Origin: Candidatus Vecturithrix granuli
GTDB taxonomy: Bacteria; Moduliflexota; Moduliflexia; Moduliflexales; Moduliflexaceae
DNA length: 64,000 bases
Direction of reading: 5' to 3'
NCBI GenBank assembly: GCA_000739535.1
Contig: DF820465.1
Coordinates: 819,159 to 883,158 of the forward strand
Part shown: one piece after another, positions 1-64,000 of the stretch
Position numbering within the stretch: the stretch's first letter is position 1
Layout: the number at the start of each line of letters is the position of its first letter
Notes under the pieces: model-generated
Seen by the model: the letters and a program-made list of their open reading frames with translations, nothing else
The model's database searches: none
Told to the model about the DNA's origin: nothing
Program-made: the position numbers and the translations under genes

Positions 1-85
1 AGAGCTAACACAGTTAAAAACAATGTATAATATCTGACTTTTTTATATGAGTGCGTAATGTGAGTAAATAATAAATGGAATCTGC

Positions 86-1522
86 ATGTACGAAAAGATT
101 ATCGAAATCGGAATCATCCTGTTATTGATTTATACTCCGTTAGCCTTTGGTGGAGTTGTGCAAGGTTCTGTTGCCCTGATGGAACTTGTCATCGGGCTGC
201 TGATGCTGGTGTGGCTGGCAAAACTTGTGACACAGCGTCAATTATTGCGATCTCCCGGTTCTCAGGGCAGCAGGCGCAGGAAACGCTATCAACTCGTGTT
301 ATATACCCCATCTTTTTTGCCGCTGCTTGTTCTTTTCGTACTCCTTATTTTCCTGCAACTCACCCCGCTTCCAGGCTTTCTGATAAAATGGATCTCTCCG
401 GCAGCGTATCGCTTATATGCTGATGCTGCCGGGAACATCGGAGTTCCGATTCCTGTATTACTTCCGCTCACGGTTTGTACCCAGGCCACGGAAACGGGGC
501 TATATCAACTTCTGGCATATTGCGCCCTCTTTCTGCTCATGATCAATAATATCCGTTCCCCCCGGCAAATCCGACGAATTGTGCTCGTGATCGTCGCTGT
601 TGGCTGTTTTGAAGCGTTCTATGGCCTGTTTGAATATTTTTCAGGACGGCATCATATTTTCTGGCATCAGAAACAGAGCAGTTTGACGGTCTCCGGCACC
701 TTTGTGAATAAAAATCATTTTGCCGGCTATATGGAGATGGTGATTCCGCTCATGTTCAGCGTGCTCTTCACCCACCTGGGAGAACACAAGCAGACTGCTA
801 CAAAAAAGATTGTCCGTTTTCTGGATGAAAAATATATGAAAACGTTATTGGTCAGTTTCTTTTTATTTATCATGATCGGATCGCTCTTGTTAAGCGGCTC
901 ACGCGGGGGGATTATCAGCTTTGTCGGCGGAATGGCCTCCCTCCTCATCCTCGCCTATCATCGCCGCTTACTGCGCAAATGGATCGCGCTGATCCTCATC
1001 CTAGGGCTGTTATCGGCTGGCCTCGCTGTTCCAATCGGTTGGGACCTCATTCTCTCGCGTTTTCAGACCTTGGCCGATTTAACAACTGAACAGTCTTTTC
1101 AATTTCGACAAGAGGTGTGGAAGGGAACACTCTATATGTTCGGTGACTTCCCGGTATTGGGCACAGGTCTCGGAACATTTGCCCGTATATTTCCTCAATA
1201 TCAAACCTTTCCATCGGACATCACCTTTTTTTATACTGAGAACGATTACCTGCAAATGCTGGCAGAAACCGGAATTATCGGGACCGGATTGGCCATGTGG
1301 ATCGGCGCGATGTTCTTTTTCACCACACTGCGAGCCTGGAAGGAACGCCAATCGCGCTGGTCAATTATTCTGGTCACCGGCGGAATCAGCGCGATAAGCA
1401 GCCTTTTACTCCATAGTTGTATTGATTTTAATTTGCACATTCCTTCGAATGCTTTGCTGTTCTGTGTGATTGCGGCCATTACGTACGTTGCGGCCCATTC
1501 ACATCGCCGGTCAATCCAATGA
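86..1522 (+). CDS. O-antigen ligase/polymerase family membrane protein
   Basis: 478 residues, almost entirely hydrophobic, with about ten to twelve predicted membrane segments. The central soluble-to-membrane transition SGSRGGIISFVGG (residues ~270-282) resembles the conserved stretch of the WaaL/Wzy_C family (O-antigen ligase, PF04932). Such proteins join or polymerise lipid-linked glycans on the periplasmic side of the inner membrane. A large loop follows the ...FVNKNHFAGYMEMVIPL stretch, also typical of the family. The start is ATG 86 with a weak GGAA upstream; an exact TATAAT lies at 26-31 but without a convincing -35. The gene overlaps the next by ATGA (1519-1522), so the two are translationally coupled. 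Ligase and polymerase cannot be told apart from sequence alone; a second member of the family lies at 7367. Confidence 0.8.
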   Translation: MYEKIIEIGIILLLIYTPLAFGGVVQGSVALMELVIGLLMLVWLAKLVTQRQLLRSPGSQGSRRRKRYQLVLYTPSFLPLLVLFVLLIFLQLTPLPGFLIKWISPAAYRLYADAAGNIGVPIPVLLPLTVCTQATETGLYQLLAYCALFLLMINNIRSPRQIRRIVLVIVAVGCFEAFYGLFEYFSGRHHIFWHQKQSSLTVSGTFVNKNHFAGYMEMVIPLMFSVLFTHLGEHKQTATKKIVRFLDEKYMKTLLVSFFLFIMIGSLLLSGSRGGIISFVGGMASLLILAYHRRLLRKWIALILILGLLSAGLAVPIGWDLILSRFQTLADLTTEQSFQFRQEVWKGTLYMFGDFPVLGTGLGTFARIFPQYQTFPSDITFFYTENDYLQMLAETGIIGTGLAMWIGAMFFFTTLRAWKERQSRWSIILVTGGISAISSLLLHSCIDFNLHIPSNALLFCVIAAITYVAAHSHRRSIQ

Positions 1523-2769
1523 AAAAACGAATCGTGAATACGACGCCTTTGGTATGTTATGTTTGGCTTTTGATAACAGGAGGATGTATTCTCTGGTATG
1601 TGGTGCGGGTGACGCTTTTTCTGGCCGCCTTTGCCTCTCAGCAAGGAATTCATAGTGACCCGTACGCCGCAATAGCCGCATTTACACAAGCTCTTCAATA
1701 TGATCGCAATCATCCTGACTATGTTTCCGGATTAGCCGGCGCGCTCCTGGAATCTGCGGTAAGGCTCACATCTCCAGCAGATTCGGAAAATAGGGCGATC
1801 AGGTTGGAGGAAACTGAAACATGGTTTCAGCGCGCGATCATGCTTAACCCGGCGAACCCCTGGAATTATTATCAATTAGGGCGTCTGGAACTTCATCGTT
1901 CTTCCAAGTCTTTTCAAAACACGATCCAGGAAGATTGGCAGGATTTTCCGACGGGAAGATATTTTTCTCTGGCGCTACAGAATGCTCCGAATAATGTTTT
2001 TTTGCATTACGCGGTGGGGCGATGGCTTTATTCCCATGATCCAGAGCAAGCGTTTGCATTAATACGAGGATTTCTCGGCCGAGGGTCTGCTCAAACCCTG
2101 AATATCCTGGAGGGTCTCTGGCCTCAAATTCAAGATTATGCGATCTTGAGACGTTTTCTTCCTGAGAATCAAGACGTCTTTCTGCAATTTTCACAATTCC
2201 TATACGAGAAAGCCCTTGATTACGAAAGTGACCTGGAAGCTATCTGTGCGGGCGTGTTGACGCAAACATGTCCTCCGAACGTCATCATCTCACGGTCTCA
2301 GGATGATCGAGAGATAGAACTAGGCAATGATGATGGCTCGGCTGAATGGACAACGTATATCGCCGCAGATTATGTCCGGGTTCAAAAGATGATCTGTCTG
2401 CCTCAAAATATTGATGATTACCAGTATGCTGCCTTGAAAATTTTTATGGGCGGAGGCAATAAACAGAATTTTACGGTCGTTATCAGCCTGAATAATCATG
2501 AGATTAAGCGATATGAACAGACCATGCCAGCGACACTGACCTGGTATGAAATCCCTTTTGATCGGCGATTACTAGACGGGCAATCAAAGATTTATGTTTA
2601 TATGAGAACCCTTGGGGCGTCAACTGCTGGCAATTATCTTCGAATCCGGGGAGACCAGGAGACGCCTACAGTGAATAGTGTCTTCAATTTTCTTGACACG
2701 CACGATCTGTCGTTTGATAGACACGAGCAGACTGGCGAATATATGATTCGATTGGTACTCAGGAAATAA
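1519..2769 (+). CDS. TPR-containing membrane-anchored protein of the polysaccharide locus
   Basis: 416 residues. One N-terminal membrane segment (about residues 10-34) is followed by degenerate tetratricopeptide-like helices: AIAAFTQALQYDRNHPDYVSG, then TWFQRAIMLNPANPWNYYQLG at about residues 95-120. The C-terminal third (residues ~255-400) is rich in beta-strand and reads like a jelly-roll or carbohydrate-binding-like fold, but I cannot name a family. The start overlaps the stop of the upstream ligase-type gene by four bases. TPR proteins often sit next to Wzy/WaaL-type proteins and are thought to organise the assembly machinery; that role here is inferred from context only. Confidence 0.65.
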   Translation: MKKRIVNTTPLVCYVWLLITGGCILWYVVRVTLFLAAFASQQGIHSDPYAAIAAFTQALQYDRNHPDYVSGLAGALLESAVRLTSPADSENRAIRLEETETWFQRAIMLNPANPWNYYQLGRLELHRSSKSFQNTIQEDWQDFPTGRYFSLALQNAPNNVFLHYAVGRWLYSHDPEQAFALIRGFLGRGSAQTLNILEGLWPQIQDYAILRRFLPENQDVFLQFSQFLYEKALDYESDLEAICAGVLTQTCPPNVIISRSQDDREIELGNDDGSAEWTTYIAADYVRVQKMICLPQNIDDYQYAALKIFMGGGNKQNFTVVISLNNHEIKRYEQTMPATLTWYEIPFDRRLLDGQSKIYVYMRTLGASTAGNYLRIRGDQETPTVNSVFNFLDTHDLSFDRHEQTGEYMIRLVLRK

Positions 2770-2901
2770 CATGAGATCTGTAATTTGTCTCGATGGACAT
2801 ATTACGTATTCTCCATGTAAAAGATTCTTATCAAAGCAAAAGCCTTACATTCAGTCCAAAAAGCAACATTCATCTTACTTATCGGAACAGGTTTAGAAAA
2901 T

Positions 2902-4146
2902 GTGCTCAGCTTCGTGAAATCGTTCATTATCGCCGCCTATTATGGAACTTCTGCGGAACTGGACGCGTATTTTCTCGCGCTTGCCCCTTTCAATTTGATC
3001 CTCGGAATTGCCGCCGGAGCAATTCAAGCCGCGTTGATTCCTAAATATTCGGAATTGTCTATAAAACAAGGAAAGCAATATGCCTTCAGCTTTTTAGCAA
3101 CCTTTCTTATGTATATCATCGGTGGAGTGATCATGATTATAGGCATATTCTGGTGGAAATCTTTTTTTCTTGCGTCTCAGTTTGGTACCCGATTTTCAGA
3201 TCAGCAAGTGACATTGATGGCGTCTTTTTTAAAAATGACGACGCTTCTTCTTGTTTTTGCCGTATTCAATACCATTGGCAGCGCGCTCTTCAATGCACAC
3301 CAGAAGTTCTTGCTTTCTGCCAGTCTTCCTCTTGCTGGTGGAATATTATCGGTTGGATATATCATATTTTTTCGAGATCAAGGGGTCGTTTCGCTCATGT
3401 ACGGACTTCTTATCGGGTTGGCTGCCCAGAGTTGCTTGATGGGAGGAATTGCGCAGCGTTTTTTTTCAGATTGTTCGCTCACCTTTTTTTCTCTGCGCCA
3501 TCCTGAAATTCGAAAAACAGGAAAAATCCTATCACCATTAATACTAGGAGGAATGCTCGGGCATGCTAATATTATCATAGATCAGATGATGGCCTCAATG
3601 CTGCCGGCGGGAAGTATTTCAGCATTACAATATGCGAGTCGGCTTCATAGCGTTTTCACGCAAATGTTTGTTATGGTCGTTTCCAATGCTGCTCTGCCCT
3701 TTTTTGCCCAACAAGTCGCCCAAAACGATCTACACGCTCTCAAAGCGACATTTTTCCAGGTCGCGAAACGAACGCTCTTGTTTCTCCTTCCTCTCTCTCT
3801 CGGAATTTTACTCTTCGGAAATATGTTTGTGAAGCTCGCATTTCAACGAGGGGCGTTTTCTGTTCATTCGACCTTAGCAACGGCGGGGGCCTGGAAGGCT
3901 TATACCCTCGGTTTACCTGTGATGGCAGTCGGGATTCTGGCAACAAAAATTTTTAATTCTTTACAAGAGAACACTATTTTAATGTATATTTCCGCGGGAA
4001 ACATCGTGCTGAATATTGGATTGAATTGGCTGTTTATGTCATGGTGGGGACATATTGGAATTGCTTTAAGCACCACAGGGGTCTATTGTGTTGCGACCGG
4101 AATGGTCTTGTATCTCTTACATAAGAAAATCGATCTGTTTGCTTGA
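2902..4146 (+). CDS. Lipid-linked glycan flippase, MurJ/MATE-like (MviN superfamily)
   Basis: 414 residues from a GTG start, with about twelve membrane segments. The N-terminal stretch VLSFVKSFIIAAYYG followed by AELDAYFLALAPFN is the hallmark opening of the MurJ/MviN branch of the MOP flippase superfamily, which moves lipid-linked sugars across the inner membrane. The start is uncertain. In-frame codons upstream of GTG 2902, back to a stop at 2818-2820, encode a hydrophobic run (KATFILLIGTGLEN) that matches the normal first helix of this family, yet that stretch has no ATG, GTG or TTG; only an ATT at 2824. Either a rare ATT start is used, or there is a frameshift near 2820-2900 (another frame opens at ATG 2793). 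Its place in a glycan locus suggests it exports the repeat unit rather than peptidoglycan lipid II. Confidence 0.8.
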   Translation: MLSFVKSFIIAAYYGTSAELDAYFLALAPFNLILGIAAGAIQAALIPKYSELSIKQGKQYAFSFLATFLMYIIGGVIMIIGIFWWKSFFLASQFGTRFSDQQVTLMASFLKMTTLLLVFAVFNTIGSALFNAHQKFLLSASLPLAGGILSVGYIIFFRDQGVVSLMYGLLIGLAAQSCLMGGIAQRFFSDCSLTFFSLRHPEIRKTGKILSPLILGGMLGHANIIIDQMMASMLPAGSISALQYASRLHSVFTQMFVMVVSNAALPFFAQQVAQNDLHALKATFFQVAKRTLLFLLPLSLGILLFGNMFVKLAFQRGAFSVHSTLATAGAWKAYTLGLPVMAVGILATKIFNSLQENTILMYISAGNIVLNIGLNWLFMSWWGHIGIALSTTGVYCVATGMVLYLLHKKIDLFA

Positions 4147-4179
4147 TGGTGAAGATATGAAAAAAAGGGGGAATGTTTG

Positions 4180-4989
4180 ATGCAGGAAACAAGCAACGTC
4201 ACGTTTTCATTCGGGAAAAACTGGCAGGATTTTGTCCACACTTCCCTTACTCCAGAGCGAATTACGGCTGCAAAAGAACGACTGACAGAGTTTCTTGAAT
4301 TATCAAATTTTACAGGAAAACATTTTCTGGATGTCGGGTGTGGAAGTGGTTTATCATCCCTGGCTGCTTATGAATTAGGAGCGCAAAAAATTGTGAGTTT
4401 CGATCTGGATCCGGATTCTGTCAGGACAACAGCCAAACTCAAAGAGTTAGCCGGGAATCCTGAACATTGGACAGTGCTGCAAGGATCTATTTTGGATCAG
4501 CAATTTCTCCGTACCCTCGAAAAAGCCGATATTGTCTATTCATGGGGAGTATTACACCATACAGGGCAAATGTGGGAGGCTTTCGCCAATACGGCCAACT
4601 TATTACATGAAACTAGCCTGTTGTATGTCGCTTTATATACGACAACCCCTAAAAGTCCGTTTTGGCTTCGCGTCAAAAAAAAATATAATCATACCTCTGT
4701 CTCAGGTAAACGCTTCATGGAATATCAGTTTATCGGGTTGCACCTGTTGAAGGTGTTATTGTTCAATCGAAAAAACCCGGTGCGCTATGTTCAGGAGTAT
4801 CATAATAACAGAGGGATGTCATACAGGCATGATGTGCGCGATTGGTTGGGAGGGTATCCTTATGAAGATGCCAAAATCGAAGAAGTTCTCCAGTATGGTC
4901 GCAAACAGCTTGCTCTTGAGCTTATTAATCTCAAAACAGGGGAAGCAAATACGGAATATTTATTTATAAAAAAACATGGGAAAGATTAA
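4180..4989 (+). CDS. Class I SAM-dependent methyltransferase
   Basis: 269 residues from ATG 4180, chosen over an in-frame TTG at 4177 because GGGGGA at 4167-4172 sits at good Shine-Dalgarno spacing. The glycine-rich motif I FLDVGCGSGLSSLAAYELGA (residues ~48-67) and the acidic end of strand 2 (FDLDPDSV) define a Rossmann-type SAM-binding fold; YSWGVLHHTG fits the post-motif region of the Methyltransf_11/25 group. The substrate is unknown; in a glycan locus O-methylation of a sugar is a reasonable guess. Its 3' end overlaps the next glycosyltransferase by 14 bases, so the two are probably coupled. Confidence 0.85.
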   Translation: MQETSNVTFSFGKNWQDFVHTSLTPERITAAKERLTEFLELSNFTGKHFLDVGCGSGLSSLAAYELGAQKIVSFDLDPDSVRTTAKLKELAGNPEHWTVLQGSILDQQFLRTLEKADIVYSWGVLHHTGQMWEAFANTANLLHETSLLYVALYTTTPKSPFWLRVKKKYNHTSVSGKRFMEYQFIGLHLLKVLLFNRKNPVRYVQEYHNNRGMSYRHDVRDWLGGYPYEDAKIEEVLQYGRKQLALELINLKTGEANTEYLFIKKHGKD

Positions 4990-6145
4990 GATCGTTTACA
5001 TCCTTGGCGCTCTTGATATTGGAGGAACTGAAAAACAATTCCTTGAAACCCTGCGCCGACTAGATCAAGAGCGATTTCAAATGGCGGTGATAGCATTTCA
5101 TTGTCAGGGAAAAGTTCGAGATGCCATCGAAGCAATGGGCGTTCCTTTTACCTGTCTGAATTTTTCGGGACTGCCGGGCAAATATCATCCCATTTCGTAT
5201 GTTATGCTGTACAGATTATTTCGCGATCTCATCCATTACCTTAAACAGGAGCGACCGCACATTGTCCACAGCTATTCGTTCTGGCCCAACGTGTATGGGT
5301 GTCTTGCGGCCAGGATTGCAGGTGTTCCCGCGATCATTACCGGTCGAAGAACCGTAACGGAACATCTTGATCTGAAATTTTGGCCGTTCTGGCTGCAAAA
5401 TTTTTGCAACGTATGGGCAACAACAATCGTGACCAATTCCTATGCCGCTAAGCAAGCCTGCCTGCGCCAGGAAAAATGGATACGCGCTGAAAAAATTCGT
5501 CTTATTTACAATGGAATTGACGTTGACCGGGATGAGATTACATCCAACTCTGCTGAGAAGAAAAGATACTGGAATATTCCGGAAGATGCTCCTGTTGTTG
5601 GCATAATTGGGACATTACAACCGTGTAAAGGTCATAAAAATTTTCTGTATGCTGCGGCTCAAATTTTACAGAATTTTCCCCGGACATTTTTTTTTATCAT
5701 TGGGCGTGATATTAGGCTTCAGGGCGAGTTAGAATCGCTTGCTCATGTTTTAGGAATAGAACAATCGGTCATTTTTACCGGCGAATGCGATAATCTTCCA
5801 GAATTTTTCAGCGTCATGGATATTCTGGTGTCTTCTTCATTATTTGAAGGCATTTCAAATGCGTTGCTTGAAGGTATGGCAGCCCGAAAGCCAATTGTCG
5901 CTACCCGGATTGGCGGGACCCTTGAACTTGTCCTTCATGGTGAAACAGGTTTGCTCGTTCCTCCGAACAACCCGGAACAGCTTGCTCATGCGATTCAACA
6001 ATTACTTTCAGATCCTGATCTGCGAATTCGTCTTGGAAAGGCCGGTCATCTCCGAGCTTCGACATGTTTTCACATAGACAGATTGATGCAACAAACAGAG
6101 GAACTTTACCTGTCTGTTGTAACGGTATCGTCATCAACATCTTAA
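4976..6145 (+). CDS. Glycosyltransferase family 4 (GT-B)
   Basis: 389 residues. The N-terminal Rossmann half has the GT4 opening IVYILGALDIGGTEKQFLE, where the GG lies in the acceptor-side loop. The C-terminal half carries VVGIIGTLQPCKGHKNFL and the donor-binding E-x7-E region SSSLFEGISNALLEGMAA (residues ~285-302), then IVATRIGGTLELV and GETGLLVPP. These residues mark retaining GT4 enzymes that use nucleotide-sugar donors. The donor and acceptor cannot be read from sequence. It is a clear paralogue of the gene at 6165, just 19 bases downstream, pointing to a local duplication. The start overlaps the methyltransferase gene. Confidence 0.92.
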   Translation: MGKIKIVYILGALDIGGTEKQFLETLRRLDQERFQMAVIAFHCQGKVRDAIEAMGVPFTCLNFSGLPGKYHPISYVMLYRLFRDLIHYLKQERPHIVHSYSFWPNVYGCLAARIAGVPAIITGRRTVTEHLDLKFWPFWLQNFCNVWATTIVTNSYAAKQACLRQEKWIRAEKIRLIYNGIDVDRDEITSNSAEKKRYWNIPEDAPVVGIIGTLQPCKGHKNFLYAAAQILQNFPRTFFFIIGRDIRLQGELESLAHVLGIEQSVIFTGECDNLPEFFSVMDILVSSSLFEGISNALLEGMAARKPIVATRIGGTLELVLHGETGLLVPPNNPEQLAHAIQQLLSDPDLRIRLGKAGHLRASTCFHIDRLMQQTEELYLSVVTVSSSTS

Positions 6146-6164
6146 GGCAAGTGAAGCAAAAAAT

Positions 6165-7337
6165 ATGACCAGAAAAATCAAAATCGTTTTTATTCTCGGG
6201 GAACTTCGTATGGGCGGCACTGAGAGACAATTTTTAGAGTTCATACGGAGACTCAATCGCGATCAATTTACGCCTTACATATTGGCATTTCACCGGGAAG
6301 GAATGCTACGGACTGAGATCGAAAAATTGCAATTCCCCTTTACAACCCTTGATTTTTGCGAAACAAAAGGGCGATTTCATCCCGCATCATATATAAAACT
6401 TTACAAAACTCTCAGGAAAATGATAACCTATCTTCAACAGGAAAAACCCCACATTGTGCAAAGTTATTTGCCTCAGGCCAATATTTTAGCAACGCTGACG
6501 GCAAAGATCGCCGGCGTGCCCATTATCATTACCGGACGCCGGGCGACTATTGATGAACGCTATATGATTTACCCGAAATTTCCTGACCAGTGGTTACAAA
6601 ATAGGCTTAATCGCTGGGTTTCAATGATTATTGCCAACTCGTCTATTGTTCGTCAACAATGTTTGCAACGCGAAAAGTATATGACGGAAGAAAAAATTCA
6701 GGTCGTGTACAATGGAGTGAACATCAATCTCTATCCGAAAGATATTGATCAGGAACACTATAAAAAAACATTGCAGATTCCGAAACATGCTGCTGTTGTT
6801 GGTATTATTGCCAATCTGCATCCACGGAAAGGGCATCAGATTTTCTTAAATGCTGCGGCTCTGGTTTTGCAAATCTATCCTGGGACGAGGTTTCTGATTA
6901 TCGGTCGTGACGATGGCATGAAAGCTTCATTAGAAGCGTTAACCCACACATTACACATTGAACATGCGGTCAGGTTCACAGGTGAGCGCGATGATATTCC
7001 TGAATTGCTGTCAGTAATTGATATTCAAGTGTCTTCTTCGCATATCGAAGGGTTATCCAATGCGCTGCTTGAAGGAATGGCTGCCGGAAAACCCATCGTT
7101 GCTACCCATGTTTCAGGAAATCCGGAACTTATTGTTGACGGTCACACAGGCATTCTTGTCCCTCCTGATAATCCCGAACGTTTGGCGCAAGCAATTTTAC
7201 GACTGCTTGCCGATCAGGATTTGCGAAGTAACATGGGAAAAGCAGGACGTCAAAGAGCCGAACAGGTGTTCAATATAGATCAAATGGTCAATACAACGGA
7301 GAGATTATATAAAAATTTAGTGATGACTATCTCGTAA
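6165..7337 (+). CDS. Glycosyltransferase family 4 (GT-B), paralogue of the preceding gene
   Basis: 390 residues with the same architecture as its upstream neighbour: opening IVFILGELRMGGTERQFLE, nucleotide-binding VVGIIANLHPRKGHQIFL, and E-x7-E motif SSSHIEGLSNALLEGMAAGK, followed by IVATHVSGNPELIVDGHTG. Both proteins align end to end without large gaps by eye, which suggests tandem duplication followed by divergence, perhaps to add successive sugars of one repeat unit. Cytoplasmic, using nucleotide-sugar donors by family knowledge. The linkage made is unknown. Confidence 0.92.
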   Translation: MTRKIKIVFILGELRMGGTERQFLEFIRRLNRDQFTPYILAFHREGMLRTEIEKLQFPFTTLDFCETKGRFHPASYIKLYKTLRKMITYLQQEKPHIVQSYLPQANILATLTAKIAGVPIIITGRRATIDERYMIYPKFPDQWLQNRLNRWVSMIIANSSIVRQQCLQREKYMTEEKIQVVYNGVNINLYPKDIDQEHYKKTLQIPKHAAVVGIIANLHPRKGHQIFLNAAALVLQIYPGTRFLIIGRDDGMKASLEALTHTLHIEHAVRFTGERDDIPELLSVIDIQVSSSHIEGLSNALLEGMAAGKPIVATHVSGNPELIVDGHTGILVPPDNPERLAQAILRLLADQDLRSNMGKAGRQRAEQVFNIDQMVNTTERLYKNLVMTIS

Positions 7338-7366
7338 ATACTCACTATTCTTTTTATTAATTTCTT

Positions 7367-8872
7367 ATGACTCTGAAAATATTCGCATCAAAAACTATTT
7401 CAGACTATCTGTTTGTGAGTGTATTAGCACTTGTTGCTGTTGTAATATTCAACAGGTCGCCTGTATTGATAACTCTTTTAACGGTAGGCGGAGTTATCAT
7501 AGTGTTCCTATTTTTCAAAAAGCCAGAGTACAGTGTCTTATTTTTGGCCGCTATACTTCCTTTTCGAGACGTGCATCTTTTCTCTGTGATCTATGTGAAA
7601 CGAATCGTCATCTGGGGGCTGTTCAGTTATATTTTACTTCGACAATTCACCCTCCCTCAACACCATCCTTCAAAAAATATGAGATTCTTTACACAGGCGA
7701 CAATATTTTTCATTATGATGATCTGTGTTTCTCTCCTCAAAACAGCGTCGCAACTTCATACGGGCTTCTATATGACCATTGGTACGTTAAAAACAACAAT
7801 CATTGACCATGCCTTAACTGTTGTTGAACAAATTCTGATCGTCTATATTGTCTATGATCTTATCCGGTCTCTTCAGTTTGTCCAATGGCTGTTTGATGTC
7901 ATTATTACTACTTCGGCAATCGTAGCTGTATTAGGACTCTGGCAATATGTGATTGGAGGAACTCCGGATCCAGTCAGTTTTTTATTCAGTCCAACACTTC
8001 AATTTTATGGCAGAGCAACATCCGTCTTTTTAACGCCGAATAGTTTTGGCCATTTCCTGGCAACTGTCATAGGTATTGCCTTCCCACTATTTCTCTTTGG
8101 AAGAATCAGTCAAAAAAAACGCTTCTTTTTTCTTCTCCCCATCCTTTTACTGGATAGTATCGCGCTGTTCGTTTCTTTTTCACGCGGAGGAATGTTATCG
8201 TTATTTTGGGGAATCATCATTGCGACATTGCTCTATCATGTCAAAATCTGCCAGAGAAAACTTACCTGGAGAATGTTTACCTTTATTCTCATGCTGGTTA
8301 TTCTCGTTTCTTTATTCATCTCTCAATATGAATTATTTTTGCGATACAGATTTGCCTCATACTCAAAAGGTTTTGACGCAGCCGTGGTCTGGTTGAATAC
8401 GAAAAGTGACGCTGATAGAAAATATGCTGCCATCAAAGCCATTGAAACGTTTTTACACAATCCTCTTCTGGGAATCGGGTACGATGTGTACACCAATAAA
8501 AATATTGCCGCTGGATTAGGGCCGGATAATCAATATCTGGAAATTCTGGTCAATGCCGGATTGTTAGGATTTATTCCCTATATGATGATGCTTGCGTTTG
8601 TGATAAAATCCGGACTTCGTCTTTGGAATAAAGCCTATAGAGATCAGATTCCATTCGACATCCAAATTATAATGCTTTGTCTGTTAGTCGGTTTTAATAT
8701 TATCTGTTTCAGTCATCTTTTTGCAGTCACCCTGTATTATAGAACAATTAGCGGGAATTTGTGGCTCTTTACTGGAGCGATTTTTGTGCTTGAACGCCAC
8801 TATCTCTCTCAAGGATCGTTTCCAGAGAGACAAGCATTATTTTCATATACTGAAGATACTCCTATGACATGA
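7367..8872 (+). CDS. O-antigen polymerase/ligase family membrane protein
   Basis: 501 residues with about twelve membrane segments. VSFSRGGMLSLFWGII (residues ~267-282) is the conserved S-R-G-G region of the Wzy/WaaL superfamily, and NPLLGIGYDVYTNKNIAAGLGPDNQYLEILVNAG is cut by the typical large periplasmic loop containing a conserved histidine/asparagine-rich patch (here the DNQYLEILVNAG stretch). With the similar protein at 86 this gives the locus two members, so one may be the repeat-unit polymerase and the other a ligase. Sits 29 bases after a glycosyltransferase and 27 before the asparagine synthase. Confidence 0.8.
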   Translation: MTLKIFASKTISDYLFVSVLALVAVVIFNRSPVLITLLTVGGVIIVFLFFKKPEYSVLFLAAILPFRDVHLFSVIYVKRIVIWGLFSYILLRQFTLPQHHPSKNMRFFTQATIFFIMMICVSLLKTASQLHTGFYMTIGTLKTTIIDHALTVVEQILIVYIVYDLIRSLQFVQWLFDVIITTSAIVAVLGLWQYVIGGTPDPVSFLFSPTLQFYGRATSVFLTPNSFGHFLATVIGIAFPLFLFGRISQKKRFFFLLPILLLDSIALFVSFSRGGMLSLFWGIIIATLLYHVKICQRKLTWRMFTFILMLVILVSLFISQYELFLRYRFASYSKGFDAAVVWLNTKSDADRKYAAIKAIETFLHNPLLGIGYDVYTNKNIAAGLGPDNQYLEILVNAGLLGFIPYMMMLAFVIKSGLRLWNKAYRDQIPFDIQIIMLCLLVGFNIICFSHLFAVTLYYRTISGNLWLFTGAIFVLERHYLSQGSFPERQALFSYTEDTPMT

Positions 8873-8899
8873 CCCCTTTAATAAGGAGAGAAGAGTATT

Positions 8900-10798
8900 G
8901 TGTGCGGGATTTGTGGAAAGCTGTATTTTAATCGCCAGAAACGAGTTGAGGCTGATCTTATTAATCGAATGTCCGAAACGCTCCGGCATCGTGGGCCAGA
9001 TGAAGACGGCGTGTACGTTGATGGGTCAGTCGGCTTAGGCCATCGTCGTTTGAGTATCATCGATCTTTCAACCGGACGGCAACCGATGAGCAACAGTCGC
9101 AAAGATATTTGGATTGTCTTTAACGGCGAAATTTATAATTTTCTCGAACTTCGGCAAGATCTGGAAAAACGGGGTTATACATTTACCACAACCTCTGACA
9201 CAGAAGTGATTCTTGCCCTGTATGAAGCCTATGGCACGGATTGCGTCAACTCTCTGCGTGGAATGTTTGCGTTTGCTATCTGGGATAAATCGCTTCAACG
9301 CCTATTTTTAGCGCGAGATCGACTGGGCAAAAAGCCCTTGTTTTACTCGGTCATCCACCAATCGCTTGTGTTTGCTTCTGAGATCAAAGCCTTGTTGCAA
9401 GATCCAACATTTCCAAGAGAGATGAGCATGTCCGCCATGTCTCATTACCTGACGTATCAATATATTCCGGCGCCGGAAACCATCTTCAAACACATTTATA
9501 AACTTCCGCCTGCGCATATTCTCGTATGCCAGCATGGGAAGATTACGCAACAGCGGTACTGGCGCCTCTCATATTTTCCAAAAGTTTCTCTTCCTGAACA
9601 GGAAATTGAAGAACGAGTCATCTCTCTTCTTGAGGAATCAGTCAAAATTCGGATGATCAGTGACGTCCCGATCGGCGCGTTTCTGAGCGGTGGAATCGAC
9701 TCCAGCCTGGTGGTTGCCTTGATGGCTCGATATAGTTCCCAGCCAGTGAACACGTTTTCGATCGGCTTCAAAGAAAAAGCATTTAATGAACTTCCGTACG
9801 CACGCCTGGTTGCGGAGCGTTACGGCACGAAACATCATGAGTTTATTGTGGAACCGAATGCCATTGAAATTCTTCCGAAACTTATCTGGCATTTCGATGA
9901 ACCCTTCGGCGATTCCTCGGCAATCCCCACCTATTATTTATCACAAATGACCGGCCGCCATGTAAAAGTTGCCTTGAACGGCGACGGAGGCGACGAATCC
10001 TTTGCTGGTTATCTCCGCTATTTAGGATACAAAGTTGTTGAGCTTTATCGCCATATCCCGTTACGAATCCGCCAATCACTCATTCCGTTTTTCATTCAAA
10101 CGTTTTCGGAGATCCTCAAATACAAATGGTGTACTCGCCCTTTGCGCCTGGCGCAATTCGTGAATGAGCTTTCTTTTGAGTCACGAGAGCTGCTTTATAC
10201 ACGAACATTAACGATTTTTCAGAATGAACCCAAACTTGCTTTGTTACACGACCATATCCGAGAACAGGTGCAATCGCTCAACTCATTAGAGTATATGCTT
10301 GAATATTTGAACAGTAACAACGTTGCACATTTTACGGATAAAATGCTCTATTCTGATATCATGACCTATTTACCAGGAGATTTACTGGTCAAGATGGATC
10401 GAATGACGATGGCTCATGCTTTAGAAGGGCGTTCCCCCTTTCTCGATCATAAACTGGTCGAATTTGTCGCGACGCTTCCGGCAGAATTGAAATTACAGAA
10501 GACCTGTCTGAAATTTCTCTTAAAAAAAATCGGGAAAACCTGGCTTCCCCGAAAAATCTTATCGCGAAAAAAACAAGGTTTTGGCGTCCCCATAGGTGAA
10601 TGGTTCAAATGCGAATTACGCGAGATGTTGTATGATACTTTTTCATCATCCTATCTTATTCAAGAAGGCATTTTAAAAAAAGAACCGATCGAACGTATTT
10701 TACATGAGCATCAAACCGGAAAAACAAGCCATTGGCATCGAATTTGGGTATTATTAAATCTCGAACTCTGGTACCGAATGTTTATTCGAAAGGTGTAA
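8900..10798 (+). CDS. asnB: Asparagine synthase (glutamine-hydrolysing)
   Basis: 632 residues from GTG 8900, preceded by AAGGAGAG. The start is fixed by MCGICG: Cys2 becomes the N-terminal nucleophile of the class II glutamine amidotransferase domain after Met removal. That domain (residues ~2-200) also shows RHRGPDEDG, GHRRLSIIDLS and FNGEIYNF. The synthetase domain has the pyrophosphatase loop AFLSGGIDSSLVVALMA (residues ~260-276). Length and order match bacterial AsnB. Homologues often occur in exopolysaccharide loci, where they may amidate sugar acids or peptides rather than serve asparagine supply; that is possible here but unproven. It is the last gene before a 352-base gap filled mainly by a structured inverted repeat. 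Confidence 0.93.
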   Translation: MCGICGKLYFNRQKRVEADLINRMSETLRHRGPDEDGVYVDGSVGLGHRRLSIIDLSTGRQPMSNSRKDIWIVFNGEIYNFLELRQDLEKRGYTFTTTSDTEVILALYEAYGTDCVNSLRGMFAFAIWDKSLQRLFLARDRLGKKPLFYSVIHQSLVFASEIKALLQDPTFPREMSMSAMSHYLTYQYIPAPETIFKHIYKLPPAHILVCQHGKITQQRYWRLSYFPKVSLPEQEIEERVISLLEESVKIRMISDVPIGAFLSGGIDSSLVVALMARYSSQPVNTFSIGFKEKAFNELPYARLVAERYGTKHHEFIVEPNAIEILPKLIWHFDEPFGDSSAIPTYYLSQMTGRHVKVALNGDGGDESFAGYLRYLGYKVVELYRHIPLRIRQSLIPFFIQTFSEILKYKWCTRPLRLAQFVNELSFESRELLYTRTLTIFQNEPKLALLHDHIREQVQSLNSLEYMLEYLNSNNVAHFTDKMLYSDIMTYLPGDLLVKMDRMTMAHALEGRSPFLDHKLVEFVATLPAELKLQKTCLKFLLKKIGKTWLPRKILSRKKQGFGVPIGEWFKCELREMLYDTFSSSYLIQEGILKKEPIERILHEHQTGKTSHWHRIWVLLNLELWYRMFIRKV

Positions 10799-10812
10799 AG
10801 CACACCTTCTTG

Positions 10813-11012
10813 AATTTTCGGTAGTGGTTAAATAGTAAGTGATGACGCATGCGTCACGATGTGGTCAGGAGTGCGACGAGGTCGTTGCAACGGCATCAGC
10901 GATGCCGCGCCTGTCAGGGCGTTGCCCTGAGGCGATGACCTCATTGCCCTCCTGTCTGTTGAGCAGTGTTCCGGGTCCCCATCACTTACAATTTAACCAC
11001 TACCGAATTTTC
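10813..11012. repeat. ~200-bp folded inverted repeat, copy 1 (MITE-like)
   Basis: This fills most of the 10799-11150 gap. The ends are imperfect inverted repeats of about 28 bases: TCGGTAGTGGTTAAAT...GTAAGTGATG at the left (to 10844) and its complement from 10980. Inside, a second pair of arms (GTCAGGAGTGCGACGAGGTC from 10864, and the complementary CGATGACCTCATTGCCCTCC around 10933) encloses two small perfect hairpins: CGGCATC-AGC-GATGCCG and CAGGGC-GTT-GCCCTG. The whole can fold into one long branched hairpin. A second diverged copy lies at 61321-61522. No transposase or useful ORF lies inside. 11013-11150 holds nothing I recognise. Confidence 0.85.
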
Positions 11013-11159
11013 AACGTTTTTTTTCGTGTTCATCAATTCATATCATGCCCGAAAGGCGTGACGATACGGAACAACAACCGGCAGCATGCACGCAATAGAA
11101 TTTCGCGCTCCTATTCTGGGACATAAATTTGTTGTACTTCGAAAATCTTTGTGATTTAC

Positions 11160-12326
11160 ATGAAAAATAAGAAAATTCTTTTGGTCTTCTTAACCGGAAG
11201 CCTCTTCATGTCTTGGGTGCTCGCAGAAATTCTGCTGAGAATTCTGGGGTTTTCATATCCGTCATTCTATCACTACAACGATTTTATAGGGGTTCGGCAT
11301 TCTCCTCAGACCGAAGGATGGTTTCGGAAAGAAGGCGAGGCATACATAACAATCAATAGTGACGGGTTGCGTGATGAGGAGCATCGCAAGCAAAAACCAC
11401 CAGATACATTACGCATTGCTATCCTGGGCGATTCCTATGCCGAAGCGTTTCAGGTCCCTTTACAAAACACCTTCTGGAAAGTGATGGAGCGCAACTTAGC
11501 AACATGCCATGCTTTTGAAAAGAAGAACATAGAAGTGATTAACTTTGGCGTTTCCGGCTATGGCACTGCTCAGGAATACTTGACGTTACATCATTATGCC
11601 TGGAAATACTCCCCTGATATCATCATCCTGGCGTTCCTGACAGGCAATGATATTCGCAATAATTCAAAAGCGCTTGAACCTGCCCCTCATTTCATTCCAT
11701 TTTTTCGGTTAGACAATGGAAAGCTGATTCTGGACAATTCTTTTGCGACAAATCCAGAATATAGAAAAAAAACTAGTTGGCTTTGGTCATTGCGCAGAAC
11801 AGTTTACAGGTACTCCAGATTGTATCAGCTCATCAGCAAAACAAAAGATCTCTATTTATTCCCTCCTATTGATCCTCTTGCTCAACTAGCGGGTGAAGAA
11901 CAAGGTCTGGATGACCTTATTTATATCGAACCGCGCACCCCTGAATGGCAAGAAGCCTGGGAAATTACAGAGCAATTGCTTCTCAAAATCTACCAGGAAG
12001 TAAAACTGCACAATGCCAGATTAGTAGTGGCAACCTTGTCAAGCGGCATTCAAGTCCATCCGGATCCGGAAGTTCGGCAGCGTTATATGCATGCGAAACA
12101 GATCACAGATTTGTTTTATCCTGATACCAGAATCAAAACCTTTGCAGAACAAGCAGGAATTGAAATTCTCACGCTTGCTCCGATGTTTCAGGACTATGCT
12201 GAAAAACACCAGATATACTTGCATGGATTTGACAATACGATGTTGGGCTTTGGGCATTGGAATGCTCATGGACACCGTATAGCCGGAGAGAAACTGGCCG
12301 AATACCTTTGTCAGAACTCCCAATAA
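11160..12326 (+). CDS. SGNH/GDSL-type hydrolase, membrane-anchored
   Basis: 388 residues from ATG 11160 (an in-frame GTG at 11151 is less likely). A single N-terminal hydrophobic segment, KKILLVFLTGSLFMSWVLA, acts as signal anchor. Block I is ILGDSYAEAFQVP (Ser nucleophile, residues ~95-105), Gly and Asn blocks appear as NFGVSGYGTAQEYL and FLTGNDIRNN, and the C-terminal GFGHWNAHGHRIAG supplies the catalytic His. The family removes or transfers acyl groups, and in polysaccharide loci such proteins (AlgX/AlgJ-like) act on O-acetyl groups of the glycan in the periplasm. That role is inferred from context. Confidence 0.8.
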   Translation: MKNKKILLVFLTGSLFMSWVLAEILLRILGFSYPSFYHYNDFIGVRHSPQTEGWFRKEGEAYITINSDGLRDEEHRKQKPPDTLRIAILGDSYAEAFQVPLQNTFWKVMERNLATCHAFEKKNIEVINFGVSGYGTAQEYLTLHHYAWKYSPDIIILAFLTGNDIRNNSKALEPAPHFIPFFRLDNGKLILDNSFATNPEYRKKTSWLWSLRRTVYRYSRLYQLISKTKDLYLFPPIDPLAQLAGEEQGLDDLIYIEPRTPEWQEAWEITEQLLLKIYQEVKLHNARLVVATLSSGIQVHPDPEVRQRYMHAKQITDLFYPDTRIKTFAEQAGIEILTLAPMFQDYAEKHQIYLHGFDNTMLGFGHWNAHGHRIAGEKLAEYLCQNSQ

Positions 12327-12329
12327 TGG

Positions 12330-13499
12330 ATGGTTTTTCTCTTTATGACCAGACAACGCATTCTTGAATTTGTCACTTATGCCGGCATTGGCGGAACCCA
12401 GCAAATGCTGCTTGAAGCGCTGCGTTATGCCTCCCATGCCAACCATGCCAAATATCAATATACAGTGTGTGTGCTGTTGCAGCGTGATGTGCTCAATGAA
12501 GAACTCTCACACTTGAACATCGAGAATTTCTGTTTGAATATGCAAGGGTATTGGGATGTAAGCGTCTGGTGGAAATTGTATCGTTTTGTCAAAAACAGGC
12601 AATTTGACTTGATACGTACGTATGGACTGAAAGCCGATCTGATCGGCCGAATCGTCGGGAAATGCGCAGGCATTCCGGTGAATATTACGAGCGTGCGCAG
12701 CACTGACCCCTGGAGAAAGTGGTATCATGTTTTCTTAGATCGCCTGACATCCCGTTTGACCGATTTGTATCTTTCAAACTCAGAAGCAGGGCGTATGGCG
12801 ATCCATGGCCGGGAACGTATTCCGCTTGCAAAAATTCGGACTATTTCGAATGGCATCGATCTTGAAAAATATACGCCTTACCATGCCCATATTCCTGAAA
12901 TCTCTGCCCGGTATAGAGAAGATTTTCAGATTTCCCCAACAACGCCAGTTCTCGGAATTGTCGCCAATTTAGGAACAATGAAAGGTCACGCAACAATACT
13001 TGAAGCGTTTCCTCTTATGCGGCAGGCGTTTCCGGATTTGAAGTGTGTATTTGTCGGGCGCGATGATTTGAATGGCACCCTTCAGCGTGATGTGTGTGAA
13101 CGCAAACTTGAGCAGAATATCATTTGTACCGGAATACGTCGAGATATTCCGGAATTGATAGCTATGCTGGATGTTTTTCTGCTCCCCTCTCTTTGGGAAG
13201 GTTTTCCGATGGCGCTGCTTGAAGCCATGGCCATGAAAAGGCCGATTGTCGCGTCATCTGTGGGAGGGATTCCGGAAATGATCGAATCCGGCAAAACAGG
13301 ATTGCTCATTCCCCCTCAAAATCCTGAAGCATTGGCCCGGGCCGTGCTTTTTTTGTTAAAACATCCGGAAAAAGCTGCTGAAATGGGAAATGCTGCATAT
13401 CAGCGGATTCAACGTGATTTTTACCTTCAAACCCAGGTTGCCAGAACTGAAGATATCTATGAACATCTCATCAGACACAAAAAACAGGGAACAACATGA
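12330..13499 (+). CDS. Glycosyltransferase family 4 (GT-B)
   Basis: 389 residues from ATG 12330; ATG 12345 is an alternative, and neither has a clear Shine-Dalgarno. ILEFVTYAGIGGTQQMLLEAL is the GT4 acceptor loop. The donor half shows VLGIVANLGTMKGHATILEAF and the E-x7-E motif SLWEGFPMALLEAMAMK (residues ~290-306), then IVASSVGGIPEMIESGKTG. It belongs to the same subfamily as the pair at 4976/6165 but is more diverged. The stop overlaps the next start (ATGA, 13496-13499). Confidence 0.92.
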   Translation: MVFLFMTRQRILEFVTYAGIGGTQQMLLEALRYASHANHAKYQYTVCVLLQRDVLNEELSHLNIENFCLNMQGYWDVSVWWKLYRFVKNRQFDLIRTYGLKADLIGRIVGKCAGIPVNITSVRSTDPWRKWYHVFLDRLTSRLTDLYLSNSEAGRMAIHGRERIPLAKIRTISNGIDLEKYTPYHAHIPEISARYREDFQISPTTPVLGIVANLGTMKGHATILEAFPLMRQAFPDLKCVFVGRDDLNGTLQRDVCERKLEQNIICTGIRRDIPELIAMLDVFLLPSLWEGFPMALLEAMAMKRPIVASSVGGIPEMIESGKTGLLIPPQNPEALARAVLFLLKHPEKAAEMGNAAYQRIQRDFYLQTQVARTEDIYEHLIRHKKQGTT

Positions 13500-15388
13500 A
13501 AAAAATCGTGATTCTCGTTCTATTCCATTTCCTCTTTGTTTCAGGGGAAACCCCTGCTGATGTTTCACCCATCCCTCGTCAAATCCGTGCGGCTTTTTCG
13601 GGCATTGTTTCTGCAAAAGAGGCTGAAGATCAATGTCAAACATTGCAGAAGTTCGGTTTGAACACGATTCTTCTTGCTCATGGGCAATATTCATTAGACC
13701 GCGAATTATTGACGGAATGGGCAAAAATCGCCCATTCGCCCCAGATTCATCTGCTGCCCGTCTTGAATTTTGCAGGACAGCATGAGATTGAGCAATTGCA
13801 AGGGCAATATCGCCCTTATGTTGACCGCTATGGAAATTTACTCGCCTCTACGCCATGCCCGCTTGATGCCAATTATTGGAATCTGGCTGTTGGCCGCCGA
13901 TTTCTTGAGGGAGCTTCTCTGGCAAAGTCAACGCCTCTCGCCGGGCTATTATTCGATACCGAGATGTATGGGGCCGACATCTCTCTCTATCGTGACGGCT
14001 GTTTCTGCGAGCATTGCTGGCAGGCCTTCTGCTCATTTACCTCTCATGATTGTAAAAATATCCCGCCAGAAAACCGGTATGATTATCTTGTCCACCATAA
14101 TCTTTTGCAGCAGCATAGCGATATTCAGCAGAAGCGTCTTCAAAACCTGCTTGCTGCTCTTGAACACCAGATTCATGCGATTCATCCCTCTTTGTCTCTC
14201 GGGTTTTTGGGATTTCTGGATAATTGGTTTTATCATGGCCTTATTCAAGGTTTAGGCACTATGAGTTCGCCGGTCTTAGTATTTTCGGAAACCTGGTATG
14301 TTCGGGGATTCACCCCTGAGATGTTCCAGGAAAAAAAGTCCGTTCTCGGCAAGCCATCCCCAGAAATCGCGCGCTATATTCCCGGATTATGGTTAGGTCG
14401 CTTTTTCGCCAAAGACCTTGCATCCCAACTGTATGCCCTGGCCGCCAATTCCGATGGGTATTGGATTTTTACCGCCGACAGTTTATGGGATTCATCTGAA
14501 ATGCTGCCATCTTACGCCTCCTTACATGAGGATCGCCAACAATATTGGGAGGCTCTCAAAAAGGTTAATGATGAATTACAGCAAGGAACGCAAAATTCTG
14601 ACTCTTCCCATACCAATTTCCCCACTGTTTATACTGCATCATTTTATGATACGAATCAGTCTGCTTTGATGACCTCTTCATCATTAAAAATTTTTTTTCA
14701 TGATGCCCTGGAGCAGCAATCATGGGATCATGCAAACTTTTCACAACTTACGAAAGCTCTTTATCGAGGTACAACTCTTTTCCATTGCCTGAAACTACAA
14801 GGAAGACCCGCCTCTCCTGAAATTTCTTTTTCTCTTATTCCTGTTGATGGTTATCAAGACCCGTTATCGTATAAAATTTTTGACGGGCATGGTGCAATGA
14901 TTCTGGACGGAAACATCATACAGCCACATTCGTCAAAAAATATCTCGCTTCCTGACGATGTTTCCGGTCTGGTATCTATTCTGGTCGAAACCGGGGCCAA
15001 TGCGAGCCAAACCATTTTTTCCGATCTTGCCTGCGTTGCCGAGGCTTCAAGTTCTTTTCCGCTACGCCTTCTTAACACACCTTACACCTTGAAGGGGTAT
15101 CGCGCTCAGGGACAATCAGCACTCAAACTCAAACTCTATTGCTCCGGAAAGCAATCCACATCGCTGATGTTTCAAATACAAAATCATTCGGAAACCCACA
15201 CAATGACTGACAGGGAATTTGCTGAATTTTATATTTCCCTCCCTTCGGAATCAGAATTGCCAGGCTCGGATTTCTGGAAACTTACTATACACCCTCGCGC
15301 ATCACAATCGTATGATATTTTCCAATTTCATATACACAATGAAGAATTTCCGTATGTGTTCATTGAACCTGAAAGAGCGCGTGATTAA
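13496..15388 (+). CDS. Secreted glycosidase-like protein of unknown family
   Basis: 630 residues with an N-terminal signal peptide (KKIVILVLFHFLFVSGETPA). Residues ~25-300 look like a TIM barrel of the type seen in glycoside hydrolases: repeated strand-helix units, a D/E-rich strand end LAGLLFDTEMYGADIS (acidic pair, possible catalytic centre), then the cysteine motif GCFCEHCWQAF that occurs near the catalytic site in several beta-galactosidase-like and DUF4434-like barrels. The C-terminal ~250 residues appear beta-rich. It is coupled by ATGA to the glycosyltransferase upstream. A hydrolase in an export locus may trim or release chains, but substrate and activity cannot be stated from sequence. 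Confidence 0.55.
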   Translation: MKKIVILVLFHFLFVSGETPADVSPIPRQIRAAFSGIVSAKEAEDQCQTLQKFGLNTILLAHGQYSLDRELLTEWAKIAHSPQIHLLPVLNFAGQHEIEQLQGQYRPYVDRYGNLLASTPCPLDANYWNLAVGRRFLEGASLAKSTPLAGLLFDTEMYGADISLYRDGCFCEHCWQAFCSFTSHDCKNIPPENRYDYLVHHNLLQQHSDIQQKRLQNLLAALEHQIHAIHPSLSLGFLGFLDNWFYHGLIQGLGTMSSPVLVFSETWYVRGFTPEMFQEKKSVLGKPSPEIARYIPGLWLGRFFAKDLASQLYALAANSDGYWIFTADSLWDSSEMLPSYASLHEDRQQYWEALKKVNDELQQGTQNSDSSHTNFPTVYTASFYDTNQSALMTSSSLKIFFHDALEQQSWDHANFSQLTKALYRGTTLFHCLKLQGRPASPEISFSLIPVDGYQDPLSYKIFDGHGAMILDGNIIQPHSSKNISLPDDVSGLVSILVETGANASQTIFSDLACVAEASSSFPLRLLNTPYTLKGYRAQGQSALKLKLYCSGKQSTSLMFQIQNHSETHTMTDREFAEFYISLPSESELPGSDFWKLTIHPRASQSYDIFQFHIHNEEFPYVFIEPERARD

Positions 15389-15402
15389 AAAAGGGGAGCA
15401 TT

Positions 15403-16518
15403 ATGAAAATAGTTCTGTGTGCGAATACATCCTGGTTTATTTATAATTTCTGTAAATCTCTGTGTTTAGCTATAAAACAGAAGGGGCATGAAGTGTATGT
15501 TTTGTCGCCGTTCGATCAATACACTGCCAGACTTCAGCAATTAGGGCTGCAATGGTTTCACATCAACCTACACCAGACCAGCAAAAATCCCCTCAAAGAG
15601 ATCTATTCTCTGTCTGAGTTGCTCTATTTTATAATAAAAATTCGTCCGACTTTTATCCTCACATTTACCATTAAATGCAACATGTATGCAGGGTTATTGG
15701 CAAGAATCTTTCCTGTCCGTCAGATCGCGACCATTGCCGGTCTGGGGGGGGTATTCCAAAAAAAAGGCTATTTTGTCAAATTTATTTGCTGGCTATATAC
15801 GCGAGCATTTAAACACTCACCAAAAATCTTTTTTCAGAATGAGGAAGATCTGACCTTTTTTCTGCAACACAGGATTGTTTCTGCAAAACAAAGTGAAAAA
15901 ATTCCGGGATTGGGAGTAAATTTACTCCGATTTACTCCTGATTTTTCTGAAAGATATCATAAAAAAAGAGTTTTTTTAATGTTCGGAAGAATCTTAGTTT
16001 CAAAAGGTTATGATTTGTTTTTACAGGCAGCATCCAGGATTCATGCTGATCCATCCATGCTTGCAGAATTTTGGATTCTTGGTATCCGCGATTCCACAAG
16101 AAAGGACTCTGAAGAACTTTTTCAAAAAATATTGGCCTATCATAAGCGACGCATTATTACCTACCTTCCTGCGACAGAAGATGTGGTTCCGATTATTCAT
16201 CAGGCAGATGTCGTGGTCTTGCCGACCGAATACAATGAAGGGGTTCCGGCAAGTCTTCTTGAAGCGATGGCCTGTGGCAAGCCGATTATTACCACAAACT
16301 GGAAAGGATGTCAGGAAACGGTAGATGAAGAGGTCAATGGCTTTCTGATAGAAAAAGGAGATGTAGAATCGCTACTGAAGGCAATCAAGCGGTGTATTCA
16401 GGCTGACAATACGATTTTACGCCAGATGGGGGAATGGAGCCGCAAAAAAGTTGAACAACAATTTGATGAACAGAGGGTTATTGCCAAATATCTTTCACAG
16501 ATTTATCCTCAGTCTTAA
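15403..16518 (+). CDS. Glycosyltransferase family 4, PglA/CapM-like
   Basis: 371 residues. It opens IVLCANTSWFIYNFCKSL and continues HEVYVLSPFD, LTFTIKCNMYAGLLAR and TIAGLGGVFQKKG, the signature layout of the PglA/WbpL-partner type GT4 enzymes that add N-acetylhexosamines to undecaprenyl-linked sugars. The donor-binding motif is PTEYNEGVPASLLEAMACGK (residues ~277-296). It is preceded by AAAGGGGAGC. It ends the polysaccharide locus: its TAA overlaps the stop codon of the convergent sulfatase gene by four bases (TTAA at 16515-16518), leaving no room for an ordinary terminator. Confidence 0.9.
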   Translation: MKIVLCANTSWFIYNFCKSLCLAIKQKGHEVYVLSPFDQYTARLQQLGLQWFHINLHQTSKNPLKEIYSLSELLYFIIKIRPTFILTFTIKCNMYAGLLARIFPVRQIATIAGLGGVFQKKGYFVKFICWLYTRAFKHSPKIFFQNEEDLTFFLQHRIVSAKQSEKIPGLGVNLLRFTPDFSERYHKKRVFLMFGRILVSKGYDLFLQAASRIHADPSMLAEFWILGIRDSTRKDSEELFQKILAYHKRRIITYLPATEDVVPIIHQADVVVLPTEYNEGVPASLLEAMACGKPIITTNWKGCQETVDEEVNGFLIEKGDVESLLKAIKRCIQADNTILRQMGEWSRKKVEQQFDEQRVIAKYLSQIYPQS

Positions 16519-18230
16519 TTCAAAGTGGTATTGGGTACAATTGGAAAAAAACGTTCAACATCATAAGGTAAAAGTTCGATAACGTGGGAAAGATTCCATA
16601 TTCCCCCATAAAGATACGAGAGAGGTTGTTGTTTGACTTTGGTTGAAAATAGGGAATGATACCCATTATTCACAAAATTCTGATCTCCGGTTATCAATGA
16701 AATAATTGTCGGATAGAGATGGTGATGTGAAGTAATGATTCCCTCTGGCTTACCGAGAGATGGCTGAAGAAATTTTACCCATTCATGATCGGAATAGATA
16801 AAAAGAGGAACGATCGCTTGTTCGATTTCCGATTTACAGTGGGTATAGGTTTGTCCCTGTTCTTGCAAACTTTGTCCATGATCAGAAGTCCAGATAATCG
16901 TCGTATTGGTAAAATCCCTGGAAAATAGAGTTCGAGCAAATTCATCAACCGTAAAGGATAAGGCATTTTTATAGCTATTGATCGTTTTTTCTTTGCTGCT
17001 CCCATACCCTTCATTGACCTCTAACCTGGGGAGATGTCGAGAAAATTGGGCGACTGTTCTTGGATACGACGATTCATAATGAAAATGTGCGCCTTGCTTC
17101 ACCAATACAATAAATTGTCCGACCGGTTTTTCCAAAAAGTTTTGCAGCGTTTCGGCTGCCCGTTGATCTACAAAATGATGGGTTCCGGGAATGTCATCTG
17201 CCCGTAAAAGATGGTCGACGTATCGGAGATCCTCTTTTCTGATGACAATATTCGGGAAATTACTCCCAGGAGCATCTAAAATTGTTGTCTCATAACCAGA
17301 ACGTTTAGCATACTGAAATAATGTCGGGCGACGTTGAGTTTGCCGCGTCACATCCGGTATTTCGGTTGTTCCGGTGAGAATCAAAGATTTTGTAGGAAAT
17401 GAACAGGTTGAAGCGGCAATTGATAATCCCAAATTATAAAATTGAGGATTCGCCTCAAGCTCTTTGAGAAATGGGGTCGTCGCCAGACGAGAATTATTAT
17501 TCGAAAGGTAATCATATCGCACCGACTCATCAATAATCAACACAATATGATGGTTGGGGATCTGAGAAGAAAAGTTTTCTGATAACGCCTGCCGTTGTAT
17601 TCCATAGAATTCACGATATTCTTTCACTGTAAATATCGCTGTTCGAATACTATTCGATATTGGTTCAACCGGAAAGTCATGCAATTTGAAATAGAGGTAA
17701 TTCCACAGGTAATAATTTGAACTTACTGAACCAATAACGCAGACAGTTAATAATCCCCAGGGGCATAAGGAATATTTTTTCTGTGTTTTCCGGTAGATCA
17801 CCCCTATGCCCGAGACAATTCCTAAAGCTGTAAAAAAATAGGTAAGCGTTGTTGAAGAACAATAACTTTTTATTGCGCCATACACAGCATGGATGTCAGA
17901 ATTTAAAACTACCTGCACATAAGAGGTTTCCAAAAAATCATGTGTCACACTATACCATAACAAATTACTCGTCAGCATTCCCGCAAGTATTATAAGAACA
18001 AGATAGATTCCGATTCCGGGAAGTTTCCTGACAACAAAAAGCAAGCTCGCCGTTATCAGGATGACCAATCCATACACACCGATAATTTTGATCCAGCCGC
18101 TTCCATAAAAAAGATGCGTAATCTTATCAAGATATAAAGAGGTTCTTAAAAAAAAATCCCCTAACATCAATAAAAAAACGATCAACGCATCTACAAAAAG
18201 AAATTCAGATATAAACCGGAAACGTATCAT
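16515..18230 (-). CDS. Membrane-anchored sulfatase-fold phosphotransferase (phosphoethanolamine transferase-like)
   Basis: 571 residues. Five N-terminal membrane segments (residues ~10-180) precede a periplasmic alkaline-phosphatase-superfamily domain. Metal and nucleophile sites are visible: IIDESVRYDYL (~233-242), ASTCSFPT with Thr275 as likely nucleophile, and the SDHGQS metal motif near residue 457. The layout matches EptA/CptA/OpgE-type enzymes that move phosphoethanolamine from phospholipid to lipid A, core sugars or glucans. LTA-synthase-like or sulfatase activity is the main alternative. It lies 10 bases downstream of the BatD-like gene and is probably cotranscribed with it. Confidence 0.82.
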   Translation of the reverse strand: MIRFRFISEFLFVDALIVFLLMLGDFFLRTSLYLDKITHLFYGSGWIKIIGVYGLVILITASLLFVVRKLPGIGIYLVLIILAGMLTSNLLWYSVTHDFLETSYVQVVLNSDIHAVYGAIKSYCSSTTLTYFFTALGIVSGIGVIYRKTQKKYSLCPWGLLTVCVIGSVSSNYYLWNYLYFKLHDFPVEPISNSIRTAIFTVKEYREFYGIQRQALSENFSSQIPNHHIVLIIDESVRYDYLSNNNSRLATTPFLKELEANPQFYNLGLSIAASTCSFPTKSLILTGTTEIPDVTRQTQRRPTLFQYAKRSGYETTILDAPGSNFPNIVIRKEDLRYVDHLLRADDIPGTHHFVDQRAAETLQNFLEKPVGQFIVLVKQGAHFHYESSYPRTVAQFSRHLPRLEVNEGYGSSKEKTINSYKNALSFTVDEFARTLFSRDFTNTTIIWTSDHGQSLQEQGQTYTHCKSEIEQAIVPLFIYSDHEWVKFLQPSLGKPEGIITSHHHLYPTIISLITGDQNFVNNGYHSLFSTKVKQQPLSYLYGGIWNLSHVIELLPYDVERFFPIVPNTTLN

Positions 18231-18240
18231 TGGAAGAGAG

Positions 18241-19692
18241 TTACACAGTCATTGCTGATTCGGGTTCTTGCGTCTCTTGCAATTGATGACAGGCTAGGCT
18301 ATCATCCACAATCAGCCGCGCCTGGGTCATGGCTTCGTCGGCTTCCTGGAAACTTGGGATATATTTGGCAAATTTCACTATATCCGCTTCAGGTAAAAAG
18401 ATACTGATGCGACGTTTGATCGCCTCAGGCAGATCGCGATGATGAATATCACGCAAAATCTCTTCTGTGGTTCGTTCTAACACGGGGAAATGAAATTCGG
18501 CTCCAAGAAATTTACGCACGGTTTCCGACAGCAAAAAGTAATAGGTTTTAAATTCTCCTTTGGCCGGAAGCTGCCTGGCCTGAATTTCAGCCAATTCCTT
18601 GTGTGCTACTTCCCCGGGAGACAACAGCGGTTCGTACACAACCATTGTCTGTGTGCGGGGTTTGCGATATTTCAGGAACAGAAACACCGCCAGGCTGCCA
18701 AGCAGCAAGGCTCCCAGAATTATTGCCGGAGCAATGAGATAGCGATAGTCGGTTTCGATTGCAAGGTTTGGAGTATTCGGATTCAAGACAAAGATGCTGG
18801 TTGATGCAGCCTGAATTGATTGTTCTTCGCCTGTTGGGGTTCGATATGTGATCTCAAATGCCGGAAGGATATATTCGCCAGCGCGTTCAGGTGGAGCAGC
18901 CAGAAGAAAGTTATATTGTTCAACCGTCGAACCGTCTTGCTGCGGCTGAGGCGTGATGGTTTGTGACTCATCGAGGGTAAACCGCAAGGCAACCTCCGTT
19001 TTCCCCGTCAGACCACTGTCTGCCTGGGAGGGACCAGGGGTGGGTTCCGCTTTCCCCTCCTGGGAGGGGCCAGGGGTGGGTTTCCCCGTCAAACCACTGT
19101 TTGCCTGGGAGGGGTCAGGGGTGGGTTCTGCACTTGCCTGTAAGGCGGCTTCAAGTTCATGCGGAAGAGCACTGATCGTCGCCGGTTTTCGTTTTATGAC
19201 TGCCAGACTCAGTTCCAACGGTTCGCCAAGCATGATCGGGCTATTGGTCATCACCTGTATTTCGATCACAGGCAGAATATTCAGTTGCACCGGCTCGACC
19301 ACTGCGGCGACCGGATTCTGGCGCGGGCCGACGTACTCGATCGTGATAGGGCTGATATGATACTCTCCAGCGCGATCAGCATGCAGAGTATATTCGTATT
19401 GTTCGATGACCCGGCCCTGAAATGTCTGAGGTTGTAATTGTTTGCGTTCCAACACCGTCATGCCATTTTCTGTAAAATATTCGACCGGCTGAACCTGGAT
19501 GGCAGGGAGATGATCAAATTTCAGAGAGTATTTCAACGAATCGCCAACTATAGGCGTGGTCGTAGAAAACCGAGATTCGAGAACGACTACTTCAGAATTT
19601 ACTGAAGATTCCTGAGCGAATCCAGCGACGCTGGACAATATCCATAGGATCAGAAAACATCGGATATATGTAAAAAGACGTGTGTTTTGCAT
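18241..19692 (-). CDS. BatD-like protein (DUF58/MoxR partner) with repeat-encoded linker
   Basis: About 483 residues from ATG 19692; ATGs at 19713 and 19743 are in-frame alternatives. A signal peptide (LFTYIRCFLILWILSSVAGF) leads to two beta-sandwich segments of the BatD/oxygen-tolerance type, a membrane helix near residue ~335 (APAIILGALLLGSLAVFLFL), and a cytoplasmic tail with helices like those of BatD/DUF4381 proteins. Between the beta domains lies a proline-rich linker built from three PTPGPSQ-type units (DNA 19024-19127), each encoded by a GGGAGGGnCCAGGGGTGGG repeat. The linker therefore looks like inserted repeat DNA that stayed in frame. It belongs to the MoxR/DUF58 operon, associated in other bacteria with envelope protein maturation or stress. 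Confidence 0.75.
   Translation of the reverse strand: MQNTRLFTYIRCFLILWILSSVAGFAQESSVNSEVVVLESRFSTTTPIVGDSLKYSLKFDHLPAIQVQPVEYFTENGMTVLERKQLQPQTFQGRVIEQYEYTLHADRAGEYHISPITIEYVGPRQNPVAAVVEPVQLNILPVIEIQVMTNSPIMLGEPLELSLAVIKRKPATISALPHELEAALQASAEPTPDPSQANSGLTGKPTPGPSQEGKAEPTPGPSQADSGLTGKTEVALRFTLDESQTITPQPQQDGSTVEQYNFLLAAPPERAGEYILPAFEITYRTPTGEEQSIQAASTSIFVLNPNTPNLAIETDYRYLIAPAIILGALLLGSLAVFLFLKYRKPRTQTMVVYEPLLSPGEVAHKELAEIQARQLPAKGEFKTYYFLLSETVRKFLGAEFHFPVLERTTEEILRDIHHRDLPEAIKRRISIFLPEADIVKFAKYIPSFQEADEAMTQARLIVDDSLACHQLQETQEPESAMTV
19024..19127. repeat. Three G/C-rich repeat units inside the BatD-like gene
   Basis: Units at about 19024-19046, 19060-19083 and 19105-19127 read TGGGAGGG(G/A)CCAGGGGTGGG. 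The outer two also share flanks (CCGTCA(A/G)ACCACTGT), so a ~45-base block is duplicated. On the minus strand they encode PTPGPSQ units. The same GGGG-rich theme forms the large intergenic palindrome at 19726-19805, so the units probably come from one interspersed repeat family. Confidence 0.8.
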
Positions 19693-19725
19693 AACACAAG
19701 GTAAAACTTTCATGCCGCTTTTAGT

Positions 19726-19805
19726 ACCCCACCCCCGGCCCATCCCCCAAAGGAGAGGGGAGCAAGTTCTCCCCTCTCCTTTGGGGGATGGGCCGGGGGT
19801 GGGGT
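19726..19805. repeat. Perfect 36-bp inverted repeat with 8-nt loop
   Basis: Arms 19726-19761 and 19770-19805 are exact complements (outer ends ACCCCACCCCCGGCCC / GGGCCGGGGGTGGGGT) around the loop GCAAGTTC. It lies between the DUF58 stop and the BatD-like start, within an operon, and has no T-run, so it is not a normal intrinsic terminator. It may slow or process the transcript. Related units occur inside the downstream gene (19024-19127). Confidence 0.92.
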
Positions 19806-19812
19806 TTACTGC

Positions 19813-20688
19813 TTAATACCGACTGGCGCGTTTGTGAAAAAAGGAAATGAGCGTTTGCAGATAGGGTTGATCCGTGCGAATGTTGATGACATCCAACTTC
19901 ATTGACCGGAATACCCGTTCCCGGATAGCCAGTTCCTCAAGCGCAAGCGTCCGATAGGCTTTGCGAACGTCAGGATCGAAGGTATCCAGCATGATCTGCT
20001 CGCCGGTTTCGGCGTCTTCTAATTCTATGAACCCCACATTCGGCAATTCCAGTTCACGAGGGTCAGTAATTGTAATCGGGATTACATCGTGTTTACGACT
20101 GGTGATGCGCAGAGCTTGTTCATAGCCGCTGGCAATAAAGTCAGAGACCAGAAACACGACCGCTTTGCGTTTCAGCATCGTATTCAGATATTCCAGCGCC
20201 GCCTGAATGTTTGTTCCTGTGCCTTGCGGTTGAAAATAGAGTAATTCCCGCATCACGCGCAATACATGATTCTTCCCTTTTTTCGGGGGAATGTATTTCT
20301 CGACCGTATCCGTAAACGTGATCAGCCCGACCTTATCGTTGTTGCGAATCGCGGAAAAGGCTAAGATCGCGCACAATTCAACCGCTAATTCACCTTTCAA
20401 TGTATTGACCGTGCCGAAATTCCCGGAAGCGCTGGTATCAACCAGAAAAAAGATGGTAAGTTCGCGTTCTTCCACGTGCAGCTTGACAAAAGGATGCCCC
20501 ATTCTGGCCGTGACATTCCAATCTATGCTGCGAATATCATCGCCGGGTTGATATTCACGTACTTCCAGAAATTCCATGCCTCGGCCTTTGAACACGCTGT
20601 GATATTCTCCGGCCACCGTTTCATTCACCAGGCGTCGCGTGTAAATCTCAATCTCACGCACTTTTTTCAGAATCTCTTTTGGAATCAT
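19813..20688 (-). CDS. DUF58 domain protein (MoxR operon)
   Basis: 291 residues, soluble. The DUF58 core is evident: GRGMEFLEVREYQPGDDIRS followed by IDWNVTARMGHPFVK (residues ~35-70). It then shows a von Willebrand A-like fold with a MIDAS motif DTSASGNFG (residues ~96-104) and VFLVSDF. DUF58 proteins are linked to MoxR AAA ATPases, which are thought to act as chaperones that load cofactors or mature periplasmic complexes. The start ATG overlaps the stop of moxR (20685-20688). Confidence 0.9.
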   Translation of the reverse strand: MIPKEILKKVREIEIYTRRLVNETVAGEYHSVFKGRGMEFLEVREYQPGDDIRSIDWNVTARMGHPFVKLHVEERELTIFFLVDTSASGNFGTVNTLKGELAVELCAILAFSAIRNNDKVGLITFTDTVEKYIPPKKGKNHVLRVMRELLYFQPQGTGTNIQAALEYLNTMLKRKAVVFLVSDFIASGYEQALRITSRKHDVIPITITDPRELELPNVGFIELEDAETGEQIMLDTFDPDVRKAYRTLALEELAIRERVFRSMKLDVINIRTDQPYLQTLISFFHKRASRY

Positions 20689-21674
20689 GGGACTTCTATG
20701 GTATCGAAAATGTGTTTGATGATGTCCTCTGAAGTTCGTTCTTCGGCTTCGGCTTCGTAGCTGAGAATGACACGATGACGCAGAATATCCAGTCCAATGG
20801 CTTTCACATCTTCCGGAGTGACATAGCCACGCCGCCGTAAAAAAGCATGAGCGCGCGCCGCTTTGTGCAGATAAATTGAGGCCCGCGGTGATGCGCCGTA
20901 TTCAATCATCGGCGCGAGATCCGGCAGATTGTAGTTCTGCGGTTCGCGGGTCGCAAAAACAATATCCACAATGTATTCTTTGATTTTCTCGTCAATATAT
21001 ACCTGCTCGACTACCGATCTGGCTTTGAGAATGTCGTCAGGGGTAATAATTTGATTGACGGCGATCTGTCCGCCTGTGGCCATCCGGTCGGTAATCTGTA
21101 ACTCTTCCTGGCGCGTTGGGTAGCTGATTTTGATTTTCAGCATAAAGCGGTCAACCTGCGCTTCCGGCAGCGGATAGGTACCTTCCTGTTCAATCGGGTT
21201 TTGGGTGGCTAATACCAGAAAGGGTTCATCCAATTTGTAAGTGGTTTCGCCAATGGTCACCTGCCGTTCCTGCATCGCTTCCAACAAACCACTTTGCACT
21301 TTGGCAGGTGCGCGGTTAATTTCATCCGCTAAGACAATATTGGTAAAAATCGGCCCTTTTTTGGGGATAAATGTGCCATCTTTCTGATGATAAATCATTG
21401 TACCGATCAAATCCGCCGGCAAGAGATCCGGGGTAAACTGAATCCGCTGAAAGTTGACCCGGATGCAGTCTGAAAGTGTTTTAACCGTCAACGTTTTCGC
21501 CAGACCGGGCACGCCTTCTAACAAAATATGACCATTGGAGAGCAGGCCAATCAACAGACGATCAATCATCGCATCCTGCCCGACAATGACTTTGGCAATT
21601 TCTGTTTTCAGATGTTCAACAAAACGGCTTTCGGCCTGAACCATTTCATTAATCACGCGAATATCCTGATACAT
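20685..21674 (-). CDS. MoxR-family AAA+ ATPase
   Basis: 329 residues from ATG 21674, chosen over ATG 21689 because GGAGG sits 8 bases upstream of it (inside the longer reading). Walker A is GVPGLAKT, Walker B VLADEIN, and sensor/arginine-finger regions NRAPAKVQSGLLEAMQERQV, VLATQNPIEQEGTYPLPEAQ and VDRFM follow the MoxR pattern exactly. C-terminal helical lid from about residue 230 (PRASIYLHKAARAHAF). First gene of the operon MoxR, DUF58, BatD-like, sulfatase on the minus strand. Cytoplasmic chaperone-like ATPase by family knowledge. Confidence 0.95.
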   Translation of the reverse strand: MYQDIRVINEMVQAESRFVEHLKTEIAKVIVGQDAMIDRLLIGLLSNGHILLEGVPGLAKTLTVKTLSDCIRVNFQRIQFTPDLLPADLIGTMIYHQKDGTFIPKKGPIFTNIVLADEINRAPAKVQSGLLEAMQERQVTIGETTYKLDEPFLVLATQNPIEQEGTYPLPEAQVDRFMLKIKISYPTRQEELQITDRMATGGQIAVNQIITPDDILKARSVVEQVYIDEKIKEYIVDIVFATREPQNYNLPDLAPMIEYGASPRASIYLHKAARAHAFLRRRGYVTPEDVKAIGLDILRHRVILSYEAEAEERTSEDIIKHIFDTIEVP

Positions 21675-21771
21675 GCTCTTTTCCTCCATGCTTATGCGTT
21701 ATGGACATAGCCTTTTCTTTCTGAGCATTGCTAAAAAAAACGACAGAAGTTGTCAACGAAGAATTTTGAGA

Positions 21772-21803
21772 AGAAACCAGGTTTTTTGAAAAACCCGGTT
21801 TCT
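21772..21803. repeat. AGAAACC...GGTTTCT hairpin, copy 1
   Basis: A 32-base inverted repeat, AGAAACCAGGTTTTTT then GAAAAACCCGGTTTCT, with one arm mismatch. It lies between the NlpC/P60 gene and the moxR start, both on the minus strand. Same family as 27040-27072 and 28624-28656. The T-rich loop side could give a weak terminator on either strand. Confidence 0.85.
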
Positions 21804-21819
21804 CAGGCATCATGAGAGA

Positions 21820-22842
21820 TCATGACGAAAGGAACAACGTTTTGGCGCCAATGTAGCGCGTCTTAAAATAGGGTTCATTTAAATCGCTCACTGTAACGCC
21901 ATATTTAGGCGAAGCGTGGATAAACTGATTATTGCCGATATAAATCCCTACATGCGAGGGGCCTGAACGGTACGTTTGAAAAAATACGAGATCGCCATGC
22001 ACCAGTTCGGTTTTTTTGATTTTTTTGCCGATACTATTCCGAAACTGAAGCGAGGAAACCCGCGGCAGTTCGATGCCGTTGAGTTTATAGACAAAATAGG
22101 TTAGTCCCGAACAATCAAATCCGCGCGGCGTGGTACCCCCCCAGATATAAACTTTTCCCACAAATTTTTGGGCGGTCGTAATAATATCGCGCCGGTGCCG
22201 GGGTATATTTTGCTTCACAACCGGAGGCGATTCTTGTTTCGAGTGAATTAATGGTTTTTCGATGGGAGCGTCCGGCAGGACGGCATGTCGGGCAATGCGA
22301 CCAACGTCGTTATTCGGCAAACGCACCAGATACCACTCGCCGGATTCCCCAATAAAAGGCAATTCCGTGCCCATTACAAGGATAATGGAATGACTGGGCC
22401 AGACGAATACTTCGCTTCTCTCATCGCGAATCACAATAGTGGTCAGATTACGTTCTTTCAAATACAGAGCATTCGCAGGTAATACCGACACAAAGGATTT
22501 ATGGATCCAGCCTTTCAATTCAGGGTACGGCCCAACTTTCACAAAATACCACCATGATTTTTCTTGTTCCACTTTGACTACATCGCCGTAAATACATTGA
22601 GTCAGCCGTTCAGAGGTGACCAATGGTTCGGCATAAATATCAGCAAACGTCACATTGATCGCTCCGAAACGGCCAGAAAGAGCAAAAGGGGATGTCCGCT
22701 GCTGGGATGAATCTCGCGGAGAAGTGGTTGTTGTTTGATGACACCCTGCTCCAGCGAAAAAGAGGATGGCGAAAAGTATGAACAGTCTTTTATAGCTGTC
22801 CTGAGATAGGCATACATGTTTCATAGGCATTATGAATCTCAT
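21820..22842 (-). CDS. NlpC/P60 cell-wall endopeptidase with SH3-like domains
   Basis: 340 residues. A hydrophobic signal ending FAILFFAGAGC suggests a lipoprotein or exported protein, though the lipobox is not ideal. Residues ~55-205 form two bacterial SH3-like repeats that bind wall peptide. The C-terminal catalytic domain begins FVGKVYIWGGTTPRGFDCSG (catalytic Cys in FDCSG, ~residue 250) and continues GDLVFFQ, SHVGIYIGNNQFIHASP, giving both catalytic histidines. By family it cleaves D-gamma-glutamyl-diaminopimelate bonds of peptidoglycan. ATGs at 22830 and 22824 are alternative starts; none has a clear ribosome site. Confidence 0.9.
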   Translation of the reverse strand: MRFIMPMKHVCLSQDSYKRLFILFAILFFAGAGCHQTTTTSPRDSSQQRTSPFALSGRFGAINVTFADIYAEPLVTSERLTQCIYGDVVKVEQEKSWWYFVKVGPYPELKGWIHKSFVSVLPANALYLKERNLTTIVIRDERSEVFVWPSHSIILVMGTELPFIGESGEWYLVRLPNNDVGRIARHAVLPDAPIEKPLIHSKQESPPVVKQNIPRHRRDIITTAQKFVGKVYIWGGTTPRGFDCSGLTYFVYKLNGIELPRVSSLQFRNSIGKKIKKTELVHGDLVFFQTYRSGPSHVGIYIGNNQFIHASPKYGVTVSDLNEPYFKTRYIGAKTLFLSS

Positions 22843-22965
22843 GGATCACAAACGAGATGTTATTACAGCGTTATGTGTTTTTGATACGTTCGTAGTCCAA
22901 CATTCAGGCGATAAACCCGCTCAAGTGAGAACGATGAACCTGTTAAAATTTATATGGTTGTGTAC

Positions 22966-23067
22966 TATAGACATCCTAAATGATTCGTGTCTCGACTTCG
23001 CTCGACAACCGACCGGACACTGAGCGGAGTCGAAGCGTCATAACACAACCCATGTAGGATTACTATA
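22966..23067. repeat. 102-bp inverted-repeat element, copy A (MITE-like)
   Basis: The ends read TATAG(A)CATCCTAAAT and, reversed, TATAGTAATCCTACAT. The core holds a CTCGACTTCGCTCGAC / GAGCGGAGTCGAAG inverted pair. Copy C at 51501-51602 has the same length and core, and copy B at 32879-33003 has the same ends with another core. It lies in the 22843-23327 gap; 22843-22965 holds nothing I recognise. Confidence 0.85.
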
Positions 23068-23244
23068 TAACTCTGGTTGAAATAACAATTAGACCGATAG
23101 AATTTTTTCAGGTTAAGTGATTATGGATTTATTTCCTGGAAAAGTTTATGATCCTTCGCTGAAAATGTAAAGTTTATTTTTGGCGAGTTCGTAATTTTAC
23201 CATTTCTATCGTGACCTCTCATCCCGATCTCGTAATTCCTTGGA

Positions 23245-23269
23245 TTTTCCCAAAGAACTTTTGGGAAAA
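23245..23269. promoter_or_regulatory. Perfect 10-bp palindrome upstream of the AAA/nuclease gene
   Basis: TTTTCCCAAA (23245-23254), five bases, then TTTGGGAAAA (23260-23269). It ends four bases before the likely -35 of the next promoter, so it could be an operator; a bidirectional terminator is the alternative, but no T-run follows. Confidence 0.4.
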
Positions 23270-23272
23270 ATG

Positions 23273-23301
23273 TTGACACCACAACATCTGTGCAGCAGAA
23301 T
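23273..23301 (+). promoter_or_regulatory. Sigma-70-type promoter for the AAA/PD-(D/E)XK gene
   Basis: TTGACA at 23273-23278, 17 bases, then CAGAAT at 23296-23301 (four of six matches to TATAAT). It sits 27 to 63 bases upstream of the possible starts. Confidence 0.45.
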
Positions 23302-23363
23302 AATCATCACGAAAAAAGGAAGACAATATGCGACGCTTTCACTTTTTGCAGGAGGCAAAAGAT

Positions 23364-24908
23364 ATGCGCTATTTTAATACTTCAGGGCCGTGCGATCCAC
23401 GCAAACATTATACGCTTTTGCGCGAGCCGTTGCTGCGTCAGGGCAAGGTTAAAGTGGAGAACGGCCGCTTTTTCACGATCTTTGCCCCGCGCCAATCGGG
23501 GAAAACCACCTATTTTCAATTGCTGTTACAAGAATTGAAAACCATGTACACCCCTCTTTGGATTAGTTGTGAAAATCAGGCGACCTCATCAAAAGACGTC
23601 TTTTATCAGGATATGGAACGCCAACTACGTCAAGAACTCGCCAAATCCGGTATCTCCTTTGACGGCGCAATCACGAACAAAGACGAATTGGAAGCGTTTT
23701 TCGAACAATCGTCGCAACTGCAAGCGAACCCCTTTGTCCTGGTTATTGACGAATTTGAAGGGGTACCGCAAATTGTCATCAGTGAACTGATGCATACATT
23801 TCGCCGCGTCTATCATCGCCGTGACCATTCTCGGTTACAGTCCCTCATCTTAGTCGGCGTGAGCTCAGTGGCCGAATTAGTCGTGTCTTCAGCTTCGCCG
23901 TTTAATGTGGTGGATGAATTGGAAATCCCGTACTTTACTTGTGAAGAAGTGCATGAATTGATCCAGCAATATGTCACGGAAACGGGGCAGGTATTTGATG
24001 CGGAGGTTATCAAGGCGATCTATGACAACACGCACGGACAGCCCGGCTTAGTGTGCGGACTGTGTCAACATCTGGTTGAACAGGTTGTCACCGACCGCAA
24101 GCATCCGGTGACAATGGATCATTTCTATAAAACTCTCCAGCATTTTTTGACCGAACGGTTCGACAAAAATATCATCAATATTGTCCAAAAGGCCCGTTCA
24201 AAGCAAGACTTTATGCTGCGTTTGCTCTTCCAGGAAACTCCCATCCCATTTTCCGTACATCATCCGGATATTGCCTATTTATATGCCCATGGGGTAGTAC
24301 AGAATGTCAATAATCATGTTGAGATAGGGGTCCCGCTATATCAAAAAGCGATTATTATCGCGTTTCGTCCGCTTATCAATGGCGAAGCCGATTTTTATTT
24401 CACCGCGAAGGATACGTTTGGTGAATACGTGACTGCGGAAGGATTAAATCTCCACGCCATCCTTGAGAAATATCGGCAATATATCCGCAAACGCGGCTAT
24501 CAAGCCTTTGATACTGCTCATCTTAAAGAAGCTGCCTGGCATTATTCTCTGGACGGATTTATCAATTTCTTTCTTGATATTCTCGAAGGGCAAACCTTTA
24601 TTGAAGTCCCCTCCGGGCGCGGACGAACCGATATTCTGATTCTTCATCGCAATCGCAAATATATCATTGAGACCAAAGTATTTACGAATAATGCCTATTT
24701 TCAGAAAGGAAAACGCCAACTGGCTGAATATCTGCAATCAGAAGGACTGAATGAAGGTTATTATGTGGTATTCAGCAGCAAACATAGTGAGGCGGATCAA
24801 CTCGACTTTGTGGAAGAAGTGAACGGCAAGCGGATTTATACCTACCTCATCTGTACTCAATTCGAACGCGCAACCGATAAGCACAAGCCATCAGAAGCAA
24901 AAAAATAG
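23364..24908 (+). CDS. AAA ATPase fused to PD-(D/E)XK nuclease domain
   Basis: 514 residues from ATG 23364, preferred because AGGAGG lies 8 bases upstream and family members start near RYFNTSGPCDP; ATG 23328 would add 12 residues. Walker A is APRQSGKTT (residues 41-49) and Walker B FVLVIDEFEG (~residue 130), followed by the winged-helix-like region of archaeal-type AAA_14/STAND-like ATPases. The C-terminal ~100 residues end with a PD-(D/E)XK core: RGRTDILIL then KYIIETKVF, i.e. D...E-x-K, plus QLAEYLQSEG. Proteins of this make-up are multi-copy in many environmental genomes and are suspected of defence or mobile-element roles; the function is not established. Single gene with its own promoter. 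Confidence 0.85.
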   Translation: MRYFNTSGPCDPRKHYTLLREPLLRQGKVKVENGRFFTIFAPRQSGKTTYFQLLLQELKTMYTPLWISCENQATSSKDVFYQDMERQLRQELAKSGISFDGAITNKDELEAFFEQSSQLQANPFVLVIDEFEGVPQIVISELMHTFRRVYHRRDHSRLQSLILVGVSSVAELVVSSASPFNVVDELEIPYFTCEEVHELIQQYVTETGQVFDAEVIKAIYDNTHGQPGLVCGLCQHLVEQVVTDRKHPVTMDHFYKTLQHFLTERFDKNIINIVQKARSKQDFMLRLLFQETPIPFSVHHPDIAYLYAHGVVQNVNNHVEIGVPLYQKAIIIAFRPLINGEADFYFTAKDTFGEYVTAEGLNLHAILEKYRQYIRKRGYQAFDTAHLKEAAWHYSLDGFINFFLDILEGQTFIEVPSGRGRTDILILHRNRKYIIETKVFTNNAYFQKGKRQLAEYLQSEGLNEGYYVVFSSKHSEADQLDFVEEVNGKRIYTYLICTQFERATDKHKPSEAKK

Positions 24909-24910
24909 AG

Positions 24911-25010
24911 GAGTGCCAAAGCTCAATCTTTGGCTATCAATACCAGGCTTTGACATTCCTGCTCTCTATTTGAAAAGAGGGGTGCTCGTCTTTGGCTGTC
25001 AAAGCTTGAG
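24911..25010. terminator. Convergent intergenic region with short dyads
   Basis: Between converging genes ending at 24908 and 25012. It contains CCAAAG-CTCAAT-CTTTGG (24916-24933) and a wider pair GGCTTTGAC / GTCAAAGC. No clean T-run follows, so a shared terminator is likely only from position and dyads. Confidence 0.35.
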
Positions 25011-25011
25011 C

Positions 25012-25953
25012 CTATTGATTGGTTTCATAATGGACGCCTAAAGCGGCAGGCGGGCGTGAGCGCATGACGGCTCCGGCCAGAACGATAATTGTCAGCAAGT
25101 ACGGGAACATCTGAATCAGCTCGTAGGGCACGCCGATATTCAAACTTTGGAGACGCATCTGCACCGCATCGGTAAAGGCAAAAAGGGAACTTGCGGCCAA
25201 GCCTCCGAGCGGATTCCACTGCCCGAAAATGTTGGCGGCCAGGGCCATATAACCTCGTCCGGCCGACATGTTCATGCTAAACCAGTTCAAATGCCCCAGA
25301 GAAAGATAGGCTCCGCCTAAACCGGCCGCGCTGCCGCTGAGGATCAGGCTGAAATATTGGATGCGCTGAATATTGATTCCCAGCGTATCAGCGGCTTCCG
25401 GATGTTCGCCGATCATGCGAATCCGTAACCCCAGAGGCGTTTTAAAGAGCAAAACCCATCCTCCGAACACTACCAGCAACATGAGATATACAAGAGGACA
25501 GTGTGTTCCGAGTAATTTGCCTACGACAGGGATATCTTTGAGCATCGGGATCGAGATTTCCTGTAACCCGTTTACATTCGGGGAACTCCCTTTATTGCCC
25601 CATAACACCTGCATCAGCCAGGTAGTAGTGCCTAAGGCTAAAATATTGATCCCCACGCCGGCGACAACATGATTGGCTCTGAAGGTCACAGCAAAACAGG
25701 CAAACAATGCGCCGATACCCGCGCCGACCAGCAAAGCGAATAGTATGCCGATCCAGGGGCTTCCGGTCAAGAATGATCCCAGCACCGCCACAAAGGCCCC
25801 GCTGAGAATCATGCCTTCCAGACCAATATTAATAATCCCCGCGCGCTCCGAAAATGTACCGCCCATCGCTGCCAGGGCAATCGGGGTCGCAATGCGTATC
25901 GTCGCAGTGAAGGTGTTCAAACTGAAAACTACGGAAAAAATCTCTTGCATCAT
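25012..25953 (-). CDS. ABC transporter permease, BMP/nucleoside type (NupQ-like)
   Basis: 313 residues with about eight to ten membrane segments. RIATPIALAAMGGTFSERAGIINIGLEGMIL is characteristic when split around the GTFSERAGI motif, as are GANHVVAGVGINILALG-like residues and GRGYMALAANIFGQWNPLGG. These place it in the BPD_transp_2 family (PF02653), in the branch that imports nucleosides with BMP binding proteins. ATG overlaps the end of the second permease gene (25950-25953). Last gene of a four-gene minus-strand operon. Confidence 0.92.
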   Translation of the reverse strand: MMQEIFSVVFSLNTFTATIRIATPIALAAMGGTFSERAGIINIGLEGMILSGAFVAVLGSFLTGSPWIGILFALLVGAGIGALFACFAVTFRANHVVAGVGINILALGTTTWLMQVLWGNKGSSPNVNGLQEISIPMLKDIPVVGKLLGTHCPLVYLMLLVVFGGWVLLFKTPLGLRIRMIGEHPEAADTLGINIQRIQYFSLILSGSAAGLGGAYLSLGHLNWFSMNMSAGRGYMALAANIFGQWNPLGGLAASSLFAFTDAVQMRLQSLNIGVPYELIQMFPYLLTIIVLAGAVMRSRPPAALGVHYETNQ

Positions 25954-27017
25954 GATTGACCTGCGGGTTTGAGGATGAGTCGAATTAACGCGGGGGCCGC
26001 AATAAAGAGAATCACCAACCCCTGCACAATTGTCATTAAATCCATCGGAATTTTGGCAAACAGTTGCATGGCCATACCACCAGCTTCCAACGCGCCAAAC
26101 AGCAAAGCCGCAAAAAAGACTCCCCAGGGTTTGTTGCGTCCCAGAACCGCCACAGCAATCCCGGTAAACCCGTATCCCGGCGAAAAGTTGGTAATAAAGC
26201 GGTTTAACACCCCCATCACCATAGTACTCCCGGCCAGTCCCGCTGCCGCGCCGCTCAGAGCCATGGAAATGACAAGATACCGTTTTACCGGTATCCCGGC
26301 GTATTCTGCCGCTCCGGGATTTTGGCCAACGGCTTGCAAATCATAGCCCAATGAGGTATTTTTGAACATCAGATCAAAGAGCAGAATGACGCCAATGCCG
26401 ACAAAGATGGCTGCGGTCAATTTGGTGTAAGGAATTAACTCCGGGAAACGCGCACTCTGAGGGATCATGGGGGTTTGATCCACATAGCCCGGTTCTTTAA
26501 AGTAGGCTTTTAACACGAGCGTCGTCGCTAAAATGCCAATATAATTCAGCATAATAGTCGTGACGACTTCATGCGCGCCGGTTTTGGCTTTTAAATACCC
26601 GGGAATCGCGCCCCAAATTCCTCCGGCGAGCGTCCCGGCCAGAAGCGAAATAGGAAGTAAAAATACGCCCGGCAGTTGGGCGAAGGTCAACGCTGTGACC
26701 GCAGAAGCAAAAGCCCCCCAGTATAACTGTCCTTCGCCGCCGATATTGAATAAACCGGATTGGAAGCCGATGGCGACCGCCAGGCCGGTAAACATCAGGG
26801 GAATCGTTTTCAAGAGGCTTTGCGAGAGATTATACACATTGCCAAACGCGCCGTGAAAAAAACTGGAATAGGCTTTCACCACATCATAGCCGGAAACCCA
26901 GATGAGAATCGCTCCAATCAGCAAGGCAAGCAGCATGGCAATGATGGAATAGATGACTTCTGAGATGCCTGATAATTCTCTCAGTTTATGCAGCACTGTT
27001 ATGAAACGTGTTGACAT
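25950..27017 (-). CDS. ABC transporter permease, BMP/nucleoside type (NupP-like)
   Basis: 355 residues, about ten membrane segments, same PF02653 family as its neighbour but longer, with an N-terminal cytoplasmic start and the first helix SIIAMLLALLIGAILIWVSG. Diagnostic stretches are FNIGGEGQLYWGAFAS, GAHEVVTTIMLNYIG, and GYGFTGIAVAVLGRNKPWG. Forms the translocation channel as a heterodimer with the 25012 product. It follows the ATPase gene after a 67-base gap that contains an AGAAACC hairpin. Confidence 0.92.
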   Translation of the reverse strand: MSTRFITVLHKLRELSGISEVIYSIIAMLLALLIGAILIWVSGYDVVKAYSSFFHGAFGNVYNLSQSLLKTIPLMFTGLAVAIGFQSGLFNIGGEGQLYWGAFASAVTALTFAQLPGVFLLPISLLAGTLAGGIWGAIPGYLKAKTGAHEVVTTIMLNYIGILATTLVLKAYFKEPGYVDQTPMIPQSARFPELIPYTKLTAAIFVGIGVILLFDLMFKNTSLGYDLQAVGQNPGAAEYAGIPVKRYLVISMALSGAAAGLAGSTMVMGVLNRFITNFSPGYGFTGIAVAVLGRNKPWGVFFAALLFGALEAGGMAMQLFAKIPMDLMTIVQGLVILFIAAPALIRLILKPAGQS

Positions 27018-27039
27018 CCGGATGCTCTTGCCCTGAGTA

Positions 27040-27072
27040 AGAAACCGAGTTTTTTGAAAAAACCCGGTTTCT
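27040..27072. repeat. AGAAACC...GGTTTCT hairpin, copy 2
   Basis: AGAAACCGAGTTTTTT, centre G, AAAAAACCCGGTTTCT. One mismatch between arms. Lies between the importer ATPase and permease genes on the minus strand, where it might tune relative expression. Confidence 0.88.
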
Positions 27073-27084
27073 GTGCCTGACTCC

Positions 27085-28599
27085 TCACATGACTTCCTTG
27101 CGATGACCTGCCATTAATAATCCTAATTCCTGCTCTGTAAATTCCTTTGCCTTGCCTTCAGCTATGATTGCGCCTTCATACAGCACCAGAATTCTATCGC
27201 TTAGAGATTTGAGTTCATCCAATTCCGCCGAAATTAGTAAAATGGCTTTACCCTGCGCGCGCATGGTCAGGAGCAGATTGTGAATATACTCGATTGCGCC
27301 GACATCAACTCCGCGCGTCGGTTGCGCGGCGATAATCACCTGAGGTTCGCCGGATAATTCCCTGGCAAGAATCACTTTTTGTTGATTGCCGCCTGACAGC
27401 GATGTCATTTGTTCCTGACTATGAGAGCAGCGAATCTGAAAATCGGAGATGCGTTTGCGGCAAAAGCGCGTGATCGTTCTTTGAGATAAAATCCCATGGC
27501 GAGCGAACGGCGGATGCCATTCAAATCCCAAAATCATATTTTTTTCCAGGTTAAAGGTTGGTATTAAGCCTCGCCTGAGACGATCTGAAGGAATGTGCGC
27601 CAGGCCTGACGCTCTGCGCCCGGCTGTTCCAACGGCTTGGATCTGCCGATTGTGCAGCAAAATCTGTCCCCGCTCAATGGCGCGTAATCCCATGAACACT
27701 TCTTCCAATTCTAATTGACCATTCCCTTCCACCCCGGCAATGCCAACAATTTCTCCCTGTCGCAACGACAACGTAATGTCTTTGAGCCGTACATTGCTCT
27801 TTTTATTCACAGCGTAGAGGTGCTGTGCCTCAAAGATGACCTGTCCTGGCGGGTTATCAGCTTTTGTAACCCGCAAGATGACCTCTCTGCCTACCATCAT
27901 TCTGGCAAGCTCTTGCGGATTTGTCTCAGCCGTTCGCACCGTACCGACTTTTTTCCCATCGCGCAGTACCGTGATGCGATCCGAGATCGCCATGGTTTCC
28001 TTTAATTTGTGCGTGATAAAAATGATTGTTTTCCCATCGTCTTTCAATTTTTGCAACACATAAAAAAGTTCTTCGACCTCCTGGGGCGTGAGCACCGCGG
28101 TTGGTTCGTCTAAAATAAGAATTTCCGCCTGGCGATACAGGGTTTTCAGGATTTCGACGCGCTGCTGTTCGCCTACGGAAATATCTTCAATTTTGATCTG
28201 CGGGTTGACTTTTAATCCGTAACGCTGCGAAAGTTCAGCGACCTGTTGTCTAGCGCGTTTCAAATCAAGAAACAGTCCCTTTTTCGGCTCCTGTCCGGCG
28301 ACGATATTTTCAGCAGCAGTCAGGCGATTGACCAGCATGAAGTGCTGGTGGATCATGCCGATCCCCAGGGCAATAGCATCTTTGGGGGTATGAATCTCCG
28401 TCTCCTGGCTGTTGATGAAAATTTTTCCGGCGTCGCGGGCATAGAGTCCGAAAAGAATTTTCATAAGTGTCGTTTTTCCGGCTCCGTTTTCGCCCAACAG
28501 ACAATGAATCTCGCCCCGCTTGACCTCAAGATCAATGGCGTCATTAGCTGTCACGGGTCCAAAGCGTTTGGAAATCTGCTGTAATTCTACCGCATTCAT
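27085..28599 (-). CDS. ABC transporter ATP-binding protein, BMP/nucleoside type (NupO-like)
   Basis: 504 residues with two ABC domains, as in sugar- and nucleoside-type importers. Domain 1: Walker A GENGAGKTTL (~residues 36-45), signature SVGEQQRVEIL, Walker B LILDEPTAVL. Domain 2 (from ~residue 255): degenerate Walker A GVEGNGQLEL, signature LSGGNQQKVILAREL, and IIAAQPTRGVDVG in place of Walker B/D-loop. The second site lacks a proper P-loop lysine, as is usual in this family. Powers the permeases encoded downstream. Confidence 0.94.
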   Translation of the reverse strand: MNAVELQQISKRFGPVTANDAIDLEVKRGEIHCLLGENGAGKTTLMKILFGLYARDAGKIFINSQETEIHTPKDAIALGIGMIHQHFMLVNRLTAAENIVAGQEPKKGLFLDLKRARQQVAELSQRYGLKVNPQIKIEDISVGEQQRVEILKTLYRQAEILILDEPTAVLTPQEVEELFYVLQKLKDDGKTIIFITHKLKETMAISDRITVLRDGKKVGTVRTAETNPQELARMMVGREVILRVTKADNPPGQVIFEAQHLYAVNKKSNVRLKDITLSLRQGEIVGIAGVEGNGQLELEEVFMGLRAIERGQILLHNRQIQAVGTAGRRASGLAHIPSDRLRRGLIPTFNLEKNMILGFEWHPPFARHGILSQRTITRFCRKRISDFQIRCSHSQEQMTSLSGGNQQKVILARELSGEPQVIIAAQPTRGVDVGAIEYIHNLLLTMRAQGKAILLISAELDELKSLSDRILVLYEGAIIAEGKAKEFTEQELGLLMAGHRKEVM

Positions 28600-28623
28600 G
28601 GCTGTTTTCCCGTTTCATCCCGC

Positions 28624-28656
28624 AGAAACCGGGTTTTTTGAAAAAACCCGGTTTCT
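28624..28656. repeat. AGAAACC...GGTTTCT hairpin, copy 3
   Basis: Perfect 16-base arms around a single G: AGAAACCGGGTTTTTT-G-AAAAAACCCGGTTTCT. It lies between the binding-protein gene and the ATPase gene. In many ABC operons a hairpin here keeps the binding-protein message more abundant; that is an inference from position. Confidence 0.92.
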
Positions 28657-28662
28657 CTTCAT

Positions 28663-29661
28663 TTATTGGACAGTTTCAATCGTTTCCGGGATTTCAATTT
28701 CACCGGCGATGATTTTGGCTTTCACATCTTCCAGAGCTTTGATCACATCGTCCGGGAGCAGATTGGTTGAATATCCCAACACATCTTCCGCCACGCCTAA
28801 CACGTGAATGACCCCTTCAAATTTTCCATCAAGCACCTGTTTCATGGCAAGCAAAACCGTTTGATCGACAAACTTCATGCCGTTTGTCAACACATTATCC
28901 GGCGCCAGGTGCCCCTGATCCGAATCAGCGCCGATAGCATAAATGTTCTTTTCCTGGGCCGCGTTGATCACGCCCAAGCCTGACCGTCCGGCTGCGCCCC
29001 AGACGACATCCGCTCCCTGCTCGATCATCGAAAGCGCGAGTTCTTTGCCTTTGCCCGGATCAGCCCAGTGGCCGACATAGGAGTGCAGCGCATTGATTTT
29101 GGGATCAACATATTTTGCGCCAGCGATAAATCCGGCGATATTCGCATCAATCAACGGGATTTTCATGCCGCCAATCACGCCGATTACCTTTTCCGCATTG
29201 ATTCTGGGATCGTCCGTTTTAACCGTCATCAACGCCGACGCCACGCCCATCAGGAAGCCGCGTTCCTTTTCCTTATACACGTAAGAAGCGACATTCGGTT
29301 TATCAACCACCATATCCACAATCGCAAATTTTTGTTCCGGAAATTGCACGGCGATTTCATTTAAAGCATCCGCTTGATCAAAACCAATCGAGATAATCAG
29401 GTCATACTGACGGGTATTCGCAAACTGCATCAAATAGGGCTGATATTCCGCAATCGCCGTTGGCTCTGCAAAATCAAACTCAATCCCATGCTGTTCTTTT
29501 GCCAAAGTCATCCCATGCATGGCCGAATCATTAAAGGATTTATCTCCCAACCCACCAGTGGCAAACACAATCGCAAATTTCCCTTCGGCCTGAGCCAGTC
29601 CAACACTGCTGAACACAATACACAGCACACACAGCCCGATCACACTCCATGTACGTAACAT
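28663..29661 (-). CDS. BMP-family nucleoside-binding protein
   Basis: 332 residues with a signal peptide (VIGLCVLCIVFSSVGLAQA, no lipobox Cys, so SPase I-type export). FATGGLGDKSFNDSAMHG (residues ~34-51) is the BMP/PnrA family signature; DLIISIGFDQADALNEIA and GADVVWGAAGRSGLG follow the same fold. Family members capture nucleosides such as adenosine or guanosine, or the autoinducer-like ligands of some relatives. First gene of the importer operon; GGAGGG is well placed before its ATG (29661). Confidence 0.94.
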   Translation of the reverse strand: MLRTWSVIGLCVLCIVFSSVGLAQAEGKFAIVFATGGLGDKSFNDSAMHGMTLAKEQHGIEFDFAEPTAIAEYQPYLMQFANTRQYDLIISIGFDQADALNEIAVQFPEQKFAIVDMVVDKPNVASYVYKEKERGFLMGVASALMTVKTDDPRINAEKVIGVIGGMKIPLIDANIAGFIAGAKYVDPKINALHSYVGHWADPGKGKELALSMIEQGADVVWGAAGRSGLGVINAAQEKNIYAIGADSDQGHLAPDNVLTNGMKFVDQTVLLAMKQVLDGKFEGVIHVLGVAEDVLGYSTNLLPDDVIKALEDVKAKIIAGEIEIPETIETVQ

Positions 29662-29916
29662 AATCTACCCTCCTTGTAAAAGATTGATAATAGAGAACAA
29701 GGTAACATTCCTACAAGAGATAGTACCGAGGGAATTCATAGAAAAAGTCAAGGGGAAAAAGCACAAAAAGCCTACCTTCCCATAATGATCCTGCTTCACC
29801 AGGTGGAAAAGCGGACACAACCTCAATCCGAAATCACCCCACCAAATTTTCCCACCCACTTTTTGGCTTCAGTGCAAGCTATTCACTGTTTCCCACACTT
29901 GATTCTTACTCATTCA

Positions 29917-29969
29917 CTCCCTCTCCGTAGGAGCGAGGTAATTCTCTCTCCTGCGGGGAGGGTTGGGGG
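29917..29969. repeat. CCCTCTCC/GGAGGG-type inverted repeat
   Basis: CTCCCTCTCCGTAGGAGCG and CTCTCTCCTGCGGGGAGGG form an imperfect inverted pair just downstream of the P-type ATPase stop. Similar G/C-rich dyads are common dispersed repeats. The remaining part of the 29662-29970 gap shows no gene. Confidence 0.55.
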
Positions 29970-29970
29970 C

Positions 29971-32556
29971 TTAGAGTGGCTGATGATTGTGTTGATTCAA
30001 CATTTTCAAGCCTTCAAACCAGAGAATACTGAGCGCCCCAGCGATGAGACACACATACAGATCTATCTGATGCAAGTACGCAAACCCGAACAGATTTCGC
30101 AAAACAGGTACATACAAAACCAGGCCAAGAAAACCGACTGTGCCGCCAATCACCCACCAGAGGGCGGTATTCGGGCTGTGGAGTGTAGTGAAAATCGTTC
30201 GCGTCCAGGAACGATTCGTCAAAATCAGTCCCAAATTGGCGACGATTAGCGTGGTGAAGGTCAATGCGCGCGCTTCTTTTTCATCATGCCCTAAATATAA
30301 CGACAGACTAAAGATGATTAGCAACATTACCAACACGCTCACGCCCTGTAACAAGCTCAACGCCACAGTTTTTTGGCTGAACAGCGGTTTCTGCGGATTC
30401 CGCGGCGGACGCAGCATGACATCTGCCTCTTCAGCTTCCGCCTCAAACACTACTGAACATGCAGGGTCAATGATCAATTCCAGAAACATGATGTGCATGG
30501 GCATCAACACCAGCGCATCCTCACCCCAGCCTAACGACACGAAAAAGTTTTTAAATACCACCGGAATCAACGACATCCCGGCAATCGGCACATGCACCGC
30601 GAAAATATAGGCAATCGCCTTTTTAATGTTATCAAAAATCCGGCGTCCCATCTTGACAGCCTGCTCAATCGAGGTGAAGTCATCATCCAACAAAACCAGA
30701 GCGGCGGCTTCGCGAGCGACATCTGTGCCGCGCGCTCCCATCGCAATGCCGATATGCGCGGCCTTTAACGCAGGCGCGTCATTCACGCCATCGCCAGTCA
30801 TGGCGACAATTTCGCCATCGGCCTTTAGTGCGTTCACTAACCGGAGTTTTTGTTCCGGGACCACCCGCGCAAAGATGTTCACACCCCGAATACGTTCCCG
30901 CAACTCATCTTCAGCTAATTGCTCTAACTCCGGGCCAGTCATAAATTTATCCGGATTCGCTAAGCCGATTTGGCGGGCGATATTCTGGGCAGTGCCCGGA
31001 TAATCGCCGGTAATCATCACAACACGAATCCCAGCGGAATAACACTCTTTGATCGCAGCAGGGACGGTCTCGCGAATCGGGTCGGCCAAACCGACTAAAC
31101 CGAGAAATTCAAAGGTGAAATCGTGTTGTCCACCCGGTAATTCCGTCCGCGCAAAACTGGCTTTCGCTACACCGAGGACGCGCAAGCCATCATCCGCTAA
31201 GGTACGAATTTTGCCAGCCAATTCATCTATTTGTGCCTGCGTAAAATGACACAGATCCGCAATCGCCTCCGGCGAACCCTTCGCGGCGATCATGTAGTCT
31301 GCGCCATCCGGAGATTCCCACACGCGCGACAACGAGAGCAACTCGGGGGACAACGGGTATTCGTGGATCAATTTCCAATCGCTGTGTAGATGTTCAGTCT
31401 GTGCTAAATATTGGTTGCCAAGCAACTTAATCGCTTTTTCCATCGGGTCGAACGGATCGATCTGGCTCGCCAAAATGCTGAATTCCACTAATTCGTGGAA
31501 ATGCTCCGGCAAGACGGTCTGTGGCGTACTGACCATCTGATAAAACTCCCTATCCGCGTAAATCTGTTTGACTGTCATTTTGTTTTGGGTCAACGTGCCC
31601 GTTTTATCTGAACAGAGGACGGTGGCGGAACCGAGCGTCTCGATAGCAGGCACACGGCGGGTGAGAACGCGTTTTTGCGACATCCGCCACGCACCGAGGG
31701 CTAAAAAAACAGTCAACACGACAGGCAATTCTTCCGGCAGCGTCGCCATCGCTAGCGTGATGCCCGCCAAAAAGCCTTGCAGCCAATGGCCGCGCGTCAG
31801 GCCATACACAACCACCACGAGAACACACGCCGATAACCCCACGATAGACAGATTCCGCACAAGCCGATTGGTTTCTTTCTGCAACAGCGTGACCTCGGGT
31901 TCGACTTGCTGCAAGGCTTTACCGATTTTACCGAGTTCCGTCTGCACGCCCGTCGCCAGGACTTCAACGATGCCTTGCCCCTGCACCACCAGTGTGCCTG
32001 AATACACGAATGGCAAATCATCGCCGCCAGGCCGGCCCATGGTTTTGACATCTTTTGCCGCAGTTTTTCTCACGGGCACGGATTCACCTGTCAGCAGCGA
32101 TTCATCCGTGGAGATATTCACGCCCGTTAGTAGGACGCCATCCGCCGGCACGCGGTCGCCTTCCGCTACGACCATAATATCCCCGCGTACCACGTCACGG
32201 CCCGCGATACGTTTTTCTACGCCATCGCGAATCACCAATGCGCGCGGACTGGACAAATCCCGCAAAGCTTCGAGGGCGCGCTCAGTTTTTCGTTCCTGAT
32301 AGAGCGTAATGCCCATGACAATAAACACAAAACCGATTAGCATCAGGGCTTCCTGGACATCGCCTAAAATGAGGTAGAGAACGCCGCACGCGACTAACAG
32401 CAAGAACATCGGCTCGCGCACGACTTCCCAAGCAATCACCAGAATGCTCCGTTGTTTGGCCGTGGGTAATTCATTATACCCTTCGGTTTTGATCCGTTCC
32501 GCAACTTCCGTTTCAGATAACCCTCGTAAGTCTTTAACATCAATTGGATTTAGCAT
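29971..32556 (-). CDS. Cation-transporting P-type ATPase
   Basis: 861 residues, complete. N-terminal cation ATPase motif, actuator domain with LLTGES (TGES at 156-159), transmembrane helix 4 with ATLPEELPVVLT, phosphorylation site SDKTGTLTQNK (Asp317), ATP-binding region with KGSPEA, hinge MTGDGVNDAPALK, and a C-terminal helical bundle. The PEELP helix 4 and LxEL...DPACS in the C-terminal helices place it in the P2/P3 group (calcium, or proton/manganese-type pumps); the transported ion cannot be settled from sequence. Single gene on the minus strand. The 475-base gap upstream (32557-33031) contains a 102/125-bp-type repeat (32879-33003) and a small dyad (32722-32743). Confidence 0.92.
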   Translation of the reverse strand: MLNPIDVKDLRGLSETEVAERIKTEGYNELPTAKQRSILVIAWEVVREPMFLLLVACGVLYLILGDVQEALMLIGFVFIVMGITLYQERKTERALEALRDLSSPRALVIRDGVEKRIAGRDVVRGDIMVVAEGDRVPADGVLLTGVNISTDESLLTGESVPVRKTAAKDVKTMGRPGGDDLPFVYSGTLVVQGQGIVEVLATGVQTELGKIGKALQQVEPEVTLLQKETNRLVRNLSIVGLSACVLVVVVYGLTRGHWLQGFLAGITLAMATLPEELPVVLTVFLALGAWRMSQKRVLTRRVPAIETLGSATVLCSDKTGTLTQNKMTVKQIYADREFYQMVSTPQTVLPEHFHELVEFSILASQIDPFDPMEKAIKLLGNQYLAQTEHLHSDWKLIHEYPLSPELLSLSRVWESPDGADYMIAAKGSPEAIADLCHFTQAQIDELAGKIRTLADDGLRVLGVAKASFARTELPGGQHDFTFEFLGLVGLADPIRETVPAAIKECYSAGIRVVMITGDYPGTAQNIARQIGLANPDKFMTGPELEQLAEDELRERIRGVNIFARVVPEQKLRLVNALKADGEIVAMTGDGVNDAPALKAAHIGIAMGARGTDVAREAAALVLLDDDFTSIEQAVKMGRRIFDNIKKAIAYIFAVHVPIAGMSLIPVVFKNFFVSLGWGEDALVLMPMHIMFLELIIDPACSVVFEAEAEEADVMLRPPRNPQKPLFSQKTVALSLLQGVSVLVMLLIIFSLSLYLGHDEKEARALTFTTLIVANLGLILTNRSWTRTIFTTLHSPNTALWWVIGGTVGFLGLVLYVPVLRNLFGFAYLHQIDLYVCLIAGALSILWFEGLKMLNQHNHQPL

Positions 32557-32878
32557 ATTAACCTAAAAGATCATAGTACATTGATTCAGAAATTCTTCGG
32601 AGTGCGAAAATTCTGCTTTGGATGGGAAAACAGAGATTTCGTACTCCAGCGATGATCATAAACTTCTAATACAATGTAGTTGGACGAAATGAATGGATGT
32701 GCAACCTATTTACAACCAGAGTCACCTTATAACTCAAAGGTGATTTCAACAAGATCCGCCATGATCGACTTTCTTCTCACAGTCCGGCATTGACAAAGGC
32801 CAGGATCGTTTTCTAACTTAATTTCCTCCAGGTGGCGAAACGCAGATGACCAACCACCAGATTATAAAAGTCGAGATA

Positions 32879-33003
32879 TATAGCAATCCTACGTAAATTG
32901 TGTCATTGCGAGGAATCTGCGACGAAGCAATCTCGTTGTATAGCCGGGGATTGCTTCGCAAAACCTTGCAGTGACAGGTTATAACTGATGTAGGATTGCT
33001 ATA
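32879..33003. repeat. 125-bp inverted-repeat element, copy B (MITE-like)
   Basis: Left end TATAGCAATCCTACGT, right end complement TATAGCAATCCTACAT. The core is different from copies A and C: GTCATTGCGAGGAATCTGCG, GAAGCAATCTCG and GGGGATTGCTTCGC, a form of the common GTCATTGCGAGGAG dispersed repeat. It lies just beyond the galactokinase stop. Confidence 0.88.
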
Positions 33004-33031
33004 TGCAATTTGACTCTGAAGAACTATATCT

Positions 33032-34429
33032 CTATAAACTATCCCCAAAAAGGCCGATCCTCCCAGCGCCCTGACTGGGTTGGCACAGAAAAATATCGGC
33101 ATGTAAGCCGGTGTGAGCTTGATATTCGTCGGCAATTCGCGCCCGAAAGGTCAAAGCGTCATCCGCCTTGATCAGCGCCACAGCACAACCGCCCCAACCG
33201 GCCCCGGCGATTCTGGCTCCCAAAGCCCCTGGACATCGCAGAATACTTTCAATCAAAATATCTAATTCCGGACAACTGGCTTCAAAGTCGTCGCGGATAC
33301 TATGATACGAATCGGTCATCACCTTTCCGAAAGCGTCCATATCTCCGGCTTTCAACAGGTCACAGCCGCGTAACACTCCGGCGTTTTCAGCCAGCACGTG
33401 CCGACAGCGGGGTAAAATGCGCAGAGGATGGGTTGAATCAATCCGGCTTTCTTGAAACAACGTTTCATAGATAGTCGGCTCAAGCTGTTGATGAAGTTCG
33501 GCCAGCGTGATTCTGTCTGGCAGCAAGTCAGCAAGCGAAGTACCGAGCGGAATATCGCGTAGATGAGTGGCCTGTGGAAAATGCGGCCTGAGCAATTCAA
33601 GTCCTATTTTGGTTTCTAACACCCTGGTATTGTATTCAGACGACGCGGATTTTTCCTTTTTAACGTTCGTATTGCACACTGCGACCTGATAGCCCGGCCG
33701 CAACGGGATATGTTCGGTATAAAACGTTGCCTTCCCATCTCTCTCAATCGGGCGGCAATCCAGAAACAGGGCATGGCCTTGTTGGTTGAGAACGGAGGTA
33801 AAATGATCCATAAATCCGCCGCGCGTGCCGACATACCATTCCGCTTCGCCGCAAAAGCGGGCAAACTGTTTCGGCTCCATGCTGATCTGAAATAATTCTT
33901 TCACGGCAACGGCGGTTGCGACCAGCAAGGCTGATGATGAACTCAGACCGGCTGCAACCGGAACGCCATAAGGCGGACGACCATCTACAACCAGATTCAT
34001 GCCTTGCAGAACAGACAGGCCATAATCTCGAACAAAAGCCTGCACAGCGGCTTTGACGTAGTTTTGCCAACTACCTTTATCGCTGCAAGGAATGTCTTTT
34101 TCCAGAAGAAATGTTTGCATGGCAAAGGCCGGATCTGTATTGTGCAGTACAAGTTGCTGATCCTTGCGCTTTCCGGCGACAACCAGAATATCTTTATCCA
34201 ACGCCATGGGCAGCACGTAGCCCTGATGATAATCCGTATGACTGCCCATCAGGTCAACCCGACCCGGCGCTCTGACTATAATCACATCCTGATTACCATA
34301 AATCGCCTGATAAAGGCTCAAAACATGGCGATAGCGCTCGCGCTGCCCGGGGTCGTCTTCGCCATAGATTGCGCAAAGCTGCGGCGCGATTTGCGTGTCA
34401 AAATTTTGGAGAATGTTGGTAATAGTCAT
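33032..34429 (-). CDS. galK: Galactokinase-family (GHMP) sugar kinase
   Basis: 465 residues, longer than the usual ~390. APGRVDLMGSHTDYHQGYVL (residues ~55-74) is the galactokinase signature, GLSSSSALLVATAVA (~residues 163-177) is the ATP-binding GHMP motif, and GARIAGAGWGGCAVALI is the C-terminal motif. The HTDYHQG pattern and VMTDSYHSIRDDFEASCPELD fit galactokinase-type enzymes, which phosphorylate galactose at C1; related arabinose or other sugar kinases cannot be excluded because of the extra length. Monocistronic; its start faces a repeat at 34447. Confidence 0.85.
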   Translation of the reverse strand: MTITNILQNFDTQIAPQLCAIYGEDDPGQRERYRHVLSLYQAIYGNQDVIIVRAPGRVDLMGSHTDYHQGYVLPMALDKDILVVAGKRKDQQLVLHNTDPAFAMQTFLLEKDIPCSDKGSWQNYVKAAVQAFVRDYGLSVLQGMNLVVDGRPPYGVPVAAGLSSSSALLVATAVAVKELFQISMEPKQFARFCGEAEWYVGTRGGFMDHFTSVLNQQGHALFLDCRPIERDGKATFYTEHIPLRPGYQVAVCNTNVKKEKSASSEYNTRVLETKIGLELLRPHFPQATHLRDIPLGTSLADLLPDRITLAELHQQLEPTIYETLFQESRIDSTHPLRILPRCRHVLAENAGVLRGCDLLKAGDMDAFGKVMTDSYHSIRDDFEASCPELDILIESILRCPGALGARIAGAGWGGCAVALIKADDALTFRARIADEYQAHTGLHADIFLCQPSQGAGRIGLFGDSL

Positions 34430-34446
34430 ACAAAATGTACCCGCAG

Positions 34447-34501
34447 GTTCGTAGTAGCCGCTTCAGCGGCCTCTTCAAACGCTGAAGCGTTTACTACGAA
34501 C
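34447..34501. repeat. Nested GTTCGTAGTA palindromic repeat
   Basis: Outer arms GTTCGTAGTA / TACTACGAAC enclose two palindromes, GCCGCTTCAGCGGC and AACGCTGAAGCGTT. Similar units occur at 36484-36543, 45398-45500, 49152-49203, 51459-51502 and 61558-61605. It sits between two minus-strand genes and could fold as a clover-like hairpin. Confidence 0.75.
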
Positions 34502-34507
34502 GAGTTT

Positions 34508-36334
34508 TTACTTCTCTTTTTTCTTCCGCAGTAGGAAGCCGCCGCCGATTACAACAAGCACAACGGCCAATGTTTTGAGCATGACGCTCCAATCGCGCCG
34601 TTCTACAAGTTGAGCTGGCGGTTGATATTGTCCAACAAATTGGTCGGCAAGGTTGTACGCTTCGGCAAGCTGCTGCGCGTAGGGGCGTTTGGCAGCTATC
34701 ATGGCTTTGACAATATCGTATTTTGCTACCAGCGTTGATTCCTGCGTCAAAGCGCGGCTCATGTTTTCAATTGTCAAATCGCGAAACAGCATGATGTCGC
34801 TGCGATGCTGATTGATATAGCCTAAAAACGAATGTTTACCGAATCCGCGATTCAATTGATCTGGCAGCATACTTTCTACATAACCGCACAAGTTGAAATA
34901 GGCCATGCCCTGCTCAAGATCATTTGAAGGCGCCATAAATGAATAGTGCGCCGTAAAAGTGACGTCGGTTTTTGGTCGTCCTTCCCCCACTAATCTTTCC
35001 AGCTCTATCCGTTCATCGTGCGTGGTGCGACACAAGACGGTTCCGATCAGTTCGCTCGTTTGATCCAATTTGCCGTCGCCATTGAGGTCAAAATAATAGG
35101 AATACAACACATCCTGGCCGTAGAACAGAATAAAATCTCGGATATCAATCTGCGCTAATTTGCCATATCTATCATAAATAATGTATCCGCCATTATTATA
35201 TTTATCAAAGGGATAGACCACATTATCCCCTGCGCCGATGTGAAAATGGCGCAGCAAGGGATAACGGCCCGGAAAAAGATCGGCATAATTCTCAACGCGC
35301 AGGCGGATATGCTCGCTTTTACCGAAGAAGGCGTCTTTTACTCGTTCAAGGTAACCCGGTTTGTGCGCCAGGTAAATAGTGCTTTCCTGCGGCAGAATAT
35401 CGAACAATCCATCCTCATACGTCATATAAATCGGCGTTCTGGGAATCTGGACGCTCATCGCCATTGCTTGTCTAACCATGCGTTCACGTTCAGTCTGATT
35501 AATGGTTTGCTGGCTATCCAGGATTCTAATGTGTTCTTGAAATTGATTGCGAGCATTTTCGGTGTCGGGGCTGATCACGTATTGTTCCAGAAACGTTCCG
35601 GCGCGAAAGACTTTGCCCCACCACCAGCCCAGCAGATATTCACGCACTTCCGTCATGAGCGTCTCCATGCGCATAGTGTCGTCGGAAAAGCTGACAACCG
35701 AGACTTCAAGCTCTTTCAAGCCTCGCTCCGGTACGAATTTATAGACGCGATACGATTGGGGCGTTTTCGATGCCCTGTTTGAAATGATTTCGGCAAATTG
35801 TTCTTTAAAATTCAAGCTCCCTCCGATGCGTAAACCGGCCTGCACGATTTCCGGTTTGCGGGTGGCTGAGGCGATCCGGATTTTTTGGGAATCATCCATG
35901 TTAAAATATTCAATATCGTCGCGCACCTCACGGCCGGTAGCAAACAGATAGGTGCCGACTTTGCTTTCCACCCCCCCCTCATAGACCTCAGTTTCCGAAT
36001 ATTGATCCACATTTGCCGCGCCTTTCTTTTCGCTTCCCCCGGCGATATACACCGTATTGGTCGCTCGGAAGAGTACATTGCGCTCCGGATAATTCTGGCG
36101 TTTGGTCAGATAATCTTTGGCGAGCAGGTAAACGCCGCTCAGAACCACGAGCAGCACAAGCAACGCGACAAAAATCCCCCTTTTATGACTGCTGAGAAAG
36201 TCGCCGATAGCATCGGTGATTTTTCCGAAGAAACGCCCGATCTTACCGAACCTTTTCTTGCTTGGGGTTATGTCCGTATCTTGCAAATGTTTCTGCTCGA
36301 TCTTCTTCAACAGATCATCAAATTCTCCTGGCAT
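34508..36334 (-). CDS. Unknown membrane-anchored envelope protein (two terminal TM helices)
   Basis: 608 residues; no family recognised. A short basic cytoplasmic N-terminus (KKRFGKIGRFFGKI) precedes one membrane helix (residues ~57-75, FVALLVLLVVLSGVYLLA). A large extracytoplasmic region follows, with a calcium-loop-like DLNGDGKLDQTSE (D-x-N-x-D-G) at residues ~418-430, and it ends with a second membrane helix (LKTLAVVLVVIGGGFLL) plus a KKKEK tail. The start ATG 36334 has AAAGGAGAACC upstream. Its leader carries a long stem-loop (36355-36464) shared with the gene at 37347, suggesting common control. Confidence 0.6.
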   Translation of the reverse strand: MPGEFDDLLKKIEQKHLQDTDITPSKKRFGKIGRFFGKITDAIGDFLSSHKRGIFVALLVLLVVLSGVYLLAKDYLTKRQNYPERNVLFRATNTVYIAGGSEKKGAANVDQYSETEVYEGGVESKVGTYLFATGREVRDDIEYFNMDDSQKIRIASATRKPEIVQAGLRIGGSLNFKEQFAEIISNRASKTPQSYRVYKFVPERGLKELEVSVVSFSDDTMRMETLMTEVREYLLGWWWGKVFRAGTFLEQYVISPDTENARNQFQEHIRILDSQQTINQTERERMVRQAMAMSVQIPRTPIYMTYEDGLFDILPQESTIYLAHKPGYLERVKDAFFGKSEHIRLRVENYADLFPGRYPLLRHFHIGAGDNVVYPFDKYNNGGYIIYDRYGKLAQIDIRDFILFYGQDVLYSYYFDLNGDGKLDQTSELIGTVLCRTTHDERIELERLVGEGRPKTDVTFTAHYSFMAPSNDLEQGMAYFNLCGYVESMLPDQLNRGFGKHSFLGYINQHRSDIMLFRDLTIENMSRALTQESTLVAKYDIVKAMIAAKRPYAQQLAEAYNLADQFVGQYQPPAQLVERRDWSVMLKTLAVVLVVIGGGFLLRKKKEK

Positions 36335-36354
36335 GATGGTTCTCCTTTAAAAAT

Positions 36355-36464
36355 AGAACTACAGGAATGAAGAATAAGCAAGAATGTATGACATACCAGC
36401 AATCAAATTCTTGCTTATTCTTTATTCTTGTAGTTCTATTGCATCGGGCGAGCAACTATTCATG
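36355..36464 (-). promoter_or_regulatory. Conserved stem-loop leader, copy 1 (upstream of the 36334 start)
   Basis: Arms of 31 bases at 36355-36385 and 36407-36437 (AGAACTACAGGAATGAAGAA and its imperfect complement) fold into a long hairpin 20 bases upstream of the start codon. Outside the hairpin is a conserved tail at 36438-36464 containing CGGGCGAGCA and TTCATG. Copy 2 precedes the gene at 37347 in the same orientation and position. Middle-stem bases differ in a compensated way (GAAGAATAAGC here, GATATATAAGC there). Confidence 0.7.
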
Positions 36465-36483
36465 TTCACTCTTTTGAAACTCC

Positions 36484-36543
36484 TCGTTTATAGTAAACGC
36501 TTTAGCGTTTTCTTACGACGCTGAAGCGGCTGTTAGAAACGAC
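36484..36543. repeat. TCGTTT/AAACGA nested palindromic repeat
   Basis: Palindromes AACGCTTTAGCGTT and GACGCTGAAGCGGC inside short outer arms TCGTTT / AAACGA. Same repeat type as 34447-34501. It abuts the end of the cyclase-family gene. Confidence 0.65.
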
Positions 36544-36547
36544 AAAC

Positions 36548-37165
36548 TTAATCCTGCACCACGACTACCCGGCAGGGCGCTCCGCTGACGCCTGTAAGTC
36601 GCAGCGGGAGAGCAATGAGGTCTCCGCCGGGCTGTACCTGTTTTGCCGCTTCCGGATCAAGGTCTTCAACCAGATAGATGCCCTGTTCGGCAATAAGGCG
36701 ATGAAAGTCCAAGGGATCCCGGTCAAGAACGTGCACAGAACCGGCCAACGCCCAGAGCTTCGCCGGAACCTGGCATAGGGCGCGTAAACAAACCTCACTC
36801 ATATACGCCTGTTTTTGCTGCGAGGCCAGAAAAAGAATCGGCTCGTTGCGGTAGGCGGCGAGCACATCTCCGAGGATAGCCTCAACCCTGAGCGCATCAA
36901 GATCTATCCAGAAGTAGCGGCCGAGCAGATGCTCTATCGGCAGTTGTTCCAGCGTTGCACCGCCTTCGACAAAATGCGCCGGAGCGTCAATGTGCGTGCC
37001 GGTTTGCGTGCCCAACGTCACCTGCGACACCCGGAAACCCTGCTCGTGTACCGAACACCAGGGCTTTATCACCAACTCCGGGTCACGATAATTCTCATCA
37101 TGGTAAATTTCCAGAGTACCATCAAGGATTTTAGTCAAATCTATAATTGTCTTCTTTTCAAGCAT
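36548..37165 (-). CDS. Cyclase-family hydrolase (kynurenine formamidase-like)
   Basis: 205 residues from ATG 37165; the longer reading depends on a TTG at 37210. The metal motif GTQTGTHIDAPAHFVEGG matches the HxGTHxDxPxHF signature of the cyclase/formamidase superfamily (PF04199), with first-shell His and Asp residues at about 50-56. ILFLASQQKQAYMSEVCLRAL and the conserved closing region LIALPLRLTGVSGAPCRVVV agree. Members hydrolyse N-formylkynurenine, isatin and other small amides. The substrate here is unknown. Confidence 0.85.
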   Translation of the reverse strand: MLEKKTIIDLTKILDGTLEIYHDENYRDPELVIKPWCSVHEQGFRVSQVTLGTQTGTHIDAPAHFVEGGATLEQLPIEHLLGRYFWIDLDALRVEAILGDVLAAYRNEPILFLASQQKQAYMSEVCLRALCQVPAKLWALAGSVHVLDRDPLDFHRLIAEQGIYLVEDLDPEAAKQVQPGGDLIALPLRLTGVSGAPCRVVVVQD

Positions 37166-37247
37166 GTTACAATTTTGATGGATCCCTTTCAGGGAAATGA
37201 AGGGAAACAACCAATCTTATTCTGTTAAGTTCTTGTAAAACATACCC

Positions 37248-37302
37248 GTCTCGACTTCGCTCGACATGCGGGATTCCGGTCATCGAGCGAAGTCGAGATG
37301 AC
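37248..37302. repeat. CTCGACTTCGCTCGA inverted repeat, solo
   Basis: GTCTCGACTTCGCTCGAC and TCGAGCGAAGTCGAGATGAC form a long hairpin. The same motif is the core of the 102-bp elements at 22966 and 51501, but here the TATAGCAATCC ends are absent. Confidence 0.8.
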
Positions 37303-37346
37303 AAGATTCGTAGAATTTAACAGTCCTGCGCATTCAAGGGTAAGTT

Positions 37347-38264
37347 TTACCGTCCTCTGGTTAAATCATCAAACCGTTTTTTGCGGTCTTCGCGTTCCTG
37401 TTCGCGGCGTTCTGCTTGTTTCTGCGGATAATTCAGCACATCATCCGCCGTATCTCTGGCAGAGGTGGCGAAATGCTTGAGGTGTGCGAACGCACTCTGG
37501 CCTACCCTGGTCAACTGCGAGGCGGACAAGGAAATTCCCTGTTCAAGCAGGTTATTACGTATCTGCTCCGGCGCTTCATAATTCACAACAACATCTACAA
37601 TATTCGTGCGTTGCAACAATCCTTGGATCGCCTTATCGAGTTTTTTTTCATCGCTGGAGCTAATCAGGAGATTGATAAATTTTTTCAGGCCGTTACCCAG
37701 CCACAATCCCGCCCAGAATGACGGGATTTGATAGAGATTCACCATAATTGTCGCAAAGGGGCTGTATTGCAGCACCGCCGTGTAATAATGGAACCCGAAG
37801 ATCGTGTCATAGAGCACTTCAACCCCGGCCGCCACGCCTAATTTTTGCAGATTGGTCAGCCCATTGATTTTTTCATCTCGAATCAGCGAGGCGAACCATT
37901 GTTTTACCCGTTCAAAAAGCGGAAGTTTCAATTTAGCCAGGCCCGAGGACGTGAGATAATTACGCACTACATTAATATGTTTGGCATATTCGAGCGAATC
38001 TTTGGGAATCGGATGACGCTCTTCCGCCGGCGGCGCGGGGGTTTCAGTTTGCTTCGTGTTAGTCGAGGATTCGGCCGCAGTCTGGACTTGTTGCGCCGGC
38101 TCTGAATCTAAAAGCGCGTCAATCGAAACCAGACATTGTTTTTTGCGTTCCAATCGGCCGGCTTTAGGGTTGGCGACTCTGGAACTCACAAAATCCGCCA
38201 GCGCAAGCACGATTCCTGATCCGGCGTGCGCCAGTGCATCTGTAAACAGCGATTCAATAGCCAT
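37347..38264 (-). CDS. Unknown protein sharing a leader element with the 34508 gene
   Basis: 305 residues; no family recognised. A short N-terminal hydrophobic-to-neutral segment (SGIVLALADFVSSRV), a low-complexity proline/glutamate linker (~residues 62-85), then a hydrophobic middle (LQKLGVAAGVEVLYDTIFG and SPFATIMVNLYQIPSFWAGLWLG, residues ~137-188) that could be one or two membrane-embedded hairpins, and a strongly charged C-terminus (QKQAERREQEREDRKKRF). ATG 38264 with AGGAGA is clear. The shared leader suggests it works with, or is regulated like, the membrane protein encoded at 34508. Confidence 0.5.
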   Translation of the reverse strand: MAIESLFTDALAHAGSGIVLALADFVSSRVANPKAGRLERKKQCLVSIDALLDSEPAQQVQTAAESSTNTKQTETPAPPAEERHPIPKDSLEYAKHINVVRNYLTSSGLAKLKLPLFERVKQWFASLIRDEKINGLTNLQKLGVAAGVEVLYDTIFGFHYYTAVLQYSPFATIMVNLYQIPSFWAGLWLGNGLKKFINLLISSSDEKKLDKAIQGLLQRTNIVDVVVNYEAPEQIRNNLLEQGISLSASQLTRVGQSAFAHLKHFATSARDTADDVLNYPQKQAERREQEREDRKKRFDDLTRGR

Positions 38265-38279
38265 AATGATCTCCTATGA

Positions 38280-38380
38280 AACTACAGGAATTGATATATA
38301 AGCAAGAATCATTCCGAAGAGCATTCTTGCTTATATATCAATCCCTGTAGTTCATTGTGCCGGGCGAGCATACGTTCATG
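38280..38380 (-). promoter_or_regulatory. Conserved stem-loop leader, copy 2 (upstream of the 38264 start)
   Basis: Arms at about 38280-38309 and 38323-38352 (ACTACAGGAATTGATATATA and complement), with conserved tail 38354-38380 containing CGGGCGAGCA and TTCATG. The distance to the start codon (15 bases) and the orientation match copy 1 at 36355. The 38381-38522 stretch beyond it contains a GCGCGAAA...TTTCGCGC hairpin (38401-38421). Confidence 0.7.
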
Positions 38381-38522
38381 AATACCCTTTTGAACTTGTA
38401 GCGCGAAATTATTTTTCGCGCTTGTAGAACAGAGTGTCGTTGTATATTCAAATTTTGGCAAGCAAATAGTAACATAAAAAAATAGGTTGACGAGAATTCT
38501 TCTTTGCGAGAAGATAATAATC

Positions 38523-38840
38523 ATGATGAACATCCTCACACTCAAACCGGATCATAAGGCGGTTAAGACTTATTACTTTGAAGGGATTTGCCTGGTAGAT
38601 ACCATTCAACTGGCCGAACCAGCGGAACAGGCACAGTTTACGTCTTCGGTATGAAACAGGGGAGATGTTCTACTATGTTTATGCGGTATTACACCATCCG
38701 CAATATCGCGCCCAATACGCGGTCAATTAGATCGGCGCGTAACGAAAATGAAACTCTCCAAAGGCAAAACCCAACTGATCTACAATCATTTCCTGACCCT
38801 GGCCGGCATTCAGCCCGCAGCCTTTGAATACAAGTTGGGC
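38523..38840 (+). pseudogene. Type ISP restriction-modification enzyme, 5' remnants
   Basis: Three remnants of one large gene in different frames. 38523-38654 reads MMNILTLKPDHKAVKTYY, the normal N-terminus of type ISP/Eco57I-like enzymes. 38653-38730 reads ETGEMFYYVYAVLHHPQYR and stops, and 38748-38840 reads KGKTQLIYNHFLTLAGIQP then AAFEYKLG, both from near the C-terminus of such proteins. Most of the ~1000-residue middle is deleted and frames are broken. The reading breaks off after EYKLG at 38840, and its continuation starts again at 40415 with GNKSALHW, so a ~1.57-kb segment has been inserted between. Confidence 0.75.
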
Positions 38841-38975
38841 TATGTAGTAGCGAAGTATCATTACATATTTATCGTGGCGTCAATCGATCCCTGGCATAAT
38901 TTTTATTGACAAGTTTCATATTTCCATAATCCTTTCCACAGAACGTGCAGTACGATAATCATAAAAAAGGAGAGG

Positions 38976-39944
38976 ATGTTTGTGCCTAAAAAAAGATTAC
39001 ATGCCGATAATCAACCGTCACTGCTCACTCTTCCGATGAGAGGGGAAATATTCACCCCTTTACATACTTCAGAGGAAAGACCGTTTATACGAATATACCA
39101 AAATAAACATGGACAACTTTTTCAAGGGGATAGTATTGCATGGCTGCAGTCGTTACCGTCAGAAAGTATTGATCTGATTTTTGCCGATCCTCCCTATAAT
39201 ATCAAAAAGGCTGAATGGGATCAATTTGAGAGCCAAGAACACTATATTCAGTGGTCGTTACAATGGATTCAAGAAGCCGCTCGTGTGTTAACAAAAACAG
39301 GGACACTCTATATCTGTGGTTTTTCTGAGGTCTTAGCTGACTTAAAACATCCTGCCATGAAATATTTTTCGGGGTGTAAGTGGTTAATTTGGTATTATAA
39401 AAATAAAGCGAATTTAGGCAATGATTGGGGACGTTCACATGAGAGTATCTTGCATTTACGGAAAGATCGACAATCGTTTACTTTCAATATTGATGATATT
39501 AGAATCCCGTATGGAAAACATACCTTAAAATACCCTGCTCACCCGCAAGCCGAATCAAGCCAATATGGAAACGGAGGAAAACGACATGATGTGTGGATCC
39601 CACATGCTCAGGGAGCCAAACCAAAAGATGTCATTGAAATTCCAACGACCTGTAATGGGATGGAAGAGAAAACCCCTCATCCGACTCAGAAGCCTGAAGA
39701 ATTACTTCGGAGAATCATTCTCGGATCAAGTCATGAGGGAGATATTGTCCTTGATCCGTTTTCTGGTTCTGGCACAACGCTTGTTGTTGCAGAACAACTC
39801 CAGCGGAAATGGTTAGGATGTGAATTGAGTCCTGAATACAATCAATGGGCGATCAAACGACTGGAAACCGTGATTCATAAGACGAAAGAGGAGTGGATTC
39901 TGTTTGACCGCCTCTGCGAAGAACGGAGGAATTCGATCCGATGA
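38976..39944 (+). CDS. Site-specific DNA methyltransferase, class beta (N4-C or N6-A)
   Basis: 322 residues. Catalytic motif IV FADPPYNIKKAEWD (residues ~69-82) comes first, and the SAM-binding motif I LDPFSGSGTTLVVAEQL (~residues 261-277) comes near the C-terminus after the HPTQKPEELL region, the order typical of beta-class methylases. The DPPY form is compatible with N6-adenine or N4-cytosine. AAGGAG lies too close to ATG 38976 for an ideal site; GTG 38982 has better spacing and may be the real start. It overlaps the small downstream gene (ATGA, 39941-39944), and both lie in the insert that splits a type ISP gene, so it is probably half of a type II system. Confidence 0.9.
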   Translation: MFVPKKRLHADNQPSLLTLPMRGEIFTPLHTSEERPFIRIYQNKHGQLFQGDSIAWLQSLPSESIDLIFADPPYNIKKAEWDQFESQEHYIQWSLQWIQEAARVLTKTGTLYICGFSEVLADLKHPAMKYFSGCKWLIWYYKNKANLGNDWGRSHESILHLRKDRQSFTFNIDDIRIPYGKHTLKYPAHPQAESSQYGNGGKRHDVWIPHAQGAKPKDVIEIPTTCNGMEEKTPHPTQKPEELLRRIILGSSHEGDIVLDPFSGSGTTLVVAEQLQRKWLGCELSPEYNQWAIKRLETVIHKTKEEWILFDRLCEERRNSIR

Positions 39945-40300
39945 CGGTACAGCAGTTACTGAATATCGCGACTAATAAGACAAAATTCCAATCATTGGCT
40001 GATTACGCAGAGTATGGTTTACGCTATTTAGAATTTATCAAAACGCACCTTCAGGCGGTGATCGTCTCACAAAATGAGCATAACTACCGCTTTTTTCAAT
40101 ACAAAAAAGACGGGACATTTAACGTTACTCGTCCTATTAATGCTAATCTGATGCTGTCTTTTGAAGAATTCGAACAGAAACAACGTGTATTTTTCTCGAT
40201 ACTTCAACGTATTCGTGAACAATCAGCCAACACGAAGGAAAATCGTCACCTATTAAATACCTTTATCTATACGGCTCAACAGTCCATTGGCGCCACATGA
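39941..40300 (+). CDS. Small partner of the DNA methyltransferase (possible truncated restriction enzyme)
   Basis: 119 residues, translationally coupled to the methyltransferase. No named motif is visible. It starts MTVQQLLNIATNKTKFQSL, contains amphipathic helices and ends HLLNTFIYTAQQSIGAT. The C-terminal stretch recalls the middle of some type II restriction endonucleases, in which an IYTAQQSIGA-like helix is followed by a nuclease core; if so, the protein here stops before that core. Alternatives are a controller or a small DNA-binding partner. No PD-(D/E)XK residues can be pointed to. Confidence 0.4.
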   Translation: MTVQQLLNIATNKTKFQSLADYAEYGLRYLEFIKTHLQAVIVSQNEHNYRFFQYKKDGTFNVTRPINANLMLSFEEFEQKQRVFFSILQRIREQSANTKENRHLLNTFIYTAQQSIGAT

Positions 40301-40405
40301 GATGCGTTACCAGCAACGCTTGCACCGGACACACAACAGCGGGCGGGAAAATTGATTATTTCACTTCGGGCGTAGTTGCTGCCTGCCCTTCAAGCCCGGT
40401 GAAGC

Positions 40406-40615
40406 GTGACGATAGGCAACAAATCTGCGTTGCACTGGGCGATTAGCCAGTATCAGGTCACAACCGACTCACATAGCGGTATCCGCAACGACCCCAACCG
40501 CGCGGACCAGCCGGACTACATCGTCAGCCTGATCCAGCGCGTGATTACCGTCAGCGTGGAGACGGTGAAGATTGTGAAGGCGTTGCCAGCGTTGGAGGAG
40601 AAGTCACCATCATAA
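40406..40615 (+). pseudogene. Type ISP restriction-modification enzyme, C-terminal remnant
   Basis: From GNKSALHWAISQYQVTTD (40415 on) through DPNRADQPDYIVSLIQR to VSVETVKIVKALP, the standard C-terminus of type ISP enzymes. It continues the frame broken at 38840, where EYKLG precedes. A GTG at 40406 makes an open frame of 69 codons, but nothing suggests it is translated as a useful protein. The rest of 40301-40405 holds no gene. Confidence 0.75.
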
Positions 40616-40652
40616 CAAAATTTGGAAAAGAGGACAAAGGAGGAGAAAAACT

Positions 40653-41096
40653 ATGAAACCATTACCCCAGGACATCTTTTATGAAAAGCCGGAATTTGCG
40701 GTCTGTTGGTATGATAAGGAATTAGAGGCCATTGTGCAAGAGTTCGAGACCGTGACGTATTGGACGCCCGAGTTGATTGAAACCTATAAACAGATGCAAG
40801 ATGCCATGTTACAAGCGCTGAGCAGGTATCACGCGACCAAATGGCTGTGTCTGGCCGGCAAATGGGTACGTGCCACCCCGCCAGAAGTGCAGAAATGGAT
40901 CGAACAGGTGGTGGCGCCTGGCGTGATAGAACGGGGGCTGAAATATTTTGCAGAAGTGATGCCAGGTTCGGCAATTACCCGTTTCTCCACTCAAAAGTGG
41001 CAAGAGGGTGTTCAAACAGTTATACGAGGGCAAATGACGCTTGCAAACTTTAGCACCGAACAGGAGGCGCGGGCGTGGTTACAACAACAACAATAG
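40653..41096 (+). CDS. Small soluble protein, STAS/SEC14-like fold suspected
   Basis: 147 residues; ATG 40653 follows AAAGGAGGAG. The central pattern LCLAGKWVRATPPEVQKWIE then PGVIERGLKYFAEVMPGSAI is similar to small SpoIIAA-like/STAS-SEC14 proteins, where a loop between the second strand and helix is followed by a tryptophan-rich helix. No catalytic residues are evident. A cytoplasmic regulatory role is plausible but unproven. Isolated between the restriction remnant and a toxin-antitoxin pair. Confidence 0.5.
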   Translation: MKPLPQDIFYEKPEFAVCWYDKELEAIVQEFETVTYWTPELIETYKQMQDAMLQALSRYHATKWLCLAGKWVRATPPEVQKWIEQVVAPGVIERGLKYFAEVMPGSAITRFSTQKWQEGVQTVIRGQMTLANFSTEQEARAWLQQQQ

Positions 41097-41207
41097 TATG
41101 CTGCCGATAGATGCCGCCGGCTGGTCAATGTCCGTTTAATTTGTAATCATTTGCACAAAATATAGCGAATTATTTTTGAAATATCTTGATCATAAGGAGA
41201 GTATAGC

Positions 41208-41474
41208 ATGAATACAGCAACGTTTTCACTTGAAATTCCAGTTGAAATTTTAGAAGTTGTCAAGCTGCCGCCTCAGGAAGCGGAACAGGAATTTCGCAAA
41301 GAATTGGCGTTAGCATTATATCAACGCGAGGTTCTCTCTCTCGGCAAGGCAAGACTCATCGCCAAAATGACCCGGTGGGAGTTCGAAGAATTATTGGGAC
41401 AGCGAAAAATTCCACGCCATTACACCGAACGAGATGTAGAGGAGGATATCCGATATGGACTTGGTCATCAGTGA
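41208..41474 (+). CDS. UPF0175 family antitoxin-like protein
   Basis: 88 residues; ATAAGGAGAG precedes ATG 41208. The layout EFRKELALALYQREVLSLGKA then ARLIAKMTRWEFEELLGQRKI and RHYTERDVEEDIRYG is the UPF0175 pattern (PF03683), a small helix-turn-helix-like protein commonly paired with DUF3368 PIN-domain proteins. It overlaps that gene by 20 bases, the usual arrangement of a type II toxin-antitoxin operon with the antitoxin first. Confidence 0.88.
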   Translation: MNTATFSLEIPVEILEVVKLPPQEAEQEFRKELALALYQREVLSLGKARLIAKMTRWEFEELLGQRKIPRHYTERDVEEDIRYGLGHQ

Positions 41475-41958
41475 TTCTTCCGTATTAATCCATATCGCCT
41501 CCATTCACCGAATTTCCCTGCTAAAAAAGCTTTTTCACCATCTTTTGCTCCCGCCAGCAGTATGGCAGGAAGTTGTCGAACAAGGAGGTGACAGGGCTGG
41601 CGTGAATGAGGTCAGACAGGCGCAGCAGGCTGGTTGGATCGAGATTGCGACCCCAGGCAATATTCTTGTGCTAAAGTTATTGAAACGTGAACTCGATGCC
41701 GGAGAAGCAGAAGTTATTGCGCTAGCTCTCGAAAGGCAGGCAACACTTATTTTTATGGACGAAGCTGAAGGAAGGCGAGTGGCTGAAGTGTATGGATTAT
41801 CTAAGACGGGAACTGTTGGGATTTTGATTCGGGCAAAACAGGCAGGCTATATCACCTCTCTCAAAACAGAATTGGACAATCTGTTACATCAAGGGCATTT
41901 TTGGATTAAAGACACCTTGTATTCTGCTGTTTTGAAGGCTGTCGGCGAAGATGGATAA
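41455..41958 (+). CDS. DUF3368 PIN-domain toxin-like ribonuclease
   Basis: 167 residues. VISDSSVLIHIASI (Asp6-region acidic residue) opens the PIN fold; the second acidic site is ELDAGEAEVIALALE (~residues 83-97) and the third IFMDEAEGRRVAEVYG, then KTGTVGILIRAK. This residue pattern is that of DUF3368 proteins (PF11848), paired with UPF0175 antitoxins. By family it should be a Mg-dependent RNase neutralised by its partner. The downstream gene is convergent. Confidence 0.88.
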   Translation: MDLVISDSSVLIHIASIHRISLLKKLFHHLLLPPAVWQEVVEQGGDRAGVNEVRQAQQAGWIEIATPGNILVLKLLKRELDAGEAEVIALALERQATLIFMDEAEGRRVAEVYGLSKTGTVGILIRAKQAGYITSLKTELDNLLHQGHFWIKDTLYSAVLKAVGEDG

Positions 41959-41981
41959 TTTTATCTGTCCTTAATTTCAGA

Positions 41982-42809
41982 TCACCCTTTAATCGCGCCT
42001 TGCAGCAGCCCTTTGGTAAAAAACTTGGAGAAGAGCAGATAAAACGCCACAATCGGAAGCGAGGCCATCGAAAGCGCGGCGAACACCAGGCCGAAATTCG
42101 TCTGGTATTGGCCGAACAACAGCGCGGTAGCCAGAGGAATGGTTTTCATCGCATCGGATTTGATCAGGATCAAGGGGAACCAGAAATCGTTCCAGATCGG
42201 GATAAAACTCACAATTGCCAACGCCGCAATCGCAGGTTTTAACAAGGGCAGCACGATGCGCAGAAAAATATTGGGTTCGCTGCACCCGTCAATCCGCGCA
42301 GAATTATACAACTCCTGGGGGATCATCTTGATAAAATCTGTCAGAATAAACACGCCGAGCGGAATACCGACCGCCACGTTGATCAGGATCAGTGCCGCAA
42401 GATGATCGTTTAAGCCCAGCGCGACAAACATTTTTAGTAAACTGATGGTGCCGAGCCGGATCGGAATAATCAGACCAGCGATAAAAAACAGATACAACAG
42501 ATTCGTGCCTCGGAATTGATAGCCTGCAAATACAAAGGCGGCCGGCGAGGAAAGCATGACGATTAACGCCAGGCTGACGACCACTACAATCACACTGTTT
42601 AAAAAATACCTGCCGTAATTCGAGCGCGTCACCAGTTCCGTATAATTCTGCACATACAACGCTCCGGGTAATCCAAAGGGATTTTGGAAAATCTCCTTTG
42701 TCGGTTTGAGCGAGGTAATCACCATCAGAAAAATCGGATAGAGAATCGTGATCACGTACACTACGATCACCGCATAAAAAATCAAACGCTGAATTGTTCG
42801 TTTCGTCAT
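41982..42809 (-). CDS. Sugar ABC transporter permease, MalG-type
   Basis: 275 residues with six membrane segments. The EAA loop that contacts the ATPase reads ELYNSARIDGCSEPNIFLRI then VLPLLKPAIAALA (residues ~167-200), and NSVIVVVVSLALIVMLSSPAAFVFAGYQF fits the N-terminal MalG pattern when split at the SSPAAF bend. Second permease of the importer, 12 bases after the MalF-type gene. Confidence 0.93.
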   Translation of the reverse strand: MTKRTIQRLIFYAVIVVYVITILYPIFLMVITSLKPTKEIFQNPFGLPGALYVQNYTELVTRSNYGRYFLNSVIVVVVSLALIVMLSSPAAFVFAGYQFRGTNLLYLFFIAGLIIPIRLGTISLLKMFVALGLNDHLAALILINVAVGIPLGVFILTDFIKMIPQELYNSARIDGCSEPNIFLRIVLPLLKPAIAALAIVSFIPIWNDFWFPLILIKSDAMKTIPLATALLFGQYQTNFGLVFAALSMASLPIVAFYLLFSKFFTKGLLQGAIKG

Positions 42810-42821
42810 GATATGCCCTGC

Positions 42822-43748
42822 TTAGTAGTCCGATTTTTTGACCACTCGGAAAAAGAATAACCAACAGGCCACGCCAAAAAACACAATAGCCGACATCACC
42901 GTTGACACTGCCGCCCCCATGCCAATGCCCCATCCGCCCCGTACCGGCGTCACAAAGGCGGCGCGATAGAAGAGTGAACCGAATAAGTCGGTGGCATAGG
43001 TTGGATTGCCCTGGGTGGTCGTCATGGCATATACAATATCAAACTGGGTGAAGTCGCCGATAAAAATTAAAATGGTCACAATGCCGATCACAGGCATAAT
43101 ATAGGGCACAATGATATAGCGCAGCATTTGCAGTTGAGTCACGCCGTCAATTCGGGCGGCCTCCATGATTTCCTGGGGAATATTATCAATACCGGCCGTG
43201 TAAAACAGAATGGTTTCTCCCATAAACTGCCAACTGACCACAATTGCCAGCACCGGCAGCGCAAACGCCGGGTCCCCAAGCCAGGGATGCACAAGCATGC
43301 CCAGGCCGATCGCTCTGAGGAATTTATCGAACACGCCGAACACTGGATTCAGGATGAGCTTAAATAAAAAGCCGACCACCAGCACAGAGAGTGTGGTGGG
43401 TAGAAAACTCATTTTCCGTACCCCCTTCATGCCGCACAGTGGCTGCATGATCAGGTAGGCAAAGATAAAACCTATAAAGTTTTGGATCACCGTGACAATC
43501 AGAAAAAATTTAATATTGTTGCCGAGGGCGTTGATCAGGCGTTCTTTAAAGGGATATTGGGTAAAGAGTTTGAGGTAGTTGCCCCATCCGATAAAGTCCT
43601 TCACGATCAGACCGTCGGAGTCGTAAAAGCTGAGGCGGACAGAATCAATGATCGGCGCGATAAAAAACACCGTGTAAATGAGCAGGGCTGGCAGCAGAAA
43701 ATACAAAATAAACCAGCGCGGGCTTTTTTTGGCAGCAAAGGTTTCCAC
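42822..43748 (-). CDS. Sugar ABC transporter permease, MalF-type
   Basis: About 308 residues from GTG 43748, chosen because GGAGG precedes it by seven bases; a longer open frame reaches 43886 but would overlap the binding-protein gene and adds a non-conserved extension. Six membrane segments start with WFILYFLLPALLIYTVFFIA. The EAA loop is IPQEIMEAARIDGVTQLQML then RYIIVPYIMPVIG. Forms the channel with the 41982 product. A stem AATGCCC / GGGCATT lies in the gap to the binding-protein gene. Confidence 0.92.
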   Translation of the reverse strand: METFAAKKSPRWFILYFLLPALLIYTVFFIAPIIDSVRLSFYDSDGLIVKDFIGWGNYLKLFTQYPFKERLINALGNNIKFFLIVTVIQNFIGFIFAYLIMQPLCGMKGVRKMSFLPTTLSVLVVGFLFKLILNPVFGVFDKFLRAIGLGMLVHPWLGDPAFALPVLAIVVSWQFMGETILFYTAGIDNIPQEIMEAARIDGVTQLQMLRYIIVPYIMPVIGIVTILIFIGDFTQFDIVYAMTTTQGNPTYATDLFGSLFYRAAFVTPVRGGWGIGMGAAVSTVMSAIVFFGVACWLFFFRVVKKSDY

Positions 43749-43809
43749 ATTCGCCCTCCGGAAAAGGGGAAATGCCCCGGAATTTAACCATCCCAGGGCA
43801 TTCGCGCAG

Positions 43810-45084
43810 TTACTTCTGGAAGGGTTGATACCAGGTGGCGAGGCCCTGTTGTACAAATTCGGCGGCCTGTTCTGGCGTAAACTCATCTTTCAGCATTTTG
43901 ATGAGGGCTTCGTTCATCAGCGAATTGCCGCTCGGCGCCTGATCCGAAAGTTTTTCCCAGGTGGTGCGAATAGTAAGGTCCGCGCCGTCCGCCGCGTCGA
44001 GCATGGCTTTCGCCAATTCATCGTCCAGCGTGTATTCGCCCGGCGTATAAGCAAAGAACCCGGGGACTTCTTTCATCATCAATTGGGCGAACTCAGGCGT
44101 GGCCGTCCATTTCAGGAATTCCAATGCTTCCGCATAGTGTTTGGAATTTTTGTTCACGCCAATGCCAGCATCCACATGGAAACAATAGGCCAGTTGCTCG
44201 CCCGCCTTTTTGACCGGCGGCGCAAACCACCCCAGGTCCGTCGAACCTAAGCTTCGGAACAAACCGATTTCCCACGACCCGCCGATAAACATGGCGGCCT
44301 GCCCCGCGCCAAACATCTGCTGCATACTCACATAATCGAGCGCTTCGTAGCCCACAGGCAGGAAAGGCTGCAGCGCATCAATGGCTTTGAAGGCATCTAC
44401 AAAGGGAGCGTCGGTTAATTTCATCTCCCCGGCTATCAGAGCGAGCCGGCTTTTTTCCCCGCCGTAAAAATTCGCGCCCAGACCACTGTAGAGCACTTCG
44501 TACAGAGTCCATTCATCCATTGCGCCCTGCGCAAACACATTTTCACCATTATCCTTCAATGTCTGGCACACTTTTAAGAATTCATCCCAGGTCGCAGGCG
44601 GTTGCAGGTCATATTTGGCAAAAATGTCTTTGTGATAATACACGCCGTGAGTCACGCCAAAGATCGGCACGCCGTAAATCTGGCCGTCTTCAGTGGACCA
44701 GGCTTTCATGGCCGCCGCAGGGAAATTTGCGAGTTCAGGAATTTCGTCGTTTAAGACGGACAGGAATCCGCCGTTAAACACCGCCCGGCCCGAAGAAAAG
44801 GAACGCAGAAAAATAATATCCGCACCCGTACCAGTCTGTAACGATGACATCAGTTGGGCGTCGTATTCCGAATCGGTAATCGGCTGGAAATCAACGCTCA
44901 CTCCCGGATGCGCCTGCATATACACATCCAGCACCCGCCGCGTGCCCTCAATATCTTCCGTGCGCCAGCTCGTGAAAATTAAGTTCACATCGGCCGCGGC
45001 TGCCAGCGTGTGCCAATTCACCAGCAACGCCGCCGCTATCAGGCAGATACCCACGATTCCACAGAATATACGTAACTTTTGCAT
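43810..45084 (-). CDS. Extracellular solute-binding protein, family 1 (sugar type)
   Basis: 424 residues with a signal peptide (LRIFCGIVGICLIAAALLVN). INLIFTSWRTEDIEGTRRVL, HPGVSVDFQPITDSEYDAQL and TGTGADIIFLRSFS follow the family 1 pattern. PIFGVTHGVYYHKDIFAKYDL is the hinge-region signature seen when read as YGVPIFGVTHGVYY, and AAMFIGGSWEIGLF completes the sugar-binding class. AGGAGG precedes ATG 45084. No ATP-binding protein is encoded nearby, so a shared ATPase elsewhere is assumed. The sugar is unknown. Confidence 0.93.
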   Translation of the reverse strand: MQKLRIFCGIVGICLIAAALLVNWHTLAAAADVNLIFTSWRTEDIEGTRRVLDVYMQAHPGVSVDFQPITDSEYDAQLMSSLQTGTGADIIFLRSFSSGRAVFNGGFLSVLNDEIPELANFPAAAMKAWSTEDGQIYGVPIFGVTHGVYYHKDIFAKYDLQPPATWDEFLKVCQTLKDNGENVFAQGAMDEWTLYEVLYSGLGANFYGGEKSRLALIAGEMKLTDAPFVDAFKAIDALQPFLPVGYEALDYVSMQQMFGAGQAAMFIGGSWEIGLFRSLGSTDLGWFAPPVKKAGEQLAYCFHVDAGIGVNKNSKHYAEALEFLKWTATPEFAQLMMKEVPGFFAYTPGEYTLDDELAKAMLDAADGADLTIRTTWEKLSDQAPSGNSLMNEALIKMLKDEFTPEQAAEFVQQGLATWYQPFQK

Positions 45085-45270
45085 AACAACCTCCTTTATG
45101 AAAACAGCCCTCCGTTTTTTGCGCTCACACGCCGTTTAACAGCTTATGAGCACGCGATTGCACGAACAAACTCATCAGTACACGCCGTTCAAAGAGTGTC
45201 AACTTTTTTTGTCCAAAATTATGGTTTTGCGGAGGGCTGAAAAAATAATTGCCGATATTTATTCGTCCAG

Positions 45271-45393
45271 AACATCAACGATATTCTGATAGCTGCCATT
45301 ACGTTACAATTTGGCGGGGTTCTGGTGGAAAACAACACCGCGCATTTCAAACGAATTCCCGGATTGGTACATGAAAATTGGTTGGAAAGGTAA
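45271..45393 (+). pseudogene. VapC (PIN-domain toxin) C-terminal remnant
   Basis: The frame reads NINDILIAAITLQFGG then VLVENNTAHFKRIPGLVHEN and WLER before TAA at 45391. NDILIAA and NNT-x2-F-x-R-I-P-G-L-x-x-ENWL are the standard C-terminal motifs of VapC toxins. Nothing VapC-like lies upstream, so only ~38 codons remain. It sits in the otherwise empty 45085-45513 gap beside palindromic repeats. Confidence 0.75.
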
Positions 45394-45397
45394 AGCG

Positions 45398-45500
45398 AGG
45401 ACTACAAGCCGATGGAGGACTCGCTTCAGCGAGAATAACAAACTCTCGCTAAAGCGAGAACTACGAACATAAGTAACCCTCGCTGAAGCGAAAAGGACAA
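45398..45500. repeat. Cluster of three CTCGCTnnAGCGAG palindromes
   Basis: CTCGCTTCAGCGAG (45420-45433), TCTCGCTAAAGCGAGA (45444-45459) and CTCGCTGAAGCGA (near 45480), separated by ACTACAAG/ACTACGAAC-type spacers. The same repeat type is found at 34447 and 51459. Confidence 0.75.
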
Positions 45501-45513
45501 ACCTACCACACTG

Positions 45514-47196
45514 CTACTCTTGTTTAAATTCAGGAAAAAGCGCGGTATCCAGCAAGAACTTGGCAAAATCAGGACTGCCGCTTTGAAACGCGCTGGCATA
45601 TAAATCGCGATTTTTCTCGATCACCGTCGGTTTCACACGCCACTTTCCCTGTTTATACTCATATTGAATAATCCAATAGCCATAAAACGAGCCGAATTCA
45701 TGGTGCATGGTCGCGGTTGGCATACGGCGCAGTTGGGCTGCATTGCAGGCATCTTCAGAACCACCGGTCCGGATTTCTTCCTGAAAGGGAATTTTGAATT
45801 CGGCCAGATAAGGCGTGAGCAGCGAAGTGCTGCGCATCACATCATAGCTGGTATATTTGGCCGTAAAGGTTCTGACAATCTGGGCATAAGCCTCGGTGCT
45901 CTTGCCGTCGAGAAGCACCTGACGCGAGCATTTGGCGCGTTGCTGAGCTTCAGAGGCATTTTCCAGGCTCTGGGCATGACGCGTTTTGAGTTCTTCAAAG
46001 GCCGACACAATGGCGGCTTCGGCGGGCAGAGCAGCAACGGGTTCCAGAGAGGGCGTGATGCCCAATGGCGTCTGAGAGGACTGCTTTACAAGTTCGGCAT
46101 TTTGCCGGGTCAGTTGGTCAATCGTCGCCTGTTGTTCGACAACCAGAGCTTTCAAACCGGCGCTGTGTTGTTCGATTTGCTGCGCCACTTGCTGATCGAA
46201 TTGTTGCATACGGCGGTCGGTTTCCGCTTCAACTTCCCGTTGAGTCGCTCGAATCGAGGCCCAACCCCAGACGCCCATGATGATTGCGCCGCACAAAAAA
46301 CCGACAAGCGCGGGGAGCAGATAACTCAGAGCCTGATCCGGGATGAATTTTTTCCGCGCCCGTTCCCCCTCATCTGCCGCGAATTGCGGCTCTTGCGTTT
46401 GCACAGACGAAGGTTCAGCCTCAGACGCCGGTTTCCGAAAGCCGACGAAAAATGACGATTTCTTTGGCACTCCGGTTCGGTCTTCTTCCGGCTCTTTATC
46501 TCGCGATTTTCCGAATTTCGGCAGCGAAAACGTGGGCAGCGTCAATTTCTTTTTTGCCCGTTCTGGCGGAGCCGCACCGGCAGGTTGCTTTTGTTTTGGC
46601 TTTTTGCCTTTTGACCAGCGCGCTAAAAGTTGAGAAAATCGGCTTGCAGGCGCGGCCTCGGAAGCTTCAGGCTCTTGCTCGAAGTCATACTCGGCTTGCT
46701 CATCTTCATCCACCTCAGGGCCTGCTCCTCCCAATGGTGCAGCCTGAAAATCACCCATCAATTCATTATCGCGCGTTGAGGCTTGCGGAAACGCATCGGC
46801 CATCCAGTCCTCTTCGACCAGAGGCGGAAATCCCTCCGAAAACTCCTCCTCTGGGCCCGATGAGGCAAAATCCTCTTGTTCGTCAGATGACGCAAAATCG
46901 TCCGGGGCAGGCAGCTTATTCTCTTCTTCGGCAGGCATCGGAAGATCTGCGGCAGAAAACAACGCATCTTCGCTTTCAAGCAACACCATGGCCCCCACCT
47001 GTTCCAAAAACCCCTGAAGTTTTTCGGCCAGATGCCGGGGCACATTCGTTGCAATCGTGCAAGGGGTTGAATTCACGATCTGTTCAGGGGCCATGCTTAA
47101 CCCCTTCACTTTTGACAACACATGGATTACGCGATCTTTATGATCTCCCGCTTCTATCAGTGCAAGACTGACGCGATCTGGTAAATCGGTCATCAT
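45514..47196 (-). CDS. Membrane protein with N-terminal L7/L12-like domain and coiled coil
   Basis: 560 residues from ATG 47196, chosen for AGGAGG 8 bases upstream. Residues ~8-75 align without gaps to the ribosomal L7/L12 C-terminal domain: ALIEAGDHKDRVIHVLSKVK matches the KAAGANKVAVIKAVR helix region, followed by GL, then P...V...AE.L...LE..GA.V at equivalent places. A long acidic, low-complexity linker follows (~75-180), then a basic proline-rich part, one membrane helix (~residues 285-306, PALVGFLCGAIIMGVWGWAS), a coiled coil (REVEAETDRRMQQFDQQVAQ and on to ~380), and a C-terminal domain with no recognised family. A divergent neighbour of butyrate kinase; its role is unknown. Confidence 0.6.
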   Translation of the reverse strand: MMTDLPDRVSLALIEAGDHKDRVIHVLSKVKGLSMAPEQIVNSTPCTIATNVPRHLAEKLQGFLEQVGAMVLLESEDALFSAADLPMPAEEENKLPAPDDFASSDEQEDFASSGPEEEFSEGFPPLVEEDWMADAFPQASTRDNELMGDFQAAPLGGAGPEVDEDEQAEYDFEQEPEASEAAPASRFSQLLARWSKGKKPKQKQPAGAAPPERAKKKLTLPTFSLPKFGKSRDKEPEEDRTGVPKKSSFFVGFRKPASEAEPSSVQTQEPQFAADEGERARKKFIPDQALSYLLPALVGFLCGAIIMGVWGWASIRATQREVEAETDRRMQQFDQQVAQQIEQHSAGLKALVVEQQATIDQLTRQNAELVKQSSQTPLGITPSLEPVAALPAEAAIVSAFEELKTRHAQSLENASEAQQRAKCSRQVLLDGKSTEAYAQIVRTFTAKYTSYDVMRSTSLLTPYLAEFKIPFQEEIRTGGSEDACNAAQLRRMPTATMHHEFGSFYGYWIIQYEYKQGKWRVKPTVIEKNRDLYASAFQSGSPDFAKFLLDTALFPEFKQE

Positions 47197-47424
47197 TTCC
47201 CTCACCTCCTGAGAGCATCGGTGCAATACGCATCGTCACGGTTTTATGCTTTTACGCCATTTCTCAAAAATTTCTTTTAATCCTCTATAATGCAGGTCAA
47301 AATCTTATGCAAGCTTTTTCTGAGAAAACTCTTGAAAATAAAGCTTTACATTCCTTGTTTCTTGTGAATTTATGGTTTGGAACGATATTGTTTTCCAGGA
47401 CGTTAAAATAAAGGAGGGACAGAT

Positions 47425-48501
47425 ATGAGCAAGATTCTCGTGATTAATCCAGGTTCAACGTCAACCAAAATTGCGGTGTATGCCAATCATGACCTGCTGG
47501 TTGAAAAAACCCTGCGGCATAGCCCCGAGGAACTGGCAGGTTTTGAAACGATTACGGATCAGTACGAATTTCGAGAACAGATTGTACTCGACGTGCTCAA
47601 AACGCATCAGATTCAGGTTGCAACGCTCGATGCTGTGGTGGGGCGCGGCGGACTGGTGTACCCATTGGAAGGCGGCTGTTATCGCGTCAACGCGCAGATG
47701 ATCCGGGATTTGAAAGCCATGGTCATGGGAGAACACGCTTCGAATCTGGGCGCGTTAATTGCCAAAGCGATTGGCGATAGCATCGGCAAACCGGCGTTCA
47801 TTGTTGACCCGGTGGTGGTGGATGAATTGGAACCGTTCGCTCGTTATTCAGGGCATCCGGAACTGCCCAGGATTTCGATTTTTCACGCCCTGAACCAAAA
47901 AGCGGTGGCTCGTCGCATTGCCAAAGAATTGAACAAACCCTATACAGAATGTCAGTTGATTGTCGTCCATCTGGGTGGGGGGATTTCGGTTGGTGTGCAC
48001 AAGCACGGGAAAGTCGTGGATGTGAATAACGCCCTGGATGGCGATGGCCCCTTCAGCCCGGAACGCAGCGGTGGTTTGCCAGTCGGACAACTGGTGAAGC
48101 TCTGTTTTTCCGGCAAATATTCGGAAGCAGAGATCAAAAAAATGATCAAAGGCAAAGGAGGATTGGTTGCCTATATTGGCACAAACGATGGCCGTGAAAC
48201 TGTCGAGCGAATTCAGGCCGGGGATACGAAAGCACGCGAAGTGTTCGAAGCTATGGCCTATCAGGTTGCCAAAGAGATCGGGGCCATGGCTACGGTGCTG
48301 TCCGGCAAAGTGGATGCGATTGTTTTGACCGGCGGTCTGGCCTATAACCGGATTTTTGTGGAATGGGTGACGCAGCGCGTGCAATTTATCGCGCCAGTGA
48401 AAGTCGCGCCCGGGGAAGATGAAATGGCCGCCTTGTATGAAGGCGCCTTGCGCGTGCTCAGCGGCGAAGAAGAGGCTAAAGACTATCAGGGACACCAATG
48501 A
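47425..48501 (+). CDS. buk: Butyrate kinase
   Basis: 358 residues, typical length. ILVINPGSTSTKIAVYANHD (residues ~4-23) is the ASKHA phosphate-binding motif; VVGRGGLVYPLEGGCYRVN, HALNQKAVARRIAKEL, VVHLGGGISVGVHKHGKVVD and ALDGDGPFSPERSGGLP are the butyrate kinase signature blocks that separate it from acetate kinase. Converts butyryl phosphate to butyrate with ATP formation, or the reverse (also branched-chain acids). AAAGGAGGGAC lies before ATG 47425. No phosphate butyryltransferase gene is nearby. Confidence 0.95.
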   Translation: MSKILVINPGSTSTKIAVYANHDLLVEKTLRHSPEELAGFETITDQYEFREQIVLDVLKTHQIQVATLDAVVGRGGLVYPLEGGCYRVNAQMIRDLKAMVMGEHASNLGALIAKAIGDSIGKPAFIVDPVVVDELEPFARYSGHPELPRISIFHALNQKAVARRIAKELNKPYTECQLIVVHLGGGISVGVHKHGKVVDVNNALDGDGPFSPERSGGLPVGQLVKLCFSGKYSEAEIKKMIKGKGGLVAYIGTNDGRETVERIQAGDTKAREVFEAMAYQVAKEIGAMATVLSGKVDAIVLTGGLAYNRIFVEWVTQRVQFIAPVKVAPGEDEMAALYEGALRVLSGEEEAKDYQGHQ

Positions 48502-48583
48502 CATGTGTACGAATGGACGCACCGGGAGGGCAAATTTTGGCGTGCGAATGCCGTTTTTATCTCACCCTCCGACCTCCAATGTT

Positions 48584-48717
48584 GTTGACTTCAGTCCAGC
48601 CATCAATGGCCGGTCTCACAGCTGAAGGACGCTGAATCGCCCTGTTTGCCAGCGTTGAGCGGGCTTGAGCCTGCTTGAGCTTTGAGACTGGGCATTGATG
48701 CCCAGACGTAAGTCAAC
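48584..48717. repeat. 35-bp imperfect inverted repeat downstream of buk
   Basis: Arms 48584-48618 (GTTGACTTCAG... CATCAATGGCCGGTCTCA in its second half) and 48683-48717 pair with about six mismatches. The loop contains CTGCTTGAGC-type short repeats. It fills much of the 48502-48792 gap; no ORF of note. Confidence 0.7.
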
Positions 48718-48792
48718 AGTATTCGGGGTGCTAGGGGTGGGGTTTGGGCGAAATTTCAGTGTACGTTTCGTTTAATTGATAGAGATTGACTT

Positions 48793-49155
48793 ATGCAGCT
48801 ACATGTGAATAATATTGATCAGGTCACAATTGTTGATATTGACGGCGAGATTGATTGGAACACCTCGCAGGATATTCAGGCCCAGGTTGGCGCACAGATT
48901 CATGAGGGCGCGAAAATTTTATTGGATCTGAGCGGCGTGGAGTTTATGTCCAGCGCCGGTTTTCGGATGCTGCTCTCCATGTACCGCGAGATCGAGGCGC
49001 AGCACGGTCGCCTGGCTTTAGTGAAACTATCGGAACAAATCAAGGATTTGATGGCGATTACCGGGTTTCTTAAATATTTCCCGACTCTCCCCTCGGTGGA
49101 AGATGGGGTGAGGGCGTTGCAACAGGAAAACTCGAAAGAATCGCCAGGTGTGTAG
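48793..49155 (+). CDS. STAS-domain anti-sigma-factor antagonist
   Basis: 120 residues, a single STAS domain. The strand-loop-helix ILLDLSGVEFMSSAGFRMLL (residues ~39-58) has the phosphorylatable Ser of SpoIIAA-type antagonists (SSAG), and RLALVKLSEQIKDLMAITGF is the matching second half. Acts by swapping partners with an anti-sigma kinase. No RsbW-like kinase is encoded here; the partner lies elsewhere. 109 bases before the glycogen debranching gene. Confidence 0.92.
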   Translation: MQLHVNNIDQVTIVDIDGEIDWNTSQDIQAQVGAQIHEGAKILLDLSGVEFMSSAGFRMLLSMYREIEAQHGRLALVKLSEQIKDLMAITGFLKYFPTLPSVEDGVRALQQENSKESPGV

Positions 49156-49203
49156 TTCCATCTTCAGGCGGAAAGTCTCGCCGAAGCGCGAACTACGAAC
49201 CTG
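49152..49203. repeat. GTAGTTCC...GAACTACGAAC repeat
   Basis: Outer TAGTTC / GAACTA arms with inner TCTCGCCGAAGCGCGA. Belongs to the same dispersed type as 34447 and 51459. It lies between the STAS and debranching-enzyme genes. Confidence 0.55.
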
Positions 49204-49263
49204 CCATTTCCTCTTTGAACGAACAGGAATTATAACATTTCACTTCCATCAGGGAAAGGGATT

Positions 49264-51438
49264 ATGCAGCGCATTGACGTGTATCCGACGCACCATTATA
49301 AAAATTTTCTCCTTCGTCACGGACGCCCCTATCCTTTTGGCGCAACGATTGTGCCGGGAGGCGTGAATTTTGCCATTTTTTCGCAGCATGCGACGAACTG
49401 TACCTTAGTGTTGTTTGAAAAAGGGAATGAGTCTCCTGTGATTGAAATTCCTTTTCGTGGGATGTTTCCGAAAATTGATGATCGGGATTCTGATTGGGTT
49501 GATTTTCGTCTGGGGAATGTATTCACGATGACCGTGTTTGATCTGGACTATGAGACGCTGGAATACGGCTTTCGCATGGAAGGGCCGGGGCCGAAAGTCA
49601 AACCGGGACAACCAGGGTTTCATCGCTTTGACCCGGAGCAGATTCTGCTCGATCCCTACGCTAAATCAATTGGCGGACGCGATGTGTGGGGAGAATTGCC
49701 CGAGAAACAGCATCCGTATCAACATCGAGGCCGCTTGGTGTATGAAGATTTTGACTGGGAATCGGATCGCCCTTTAGAGACCCCGATTGAAGATTTAATC
49801 ATCTATGAGATGCACGTACGCGGATTGACGCGCCATCCTTCGTCGGGCGTCAAACATCCGGGCACATACACCGCGATCCGCGAGAAAATTCCCTATTTGA
49901 AAGACCTAGGCGTCAATTGCGTGGAATTGATGCCGATCTTTGAATTTGACGAGCTGGAAAATTTTTATCATCGTCCCGATGAGAGCGAATTTCTGATGAA
50001 CTACTGGGGCTACAGCACCATCGGGTTTTTTGCGCCCAAAGCCGGGTATGCTGCGACTGGCAGATTGCACGATGGCACAATGGTCGCGGATGAACTCAAA
50101 ACTCTGATTAAAGAATTGCACAAACACGATATTGAAGTGTTCCTGGATGTGGTATTTAACCATACGGGCGAGGGGAATGAGAAAGGACCGACGATTTCTT
50201 TACGCGGCATTGATAACGCCACGTATTATATGCTCACCAAAGACGGACGTTACGAAAATTACAGCGGCACAGGCAATACCTTGAATTGCAATCATCCCGT
50301 AGTGCGCAATATGCTGCTGGATAGTTTGCGTTACTGGGCGTCAGAGTATCATATTGACGGGTTTCGTTTTGATCTGGCGACGATTTTAGGGCGCGACCAG
50401 CAAGGCGCACCGCTAGCGAATCCGCCCTTATTGGAACAAATGGCGTTTGACCCGATTCTGGCAAAGTGCAAACTGATTGCCGAAGCCTGGGATGCGGGCG
50501 GATTGTATCAGGTTGGCGCGTTTCCAGCCTACGGGCGTTGGGCGGAATGGAACGGGAAATATCGTGATACGCTGCGGCGCTTTCTCAAAGGCGATTCGGG
50601 ACAGGCTGGCGAGATGGCGCAGCGCATCATGGGTTCGCCAGATTTGTACGCCAGCCGCGGGGCTTCGGCCTCCATCAACTTTATTACCTGTCATGATGGT
50701 TTTACGCTGAACGATTTAGTCTCCTATAACGAAAAACACAATGAAGCCAACGGCGAGCATAACCGCGACGGAGCGAATGATAATTACAGTTGGAATTACG
50801 GCGTGGAAGGGCCGACCACTGATCCGACGATCAAAGCGTTGAGGCAGCGGCAAAGGAAAAATGCGATGGCCATGCTTATGCTGAGTCAGGGCGTGCCGAT
50901 GATTCTGATGGGGGATGAGGTCGGGCAAAGCCGGCAGGGGAACAATAACCCCTATTGCCATGATAATGAACTTAACTGGTTCAACTGGACTCTGCTCAAC
51001 ACCAACGCGGAATTGCTGCGCTTTGTCAAAAACTGCATTGTCTTTCGCAAAGCGCACCCGGCATTAAGAAATCGGGAACATTTGACGCGCCGCGATTATG
51101 TGGGGAGCGGATATGCGGATATTAGCTGGCACGGGGTTCAGGTCGGGCAGCCTGATTGGTCGTATCACAGTCATACTCTGGCGTTTCTGCTGTGCGGCCG
51201 GCACGCCCGCAAAGGGGAACATATTGATAACTACATCTATGCGGCCTTCAACATGCACTGGGAAGCACACACCTTTGAACTCCCAGCTTTACCTGAACCA
51301 TTGCGCTGGCGCCGCTTTGTTGACACAAGTTTGCCTGCGCCCGCAGAAATCTGCGAACCAGGCAGCGAATCTCTGCTTGCGGATCAAGAACAGTATGAAT
51401 TATCTGACCGTTCGGTTGTGATTCTGGTAGGAAACTGA
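49264..51438 (+). CDS. glgX: Glycogen debranching enzyme (isoamylase type)
   Basis: 724 residues. An N-terminal CBM48-like domain (PYPFGATIVPGGVNFAIFSQ) is followed by a GH13 barrel of the GlgX/TreX type: DVVFNHTGEG (region II-like), GFRFDLATILGRD with the catalytic Asp, LIAEAWDAGG with the catalytic acid Glu, and FITCHDGFTLNDLVSY. Cuts alpha-1,6 branches of glycogen after phosphorylase trimming, in the cytoplasm. Its neighbours encode a phosphohexomutase and ADP-glucose pyrophosphorylase, so the region is a glycogen synthesis/breakdown block. Confidence 0.95.
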   Translation: MQRIDVYPTHHYKNFLLRHGRPYPFGATIVPGGVNFAIFSQHATNCTLVLFEKGNESPVIEIPFRGMFPKIDDRDSDWVDFRLGNVFTMTVFDLDYETLEYGFRMEGPGPKVKPGQPGFHRFDPEQILLDPYAKSIGGRDVWGELPEKQHPYQHRGRLVYEDFDWESDRPLETPIEDLIIYEMHVRGLTRHPSSGVKHPGTYTAIREKIPYLKDLGVNCVELMPIFEFDELENFYHRPDESEFLMNYWGYSTIGFFAPKAGYAATGRLHDGTMVADELKTLIKELHKHDIEVFLDVVFNHTGEGNEKGPTISLRGIDNATYYMLTKDGRYENYSGTGNTLNCNHPVVRNMLLDSLRYWASEYHIDGFRFDLATILGRDQQGAPLANPPLLEQMAFDPILAKCKLIAEAWDAGGLYQVGAFPAYGRWAEWNGKYRDTLRRFLKGDSGQAGEMAQRIMGSPDLYASRGASASINFITCHDGFTLNDLVSYNEKHNEANGEHNRDGANDNYSWNYGVEGPTTDPTIKALRQRQRKNAMAMLMLSQGVPMILMGDEVGQSRQGNNNPYCHDNELNWFNWTLLNTNAELLRFVKNCIVFRKAHPALRNREHLTRRDYVGSGYADISWHGVQVGQPDWSYHSHTLAFLLCGRHARKGEHIDNYIYAAFNMHWEAHTFELPALPEPLRWRRFVDTSLPAPAEICEPGSESLLADQEQYELSDRSVVILVGN

Positions 51439-51458
51439 CGATCAATCGTCATGGGTTT

Positions 51459-51502
51459 ATAGTTCTCGCTTTAGCGAGTTCTTTGGCCTGAAAGCGAAAC
51501 TA
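51459..51502. repeat. TAGTTCTCGCTTTAGCGAG palindromic repeat
   Basis: TCTCGCTTTAGCGAG then CCTGAAAGCGAAACTA, outer TAGTT / AACTA. It directly abuts the 102-bp element at 51501, so two repeat types are stacked between glgX and pgm. Confidence 0.7.
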
Positions 51503-51602
51503 TAGCAATCCTGCATGATTCGTGTCTCGACTCCGCTCGACAACCGCCCGGTCACTGAGCGGAGTCGAAGTGACTTATGACAAATGATTTAGGATTGCTA
51601 TA
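51501..51602. repeat. 102-bp inverted-repeat element, copy C (MITE-like)
   Basis: Ends TATAGCAATCCTGCAT and, reversed, TATAGCAATCCTAAAT. The core CTCGACTCCGCTCGACAACC ... GAGCGGAGTCGAAG matches copy A, and the length is identical (102). It lies between the convergent glgX and pgm genes. Confidence 0.9.
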
Positions 51603-51622
51603 CACCCCCCTCGACTTCCTTC

Positions 51623-53440
51623 TCAGCCGCGTTTTTCGGCTTCAGTCGCCAGACTTTCGACGTAAGATTGTAAAGCGTCGCGAGTCTCAGCTTTTAATTG
51701 TTCAAATTCCTGAAACGACAGATCCAGGGAAACGTCTTTTCTGATCGCTCCGTAGTATTTGATTTTCGGTTCTGTGCCAGAGGGACGGATCGTGACGCGG
51801 GTATGGCGATCTTCTGAAAGTACAAAGACGAGCACATTGCCTTTGGTTCCCCCGATTGGGCGCAGAGTCTTGCGTGTTTCGGGCGCGATGGCTGCGCCCG
51901 CCTGGCGGTCAATCACTTCAATCACCCGTTTTCCGGCCAGGCTGAGCGGCGGTTGGGCGCGCAGCCCTTCCATCATGCGGGCGACTCTGGCCGTGCCTTC
52001 GGCCCCGGAAACATACACATTTTTCAGCATTTCCAGGAAATAGCCATATTTTCTGTACAGGCTATTGAGATGATCGTAGAGGCTGCGTTTCTGAGATTTG
52101 AGTTCTGCGGCCATTTCTGCCAGCAGGAGCGCGGCAGTCGCCGCATCTTTATCGCGTACAAAATCGCCGCGCAAATATCCCAGGCTTTCTTCCGCGCCAA
52201 AGATAAATTGCTGATCGGGCGGAAGGTTGCGGATGACTTCGGCAATATATTTGAACCCAACCAGCAGATCATCAACTGTCAGCAGGCCGTAGTCTCGGGC
52301 AATTTCGCTGACCATATCCGTCGTGACCATGGTTTTTACAACCACACCTTTTTCAGGCAATTGTCCCTGGTCTTTGAGTTTTTTCCCAATAAAATCCGTT
52401 AATAAAACCCCGACCTGATTGCCATTCAATAACATCCACTGCGCCTGTCCCTCCGGATCAACATGCTTGCAGAACACACCCAGGCGGTCGGCGTCGGGAT
52501 CAGAAGTGAAACCGACGTCCGCGTCCACTTGCTGCGCCAGTTCCATTGCCATCTCTGATGCAGCCGGCAGTTCGGGATTGGGGAAATGATCGTGAACATT
52601 CGGGAAATTGCCGTCGGGGGCCATTTGCGCTTCCACTAAGTGCAAATCTTGAAAGCCGGTCAGGCGTAACACCGGCAGAATAGAGGTCTGGCCTGTGCCA
52701 TGCAAGGGGCTATAGACCAGGCGTACGCTGCGGTTGGGAATCAACGATAACGCCGCGACCTGCGCAATATAGTGTTGGTCAATCTCGTTGCTGACGTAGG
52801 AAAATAGCCCCTGCCGTTCGGCTTCCTGAAGATCTTTCATCTGTAATGTGTTTACTTTGTTGACTTCCGCAATAATCGCCCGATCATGGGGTGGCACTAC
52901 CTGTCCACCGTCCTCCCAATACACCTTGAAGCCGTTATCGCTCGGCGGGTTATGGCTGGCGCTAATGACAATCCCAGCGATTGTCCCTAATTCTCGCACC
53001 GCAAACGACAATTCCGGGGTAGATCGGAATTCTCGGAATAAATAGGTGGTAATGCCATTGCCGCACAGCACTTGCGCGCTGTATTCCGCGAATTGTTTGG
53101 AGTTATTACGGGTATCATAGGCGATCACCACGCCGCGCTGTTTCGCCGCCACGCCAAATTGGCTAATATACGCAGCTAATCCCTGAGCCGATTCCCCGAT
53201 CGTACGTGTATTGATGCGGTTCGGGCCAACACCGCAGGTTCCACGACGTCCGCCGGTACCAAAGGGGATCATTGTATAAAACGCATCTTCCAGTTCATCA
53301 AACTGCTCCTCGCGGATCAGGGTCGCAACCTGGTCACGAAAGAGGAGCAACTCTTGATCGGTCAGCCATTTTTGCGCACTCTTATAGGCTGCGTCGCTTA
53401 TTTTTCCGTTTGCACGGGCTTGTATTAAACGTTCTAACAT
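51623..53440 (-). CDS. Phosphoglucomutase/phosphomannomutase
   Basis: 605 residues from ATG 53440; a longer open frame to 53506 only reads through a hairpin repeat and is not conserved-looking. Four alpha-D-phosphohexomutase domains: active-site loop VISASHNPPSDNGFKVYWED (phosphoserine, residues ~170-189), metal loop FTSDPDADRLGVF, sugar-binding loop GAEESLGYLRGDFVRDKDA, and phosphate-binding loop IRPSGTEPKIKYY near the C-terminus. Length fits the PgcA-like group that interconverts glucose 1- and 6-phosphate. In context it links glucose 6-phosphate to GlgC. Confidence 0.93.
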   Translation of the reverse strand: MLERLIQARANGKISDAAYKSAQKWLTDQELLLFRDQVATLIREEQFDELEDAFYTMIPFGTGGRRGTCGVGPNRINTRTIGESAQGLAAYISQFGVAAKQRGVVIAYDTRNNSKQFAEYSAQVLCGNGITTYLFREFRSTPELSFAVRELGTIAGIVISASHNPPSDNGFKVYWEDGGQVVPPHDRAIIAEVNKVNTLQMKDLQEAERQGLFSYVSNEIDQHYIAQVAALSLIPNRSVRLVYSPLHGTGQTSILPVLRLTGFQDLHLVEAQMAPDGNFPNVHDHFPNPELPAASEMAMELAQQVDADVGFTSDPDADRLGVFCKHVDPEGQAQWMLLNGNQVGVLLTDFIGKKLKDQGQLPEKGVVVKTMVTTDMVSEIARDYGLLTVDDLLVGFKYIAEVIRNLPPDQQFIFGAEESLGYLRGDFVRDKDAATAALLLAEMAAELKSQKRSLYDHLNSLYRKYGYFLEMLKNVYVSGAEGTARVARMMEGLRAQPPLSLAGKRVIEVIDRQAGAAIAPETRKTLRPIGGTKGNVLVFVLSEDRHTRVTIRPSGTEPKIKYYGAIRKDVSLDLSFQEFEQLKAETRDALQSYVESLATEAEKRG

Positions 53441-53447
53441 TTTGAAC

Positions 53448-53498
53448 GTGTTTGAGTGTTTCAGAAAAATCATCAAATATACTGAAACACTCAAACAC
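53448..53498. repeat. 17-bp perfect hairpin with tandem ACTCAAAC units
   Basis: GTGTTTGAGTGTTTCAG (53448-53464) and its exact complement (53482-53498), followed by further ACTCAAAC octamers to 53505. It lies between the response regulator gene and pgm on the minus strand, so it may be a terminator/processing site separating the signalling pair from pgm. Confidence 0.85.
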
Positions 53499-53505
53499 TC
53501 AAACA

Positions 53506-53898
53506 CTATCTATTTGAAACTCGCAAAACCCATTCGATAATTTTTTTGGCCTTTTCAATATCCAGGGGTTTGGAAATAAAGTGTTCTGCCCCGGCGCGTA
53601 AGGCTTCCTCAATCACTTCTTCATGGGAAATGCCGCTGCTCAAGATAATCAGGGTGTTCGGATTGACGCTCATCATTTTGCGCACCAGAATAATGCCATC
53701 CACATCCGGCAGCGACAGGTCCATAGTGACTACATCCGGTTGGAGTTGTTCGTGCAGTTGCAGAGCCTCGGCCCCGGAGGCCGCCTCGCCGATGACATTG
53801 CCGCCCAGTTGCTCCACCAGTTTCACCATACTGCTGCGGGCAAAACGCGAGTCATCCACAATCAAAAAAGTAAACGGATTTCCATCTTTTTTCAGCAT
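53506..53898 (-). CDS. CheY-like single-domain response regulator
   Basis: 130 residues, a lone receiver domain. LIVDDSRFARSSMVKLVEQL gives the acidic pair, VTMDLSLPDVDGI the phosphoacceptor Asp (~residue 57), ILSSG the Thr/Ser position and ISKPLD the Lys. No output domain. It starts nine bases after the stop of the CheA-type gene and is almost certainly its partner. Output may be protein-protein interaction, as for CheY. Confidence 0.95.
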   Translation of the reverse strand: MLKKDGNPFTFLIVDDSRFARSSMVKLVEQLGGNVIGEAASGAEALQLHEQLQPDVVTMDLSLPDVDGIILVRKMMSVNPNTLIILSSGISHEEVIEEALRAGAEHFISKPLDIEKAKKIIEWVLRVSNR

Positions 53899-53907
53899 AC
53901 TCCCCCT

Positions 53908-56900
53908 TTATCCAAAGGCTCGCTGGATGAGCGCCGGCACATCCAAAATGAGCACAACTTTGCCATCGCCAAGTTTTGAGGCGCTTGACGTAATATCCGA
54001 CCGCATGATTTTATTATCCAGCGATTTAATGACCAGTTCTTCTTTTTCCAGCAACTGGTCGGCCAGAATGCCGACTAATTTGCGATCTGAGGAGTGTACC
54101 ACGATCACAGATAATTTCTTGTTTGATGACGGCGGCTGCGGAATGCCCAAAATATCATAGGGGCGTAGTAAATTTACAACTTCACTGCGCAGTTCAAACA
54201 CTTCGCGGTTGCCAACCACGGAAATCTGGTCGGGCCGGATGCGAATGGCTTCCACCACGTTTGACAGCGGAATCGCAAAGGTGCGTTTGCCAACCTCAAA
54301 GACCATCGCTTGAATGATGGCTAAGGTCAGGGGCAGTTTGATGGTGAAGATCGTCCCTTCCCCCAGGCGACTGTCCAACTCGACCGAGCCATTTAGGTTC
54401 TCCACAGTCTGGCGCACAATCATCATGCCGCTGCTTTCTCCGGCGAGACCGTCAGCGCTTAATCTGCCTGAACTATCCAGAAATAAAAGGTTAAAAGTTT
54501 CTGCTTTCGAGAGCTTTTGCACTCTTTCTGCTGTAATTATACCACTTTCAAAGGCGTGACGTTTCATTTTTTCCAGGTCTAACCCGCGGCCATCGTCCTT
54601 CACCATAATTACGATCTGATTCCCTTCGCGGAAAGAGATCAATTCAATTGTGCCTTTTTTGGGTTTTCCTAATTGTTCTCGCACCATCGGCGGTTCAATA
54701 CTATGATCAATGGTATTTTTGATCAGATACAACAGGGGTTCGTCAATCACGTCCACCAGGGTTTTATCCAGATCCGTTTCTTCGCCGCGTACCTGGAGTT
54801 TCACGTCTTTCCCGCTTTTTAACGCCAGATCGCGTACAATTTTGGGGAATTTGCGAAAGACGACATCAATGGGAGTCATGCGCACTTCCATCACATTTTC
54901 CTGGAGGTTGAGCAGGTTTTTGCGGATATTTGCACTGGTTTTTTGAAGTTGATCCAGTAATTTAACAGAGGTTTGAACGCCGTTGATGGATTCGCGGACT
55001 TCATTGAGGCCACGCGCTAAGGTTGAGCCGCCAATAATCAATTCTCCGATAATGTTGACAATGTCATCTAATTTTTTATAGTCAACGCGCAAGGTGCGGG
55101 ATTTGGTTTTCGCGCCAAATGTGAACGCCTCTTCTCCGGTCGCAAATTCTTCTAAATACTCGGAGTCCTCTTTTTGCACGACCAGGATTTCCGGCAGGGT
55201 GAAGACGCTCAGATTCACGGATGATACCACAACTGCGACATTCACCGCATTGAGAATCTCGGTTTTGTCAGTATCTGTGGTATAGAGGATTTTGAAGACT
55301 TCAGCCGCTTTGAATTCTTTGCTGCTTAAGGGGGGAGCAACTTTCACGACTTCGCCATTGACTCCGAGTTTGCGAACAATAATGAACGCGCCGGCGGATT
55401 TCATCTTCCATTCTGCATCGAACTGAATGTCCAACTGATAAATAGACTTGCCTTTTTTTTTTGCTTCGCGCAGTTTCAGAGCTTCATAGCCAGATAATTC
55501 GATACCGCCACGAGGAACCGGCACTTCAATTTTTTGTTCCAGTTCCGGAGAAAGCTGGGAAATCCGTTGTTGCAGACCAGAAATGTCAAAACTACTGGAA
55601 CGCATGGCTTTATAGTCTTTGACCAGGGTTTTCAGCATTTCAATGGCATAAAAGATCAGCGAGATGACAGGTTTCGGAACCTCCAACTCTTCCTCTAACA
55701 ATTGTTTCTTCAAATAGCCTTCGATCTGTTTGGAAGCAGTGGTAATTTTTTCAAATCCCAAAAAGCCTGCATTGCCTTTTAAGGTATGAAATGCTCCGGT
55801 AATGGCCTTTAATTTGGCTTTCTCCTGGGGTGCATTTTCCAGAGCGACTGCATCGTTATCCAACTTGCGCAGAATGTCATCCACTTCATCAAAGAAAATT
55901 GTGAGATATTCTTGCAGCTCTTCATCTTCTTCCACAGTTTCTTCTTCAATCAATACCAACTCCGGATCCACCTGTTTCAAAAATTCAGAAGAGTAGAGAT
56001 CCGTCTCTAAAGGCTGCGAAGAAATCACGCCATTGTGAAACAGTAATTCTCGAAATGAGAGCAGCCCGATTTTGAATAAGTTATCCATAGTCATGGAATA
56101 TTTATTCAGCGAGAGGATTTGCTCCAATTCTTCTTTTTTGAGAGCCAGGGGGTGAGCCAGGATGTCAGCAGCCTGATCGAGGTGTTGATTAATAAATTGG
56201 GTCGCCTTGCAGAAAGCGCGAATTACTGCCTGCACTGTGTGCGGATACTTTTCCAGGTTCTCCCTGAAAGTCATCAAGACACTCTGATCCACCAACCAAT
56301 TGATGTCCCCTTCATTGTCAGGAATTTCGGAACGCGCGCCAGAAAACCAGAATTTTCCACCAATGGCCTGGGCTTTGCTGGTCCAGGGTTCCCAACAAGC
56401 GATGGCGTCCACTTCGCCCTTTTCCATGGCCTCAAGTTGTTGAGCCGGGAGCAAGTGCACAAACTCTACCGTTGTCAGGTCAATCCCAAATTCTTTGGCC
56501 ATGGCTTGTATGGCAATATAGACCGCCGCGCCTTTGGCCATACCAATCCGTTTGCCTTGCAAGTCCTGAGGTTTATGAATCCCGGCATGTTGATGAACAA
56601 CAATTTGCTGGGTTCCGGAAATATCCGCGAGTGGAGCGACAATTTTGACATCCAATCCCTTTTCTTGTAAAACCAGGGTGGTAATCGGGGTCTGGGTAAA
56701 AGCAAAAGGTTTTTTGGGGGCGTTCATAATCTCTTCCGGCATAATGGTGCCCGAGGAGAGCAGACGATATGAGACATCCAGTCCCTCATCCTGGAAAAAC
56801 CCTTTTTCTTTTGCCAGAATCAATTGTCCCGAAATATTGGGATCGCTGACTCCATATAATTCTATTTTGGTTAATTCAGGCGTTTCTGATGGCATTCTGG

Positions 56901-56934
56901 GAAAGAAACAAAGAAAAAGTAAAGAGCAACTCAC
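53908..56934 (-). CDS. Substrate-binding-domain/CheA fusion histidine kinase
   Basis: 1008 residues from GTG 56934 (a stop lies just upstream); ATG 56895 would drop the short hydrophobic start. Residues ~20-290 are an NMT1/SsuA/TauA-type substrate-binding protein: KIELYGVSDPNISGQLILAK, KPQDLQGKRIGMAKGAAVYI, DAIACWEPWTSKA. Then an acidic linker (~325-345), an Hpt domain with AFHTLKGNAGFLGF (His383), a P2-like segment (~490-590), a dimerisation helix pair (~605-670), HATPase_c with YLIKNTIDHSIEP (N box) and VKDDGRGLDL (G1), an altered G2 box (GESSGM), and a CheW domain (~870-1005). It has no clear membrane helix between sensor and kinase. The response regulator gene follows. A ligand-gated CheA of this build is unusual. 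Confidence 0.88.
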   Translation of the reverse strand: MSCSLLFLCFFPRMPSETPELTKIELYGVSDPNISGQLILAKEKGFFQDEGLDVSYRLLSSGTIMPEEIMNAPKKPFAFTQTPITTLVLQEKGLDVKIVAPLADISGTQQIVVHQHAGIHKPQDLQGKRIGMAKGAAVYIAIQAMAKEFGIDLTTVEFVHLLPAQQLEAMEKGEVDAIACWEPWTSKAQAIGGKFWFSGARSEIPDNEGDINWLVDQSVLMTFRENLEKYPHTVQAVIRAFCKATQFINQHLDQAADILAHPLALKKEELEQILSLNKYSMTMDNLFKIGLLSFRELLFHNGVISSQPLETDLYSSEFLKQVDPELVLIEEETVEEDEELQEYLTIFFDEVDDILRKLDNDAVALENAPQEKAKLKAITGAFHTLKGNAGFLGFEKITTASKQIEGYLKKQLLEEELEVPKPVISLIFYAIEMLKTLVKDYKAMRSSSFDISGLQQRISQLSPELEQKIEVPVPRGGIELSGYEALKLREAKKKGKSIYQLDIQFDAEWKMKSAGAFIIVRKLGVNGEVVKVAPPLSSKEFKAAEVFKILYTTDTDKTEILNAVNVAVVVSSVNLSVFTLPEILVVQKEDSEYLEEFATGEEAFTFGAKTKSRTLRVDYKKLDDIVNIIGELIIGGSTLARGLNEVRESINGVQTSVKLLDQLQKTSANIRKNLLNLQENVMEVRMTPIDVVFRKFPKIVRDLALKSGKDVKLQVRGEETDLDKTLVDVIDEPLLYLIKNTIDHSIEPPMVREQLGKPKKGTIELISFREGNQIVIMVKDDGRGLDLEKMKRHAFESGIITAERVQKLSKAETFNLLFLDSSGRLSADGLAGESSGMMIVRQTVENLNGSVELDSRLGEGTIFTIKLPLTLAIIQAMVFEVGKRTFAIPLSNVVEAIRIRPDQISVVGNREVFELRSEVVNLLRPYDILGIPQPPSSNKKLSVIVVHSSDRKLVGILADQLLEKEELVIKSLDNKIMRSDITSSASKLGDGKVVLILDVPALIQRAFG

Positions 56935-56988
56935 ATATCAGTTTACTTTCTGTCTTTATTCCTTGATCCTGATCCTGATGATACTCAT

Positions 56989-58254
56989 CTAATTCCTGAT
57001 CACGCGACCAGAGGCAATCTCGGTCTGGTCCTGAATTGTCACACCGGACCAAATCAAAACATTGCGACCAACCTTCACCTGTTTATGAATACACACTTCT
57101 TTGCCAAGCACGGTAATGCCCGAACTGAAATCCTGGGGAAATTCTTCATTGGGTACCGACACATCACCTACCCCGATTTGCGACTCTGCGCCAATCATCA
57201 CATCTTTATCGGTAATCACGTAATCGACAACTGCCCCTTGTTTGATCAGGCTTTCGTGAAAAATGATGGAATTTCGGACAACCGCGCCTTCTTCCACAAC
57301 AACTCCGGGCGAGAGAATACTATGTTCTACGGCGCCGCCAATCATGCACCCGGAGGCGATCATGGAGTCTTTCACTCTGGCTGTTGGAAGGATGATAGCG
57401 GGCTGATGGCCGCCAATATTGCGATCTTCAAGATTGGTTCTCACATTCCAGTTCCAAATATCAATTGCAGGAGGGTCGGTTAATAAATCCATATTGGCTT
57501 GCCAATACTCTTCAACCGTACCGCAATAGGCCCAATATCCTTCAAAGGGGTAACCATAGAACTGGCTCTGTGATTGCAGCATATCGGGCACAATATTATC
57601 GGCAAAATTGTGTTTGGAGGCAGGATTACGAGCATCGGCTGCTAATTTTTCGAGCAAAAAATCGGTGTTGAACACATAAATGCCGGCCGAATAATACTCT
57701 CCTTGTATGATTTTGGGTTTTTCCTGGTACGACACGACTCGACCGGTCTCATCGAGGCTCATAATGCCAAAACGCTGCGGATTCGGGGCCGGGAGGCGAT
57801 TACACACCAGGGTACACTCCGCATTCTTATCGAGATGAAAGCGCAGAAGTTGATGATAATCCATTTCATAAATATTTTCTCCGGCCAGGATCATGACCTG
57901 CGACGGGTGGTGGTCGGTGATAAAATTGAGATTTTGGTACACAGCGTCAGCCGTGCCTTTATACCAATCGGCGTCTTTTTTGCCTTTATACGGCGGAAGA
58001 ATTTTGACTGCGCGTGTGCGTCCATACAAATCCCAGGGGATGCCAACGCCAACATGATCAATTAAGGAAGAGGGGCGATATTGCGCCAGAATTCCGACAT
58101 GTTCAATATCGGAATTCGTGAGATTACTCAGCACAAAATCAATGATGCGATACATTCCTCCAAACGGAATTGCCGCTTTTGCTCGACGCTCGGCGAGAAT
58201 CCCCAATGGGCTGAAGGCTCCTCCGGCTAATACCATTGCAACAACTTTTTCCAT
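56989..58254 (-). CDS. glgC: Glucose-1-phosphate adenylyltransferase
   Basis: 421 residues from ATG 58254, chosen for GGAGA upstream and because MEKVVAMVLAGG is the normal family start; a longer frame to 58359 is unlikely. Nucleotide-binding LAGGAFSPLGILAERRAKAA then IPFGGMYRIIDFVLSN (residues ~8-45), GTADAVYQNL, and a C-terminal left-handed beta-helix with hexapeptide repeats. The usual GGxGxRLxPLT consensus is modified here (AFSPLGILAE), worth noting, but the rest is typical GlgC. Makes ADP-glucose for glycogen. Minus strand, in tandem with the CheA fusion gene after a 54-base gap. Confidence 0.9.
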   Translation of the reverse strand: MEKVVAMVLAGGAFSPLGILAERRAKAAIPFGGMYRIIDFVLSNLTNSDIEHVGILAQYRPSSLIDHVGVGIPWDLYGRTRAVKILPPYKGKKDADWYKGTADAVYQNLNFITDHHPSQVMILAGENIYEMDYHQLLRFHLDKNAECTLVCNRLPAPNPQRFGIMSLDETGRVVSYQEKPKIIQGEYYSAGIYVFNTDFLLEKLAADARNPASKHNFADNIVPDMLQSQSQFYGYPFEGYWAYCGTVEEYWQANMDLLTDPPAIDIWNWNVRTNLEDRNIGGHQPAIILPTARVKDSMIASGCMIGGAVEHSILSPGVVVEEGAVVRNSIIFHESLIKQGAVVDYVITDKDVMIGAESQIGVGDVSVPNEEFPQDFSSGITVLGKEVCIHKQVKVGRNVLIWSGVTIQDQTEIASGRVIRN

Positions 58255-58675
58255 AGGTTTTTTCTCCCTGCAAGACTTTATCAACTTCAGTGACTTTTTC
58301 GTTAACGTACAATTGACAAGCAGATATGTCAAGGAAAAATCTTGTCTCGTATTTGTCATAGATCGGGATGGACGGAAAAAAATCTGTCAATCCTTTGAAA
58401 TCGAGAAAGATGAGAGCATAATTTCCAGGGGTTTTGAAAATATGAGGTGAATTCTACAGTCTGATCATAGCAAGATATTTATTTAGTCTTGACAATTTTA
58501 CGCCTTCTCAATACAGGTTCTCAGGAATCTTCATAATGAAGATCCGATATTGGAATTTTTGTGGAAAGCTGGCACGCAAAAGTAGAACTTTTGCACTCCA
58601 ATTCATCATTACAGAATTATTTACAGCAACATATTTGGGGAAATTTTATATCAACGAAAGAAACAGGGCAGGCTC
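58255..58675. other. Intergenic region between divergent glgC and CHASE2 genes
   Basis: 421 bases between divergent genes, so it should hold promoters for both. A TTGACA lies at 58489-58494 (+ strand) with ATACAG 16 bases on, a weak -10. No repeat and no convincing ORF were seen; the ORF 58561-58773 is out of frame with the real gene. Confidence 0.3.
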
Positions 58676-61294
58676 ATGAAACGGTTGATTGCGTTTTTTC
58701 TTGGAATTTTCAGCGCGTTGGTGATGATTGGTATCCATTATTCAACCATTCCGCCTCTATCGCAGTTTCTTAAAAAAATCGAACTTCAAAGCCTTGATTA
58801 TCGGATGAAATATGCGAAGAAGGTGCCCGATCTCTCAGACGCAATTAAGATCGTCTTAGTCAATGATGCAACAAATTTAAGTGATAAACTCGCTGCCTTT
58901 ACTCGCCTCATCACAACGGTGCAAGAGGGGGCATTGAAACCAAAAGTGATCGGGTTTAATTATCGATTTGATGCGTCAGAACATGAAGAGCTCATCAGCA
59001 TTGCTTCAACGGCAGGAAATATTTATTATGGGTATTCCTTTCAATTCCAGGTCGAAGAAGAGTCGCCGAACCAGGATATCTTACCTTTTCGTCTGGAAAT
59101 TACCAATATTGGCGACGACAATTCCAACGTCTTTGAGGCTCAACAAGTGCAACTCCCTTCGCACAAATATCTGACGACCGCCAGAGGCATTGGTTTTGTG
59201 AATACTCTGCCGGATGTTGATGGAGTGTTTCGCCGTATCCCACTTTTCTTGAGATATCAGGGGAATTGGTATGGCTCCTTATCGCTCTTGATCGCGATGG
59301 AATACCTCGATGTCGGGAGTGTTGATATGACGTTTTATCCCGGTCAGTATGTTGAAATTACCAAAATAGATGGCACATTTATGAAAATCCCGGTCAATCA
59401 ATATGGCGAAATGTTGATTGATTTTGCCTACGGTTCTGACAAGAAGAATGGAGTGCCTTTTGAGATATTTTCAATGGAAAATGATGTGTTGGCATATCAA
59501 GAGCAGATTCTTAATGGGGTGATTCCTGAGTCACTCCGGTCGCTGCAAGGGGCGATTGTGCTGGTTGGCTCAGGAGGCCGCTATCCGATTCCTCTCAGCG
59601 CCTCGTATCCGCTCATTGGCATTCATGCCAATTTTATCAATACGATTCTAACGAACCAGTTTATTCGAGATCTATCGCCGGTGTTTTTTGTCGGTGTGCT
59701 CGTTCTGCTTGGGATGTTGACCGGACTGGCGTGCGGAATCCATCGGTGGTGGATTAAAATTCTGCTTGGCCTGCTGCTTGCGGGATGCTATGTTGCGGTG
59801 GCGTTTGGCGTGTTTTATCAGTTTAAACTGTTACTCCCGATCCTTCCTGTACTTCTGACAATCTGTCTGACGACGCTCATCGCAGGGATCGTGGTCCGTC
59901 ATCCTGCACAGCCGAAAACCGCTAAATCGCAGGCCCAACCGATTAAAGAGAAAAAACGCAAAATCAAGGCAGCGCCGGATGATGTGGTGGAATTAGAAAA
60001 TACGCTTATCGAAATTCGTGAAGATTTAGACCGAAAAAGTATCCGTTTACGATCAAAAATTGAAGAAGTGCGTATTCTTCAGGAACAGGCGGAAAGCAAC
60101 CATTACGATTATAGCCGACAGGTCGTGTCGCTGCAAAAAGAGATTCGGGCCAGAGAAATTGAGATCAAGGGATTAATTGCCAAAGAAGAAGAGCTGCGCC
60201 GCCAATTTGAAAATCTTCCGTTTAATGTGCCGGATGTCGTCCAGAGTCGGTATAACCCGGAAGCCATTGTGCAGCTCTTCGCCCCTTATGGGTTTGTGAC
60301 CAATAATGACTATATCTTGCGCACGCTCGCCCGTGCTGAAAAATTAGGAAAAACCTCTGTCGCTTTGTTAATTCAGGGGGAACCTGGCACGGGAAAAAAA
60401 CTCCTGGCTCACATTATCCGCCAATTGAGTTCGCGCCATAATCGTCCGATGCTTGAAGTGATTTGCGCCGGGGATATGGATTTATTGGAAGATGATTTAT
60501 TTGGACATCGTAAAGGTGCGTTTCCAGGGGCCGATGAGCACCGGATGGGGTTCTTCCGCAAAGTGGACGAAGGAACTTTAGTGCTGGAAGAGATTGGGAA
60601 CCTGTCAATGGAAATCCAAACCCGCTTGATTCAAACCGCCAGAGGCAAAGCGGTGCGACCCCTGGGCGAAGATCTGGGGTTTTCTGTAGATGTCAGGATT
60701 ATTGCCACGACCAGTCACAATTTACAGGACCTTGTGGCGAAAGGATTGTTCAGAGAAGATCTGTATCATTATTTTTCTGTGTTTCCGCTCTACCTTTTAC
60801 CTCTGCGCGAGCGCAAGGAAGATATTCCTATGTTGGTGAATCATTTCATTGCCAAATACAATCTCATTCACAGCAAAATCGTCGAAAGAGCCTCTGACGA
60901 CGCATTAAATCTTCTGTTTCAGCATCAATGGCCAGGTAATATCATCGAATTGGAAAAAGTGATTGAACGCGCTATTGCTGAAGTCAATCCGGGGGAACGA
61001 GAACTTGCTGCCAAAAATATCAGCTTTGAAGAAGCTAATCTGAATAGCGGCATTACTGATCCGGGCATGTTAAATTATCTGCTGGCGTTAATGGATAGCC
61101 AGCGAGAATTACCAGCCTACCAACCTTTGCGTGAAAAAGTACTGGCAGAAATTCAACGCTTATATTGCGTCCGGTTATTGCGTCTGCACCAGGGAAATGT
61201 CAAAAATGCCTCTATCGATGCCGGCTTGAAACCGGAAACCTTTAAAAAAATGCTCTCAGAGCTGATGATTGATCCTGAACATTATCACTATTGA
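58676..61294 (+). CDS. CHASE2 sensor with sigma-54-type AAA domain and Fis-like HTH
   Basis: 872 residues. An N-terminal helix and extracytoplasmic CHASE2 domain (~residues 25-330: LQSLDYRMKYAKK, VDGVFRRIPLF) are followed by three membrane helices (~334-408), a coiled coil (~437-515), an AAA+ domain (~545-775) and a Fis-type HTH (~835-872). Walker A GEPGTGKKLLA (~568-578) and the R-finger region FREDLYHYFSVFPL then LPLRERKEDIPML are kept. The sigma-54 contact loop reads GAFPGA (614-619) instead of GAFTGA, and Walker B is LVLEEIGN with Glu in place of the first Asp. By layout a membrane-bound transcription regulator; the changed loop casts doubt on sigma-54 activation. Confidence 0.85.
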   Translation: MKRLIAFFLGIFSALVMIGIHYSTIPPLSQFLKKIELQSLDYRMKYAKKVPDLSDAIKIVLVNDATNLSDKLAAFTRLITTVQEGALKPKVIGFNYRFDASEHEELISIASTAGNIYYGYSFQFQVEEESPNQDILPFRLEITNIGDDNSNVFEAQQVQLPSHKYLTTARGIGFVNTLPDVDGVFRRIPLFLRYQGNWYGSLSLLIAMEYLDVGSVDMTFYPGQYVEITKIDGTFMKIPVNQYGEMLIDFAYGSDKKNGVPFEIFSMENDVLAYQEQILNGVIPESLRSLQGAIVLVGSGGRYPIPLSASYPLIGIHANFINTILTNQFIRDLSPVFFVGVLVLLGMLTGLACGIHRWWIKILLGLLLAGCYVAVAFGVFYQFKLLLPILPVLLTICLTTLIAGIVVRHPAQPKTAKSQAQPIKEKKRKIKAAPDDVVELENTLIEIREDLDRKSIRLRSKIEEVRILQEQAESNHYDYSRQVVSLQKEIRAREIEIKGLIAKEEELRRQFENLPFNVPDVVQSRYNPEAIVQLFAPYGFVTNNDYILRTLARAEKLGKTSVALLIQGEPGTGKKLLAHIIRQLSSRHNRPMLEVICAGDMDLLEDDLFGHRKGAFPGADEHRMGFFRKVDEGTLVLEEIGNLSMEIQTRLIQTARGKAVRPLGEDLGFSVDVRIIATTSHNLQDLVAKGLFREDLYHYFSVFPLYLLPLRERKEDIPMLVNHFIAKYNLIHSKIVERASDDALNLLFQHQWPGNIIELEKVIERAIAEVNPGERELAAKNISFEEANLNSGITDPGMLNYLLALMDSQRELPAYQPLREKVLAEIQRLYCVRLLRLHQGNVKNASIDAGLKPETFKKMLSELMIDPEHYHY

Positions 61295-61320
61295 CATTCC
61301 TGAATTCTCTCATGTCACTG

Positions 61321-61522
61321 ATAAATTTTAGGTAGTGGTTATATGGTAAGTGATGTCTCATTGCCAACGGTGTGGTCAGGAGTGCGACGCGGTCGTCGTA
61401 CCGGCATCTCCGAGGCTGCATCTGTCAGGGCGTTACCCTGAGGCGATGACCTCATCGCACTCTTGTCTCCTGGACAGGGTTCCGCCCCCAGCACTTACAA
61501 TTTAACCACTACCAAATTTTAT
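61321..61522. repeat. ~200-bp folded inverted repeat, copy 2 (MITE-like)
   Basis: Ends ATAAATTTTAGGTAGTGG and the complementary CCACTACCAAATTTTAT, inner arms GGAGTGCGACGCGGTCGTCG / CGATGACCTCATCGCACTC, and the hairpin CAGGGC-GTT-ACCCTG. It matches copy 1 (10813-11012) in length, order and most arm sequence, and differing positions in the inner arms keep pairing. It lies in the 61295-61704 gap. Confidence 0.88.
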
Positions 61523-61557
61523 GCTGCCCGCGCCTGTCTGTTCCACGCAAACAGGTG

Positions 61558-61605
61558 TTCGTAGTTCCTGTTTGAGTGGGCAATCTGAAGGCAGAACGAC
61601 GAACA
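61558..61605. repeat. GTTCGTAGTT...AACGACGAAC inverted repeat
   Basis: Short imperfect arms GTTCGTAGTT and AACGACGAAC, 48 bases overall, of the GTTCGTAG type seen at 34447. Sits upstream of era. Confidence 0.5.
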
Positions 61606-61704
61606 GAGCAAACTTCAGAAAAATTGGGAGGTTTCAGACGCTCGTGCTTTCTTTCCACAACAATTATCTAAAATGTCTGAGATATTCATTTAACCCCTGA
61701 CAAC

Positions 61705-62625
61705 ATGGAGGTGTCTTTTTTGAAAGAAACGCAAATATTTCATTCAGGGTTCATTACCATTATCGGCAGAACCAACGTAGGCAAATCAACGTTGCTGAAT
61801 TGTATCTTACAACAGAAGGTCGCCATTATGTCTGATAAACCCCAGACCACCAGAAATAAAATTATTGGGGTGTATCATGGCGACCATGCGCAGATCGTGT
61901 TCATTGACACGCCCGGGTTTCATAAACCAAAATATCGGTTAAACGAATTGATGATCAAAACCGCGATTAAAACGCTTGAAGGCGTTGATGCGATCTTGTA
62001 TCTGGTGGAACCGGAAGAAACGATCGGGCCGGGAGATCGCTATATCATTGATCTGCTCCAGCCGGTGAAAACGCCGGTAATTTTAGCGATCAATAAGATC
62101 GATCTGGTGCAAAAAGAGCAGTTATTACCCGTGATTGATGCGTATGCCCAGGCCTTTTCGTTTGCAGAGATTATTCCAATTTCCGCCCTGGGGAACGAAA
62201 ATATTGAACATGCTGTTGAAACGCTGCTCAGGTATTTACCAGAGGGGCCGCAATATTATCCGGAGGACATGGTGACAGACCAACCTGAACGTTTCCTTGC
62301 GGCAGAACTGATCAGGGAGAAAGTGCTGGTATCTACACGCGAAGAAATTCCATACTCGATCGCTGTGGTTATTGAGCAGATGAAAACGCGGGAAGATGGA
62401 GCGATTATTGATATTGACGCCACGATTTATGTGGAACGTTCTTCACAAAAAGGCATTCTGATCGGGAAATCAGGGACAATGCTCAAACGGATTGGCACCC
62501 TGGCTCGCAAAGAAATCGAAGTCCTGCTGGGGAGTAAAGTGTTTCTCACTTTGTGGGTCAAAGTGCGAAAAAACTGGCGTATGGATGAAAGTGATCTGCG
62601 CATGTTTGGATACGGCCAATTATAA
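61705..62625 (+). CDS. era: GTPase Era
   Basis: 306 residues. TIIGRTNVGKSTLL is G1, QTTRNK carries the G2 threonine (with DKPQTTR), DTPGFH is G3, INKIDL G4 and ISALGNEN G5; the C-terminal KH domain has IGKSGTMLKRIGTLARKEIE. Era binds 16S rRNA and helps assemble the 30S subunit. ATG 61705 is given, but GGAGG lies inside the first codons and a TTG at 61720 has ideal spacing to it, so the shorter start is quite possible. Confidence 0.95.
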   Translation: MEVSFLKETQIFHSGFITIIGRTNVGKSTLLNCILQQKVAIMSDKPQTTRNKIIGVYHGDHAQIVFIDTPGFHKPKYRLNELMIKTAIKTLEGVDAILYLVEPEETIGPGDRYIIDLLQPVKTPVILAINKIDLVQKEQLLPVIDAYAQAFSFAEIIPISALGNENIEHAVETLLRYLPEGPQYYPEDMVTDQPERFLAAELIREKVLVSTREEIPYSIAVVIEQMKTREDGAIIDIDATIYVERSSQKGILIGKSGTMLKRIGTLARKEIEVLLGSKVFLTLWVKVRKNWRMDESDLRMFGYGQL

Positions 62626-62646
62626 CGCTGGTGGTGTATTATTCTC

Positions 62647-64000
62647 ATGCACAAGTTCTCACAATTTGATCTGCATCTGAATATCCGCAGGCTTCCTCTG
62701 ACTTACTCTTTAGGGGACCTGACAGCAATTCGGGAGATTTTCACGCCTGAAAACGGCGATAGCGGACGCACGCAACTCCCGAATCTTCCGCCGATTTCCG
62801 AGCCGATCTTGCAGAATGGCAATGAAATCGAAGGGTATTTTGTTCAACATTCTCCGGCGATCATGGTGGCCATCAGAAAGTTTTTACAAGAAATCGCCGC
62901 CCAAACCAAACTCGATCAGCAATCCAGAAAACCTCAACACTCCGAACTGATCCAGAACTATGCGGACGTGCGGCGCGAGTGTATAAGCCGGATTGGCGGT
63001 CATCTGTTAGAAATCGTTAAACAGGAACGCCGCCTGGGCTTATATAATCTCTACTGGCTTGTGCTCTCAAAATATCTGGTTAACCTGCTGGAAACGGTCA
63101 TTTCTGAGAAGGGGGAGAAAAAAAATCGACTTAAGTTAACCATACTTCCAATTATTGCGCAAGCTTTTCAAGAAACCATCGAGCAGGTCAAGCGTTATTT
63201 CCAGAAATACGACATCCAAAAAAGGCGATATTCTCAATATATCGATGATACCATGATCTCTCACCTGGGTTCGGCGTTTAATTATGAGTTTTCGCGGGCG
63301 GTCATTACCGAGCAGGTTCACCTGGTTTTTCCCATGCTTTCCGCGCACAATGTGTTAGAGTGCGCTCAGGCAATCTTCGCGCCTGAAAATAAAAAATATC
63401 ATATCAGCTATCAGGAATTTTTTGAAATCTATTCCGGTGTTCGGGCATATATGGAGAGGCAATGGGATCGCCAGGATGCAGCGTTTGGCGACATGATTGC
63501 GACGGTCTTGAAAATTCCGTTGCAGACGGTCAAGAATATCCCGATTGAAGCCCTCTTATTTCATCCGACCATTATTACAATTCTGGCTGAAGAAATCAAA
63601 CGTTTGCCCGTAAAAGGGGCGAGTCGCAAGAAGGTATTGTTTAAAAGCTGGACGCCTCAACTGGGGAATATGATTGGCGAAGATTCCTGGGAATTTGCGC
63701 TCAGCGATTATCTCAGCTTTGCCAAGGATCTACGGCGTTCAGAAATCATTCTGTTTCTTCGGCAGCGAATTCAATTTATTATGCCTGCCGCCAATAAGAT
63801 TGCAGCGGACAATCCAAAACACCATTCAGACGAGGCAACTGCTGATAAAATCAGCTATCAATTCGAGAAAGGGGCAATCATCAATGACTTGCGCCATGTC
63901 ACCCTACTTTTACTCGATTTGCGAGGGTTCACCGAACTTTCAGCCAGCGACATCAGCGACCATCAACTGAAAGAGCACTTATACAATTTTTTCGATCCGG
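62647..64000 (+). CDS. Class III adenylate/guanylate cyclase-type protein (3' end outside window)
   Basis: An open frame from ATG 62647 runs 451 codons to the window end without a stop, so only the N-terminal part is visible. The first ~400 residues form a mostly helical region with no recognised family (for instance ECISRIGGHLLEIVKQERR, then SYQEFFEIYSGVRAYMERQ). The last ~40 residues begin the class III cyclase catalytic domain: HVTLLLLDLRGFTELSASD, in which the Asp after LLLL would be a metal ligand, followed by LKEHLYNFFDP. It would make cAMP or cGMP if complete. Starts 21 bases after era. Confidence 0.75.
   Translation, partial: MHKFSQFDLHLNIRRLPLTYSLGDLTAIREIFTPENGDSGRTQLPNLPPISEPILQNGNEIEGYFVQHSPAIMVAIRKFLQEIAAQTKLDQQSRKPQHSELIQNYADVRRECISRIGGHLLEIVKQERRLGLYNLYWLVLSKYLVNLLETVISEKGEKKNRLKLTILPIIAQAFQETIEQVKRYFQKYDIQKRRYSQYIDDTMISHLGSAFNYEFSRAVITEQVHLVFPMLSAHNVLECAQAIFAPENKKYHISYQEFFEIYSGVRAYMERQWDRQDAAFGDMIATVLKIPLQTVKNIPIEALLFHPTIITILAEEIKRLPVKGASRKKVLFKSWTPQLGNMIGEDSWEFALSDYLSFAKDLRRSEIILFLRQRIQFIMPAANKIAADNPKHHSDEATADKISYQFEKGAIINDLRHVTLLLLDLRGFTELSASDISDHQLKEHLYNFFDP

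Follow-up and report, generated by a model that had tools for sequence, protein, structure and literature searches.

Two hairpins upstream of two genes

Two minus-strand genes, 34508-36334 and 37347-38264, lie in the window, the 64,000-nucleotide stretch of 'Candidatus Vecturithrix granuli' DNA analysed here, and each is preceded by a long hairpin. The hairpins are inverted repeats at 36352-36440 (copy 1; arms of 34 nt, 94% complementary) and 38280-38352 (copy 2; arms of 30 nt, 97% complementary), and they are among the five inverted repeats of at least 18 bp within 60 nt that the window holds. They stand 15-22 nt upstream of the starts at 36334 and 38264, in agreement with the 15-20 bases given by a sequence-only reading of this DNA, which had proposed a structured RNA regulator of two co-regulated envelope genes and, as the alternative, a short mobile element. 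On the gene-sense strand the folding z-scores are -6.7 (copy 1) and -8.3 (copy 2), with none of 200 shuffles as good, and the predicted fold leaves the Shine-Dalgarno sequence unpaired in copy 2 and essentially unpaired in copy 1. The outer tail that the two copies were said to share, CGGGCGAGCA-N4-TTCATG, is present exactly at both, and in this exact form it has no third site in the window or the genome. The features of the two loci, with one further module of the same family in the window, are:

36332-36334, minus strand: start codon of gene 34508-36334 (copy 1)
36342-36348, minus strand: AAAGGAG, Shine-Dalgarno sequence and right boundary of copy 1
36352-36440, minus strand: large hairpin of copy 1, module H1, with core AAGCAAGAAT..ATTCTTGCTT
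36434-36463, minus strand: linker ('adaptor') and small hairpin of copy 1, ATGAATAGTTGCTCGCCCGATGCAATAGAA
36464-36475, minus strand: left boundary of copy 1, AAAAGAGTGAAC, a slightly decayed AGGAGTTNNC relative to the family consensus
36486-36542, minus strand: adjoining H6-like palindrome GCCGCTTCAGCG..CGCTAAAGCG, in head-to-tail array with copy 1
38262-38264, minus strand: start codon of gene 37347-38264 (copy 2)
38271-38277, minus strand: ATAGGAG, Shine-Dalgarno sequence and right boundary of copy 2 (TTTCATAGGAG)
38278-38354, minus strand: large hairpin of copy 2, module H1
38351-38379, minus strand: linker and small hairpin of copy 2, ATGAACGTATGCTCGCCCGGCACAATGAA
38380-38391, minus strand: left boundary of copy 2, AAAAGGGTATTC, a slightly decayed AGGAGTTNNC
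38401-38421, minus strand: core GCGCGAAAAATAATTTCGCGC of the H4-like module (a GTAG-type REP-like palindrome) adjoining copy 2
34447-34504, minus strand: additional H6 module, 18 nt upstream of gene 33032-34429

Neither protein has a Pfam match, and no relative of either was found in the 20 genomes searched, so that a leader conserved ahead of two orthologous genes was rejected. A riboswitch, T-box, ribosomal leader or other structured RNA leader of a known family was likewise rejected, since the 64-kb window has no Rfam match that reaches the gathering score. Elsewhere in the window, at 19726-19805, two 37-bp arms form a perfect inverted repeat around a 6-nt loop (ACCCCACCCCCGGCCCATCCCCCAAAGGAGAGGGGAG); this repeat lies outside the hairpin-linker family described below.

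A genome-wide family of two-hairpin units

Strain UASB270 is 'Candidatus Vecturithrix granuli', of the candidate phylum KSB3/Modulibacteria (PMC4312070 Table 1). The genome of this filamentous wastewater bacterium comprises 8,384,694 bases in 21 contigs. A similarity search of the genome, which was not exhaustive, returned about 50 hairpin places, and the core AAGCAAGAAT-N4-34-ATTCTTGCTT occurs at 26 genome sites and at none in the reversed control; the palindromic core of H1 is absent from all 58 other genomes searched. When the core sites were read with their flanks, the outer tail proved to be a constant linker with the gene-sense sequence AGGAG-TTNNC-ATGARC-N4-GCTCACCCGRC-NNN-ATGAA. The strict linker pattern has 64 matches in the genome, none in the reversed control and none in three relatives drawn from its family or order, and a longer linker pattern has no match in GTDB contigs. 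With a shorter pattern, eight single GTDB matches were considered as possible linkers in other species and rejected; they resemble ordinary gene starts (ATG-AGC/AAC-NNG-CTC-ACC) without a following family hairpin. The linker was also considered as a conserved mini-ORF (AGGAG-N5-ATGAGC..), a candidate that fell because the third codon is TGA or TAA in many copies (ATGAGCTGA, ATGAACTGA, ATGAGCTAA) and the length varies.

The repeated unit is about 115-150 nt long, has two hairpins and a fixed polarity, and is built in the order AGGAG-TTNNC, small hairpin (ATGARC-N4-GCTCA), CCCGRCNNN, large hairpin (ATGAAA...TTTCAT), N and AGGAG, followed by the ATG of the gene. The slot of the main linker, between AGGAG and ATGAA, is taken by a second linker type, AGGAGTTATTCATNCGTTTTGGCAAACGCACCACGGCGAATGAAAATT, at three places (L155, 3327; L181, about 2489-2913; L056, about 3395). 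Runs of N, which are assembly gaps, fall inside hairpin arrays at about 117.1 kb and 513.38 kb of the window contig (C19) and at loci L159 and L175, and the true number of units is therefore probably underestimated.

The genes behind family copies are unrelated and include those for a PLP enzyme, a Bmp binding protein, an alcohol dehydrogenase, URO-D, a GH38 mannosidase, a formamidase and a hydantoinase; no common regulon is visible among them. A private regulator common to both window genes would account for a hairpin at the same distance from each and for their exact shared tail, but the same hairpin occurs at dozens of other genes, the tail is the genome-wide linker, and the two proteins have neither a Pfam family nor relatives in the genomes searched. 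The genome-wide distribution already contradicts this reading, which we regard as highly improbable, and the proposal of two co-regulated envelope genes falls with it.

Interchangeable modules and mixed arrays

At least six types of palindromic module fill the slot after the linker, all of them starting with ATGAA and ending with TTTCA. They are H1, the module of both window hairpins; H2, GTGTAGGAAGGAT; H3, CACATAACCAGGGAT; H4, a double GTAG-CGCGAAACTCCAGTTTCGCG forming an inverted palindrome pair; H5, GTACCCCGGACA; and H6, GTAGTAGCCGCTT. Modules are joined in arrays, and in the window an H6-like module precedes copy 1 and an H4-like module precedes copy 2. Neighbours of the same type number 14 of 51, against 16.5 expected if types were independent. 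Without such an excess, tandem duplication of units was rejected, and the arrays look like independent additions. On the window contig, 152 of 159 hairpins are intergenic and the largest cluster contains 36.

Other repeats were noticed in the same material. At about 3050-3200 of L163 an H3 module is split by an element whose end reads GTAGTGGTTAAAT / ATTTAACCACTAC and which has AACAAATC on either side; this looks like an insertion with target duplication, a nested case involving another repeat family. The window contig also bears a second large family of composite palindromes of 60-200 nt, bounded by GGTAGTGGTTAAATGGTAAGTGATG and often containing TCGACTTCGCTC repeats (for example at 45110-45221, 172259-172372 and 829968-830172).

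Boundaries and placement at gene starts

Both edges of the unit carry AGGAG. In 42 linkers without a known module ahead, AGGAG (-10 to -6) is 83-93% conserved and the bases further upstream are near random, which sets the left boundary at AGGAG. On the right, RGGAG follows 96 of the 119 ends of H4 modules. It is still there at 25 of the 36 ends with no called start and no linker ahead of them, and its presence with or without a gene shows that AGGAG lies at the right boundary as well. The next gene has the right AGGAG as its Shine-Dalgarno sequence, and the left one adjoins unrelated sequence.

The next gene lies on the same strand as the unit in 42 of 52 intergenic regions, and within tandem intergenic regions same-strand cases outnumber the others 31 to 7 (p 1e-4). 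Copies are thus not strewn at random in both orientations and between convergent genes, the pattern that the sequence-only reading would have taken as the mark of a repeat. That copies elsewhere always precede genes is true for most, the exception being about one fifth that have no same-strand gene ahead, some of them perhaps beside missed short genes. Of 109 start-adjacent cases, 84 have 12-18 nt between module end and ATG; the set pools modules and includes some weaker H1 matches.

Sampling blind to the repeat covered the window contig and 320 kb of contig C21, most other loci having been picked for holding copies. In this sample 16 of 34 H4 ends are start-adjacent (p 4e-13 against random intergenic placement), as are 16 of 40 H1/H2 hairpins, against 9% (p 2e-7). 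H1 end counts from a permissive pattern were discarded as contaminated by chance matches, and the analysis relied instead on the H4 counts and a hairpin-verified set. An RGGAG Shine-Dalgarno sequence precedes 52 of 59 genes behind H4 as against 177 of 550 genes overall (p 4e-17), the gene caller used giving Shine-Dalgarno motifs a small bonus in the choice of starts.

Covariation and the level of selection

Pairing in the H1 stem is kept while its sequence changes, as had been noticed from the two window copies. Over 22 copies, nine pairs show two-sided change; covariation amounts to 39 cells against 13.5 after shuffling, a value reached by none of 500 shuffles, and slid controls give 3-10. 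Selection on an RNA should leave more G.U than A.C mismatches on the sense strand, and the stem has 37 G.U and 32 A.C (p 0.63). The covariation is real, but it bears no RNA-specific mark, and we do not accept it as proof of RNA function. Some copies are chimeric, with arms from two subtypes. Upkeep of the palindrome in the DNA itself, through single-strand transposition, template switching or recombination, fits at least as well as selection on RNA.

These data bear on the possibility that the hairpin is a selected cis-acting RNA leader, a portable module for translation or mRNA stability that was spread by recombination and is kept for controlling the genes downstream. The same-strand bias with its fixed spacing to ATG, the Shine-Dalgarno sequence left free in the predicted fold and a covariation beyond all shuffles and slid controls are what such a leader would show. 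Against it stand the near equality of G.U and A.C, six unrelated hairpin sequences in one slot, the fifth of copies without a same-strand gene ahead, the unrelated downstream functions and the empty Rfam search of the window. We consider it unlikely. What is supported of the leader proposal is a structured leader directly 5' of genes with its pairing kept; a regulator of two co-regulated envelope genes is not supported.

Comparison with known repeats and transposases

REPs are marked by GT[AG]G at the hairpin foot and by the formation of inverted doublets (PMC6006769). The present family resembles REP, BIME and REPIN sequences in being made of short intergenic palindromes, in high copy and in mosaic arrays, within a genome that has RAYT-like (TnpA-REP) genes, and H4 is an inverted doublet with GTAG at both feet. 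Unlike REPs and REPINs, H1 and the linker begin with ATGAAACTAC and AGGAG..ATGARC and have no GT[AG]G foot, GTAG feet being found in H4 only. The family further differs from REPs in its fixed polarity, in AGGAG at both edges, in several unrelated hairpins per slot and in lying at gene starts rather than ends; the REPs of P. entomophila and S. wittichi are near gene 3' ends (PMC3733652).

Twelve Y1-transposase (Y1_Tnp) matches were found in the genome and none in three relatives. Some have an NPVK/R-GL/Y-V motif, which we take to be RAYT-like. Neither linker nor H1 was found at the gene ends of any of the 12, and none of these transposases could be tied to either part. At L220 a RAYT-like gene lies between GTACCGCGAACCTCCCGGTTCGCGG repeats (1021-1157 and 1826-1898) that resemble H4, as does the flanking GTACCGCGAACC..GGTTCGCGG sequence; this gene is a candidate source of H4 mobility. 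Another RAYT-like Y1 transposase gene, at L218, is flanked by GGAGTGCGAAAGCTCTGCTTTCGC palindromes (1304-1418 and 1974-2196) with about 90 matches across the sampled sequence, and gene and palindromes probably form a REPtron.

A REP/BIME (REPIN) population of the ordinary kind, with a RAYT of the genome as its driver and its position at gene starts a mere effect of intergenic space, would agree with the H4 doublet, the foot and doublets of known REPs and the L220 gene between H4-like repeats. It would not explain the missing GTAG/GTGG foot of H1 and linker, the AGGAG on either side of the unit, or a frequency of units at 5' starts many times that of random placement where the REPs of P. entomophila and S. 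wittichi are near 3' ends, and we think it improbable.

Modular units with repeated inner modules and predicted stem-loops are also known from the BOX elements of Streptococcus pneumoniae (boxA-boxB(n)-boxC), which, like the present units, can be found 5' of genes and may be transcribed together with them; no sequence relation is claimed. Pneumococcal repeats were judged to prefer positions downstream of genes (PMC3049150), unlike the present bias directly upstream of starts with a Shine-Dalgarno sequence at each boundary. Prokaryotic MITEs are likewise small, non-coding, dispersed and without a transposase of their own, and the ATGAAA..TTTCAT ends of the large hairpin correspond to their terminal inverted repeats. 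The units are unlike MITEs in their interchangeable inner hairpins. The candidate for a target-site duplication is the AGGAG on both sides, which may be sequence of the element, and no autonomous partner with matching ends was seen around the 12 Y1 transposases. A limited literature search found no like description of AGGAG-type boundaries.

A probable mobile repeat at the Shine-Dalgarno sequence

Taken together, the observations suggest a mobile repeat landing at gene starts rather than a private two-gene switch. The hairpins are probably a REP/MITE-like mobile two-hairpin repeat sited at, and restoring, the Shine-Dalgarno sequence, any regulation being secondary. The short mobile element once offered as the alternative is thus the better fit, with Shine-Dalgarno anchoring added to it; the mobility, target choice and enzyme of the repeat are what we infer. 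The repeat would spread as a non-autonomous element, probably by way of a folded single strand handled by an HUH-type (Y1/REP-type) transposase. Insertion at AGGAG would fix the orientation and place the element just 5' of a start codon; the inserted unit would rebuild the Shine-Dalgarno sequence on its right edge, and the fresh AGGAG on its left edge would be the target of the next insertion, giving head-to-tail arrays. As a by-product the gene would gain a stable 5' stem-loop leader with the Shine-Dalgarno sequence left free, and this leader may alter mRNA stability or translation.

Insertion at AGGAG is the most economical model, since it explains the orientation, the distance to ATG, both boundaries and the head-to-tail mixed arrays. 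The flanking AGGAG may instead be conserved sequence of the element rather than its target, and an empty-site search of the sampled sequence with 75 joined-flank queries gave matches that all involve other array sequence. We put forward only tentatively, as a reading with somewhat less than an even chance, that the repeat targets the Shine-Dalgarno sequence itself, inserting at AGGAG, rebuilding the ribosome-binding site on the right and supplying a new target on the left, and so building oriented mixed arrays ahead of unrelated genes without silencing them.

A conserved hairpin with compensatory changes 5' of two genes can be a DNA repeat, which calls for caution in reading such leaders. The usual view is that bacteria tolerate palindromic repeats at gene ends, where these are least harmful. 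If the proposed explanation is true, the family would be a clean example of a target preference that renders insertion harmless and, lying at the ribosome-binding sites of many unrelated genes, it could rewrite many 5' leaders together.

Follow-up and report, generated by a model that had tools for sequence, protein, structure and literature searches.

CheA is normally instructed by separate chemoreceptors. What, then, does a CheA homologue do when a solute-binding domain forms part of the same chain? Such a protein is encoded in a 64,000-nucleotide stretch of the Candidatus Vecturithrix granuli genome (hereafter, the window; genome G000), where one open frame on the reverse strand (53908–56934) spans 1,008 amino acids from GTG 56934, with an alternative start at ATG 56895. 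A first-pass annotation had read this frame as a possible ligand-gated, receptor-free CheA carrying NMT1/SsuA-type, Hpt, CheY-binding-like, HATPase and CheW domains, and had proposed checks against Pfam, for a signal anchor and for homologues with the same order. In a Pfam profile search, six domains (NMT1, Hpt, P2, P3, HATPase and CheW) each scored above the gathering cut-off, in agreement with that reading, and the CheY-binding-like segment was identified as P2 (PF07194).

All features described here lie on the reverse strand. The binding domain (residues 21–330; 55945–56874) matches NMT1 over residues 37–254 (PF09084; E = 1.3e-26, 94 bits against a cut-off of 20.5) and the SsuA family model TIGR01728 at 2e-34, below the cut-off of that model. 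Foldseek, run with a model of the domain that served for fold class only (pLDDT 60), returned SsuA, TauA, ThiY, NrtC and CmpC; the full-length AlphaFold model (pLDDT 47) was too poor to use. The Hpt (P1) domain (residues 342–415; 55690–55911) contains the conserved phospho-accepting His383 within an H-x-x-K-G motif, and is followed by the P2 domain for response-regulator docking (residues 498–574; 55213–55443) and the P3 dimerization domain (H-kinase_dim, PF02895; residues 612–684; 54883–55101). The P4 HATPase domain (54325–54864) has its HATPase_c match at residues 737–870 (E = 4e-12). The P5 CheW-like coupling domain (PF01584, E = 5e-25; residues 875–1006; 53917–54312) is intact.

Full-length, co-linear copies of the fusion and its receiver are present in four of four genomes of the little-known phylum KSB3, with 68% (G001), 55% (G002) and 54% (G003) identity to the fusion in the window. 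The homologue search therefore bore out the fusion order, and a sequencing, frame or assembly join of two genes is ruled out by the four co-linear orthologues. Between G002 and G003, the closest pair among the four genomes, dN/dS was 0.09 for NMT1, 0.13 for Hpt, 0.04 for P3, 0.05 for P4, 0.03 for P5 and 0.06 for the receiver; the low values indicate purifying selection across NMT1, P4, P5 and the receiver, which argues against decay. Between the window and G002, NMT1 is the most conserved domain (dN 0.22 versus 0.30–0.59 elsewhere), and P5/CheW is among the better conserved parts. When genome contigs were scanned with strict patterns from the binding domain, the sole hits were two contigs from KSB3 and an exported solute-binding protein (SBP) of Butyricicoccus, and 385 genomes from many families added a single strong match, an exported importer SBP in G088. 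Searching plasmids with the NMT1 domain returned distant SBPs only (24–26% identity). At the sensitivity of the searches made, the putative metabolite-sensing unit is specific to KSB3; for the absence of the fusion elsewhere, this means the pattern scan and the 385-genome search.

The genes around the pair differ within the phylum. In the window, a glgC-like nucleotidyltransferase gene in the same orientation lies upstream (56989–58359) and a phosphoglucomutase/phosphomannomutase gene downstream (51623–53506), both assigned by Pfam, and this four-gene order recurs in G001. In G002 and G003, the pair adjoins a myo-inositol-1-phosphate synthase gene instead (Pfam assignment made on the G003 copy). 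Cognate permease and ATPase genes are absent beside the fusion in either setting.

The N terminus bears on which side of the membrane the binding domain resides. The in-frame ATG 56895 has an aligned counterpart in G001, also an ATG, and the fusions of G002 and G003, like most of the paralogues described below, start near the matching point. Neither candidate start in the window, GTG 56934 or ATG 56895, has a clear Shine–Dalgarno sequence. If translation begins at ATG 56895, the short hydrophobic stretch (SLLFLCFF) near the N terminus would precede the start codon and not be part of the protein. Were it translated, it could form a signal anchor that places the binding domain in the periplasm; in favour of this, the stretch occurs in the frames of both the window and G001, and in G001 a TTG start that gives a similar N-terminal extension is preceded by AGGAG. 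However, the stretch is missing from G002, G003 and most paralogues. Across the fusions and paralogues (four and seven proteins, respectively), peak 19-residue hydropathy over the N-terminal ~58 residues was 0.3–1.22, compared with 2.1–2.2 in two exported transport relatives. Judged by hydropathy only, none of these 11 sensor proteins has a signal peptide or transmembrane segment, and no membrane helix separates the binding domain from the kinase. Because no such elements are predicted in orthologues or paralogues, the binding domain is almost certainly cytosolic, in line with the earlier suggestion of a cytosolic ligand, and a periplasmic location is highly improbable. That the gene encodes a real, conserved cytosolic fusion is as good as certain.

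To assess the kinase, we aligned the four fusions with 17 CheAs from 17 loci, including the L031 CheA of the window's own genome. All 17 references keep the N-box Asn, an F box of the form GFS/T and a G2 box of the form GRGVG[ML]. None of the four fusions retains either the F box or the G2 box: in the window (54424–54495), FLDSSGRLSADGLAGESSGM replaces F.PGFST...SGRGVGM, and the alignment upholds the earlier observation of GESSGM in place of GRGVGM. The N-box Asn is replaced in three fusions (His, Ser and Ser in the orthologues), whereas the window copy keeps N740. G1 (DDGRG) and the Hpt histidine, taken from the outset to be His383, are retained throughout. The fusion thus has the P1–P5 order of a CheA and an incomplete N/G1/F/G2 set, and is, on this alignment, a degenerate CheA homologue rather than a proven CheA kinase. 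Because lid motifs with known roles in ATP handling have been lost, ATP-dependent self-phosphorylation is probably weak or absent. Impairment appears likely across the fusion family and, with somewhat less assurance, in the window copy, where the retention of N740 and G1 would allow some ATP binding or kinase activity. Of the ligand-gated CheA kinase first proposed, the cytosolic sensor remains plausible and the kinase has become doubtful.

The lone CheY-like receiver (53506–53898; PF00072, E = 6e-25) begins nine bases past the stop codon of the fusion, as originally annotated. It carries a complete active-site set, comprising the acidic pair D15 and D16, the phospho-accepting D60, S88 at the Thr/Ser position and K110. 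Its seven best matches in the genome (35–43% identity, E = 1e-28 to 2e-20; next match 6e-16) are the receivers of seven paralogues of 459–479 amino acids, each with an N-terminal NMT1 half 38–57% identical to that of the fusion and a C-terminal receiver. The active-site residues are kept in 11/11 receivers (four fusion-linked, seven in paralogues). This shared receiver type indicates that binding domain and receiver form one signalling unit, with or without a CheA between them. In a phylogenetic tree, the eleven sensor NMT1 domains separate from importer SBPs (100/99) and the four CheA-fused domains form one group (91/89); the tree fits either direction of change, insertion of CheA or its loss to give the NMT1-receivers. 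The window genome was scored as 10.75% contaminated; a contaminant origin of the paralogues was judged unlikely, their contigs being large (456 kb to 1.15 Mb) and two of the paralogues lying on the window's own contig.

We next consider what the domain might bind. Its nearest transport relatives (33–38% identity) lie in permease–ATPase–permease–SBP operons, mostly followed by a dihydropyrimidinase/hydantoinase-like gene that scores below the equivalog cut-off; the Butyricicoccus relative adjoins the allantoinase gene allB (431 bits against a cut-off of 358). A cyclic amidohydrolase gene lies within the 1.5-kb flanks of 12/15 subfamily loci, compared with 4/30 other NMT1 loci of the same phylum (Fisher P = 2e-5, a value that overstates the evidence because the loci are related and mostly from one phylum). 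The window genome itself encodes a dihydropyrimidinase (465 amino acids, 633 bits against a cut-off of 393) that has a homologue in G001; two allantoinases are encoded in G002, and G003 has homologues of these. Cyclic ureides could therefore occur in the KSB3 cytosol. Since the closest transport relatives sit beside cyclic amidohydrolases, our best, if tentative, guess at the ligand class is the cyclic ureides, for example allantoin or a dihydropyrimidine. By the same genomic context, the taurine, nitrate or thiamine precursors put forward at first are less likely.

Does the domain still bind a small molecule at all? It has left its transport context, and in seven proteins it is joined to a receiver that could be regulated by oligomerization; both points would suit a dimerization or protein-docking module that binds no small molecule. 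Set against this are the strongest conservation of any domain in the fusion between the window and G002, and 27 alignment columns, a W-x-P-W motif among them, in which the sensors and two transport SBPs do not vary. The integrity of the pocket is judged from residue conservation only, and on this basis the domain probably still binds a ligand, a role confined to dimerization or protein docking being improbable.

How, then, might binding act on the pathway? We favour, with slightly less than even confidence, a cytosolic ligand sensor mounted on an impaired CheA, whose Hpt domain is loaded in trans and passes phosphate on to the receiver. The binding domain, by homology, derives from an ABC-importer SBP and has lost its signal peptide; it would sense a small molecule in the cytosol, with cyclic ureides as candidates. 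The full-length CheA portion retains the domains for dimerization, CheW coupling and P2 docking and a phosphorylatable Hpt domain, its lid motifs being gone. A putative competent CheA could phosphorylate the Hpt domain through P3 heterodimers or within a receptor/CheW array; this trans-phosphorylation, with its putative partner, is conceivable but short of probable. Phosphate would then pass from Hpt to the adjacent lone receiver via P2 docking, and closure of the NMT1 clamshell on its ligand would alter phosphotransfer or array coupling. The first-pass description of the protein as receptor-free fits poorly here: the CheW domain is intact and well conserved, and the genome encodes roughly 65–70 MCP signalling domains, which makes array coupling likelier.

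Two other readings keep the cytosolic sensor and differ in what the CheA portion does. An active CheA gated by its ligand, as originally envisaged, would require that the altered lid works and that the protein phosphorylates its own receiver. The full domain set, the intact N740, G1 and Hpt histidine of the window copy and the adjacent cognate receiver agree with this; the loss from every fusion of two boxes found in every reference, and the His or Ser at the N-box position in three orthologues, speak against it, and we consider it rather unlikely. Alternatively, a pseudokinase could serve as a scaffold or phosphate sink, with reverse flow from one or more receivers to Hpt tuning receptor arrays according to ligand. 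A degenerate P4 under purifying selection, the retained Hpt and P2 domains and seven more NMT1-receivers able to exchange phosphate would all suit such a sink, as would the parallel of DivL, described as having a catalytic domain repurposed for input sensing (PMC4211667). However, the reverse direction of flow is conjectural and DivL lacks the CheA architecture; this reading is less likely still. We therefore retain trans-loading of an impaired CheA as the working model. Its broadest form, in which KSB3 swaps a cytosolic ex-importer domain between a pseudokinase CheA and receivers, so that a metabolite controls array phosphotransfer without its own chemoreceptor and without CheA catalysis, is doubtful at present.

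The locus would thus represent a small-molecule sensor built into a CheA homologue inside the cell, with the catalytic lid lost and the remainder under selection. If confirmed, it would offer a route from internal metabolism to chemosensory arrays and a rare example of a CheA pseudokinase, and the seven NMT1-receiver proteins suggest how receivers themselves might become ligand-responsive. The literature searched gave no account of NMT1 joined to CheA, of any cytosolic solute-binding domain fused to CheA, of cytosolic NMT1-receivers or of a CheA pseudokinase, and the main text of the genome paper for KSB3 is silent on both NMT1 and CheA. The addition of a domain to CheA is no novelty in itself, since array components that carry sensor domains have been described before: 75 CheW-containing architectures, treated as CheA homologues, have been counted, and spirochete CheWS was presented as the first chemotaxis sensor fused to CheW to be characterised (PMC10653840). 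Like the fusion, CheWS joins an intracellular ligand sensor to an array component; it combines CheW with a CheR-like SAM-binding domain, whereas the fusion combines CheA with an SBP and has no CheR-like domain by Pfam.

The binding domain shares its fold and family, 33–38% identity and the W-x-P-W motif with SsuA/TauA/ThiY-type SBPs, most closely the subfamily linked to hydantoinases and allantoinases. Those proteins are exported lipoproteins or periplasmic and serve an importer, whereas the fused domain has no predicted export signal. A cytosolic location is shared with the NMT1/NrtA-type regulatory domains of the cyanobacterial ABC ATPases NrtC and CmpC (8wm7, 9uai and 9uak), which were among the Foldseek matches; the NrtC domain contains a putative site for nitrate, and ammonium inhibition depends on it (PMC6603209). 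There the domain is C-terminal to an ABC ATPase and belongs to another subfamily, whereas its KSB3 partner is a CheA or a receiver. With canonical CheA of T. maritima (1b3q and 3ja6; E = 1e-75 over P3–P5), the fusion shares the P1–P5 order, the Hpt histidine and the CheW domain, and the window copy also keeps N740 and G1; the fusion differs in its N-terminal NMT1 domain, its lost F and G2 boxes and the missing N-box Asn in three of four copies. DivL-type pseudo-histidine kinases (PMC4211667) likewise retain a kinase fold with a changed signalling role, but are HisKA-type kinases of unrelated architecture. A CheA that bears Hpt without a working kinase domain of its own is known from the R. sphaeroides CheA3/CheA4 pair (PMC6829392). 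CheA3 lacks P4 altogether, whereas the fusion has a degenerate P4 and an added ligand domain; in that split kinase, CheA4 loads CheA3 by trans-phosphorylation (PMC6829392).

In the window, the NMT1–CheA fusion is surrounded by glycogen and sugar-nucleotide genes (49264–58359), including a glgX-like gene (49264–51438), phosphoglucomutase (pgm) and glgC. The gene order glgC–CheA–receiver–pgm is common to the window and G001, another KSB3 genome; in the other two, G002 and G003, myo-inositol-1-phosphate synthase adjoins the fusion and receiver instead. A link between the fusion and sugar metabolism is possible. Divergently oriented relative to glgC, a further gene (58676–61294) encodes an 872-residue protein in which a coiled-coil-like stretch links a CHASE2 domain to a sigma-54 activator AAA+ domain, and a homologue occupies the equivalent position in G001.

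Elsewhere in the window's own genome (L024 5663–11057, G000:C18), genes lying downstream of one NMT1–receiver paralogue in the same orientation were identified, from reading their translations, as encoding two CheR-like methyltransferases with a HEAT-repeat-like protein between them, as if the paralogue belonged to a separate chemosensory operon. In this genome, too, a chemosensory cluster comprising CheA, an MCP and two receiver-bearing genes has a true dihydropyrimidinase gene nearby (L089 768–10377, G000:C15:194000-212000; dihydropyrimidinase at 8980–10377, minus strand).

Within the phylum of G088, whose exported importer substrate-binding protein (SBP) is related to the fusion's NMT1 domain, an ABC importer operon ordered permease–ATPase–permease–SBP is conserved (L063–L079, L047). 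A hydantoinase/dihydropyrimidinase-like gene comes next after it in most cases, and the operon is a candidate cyclic-ureide importer family.
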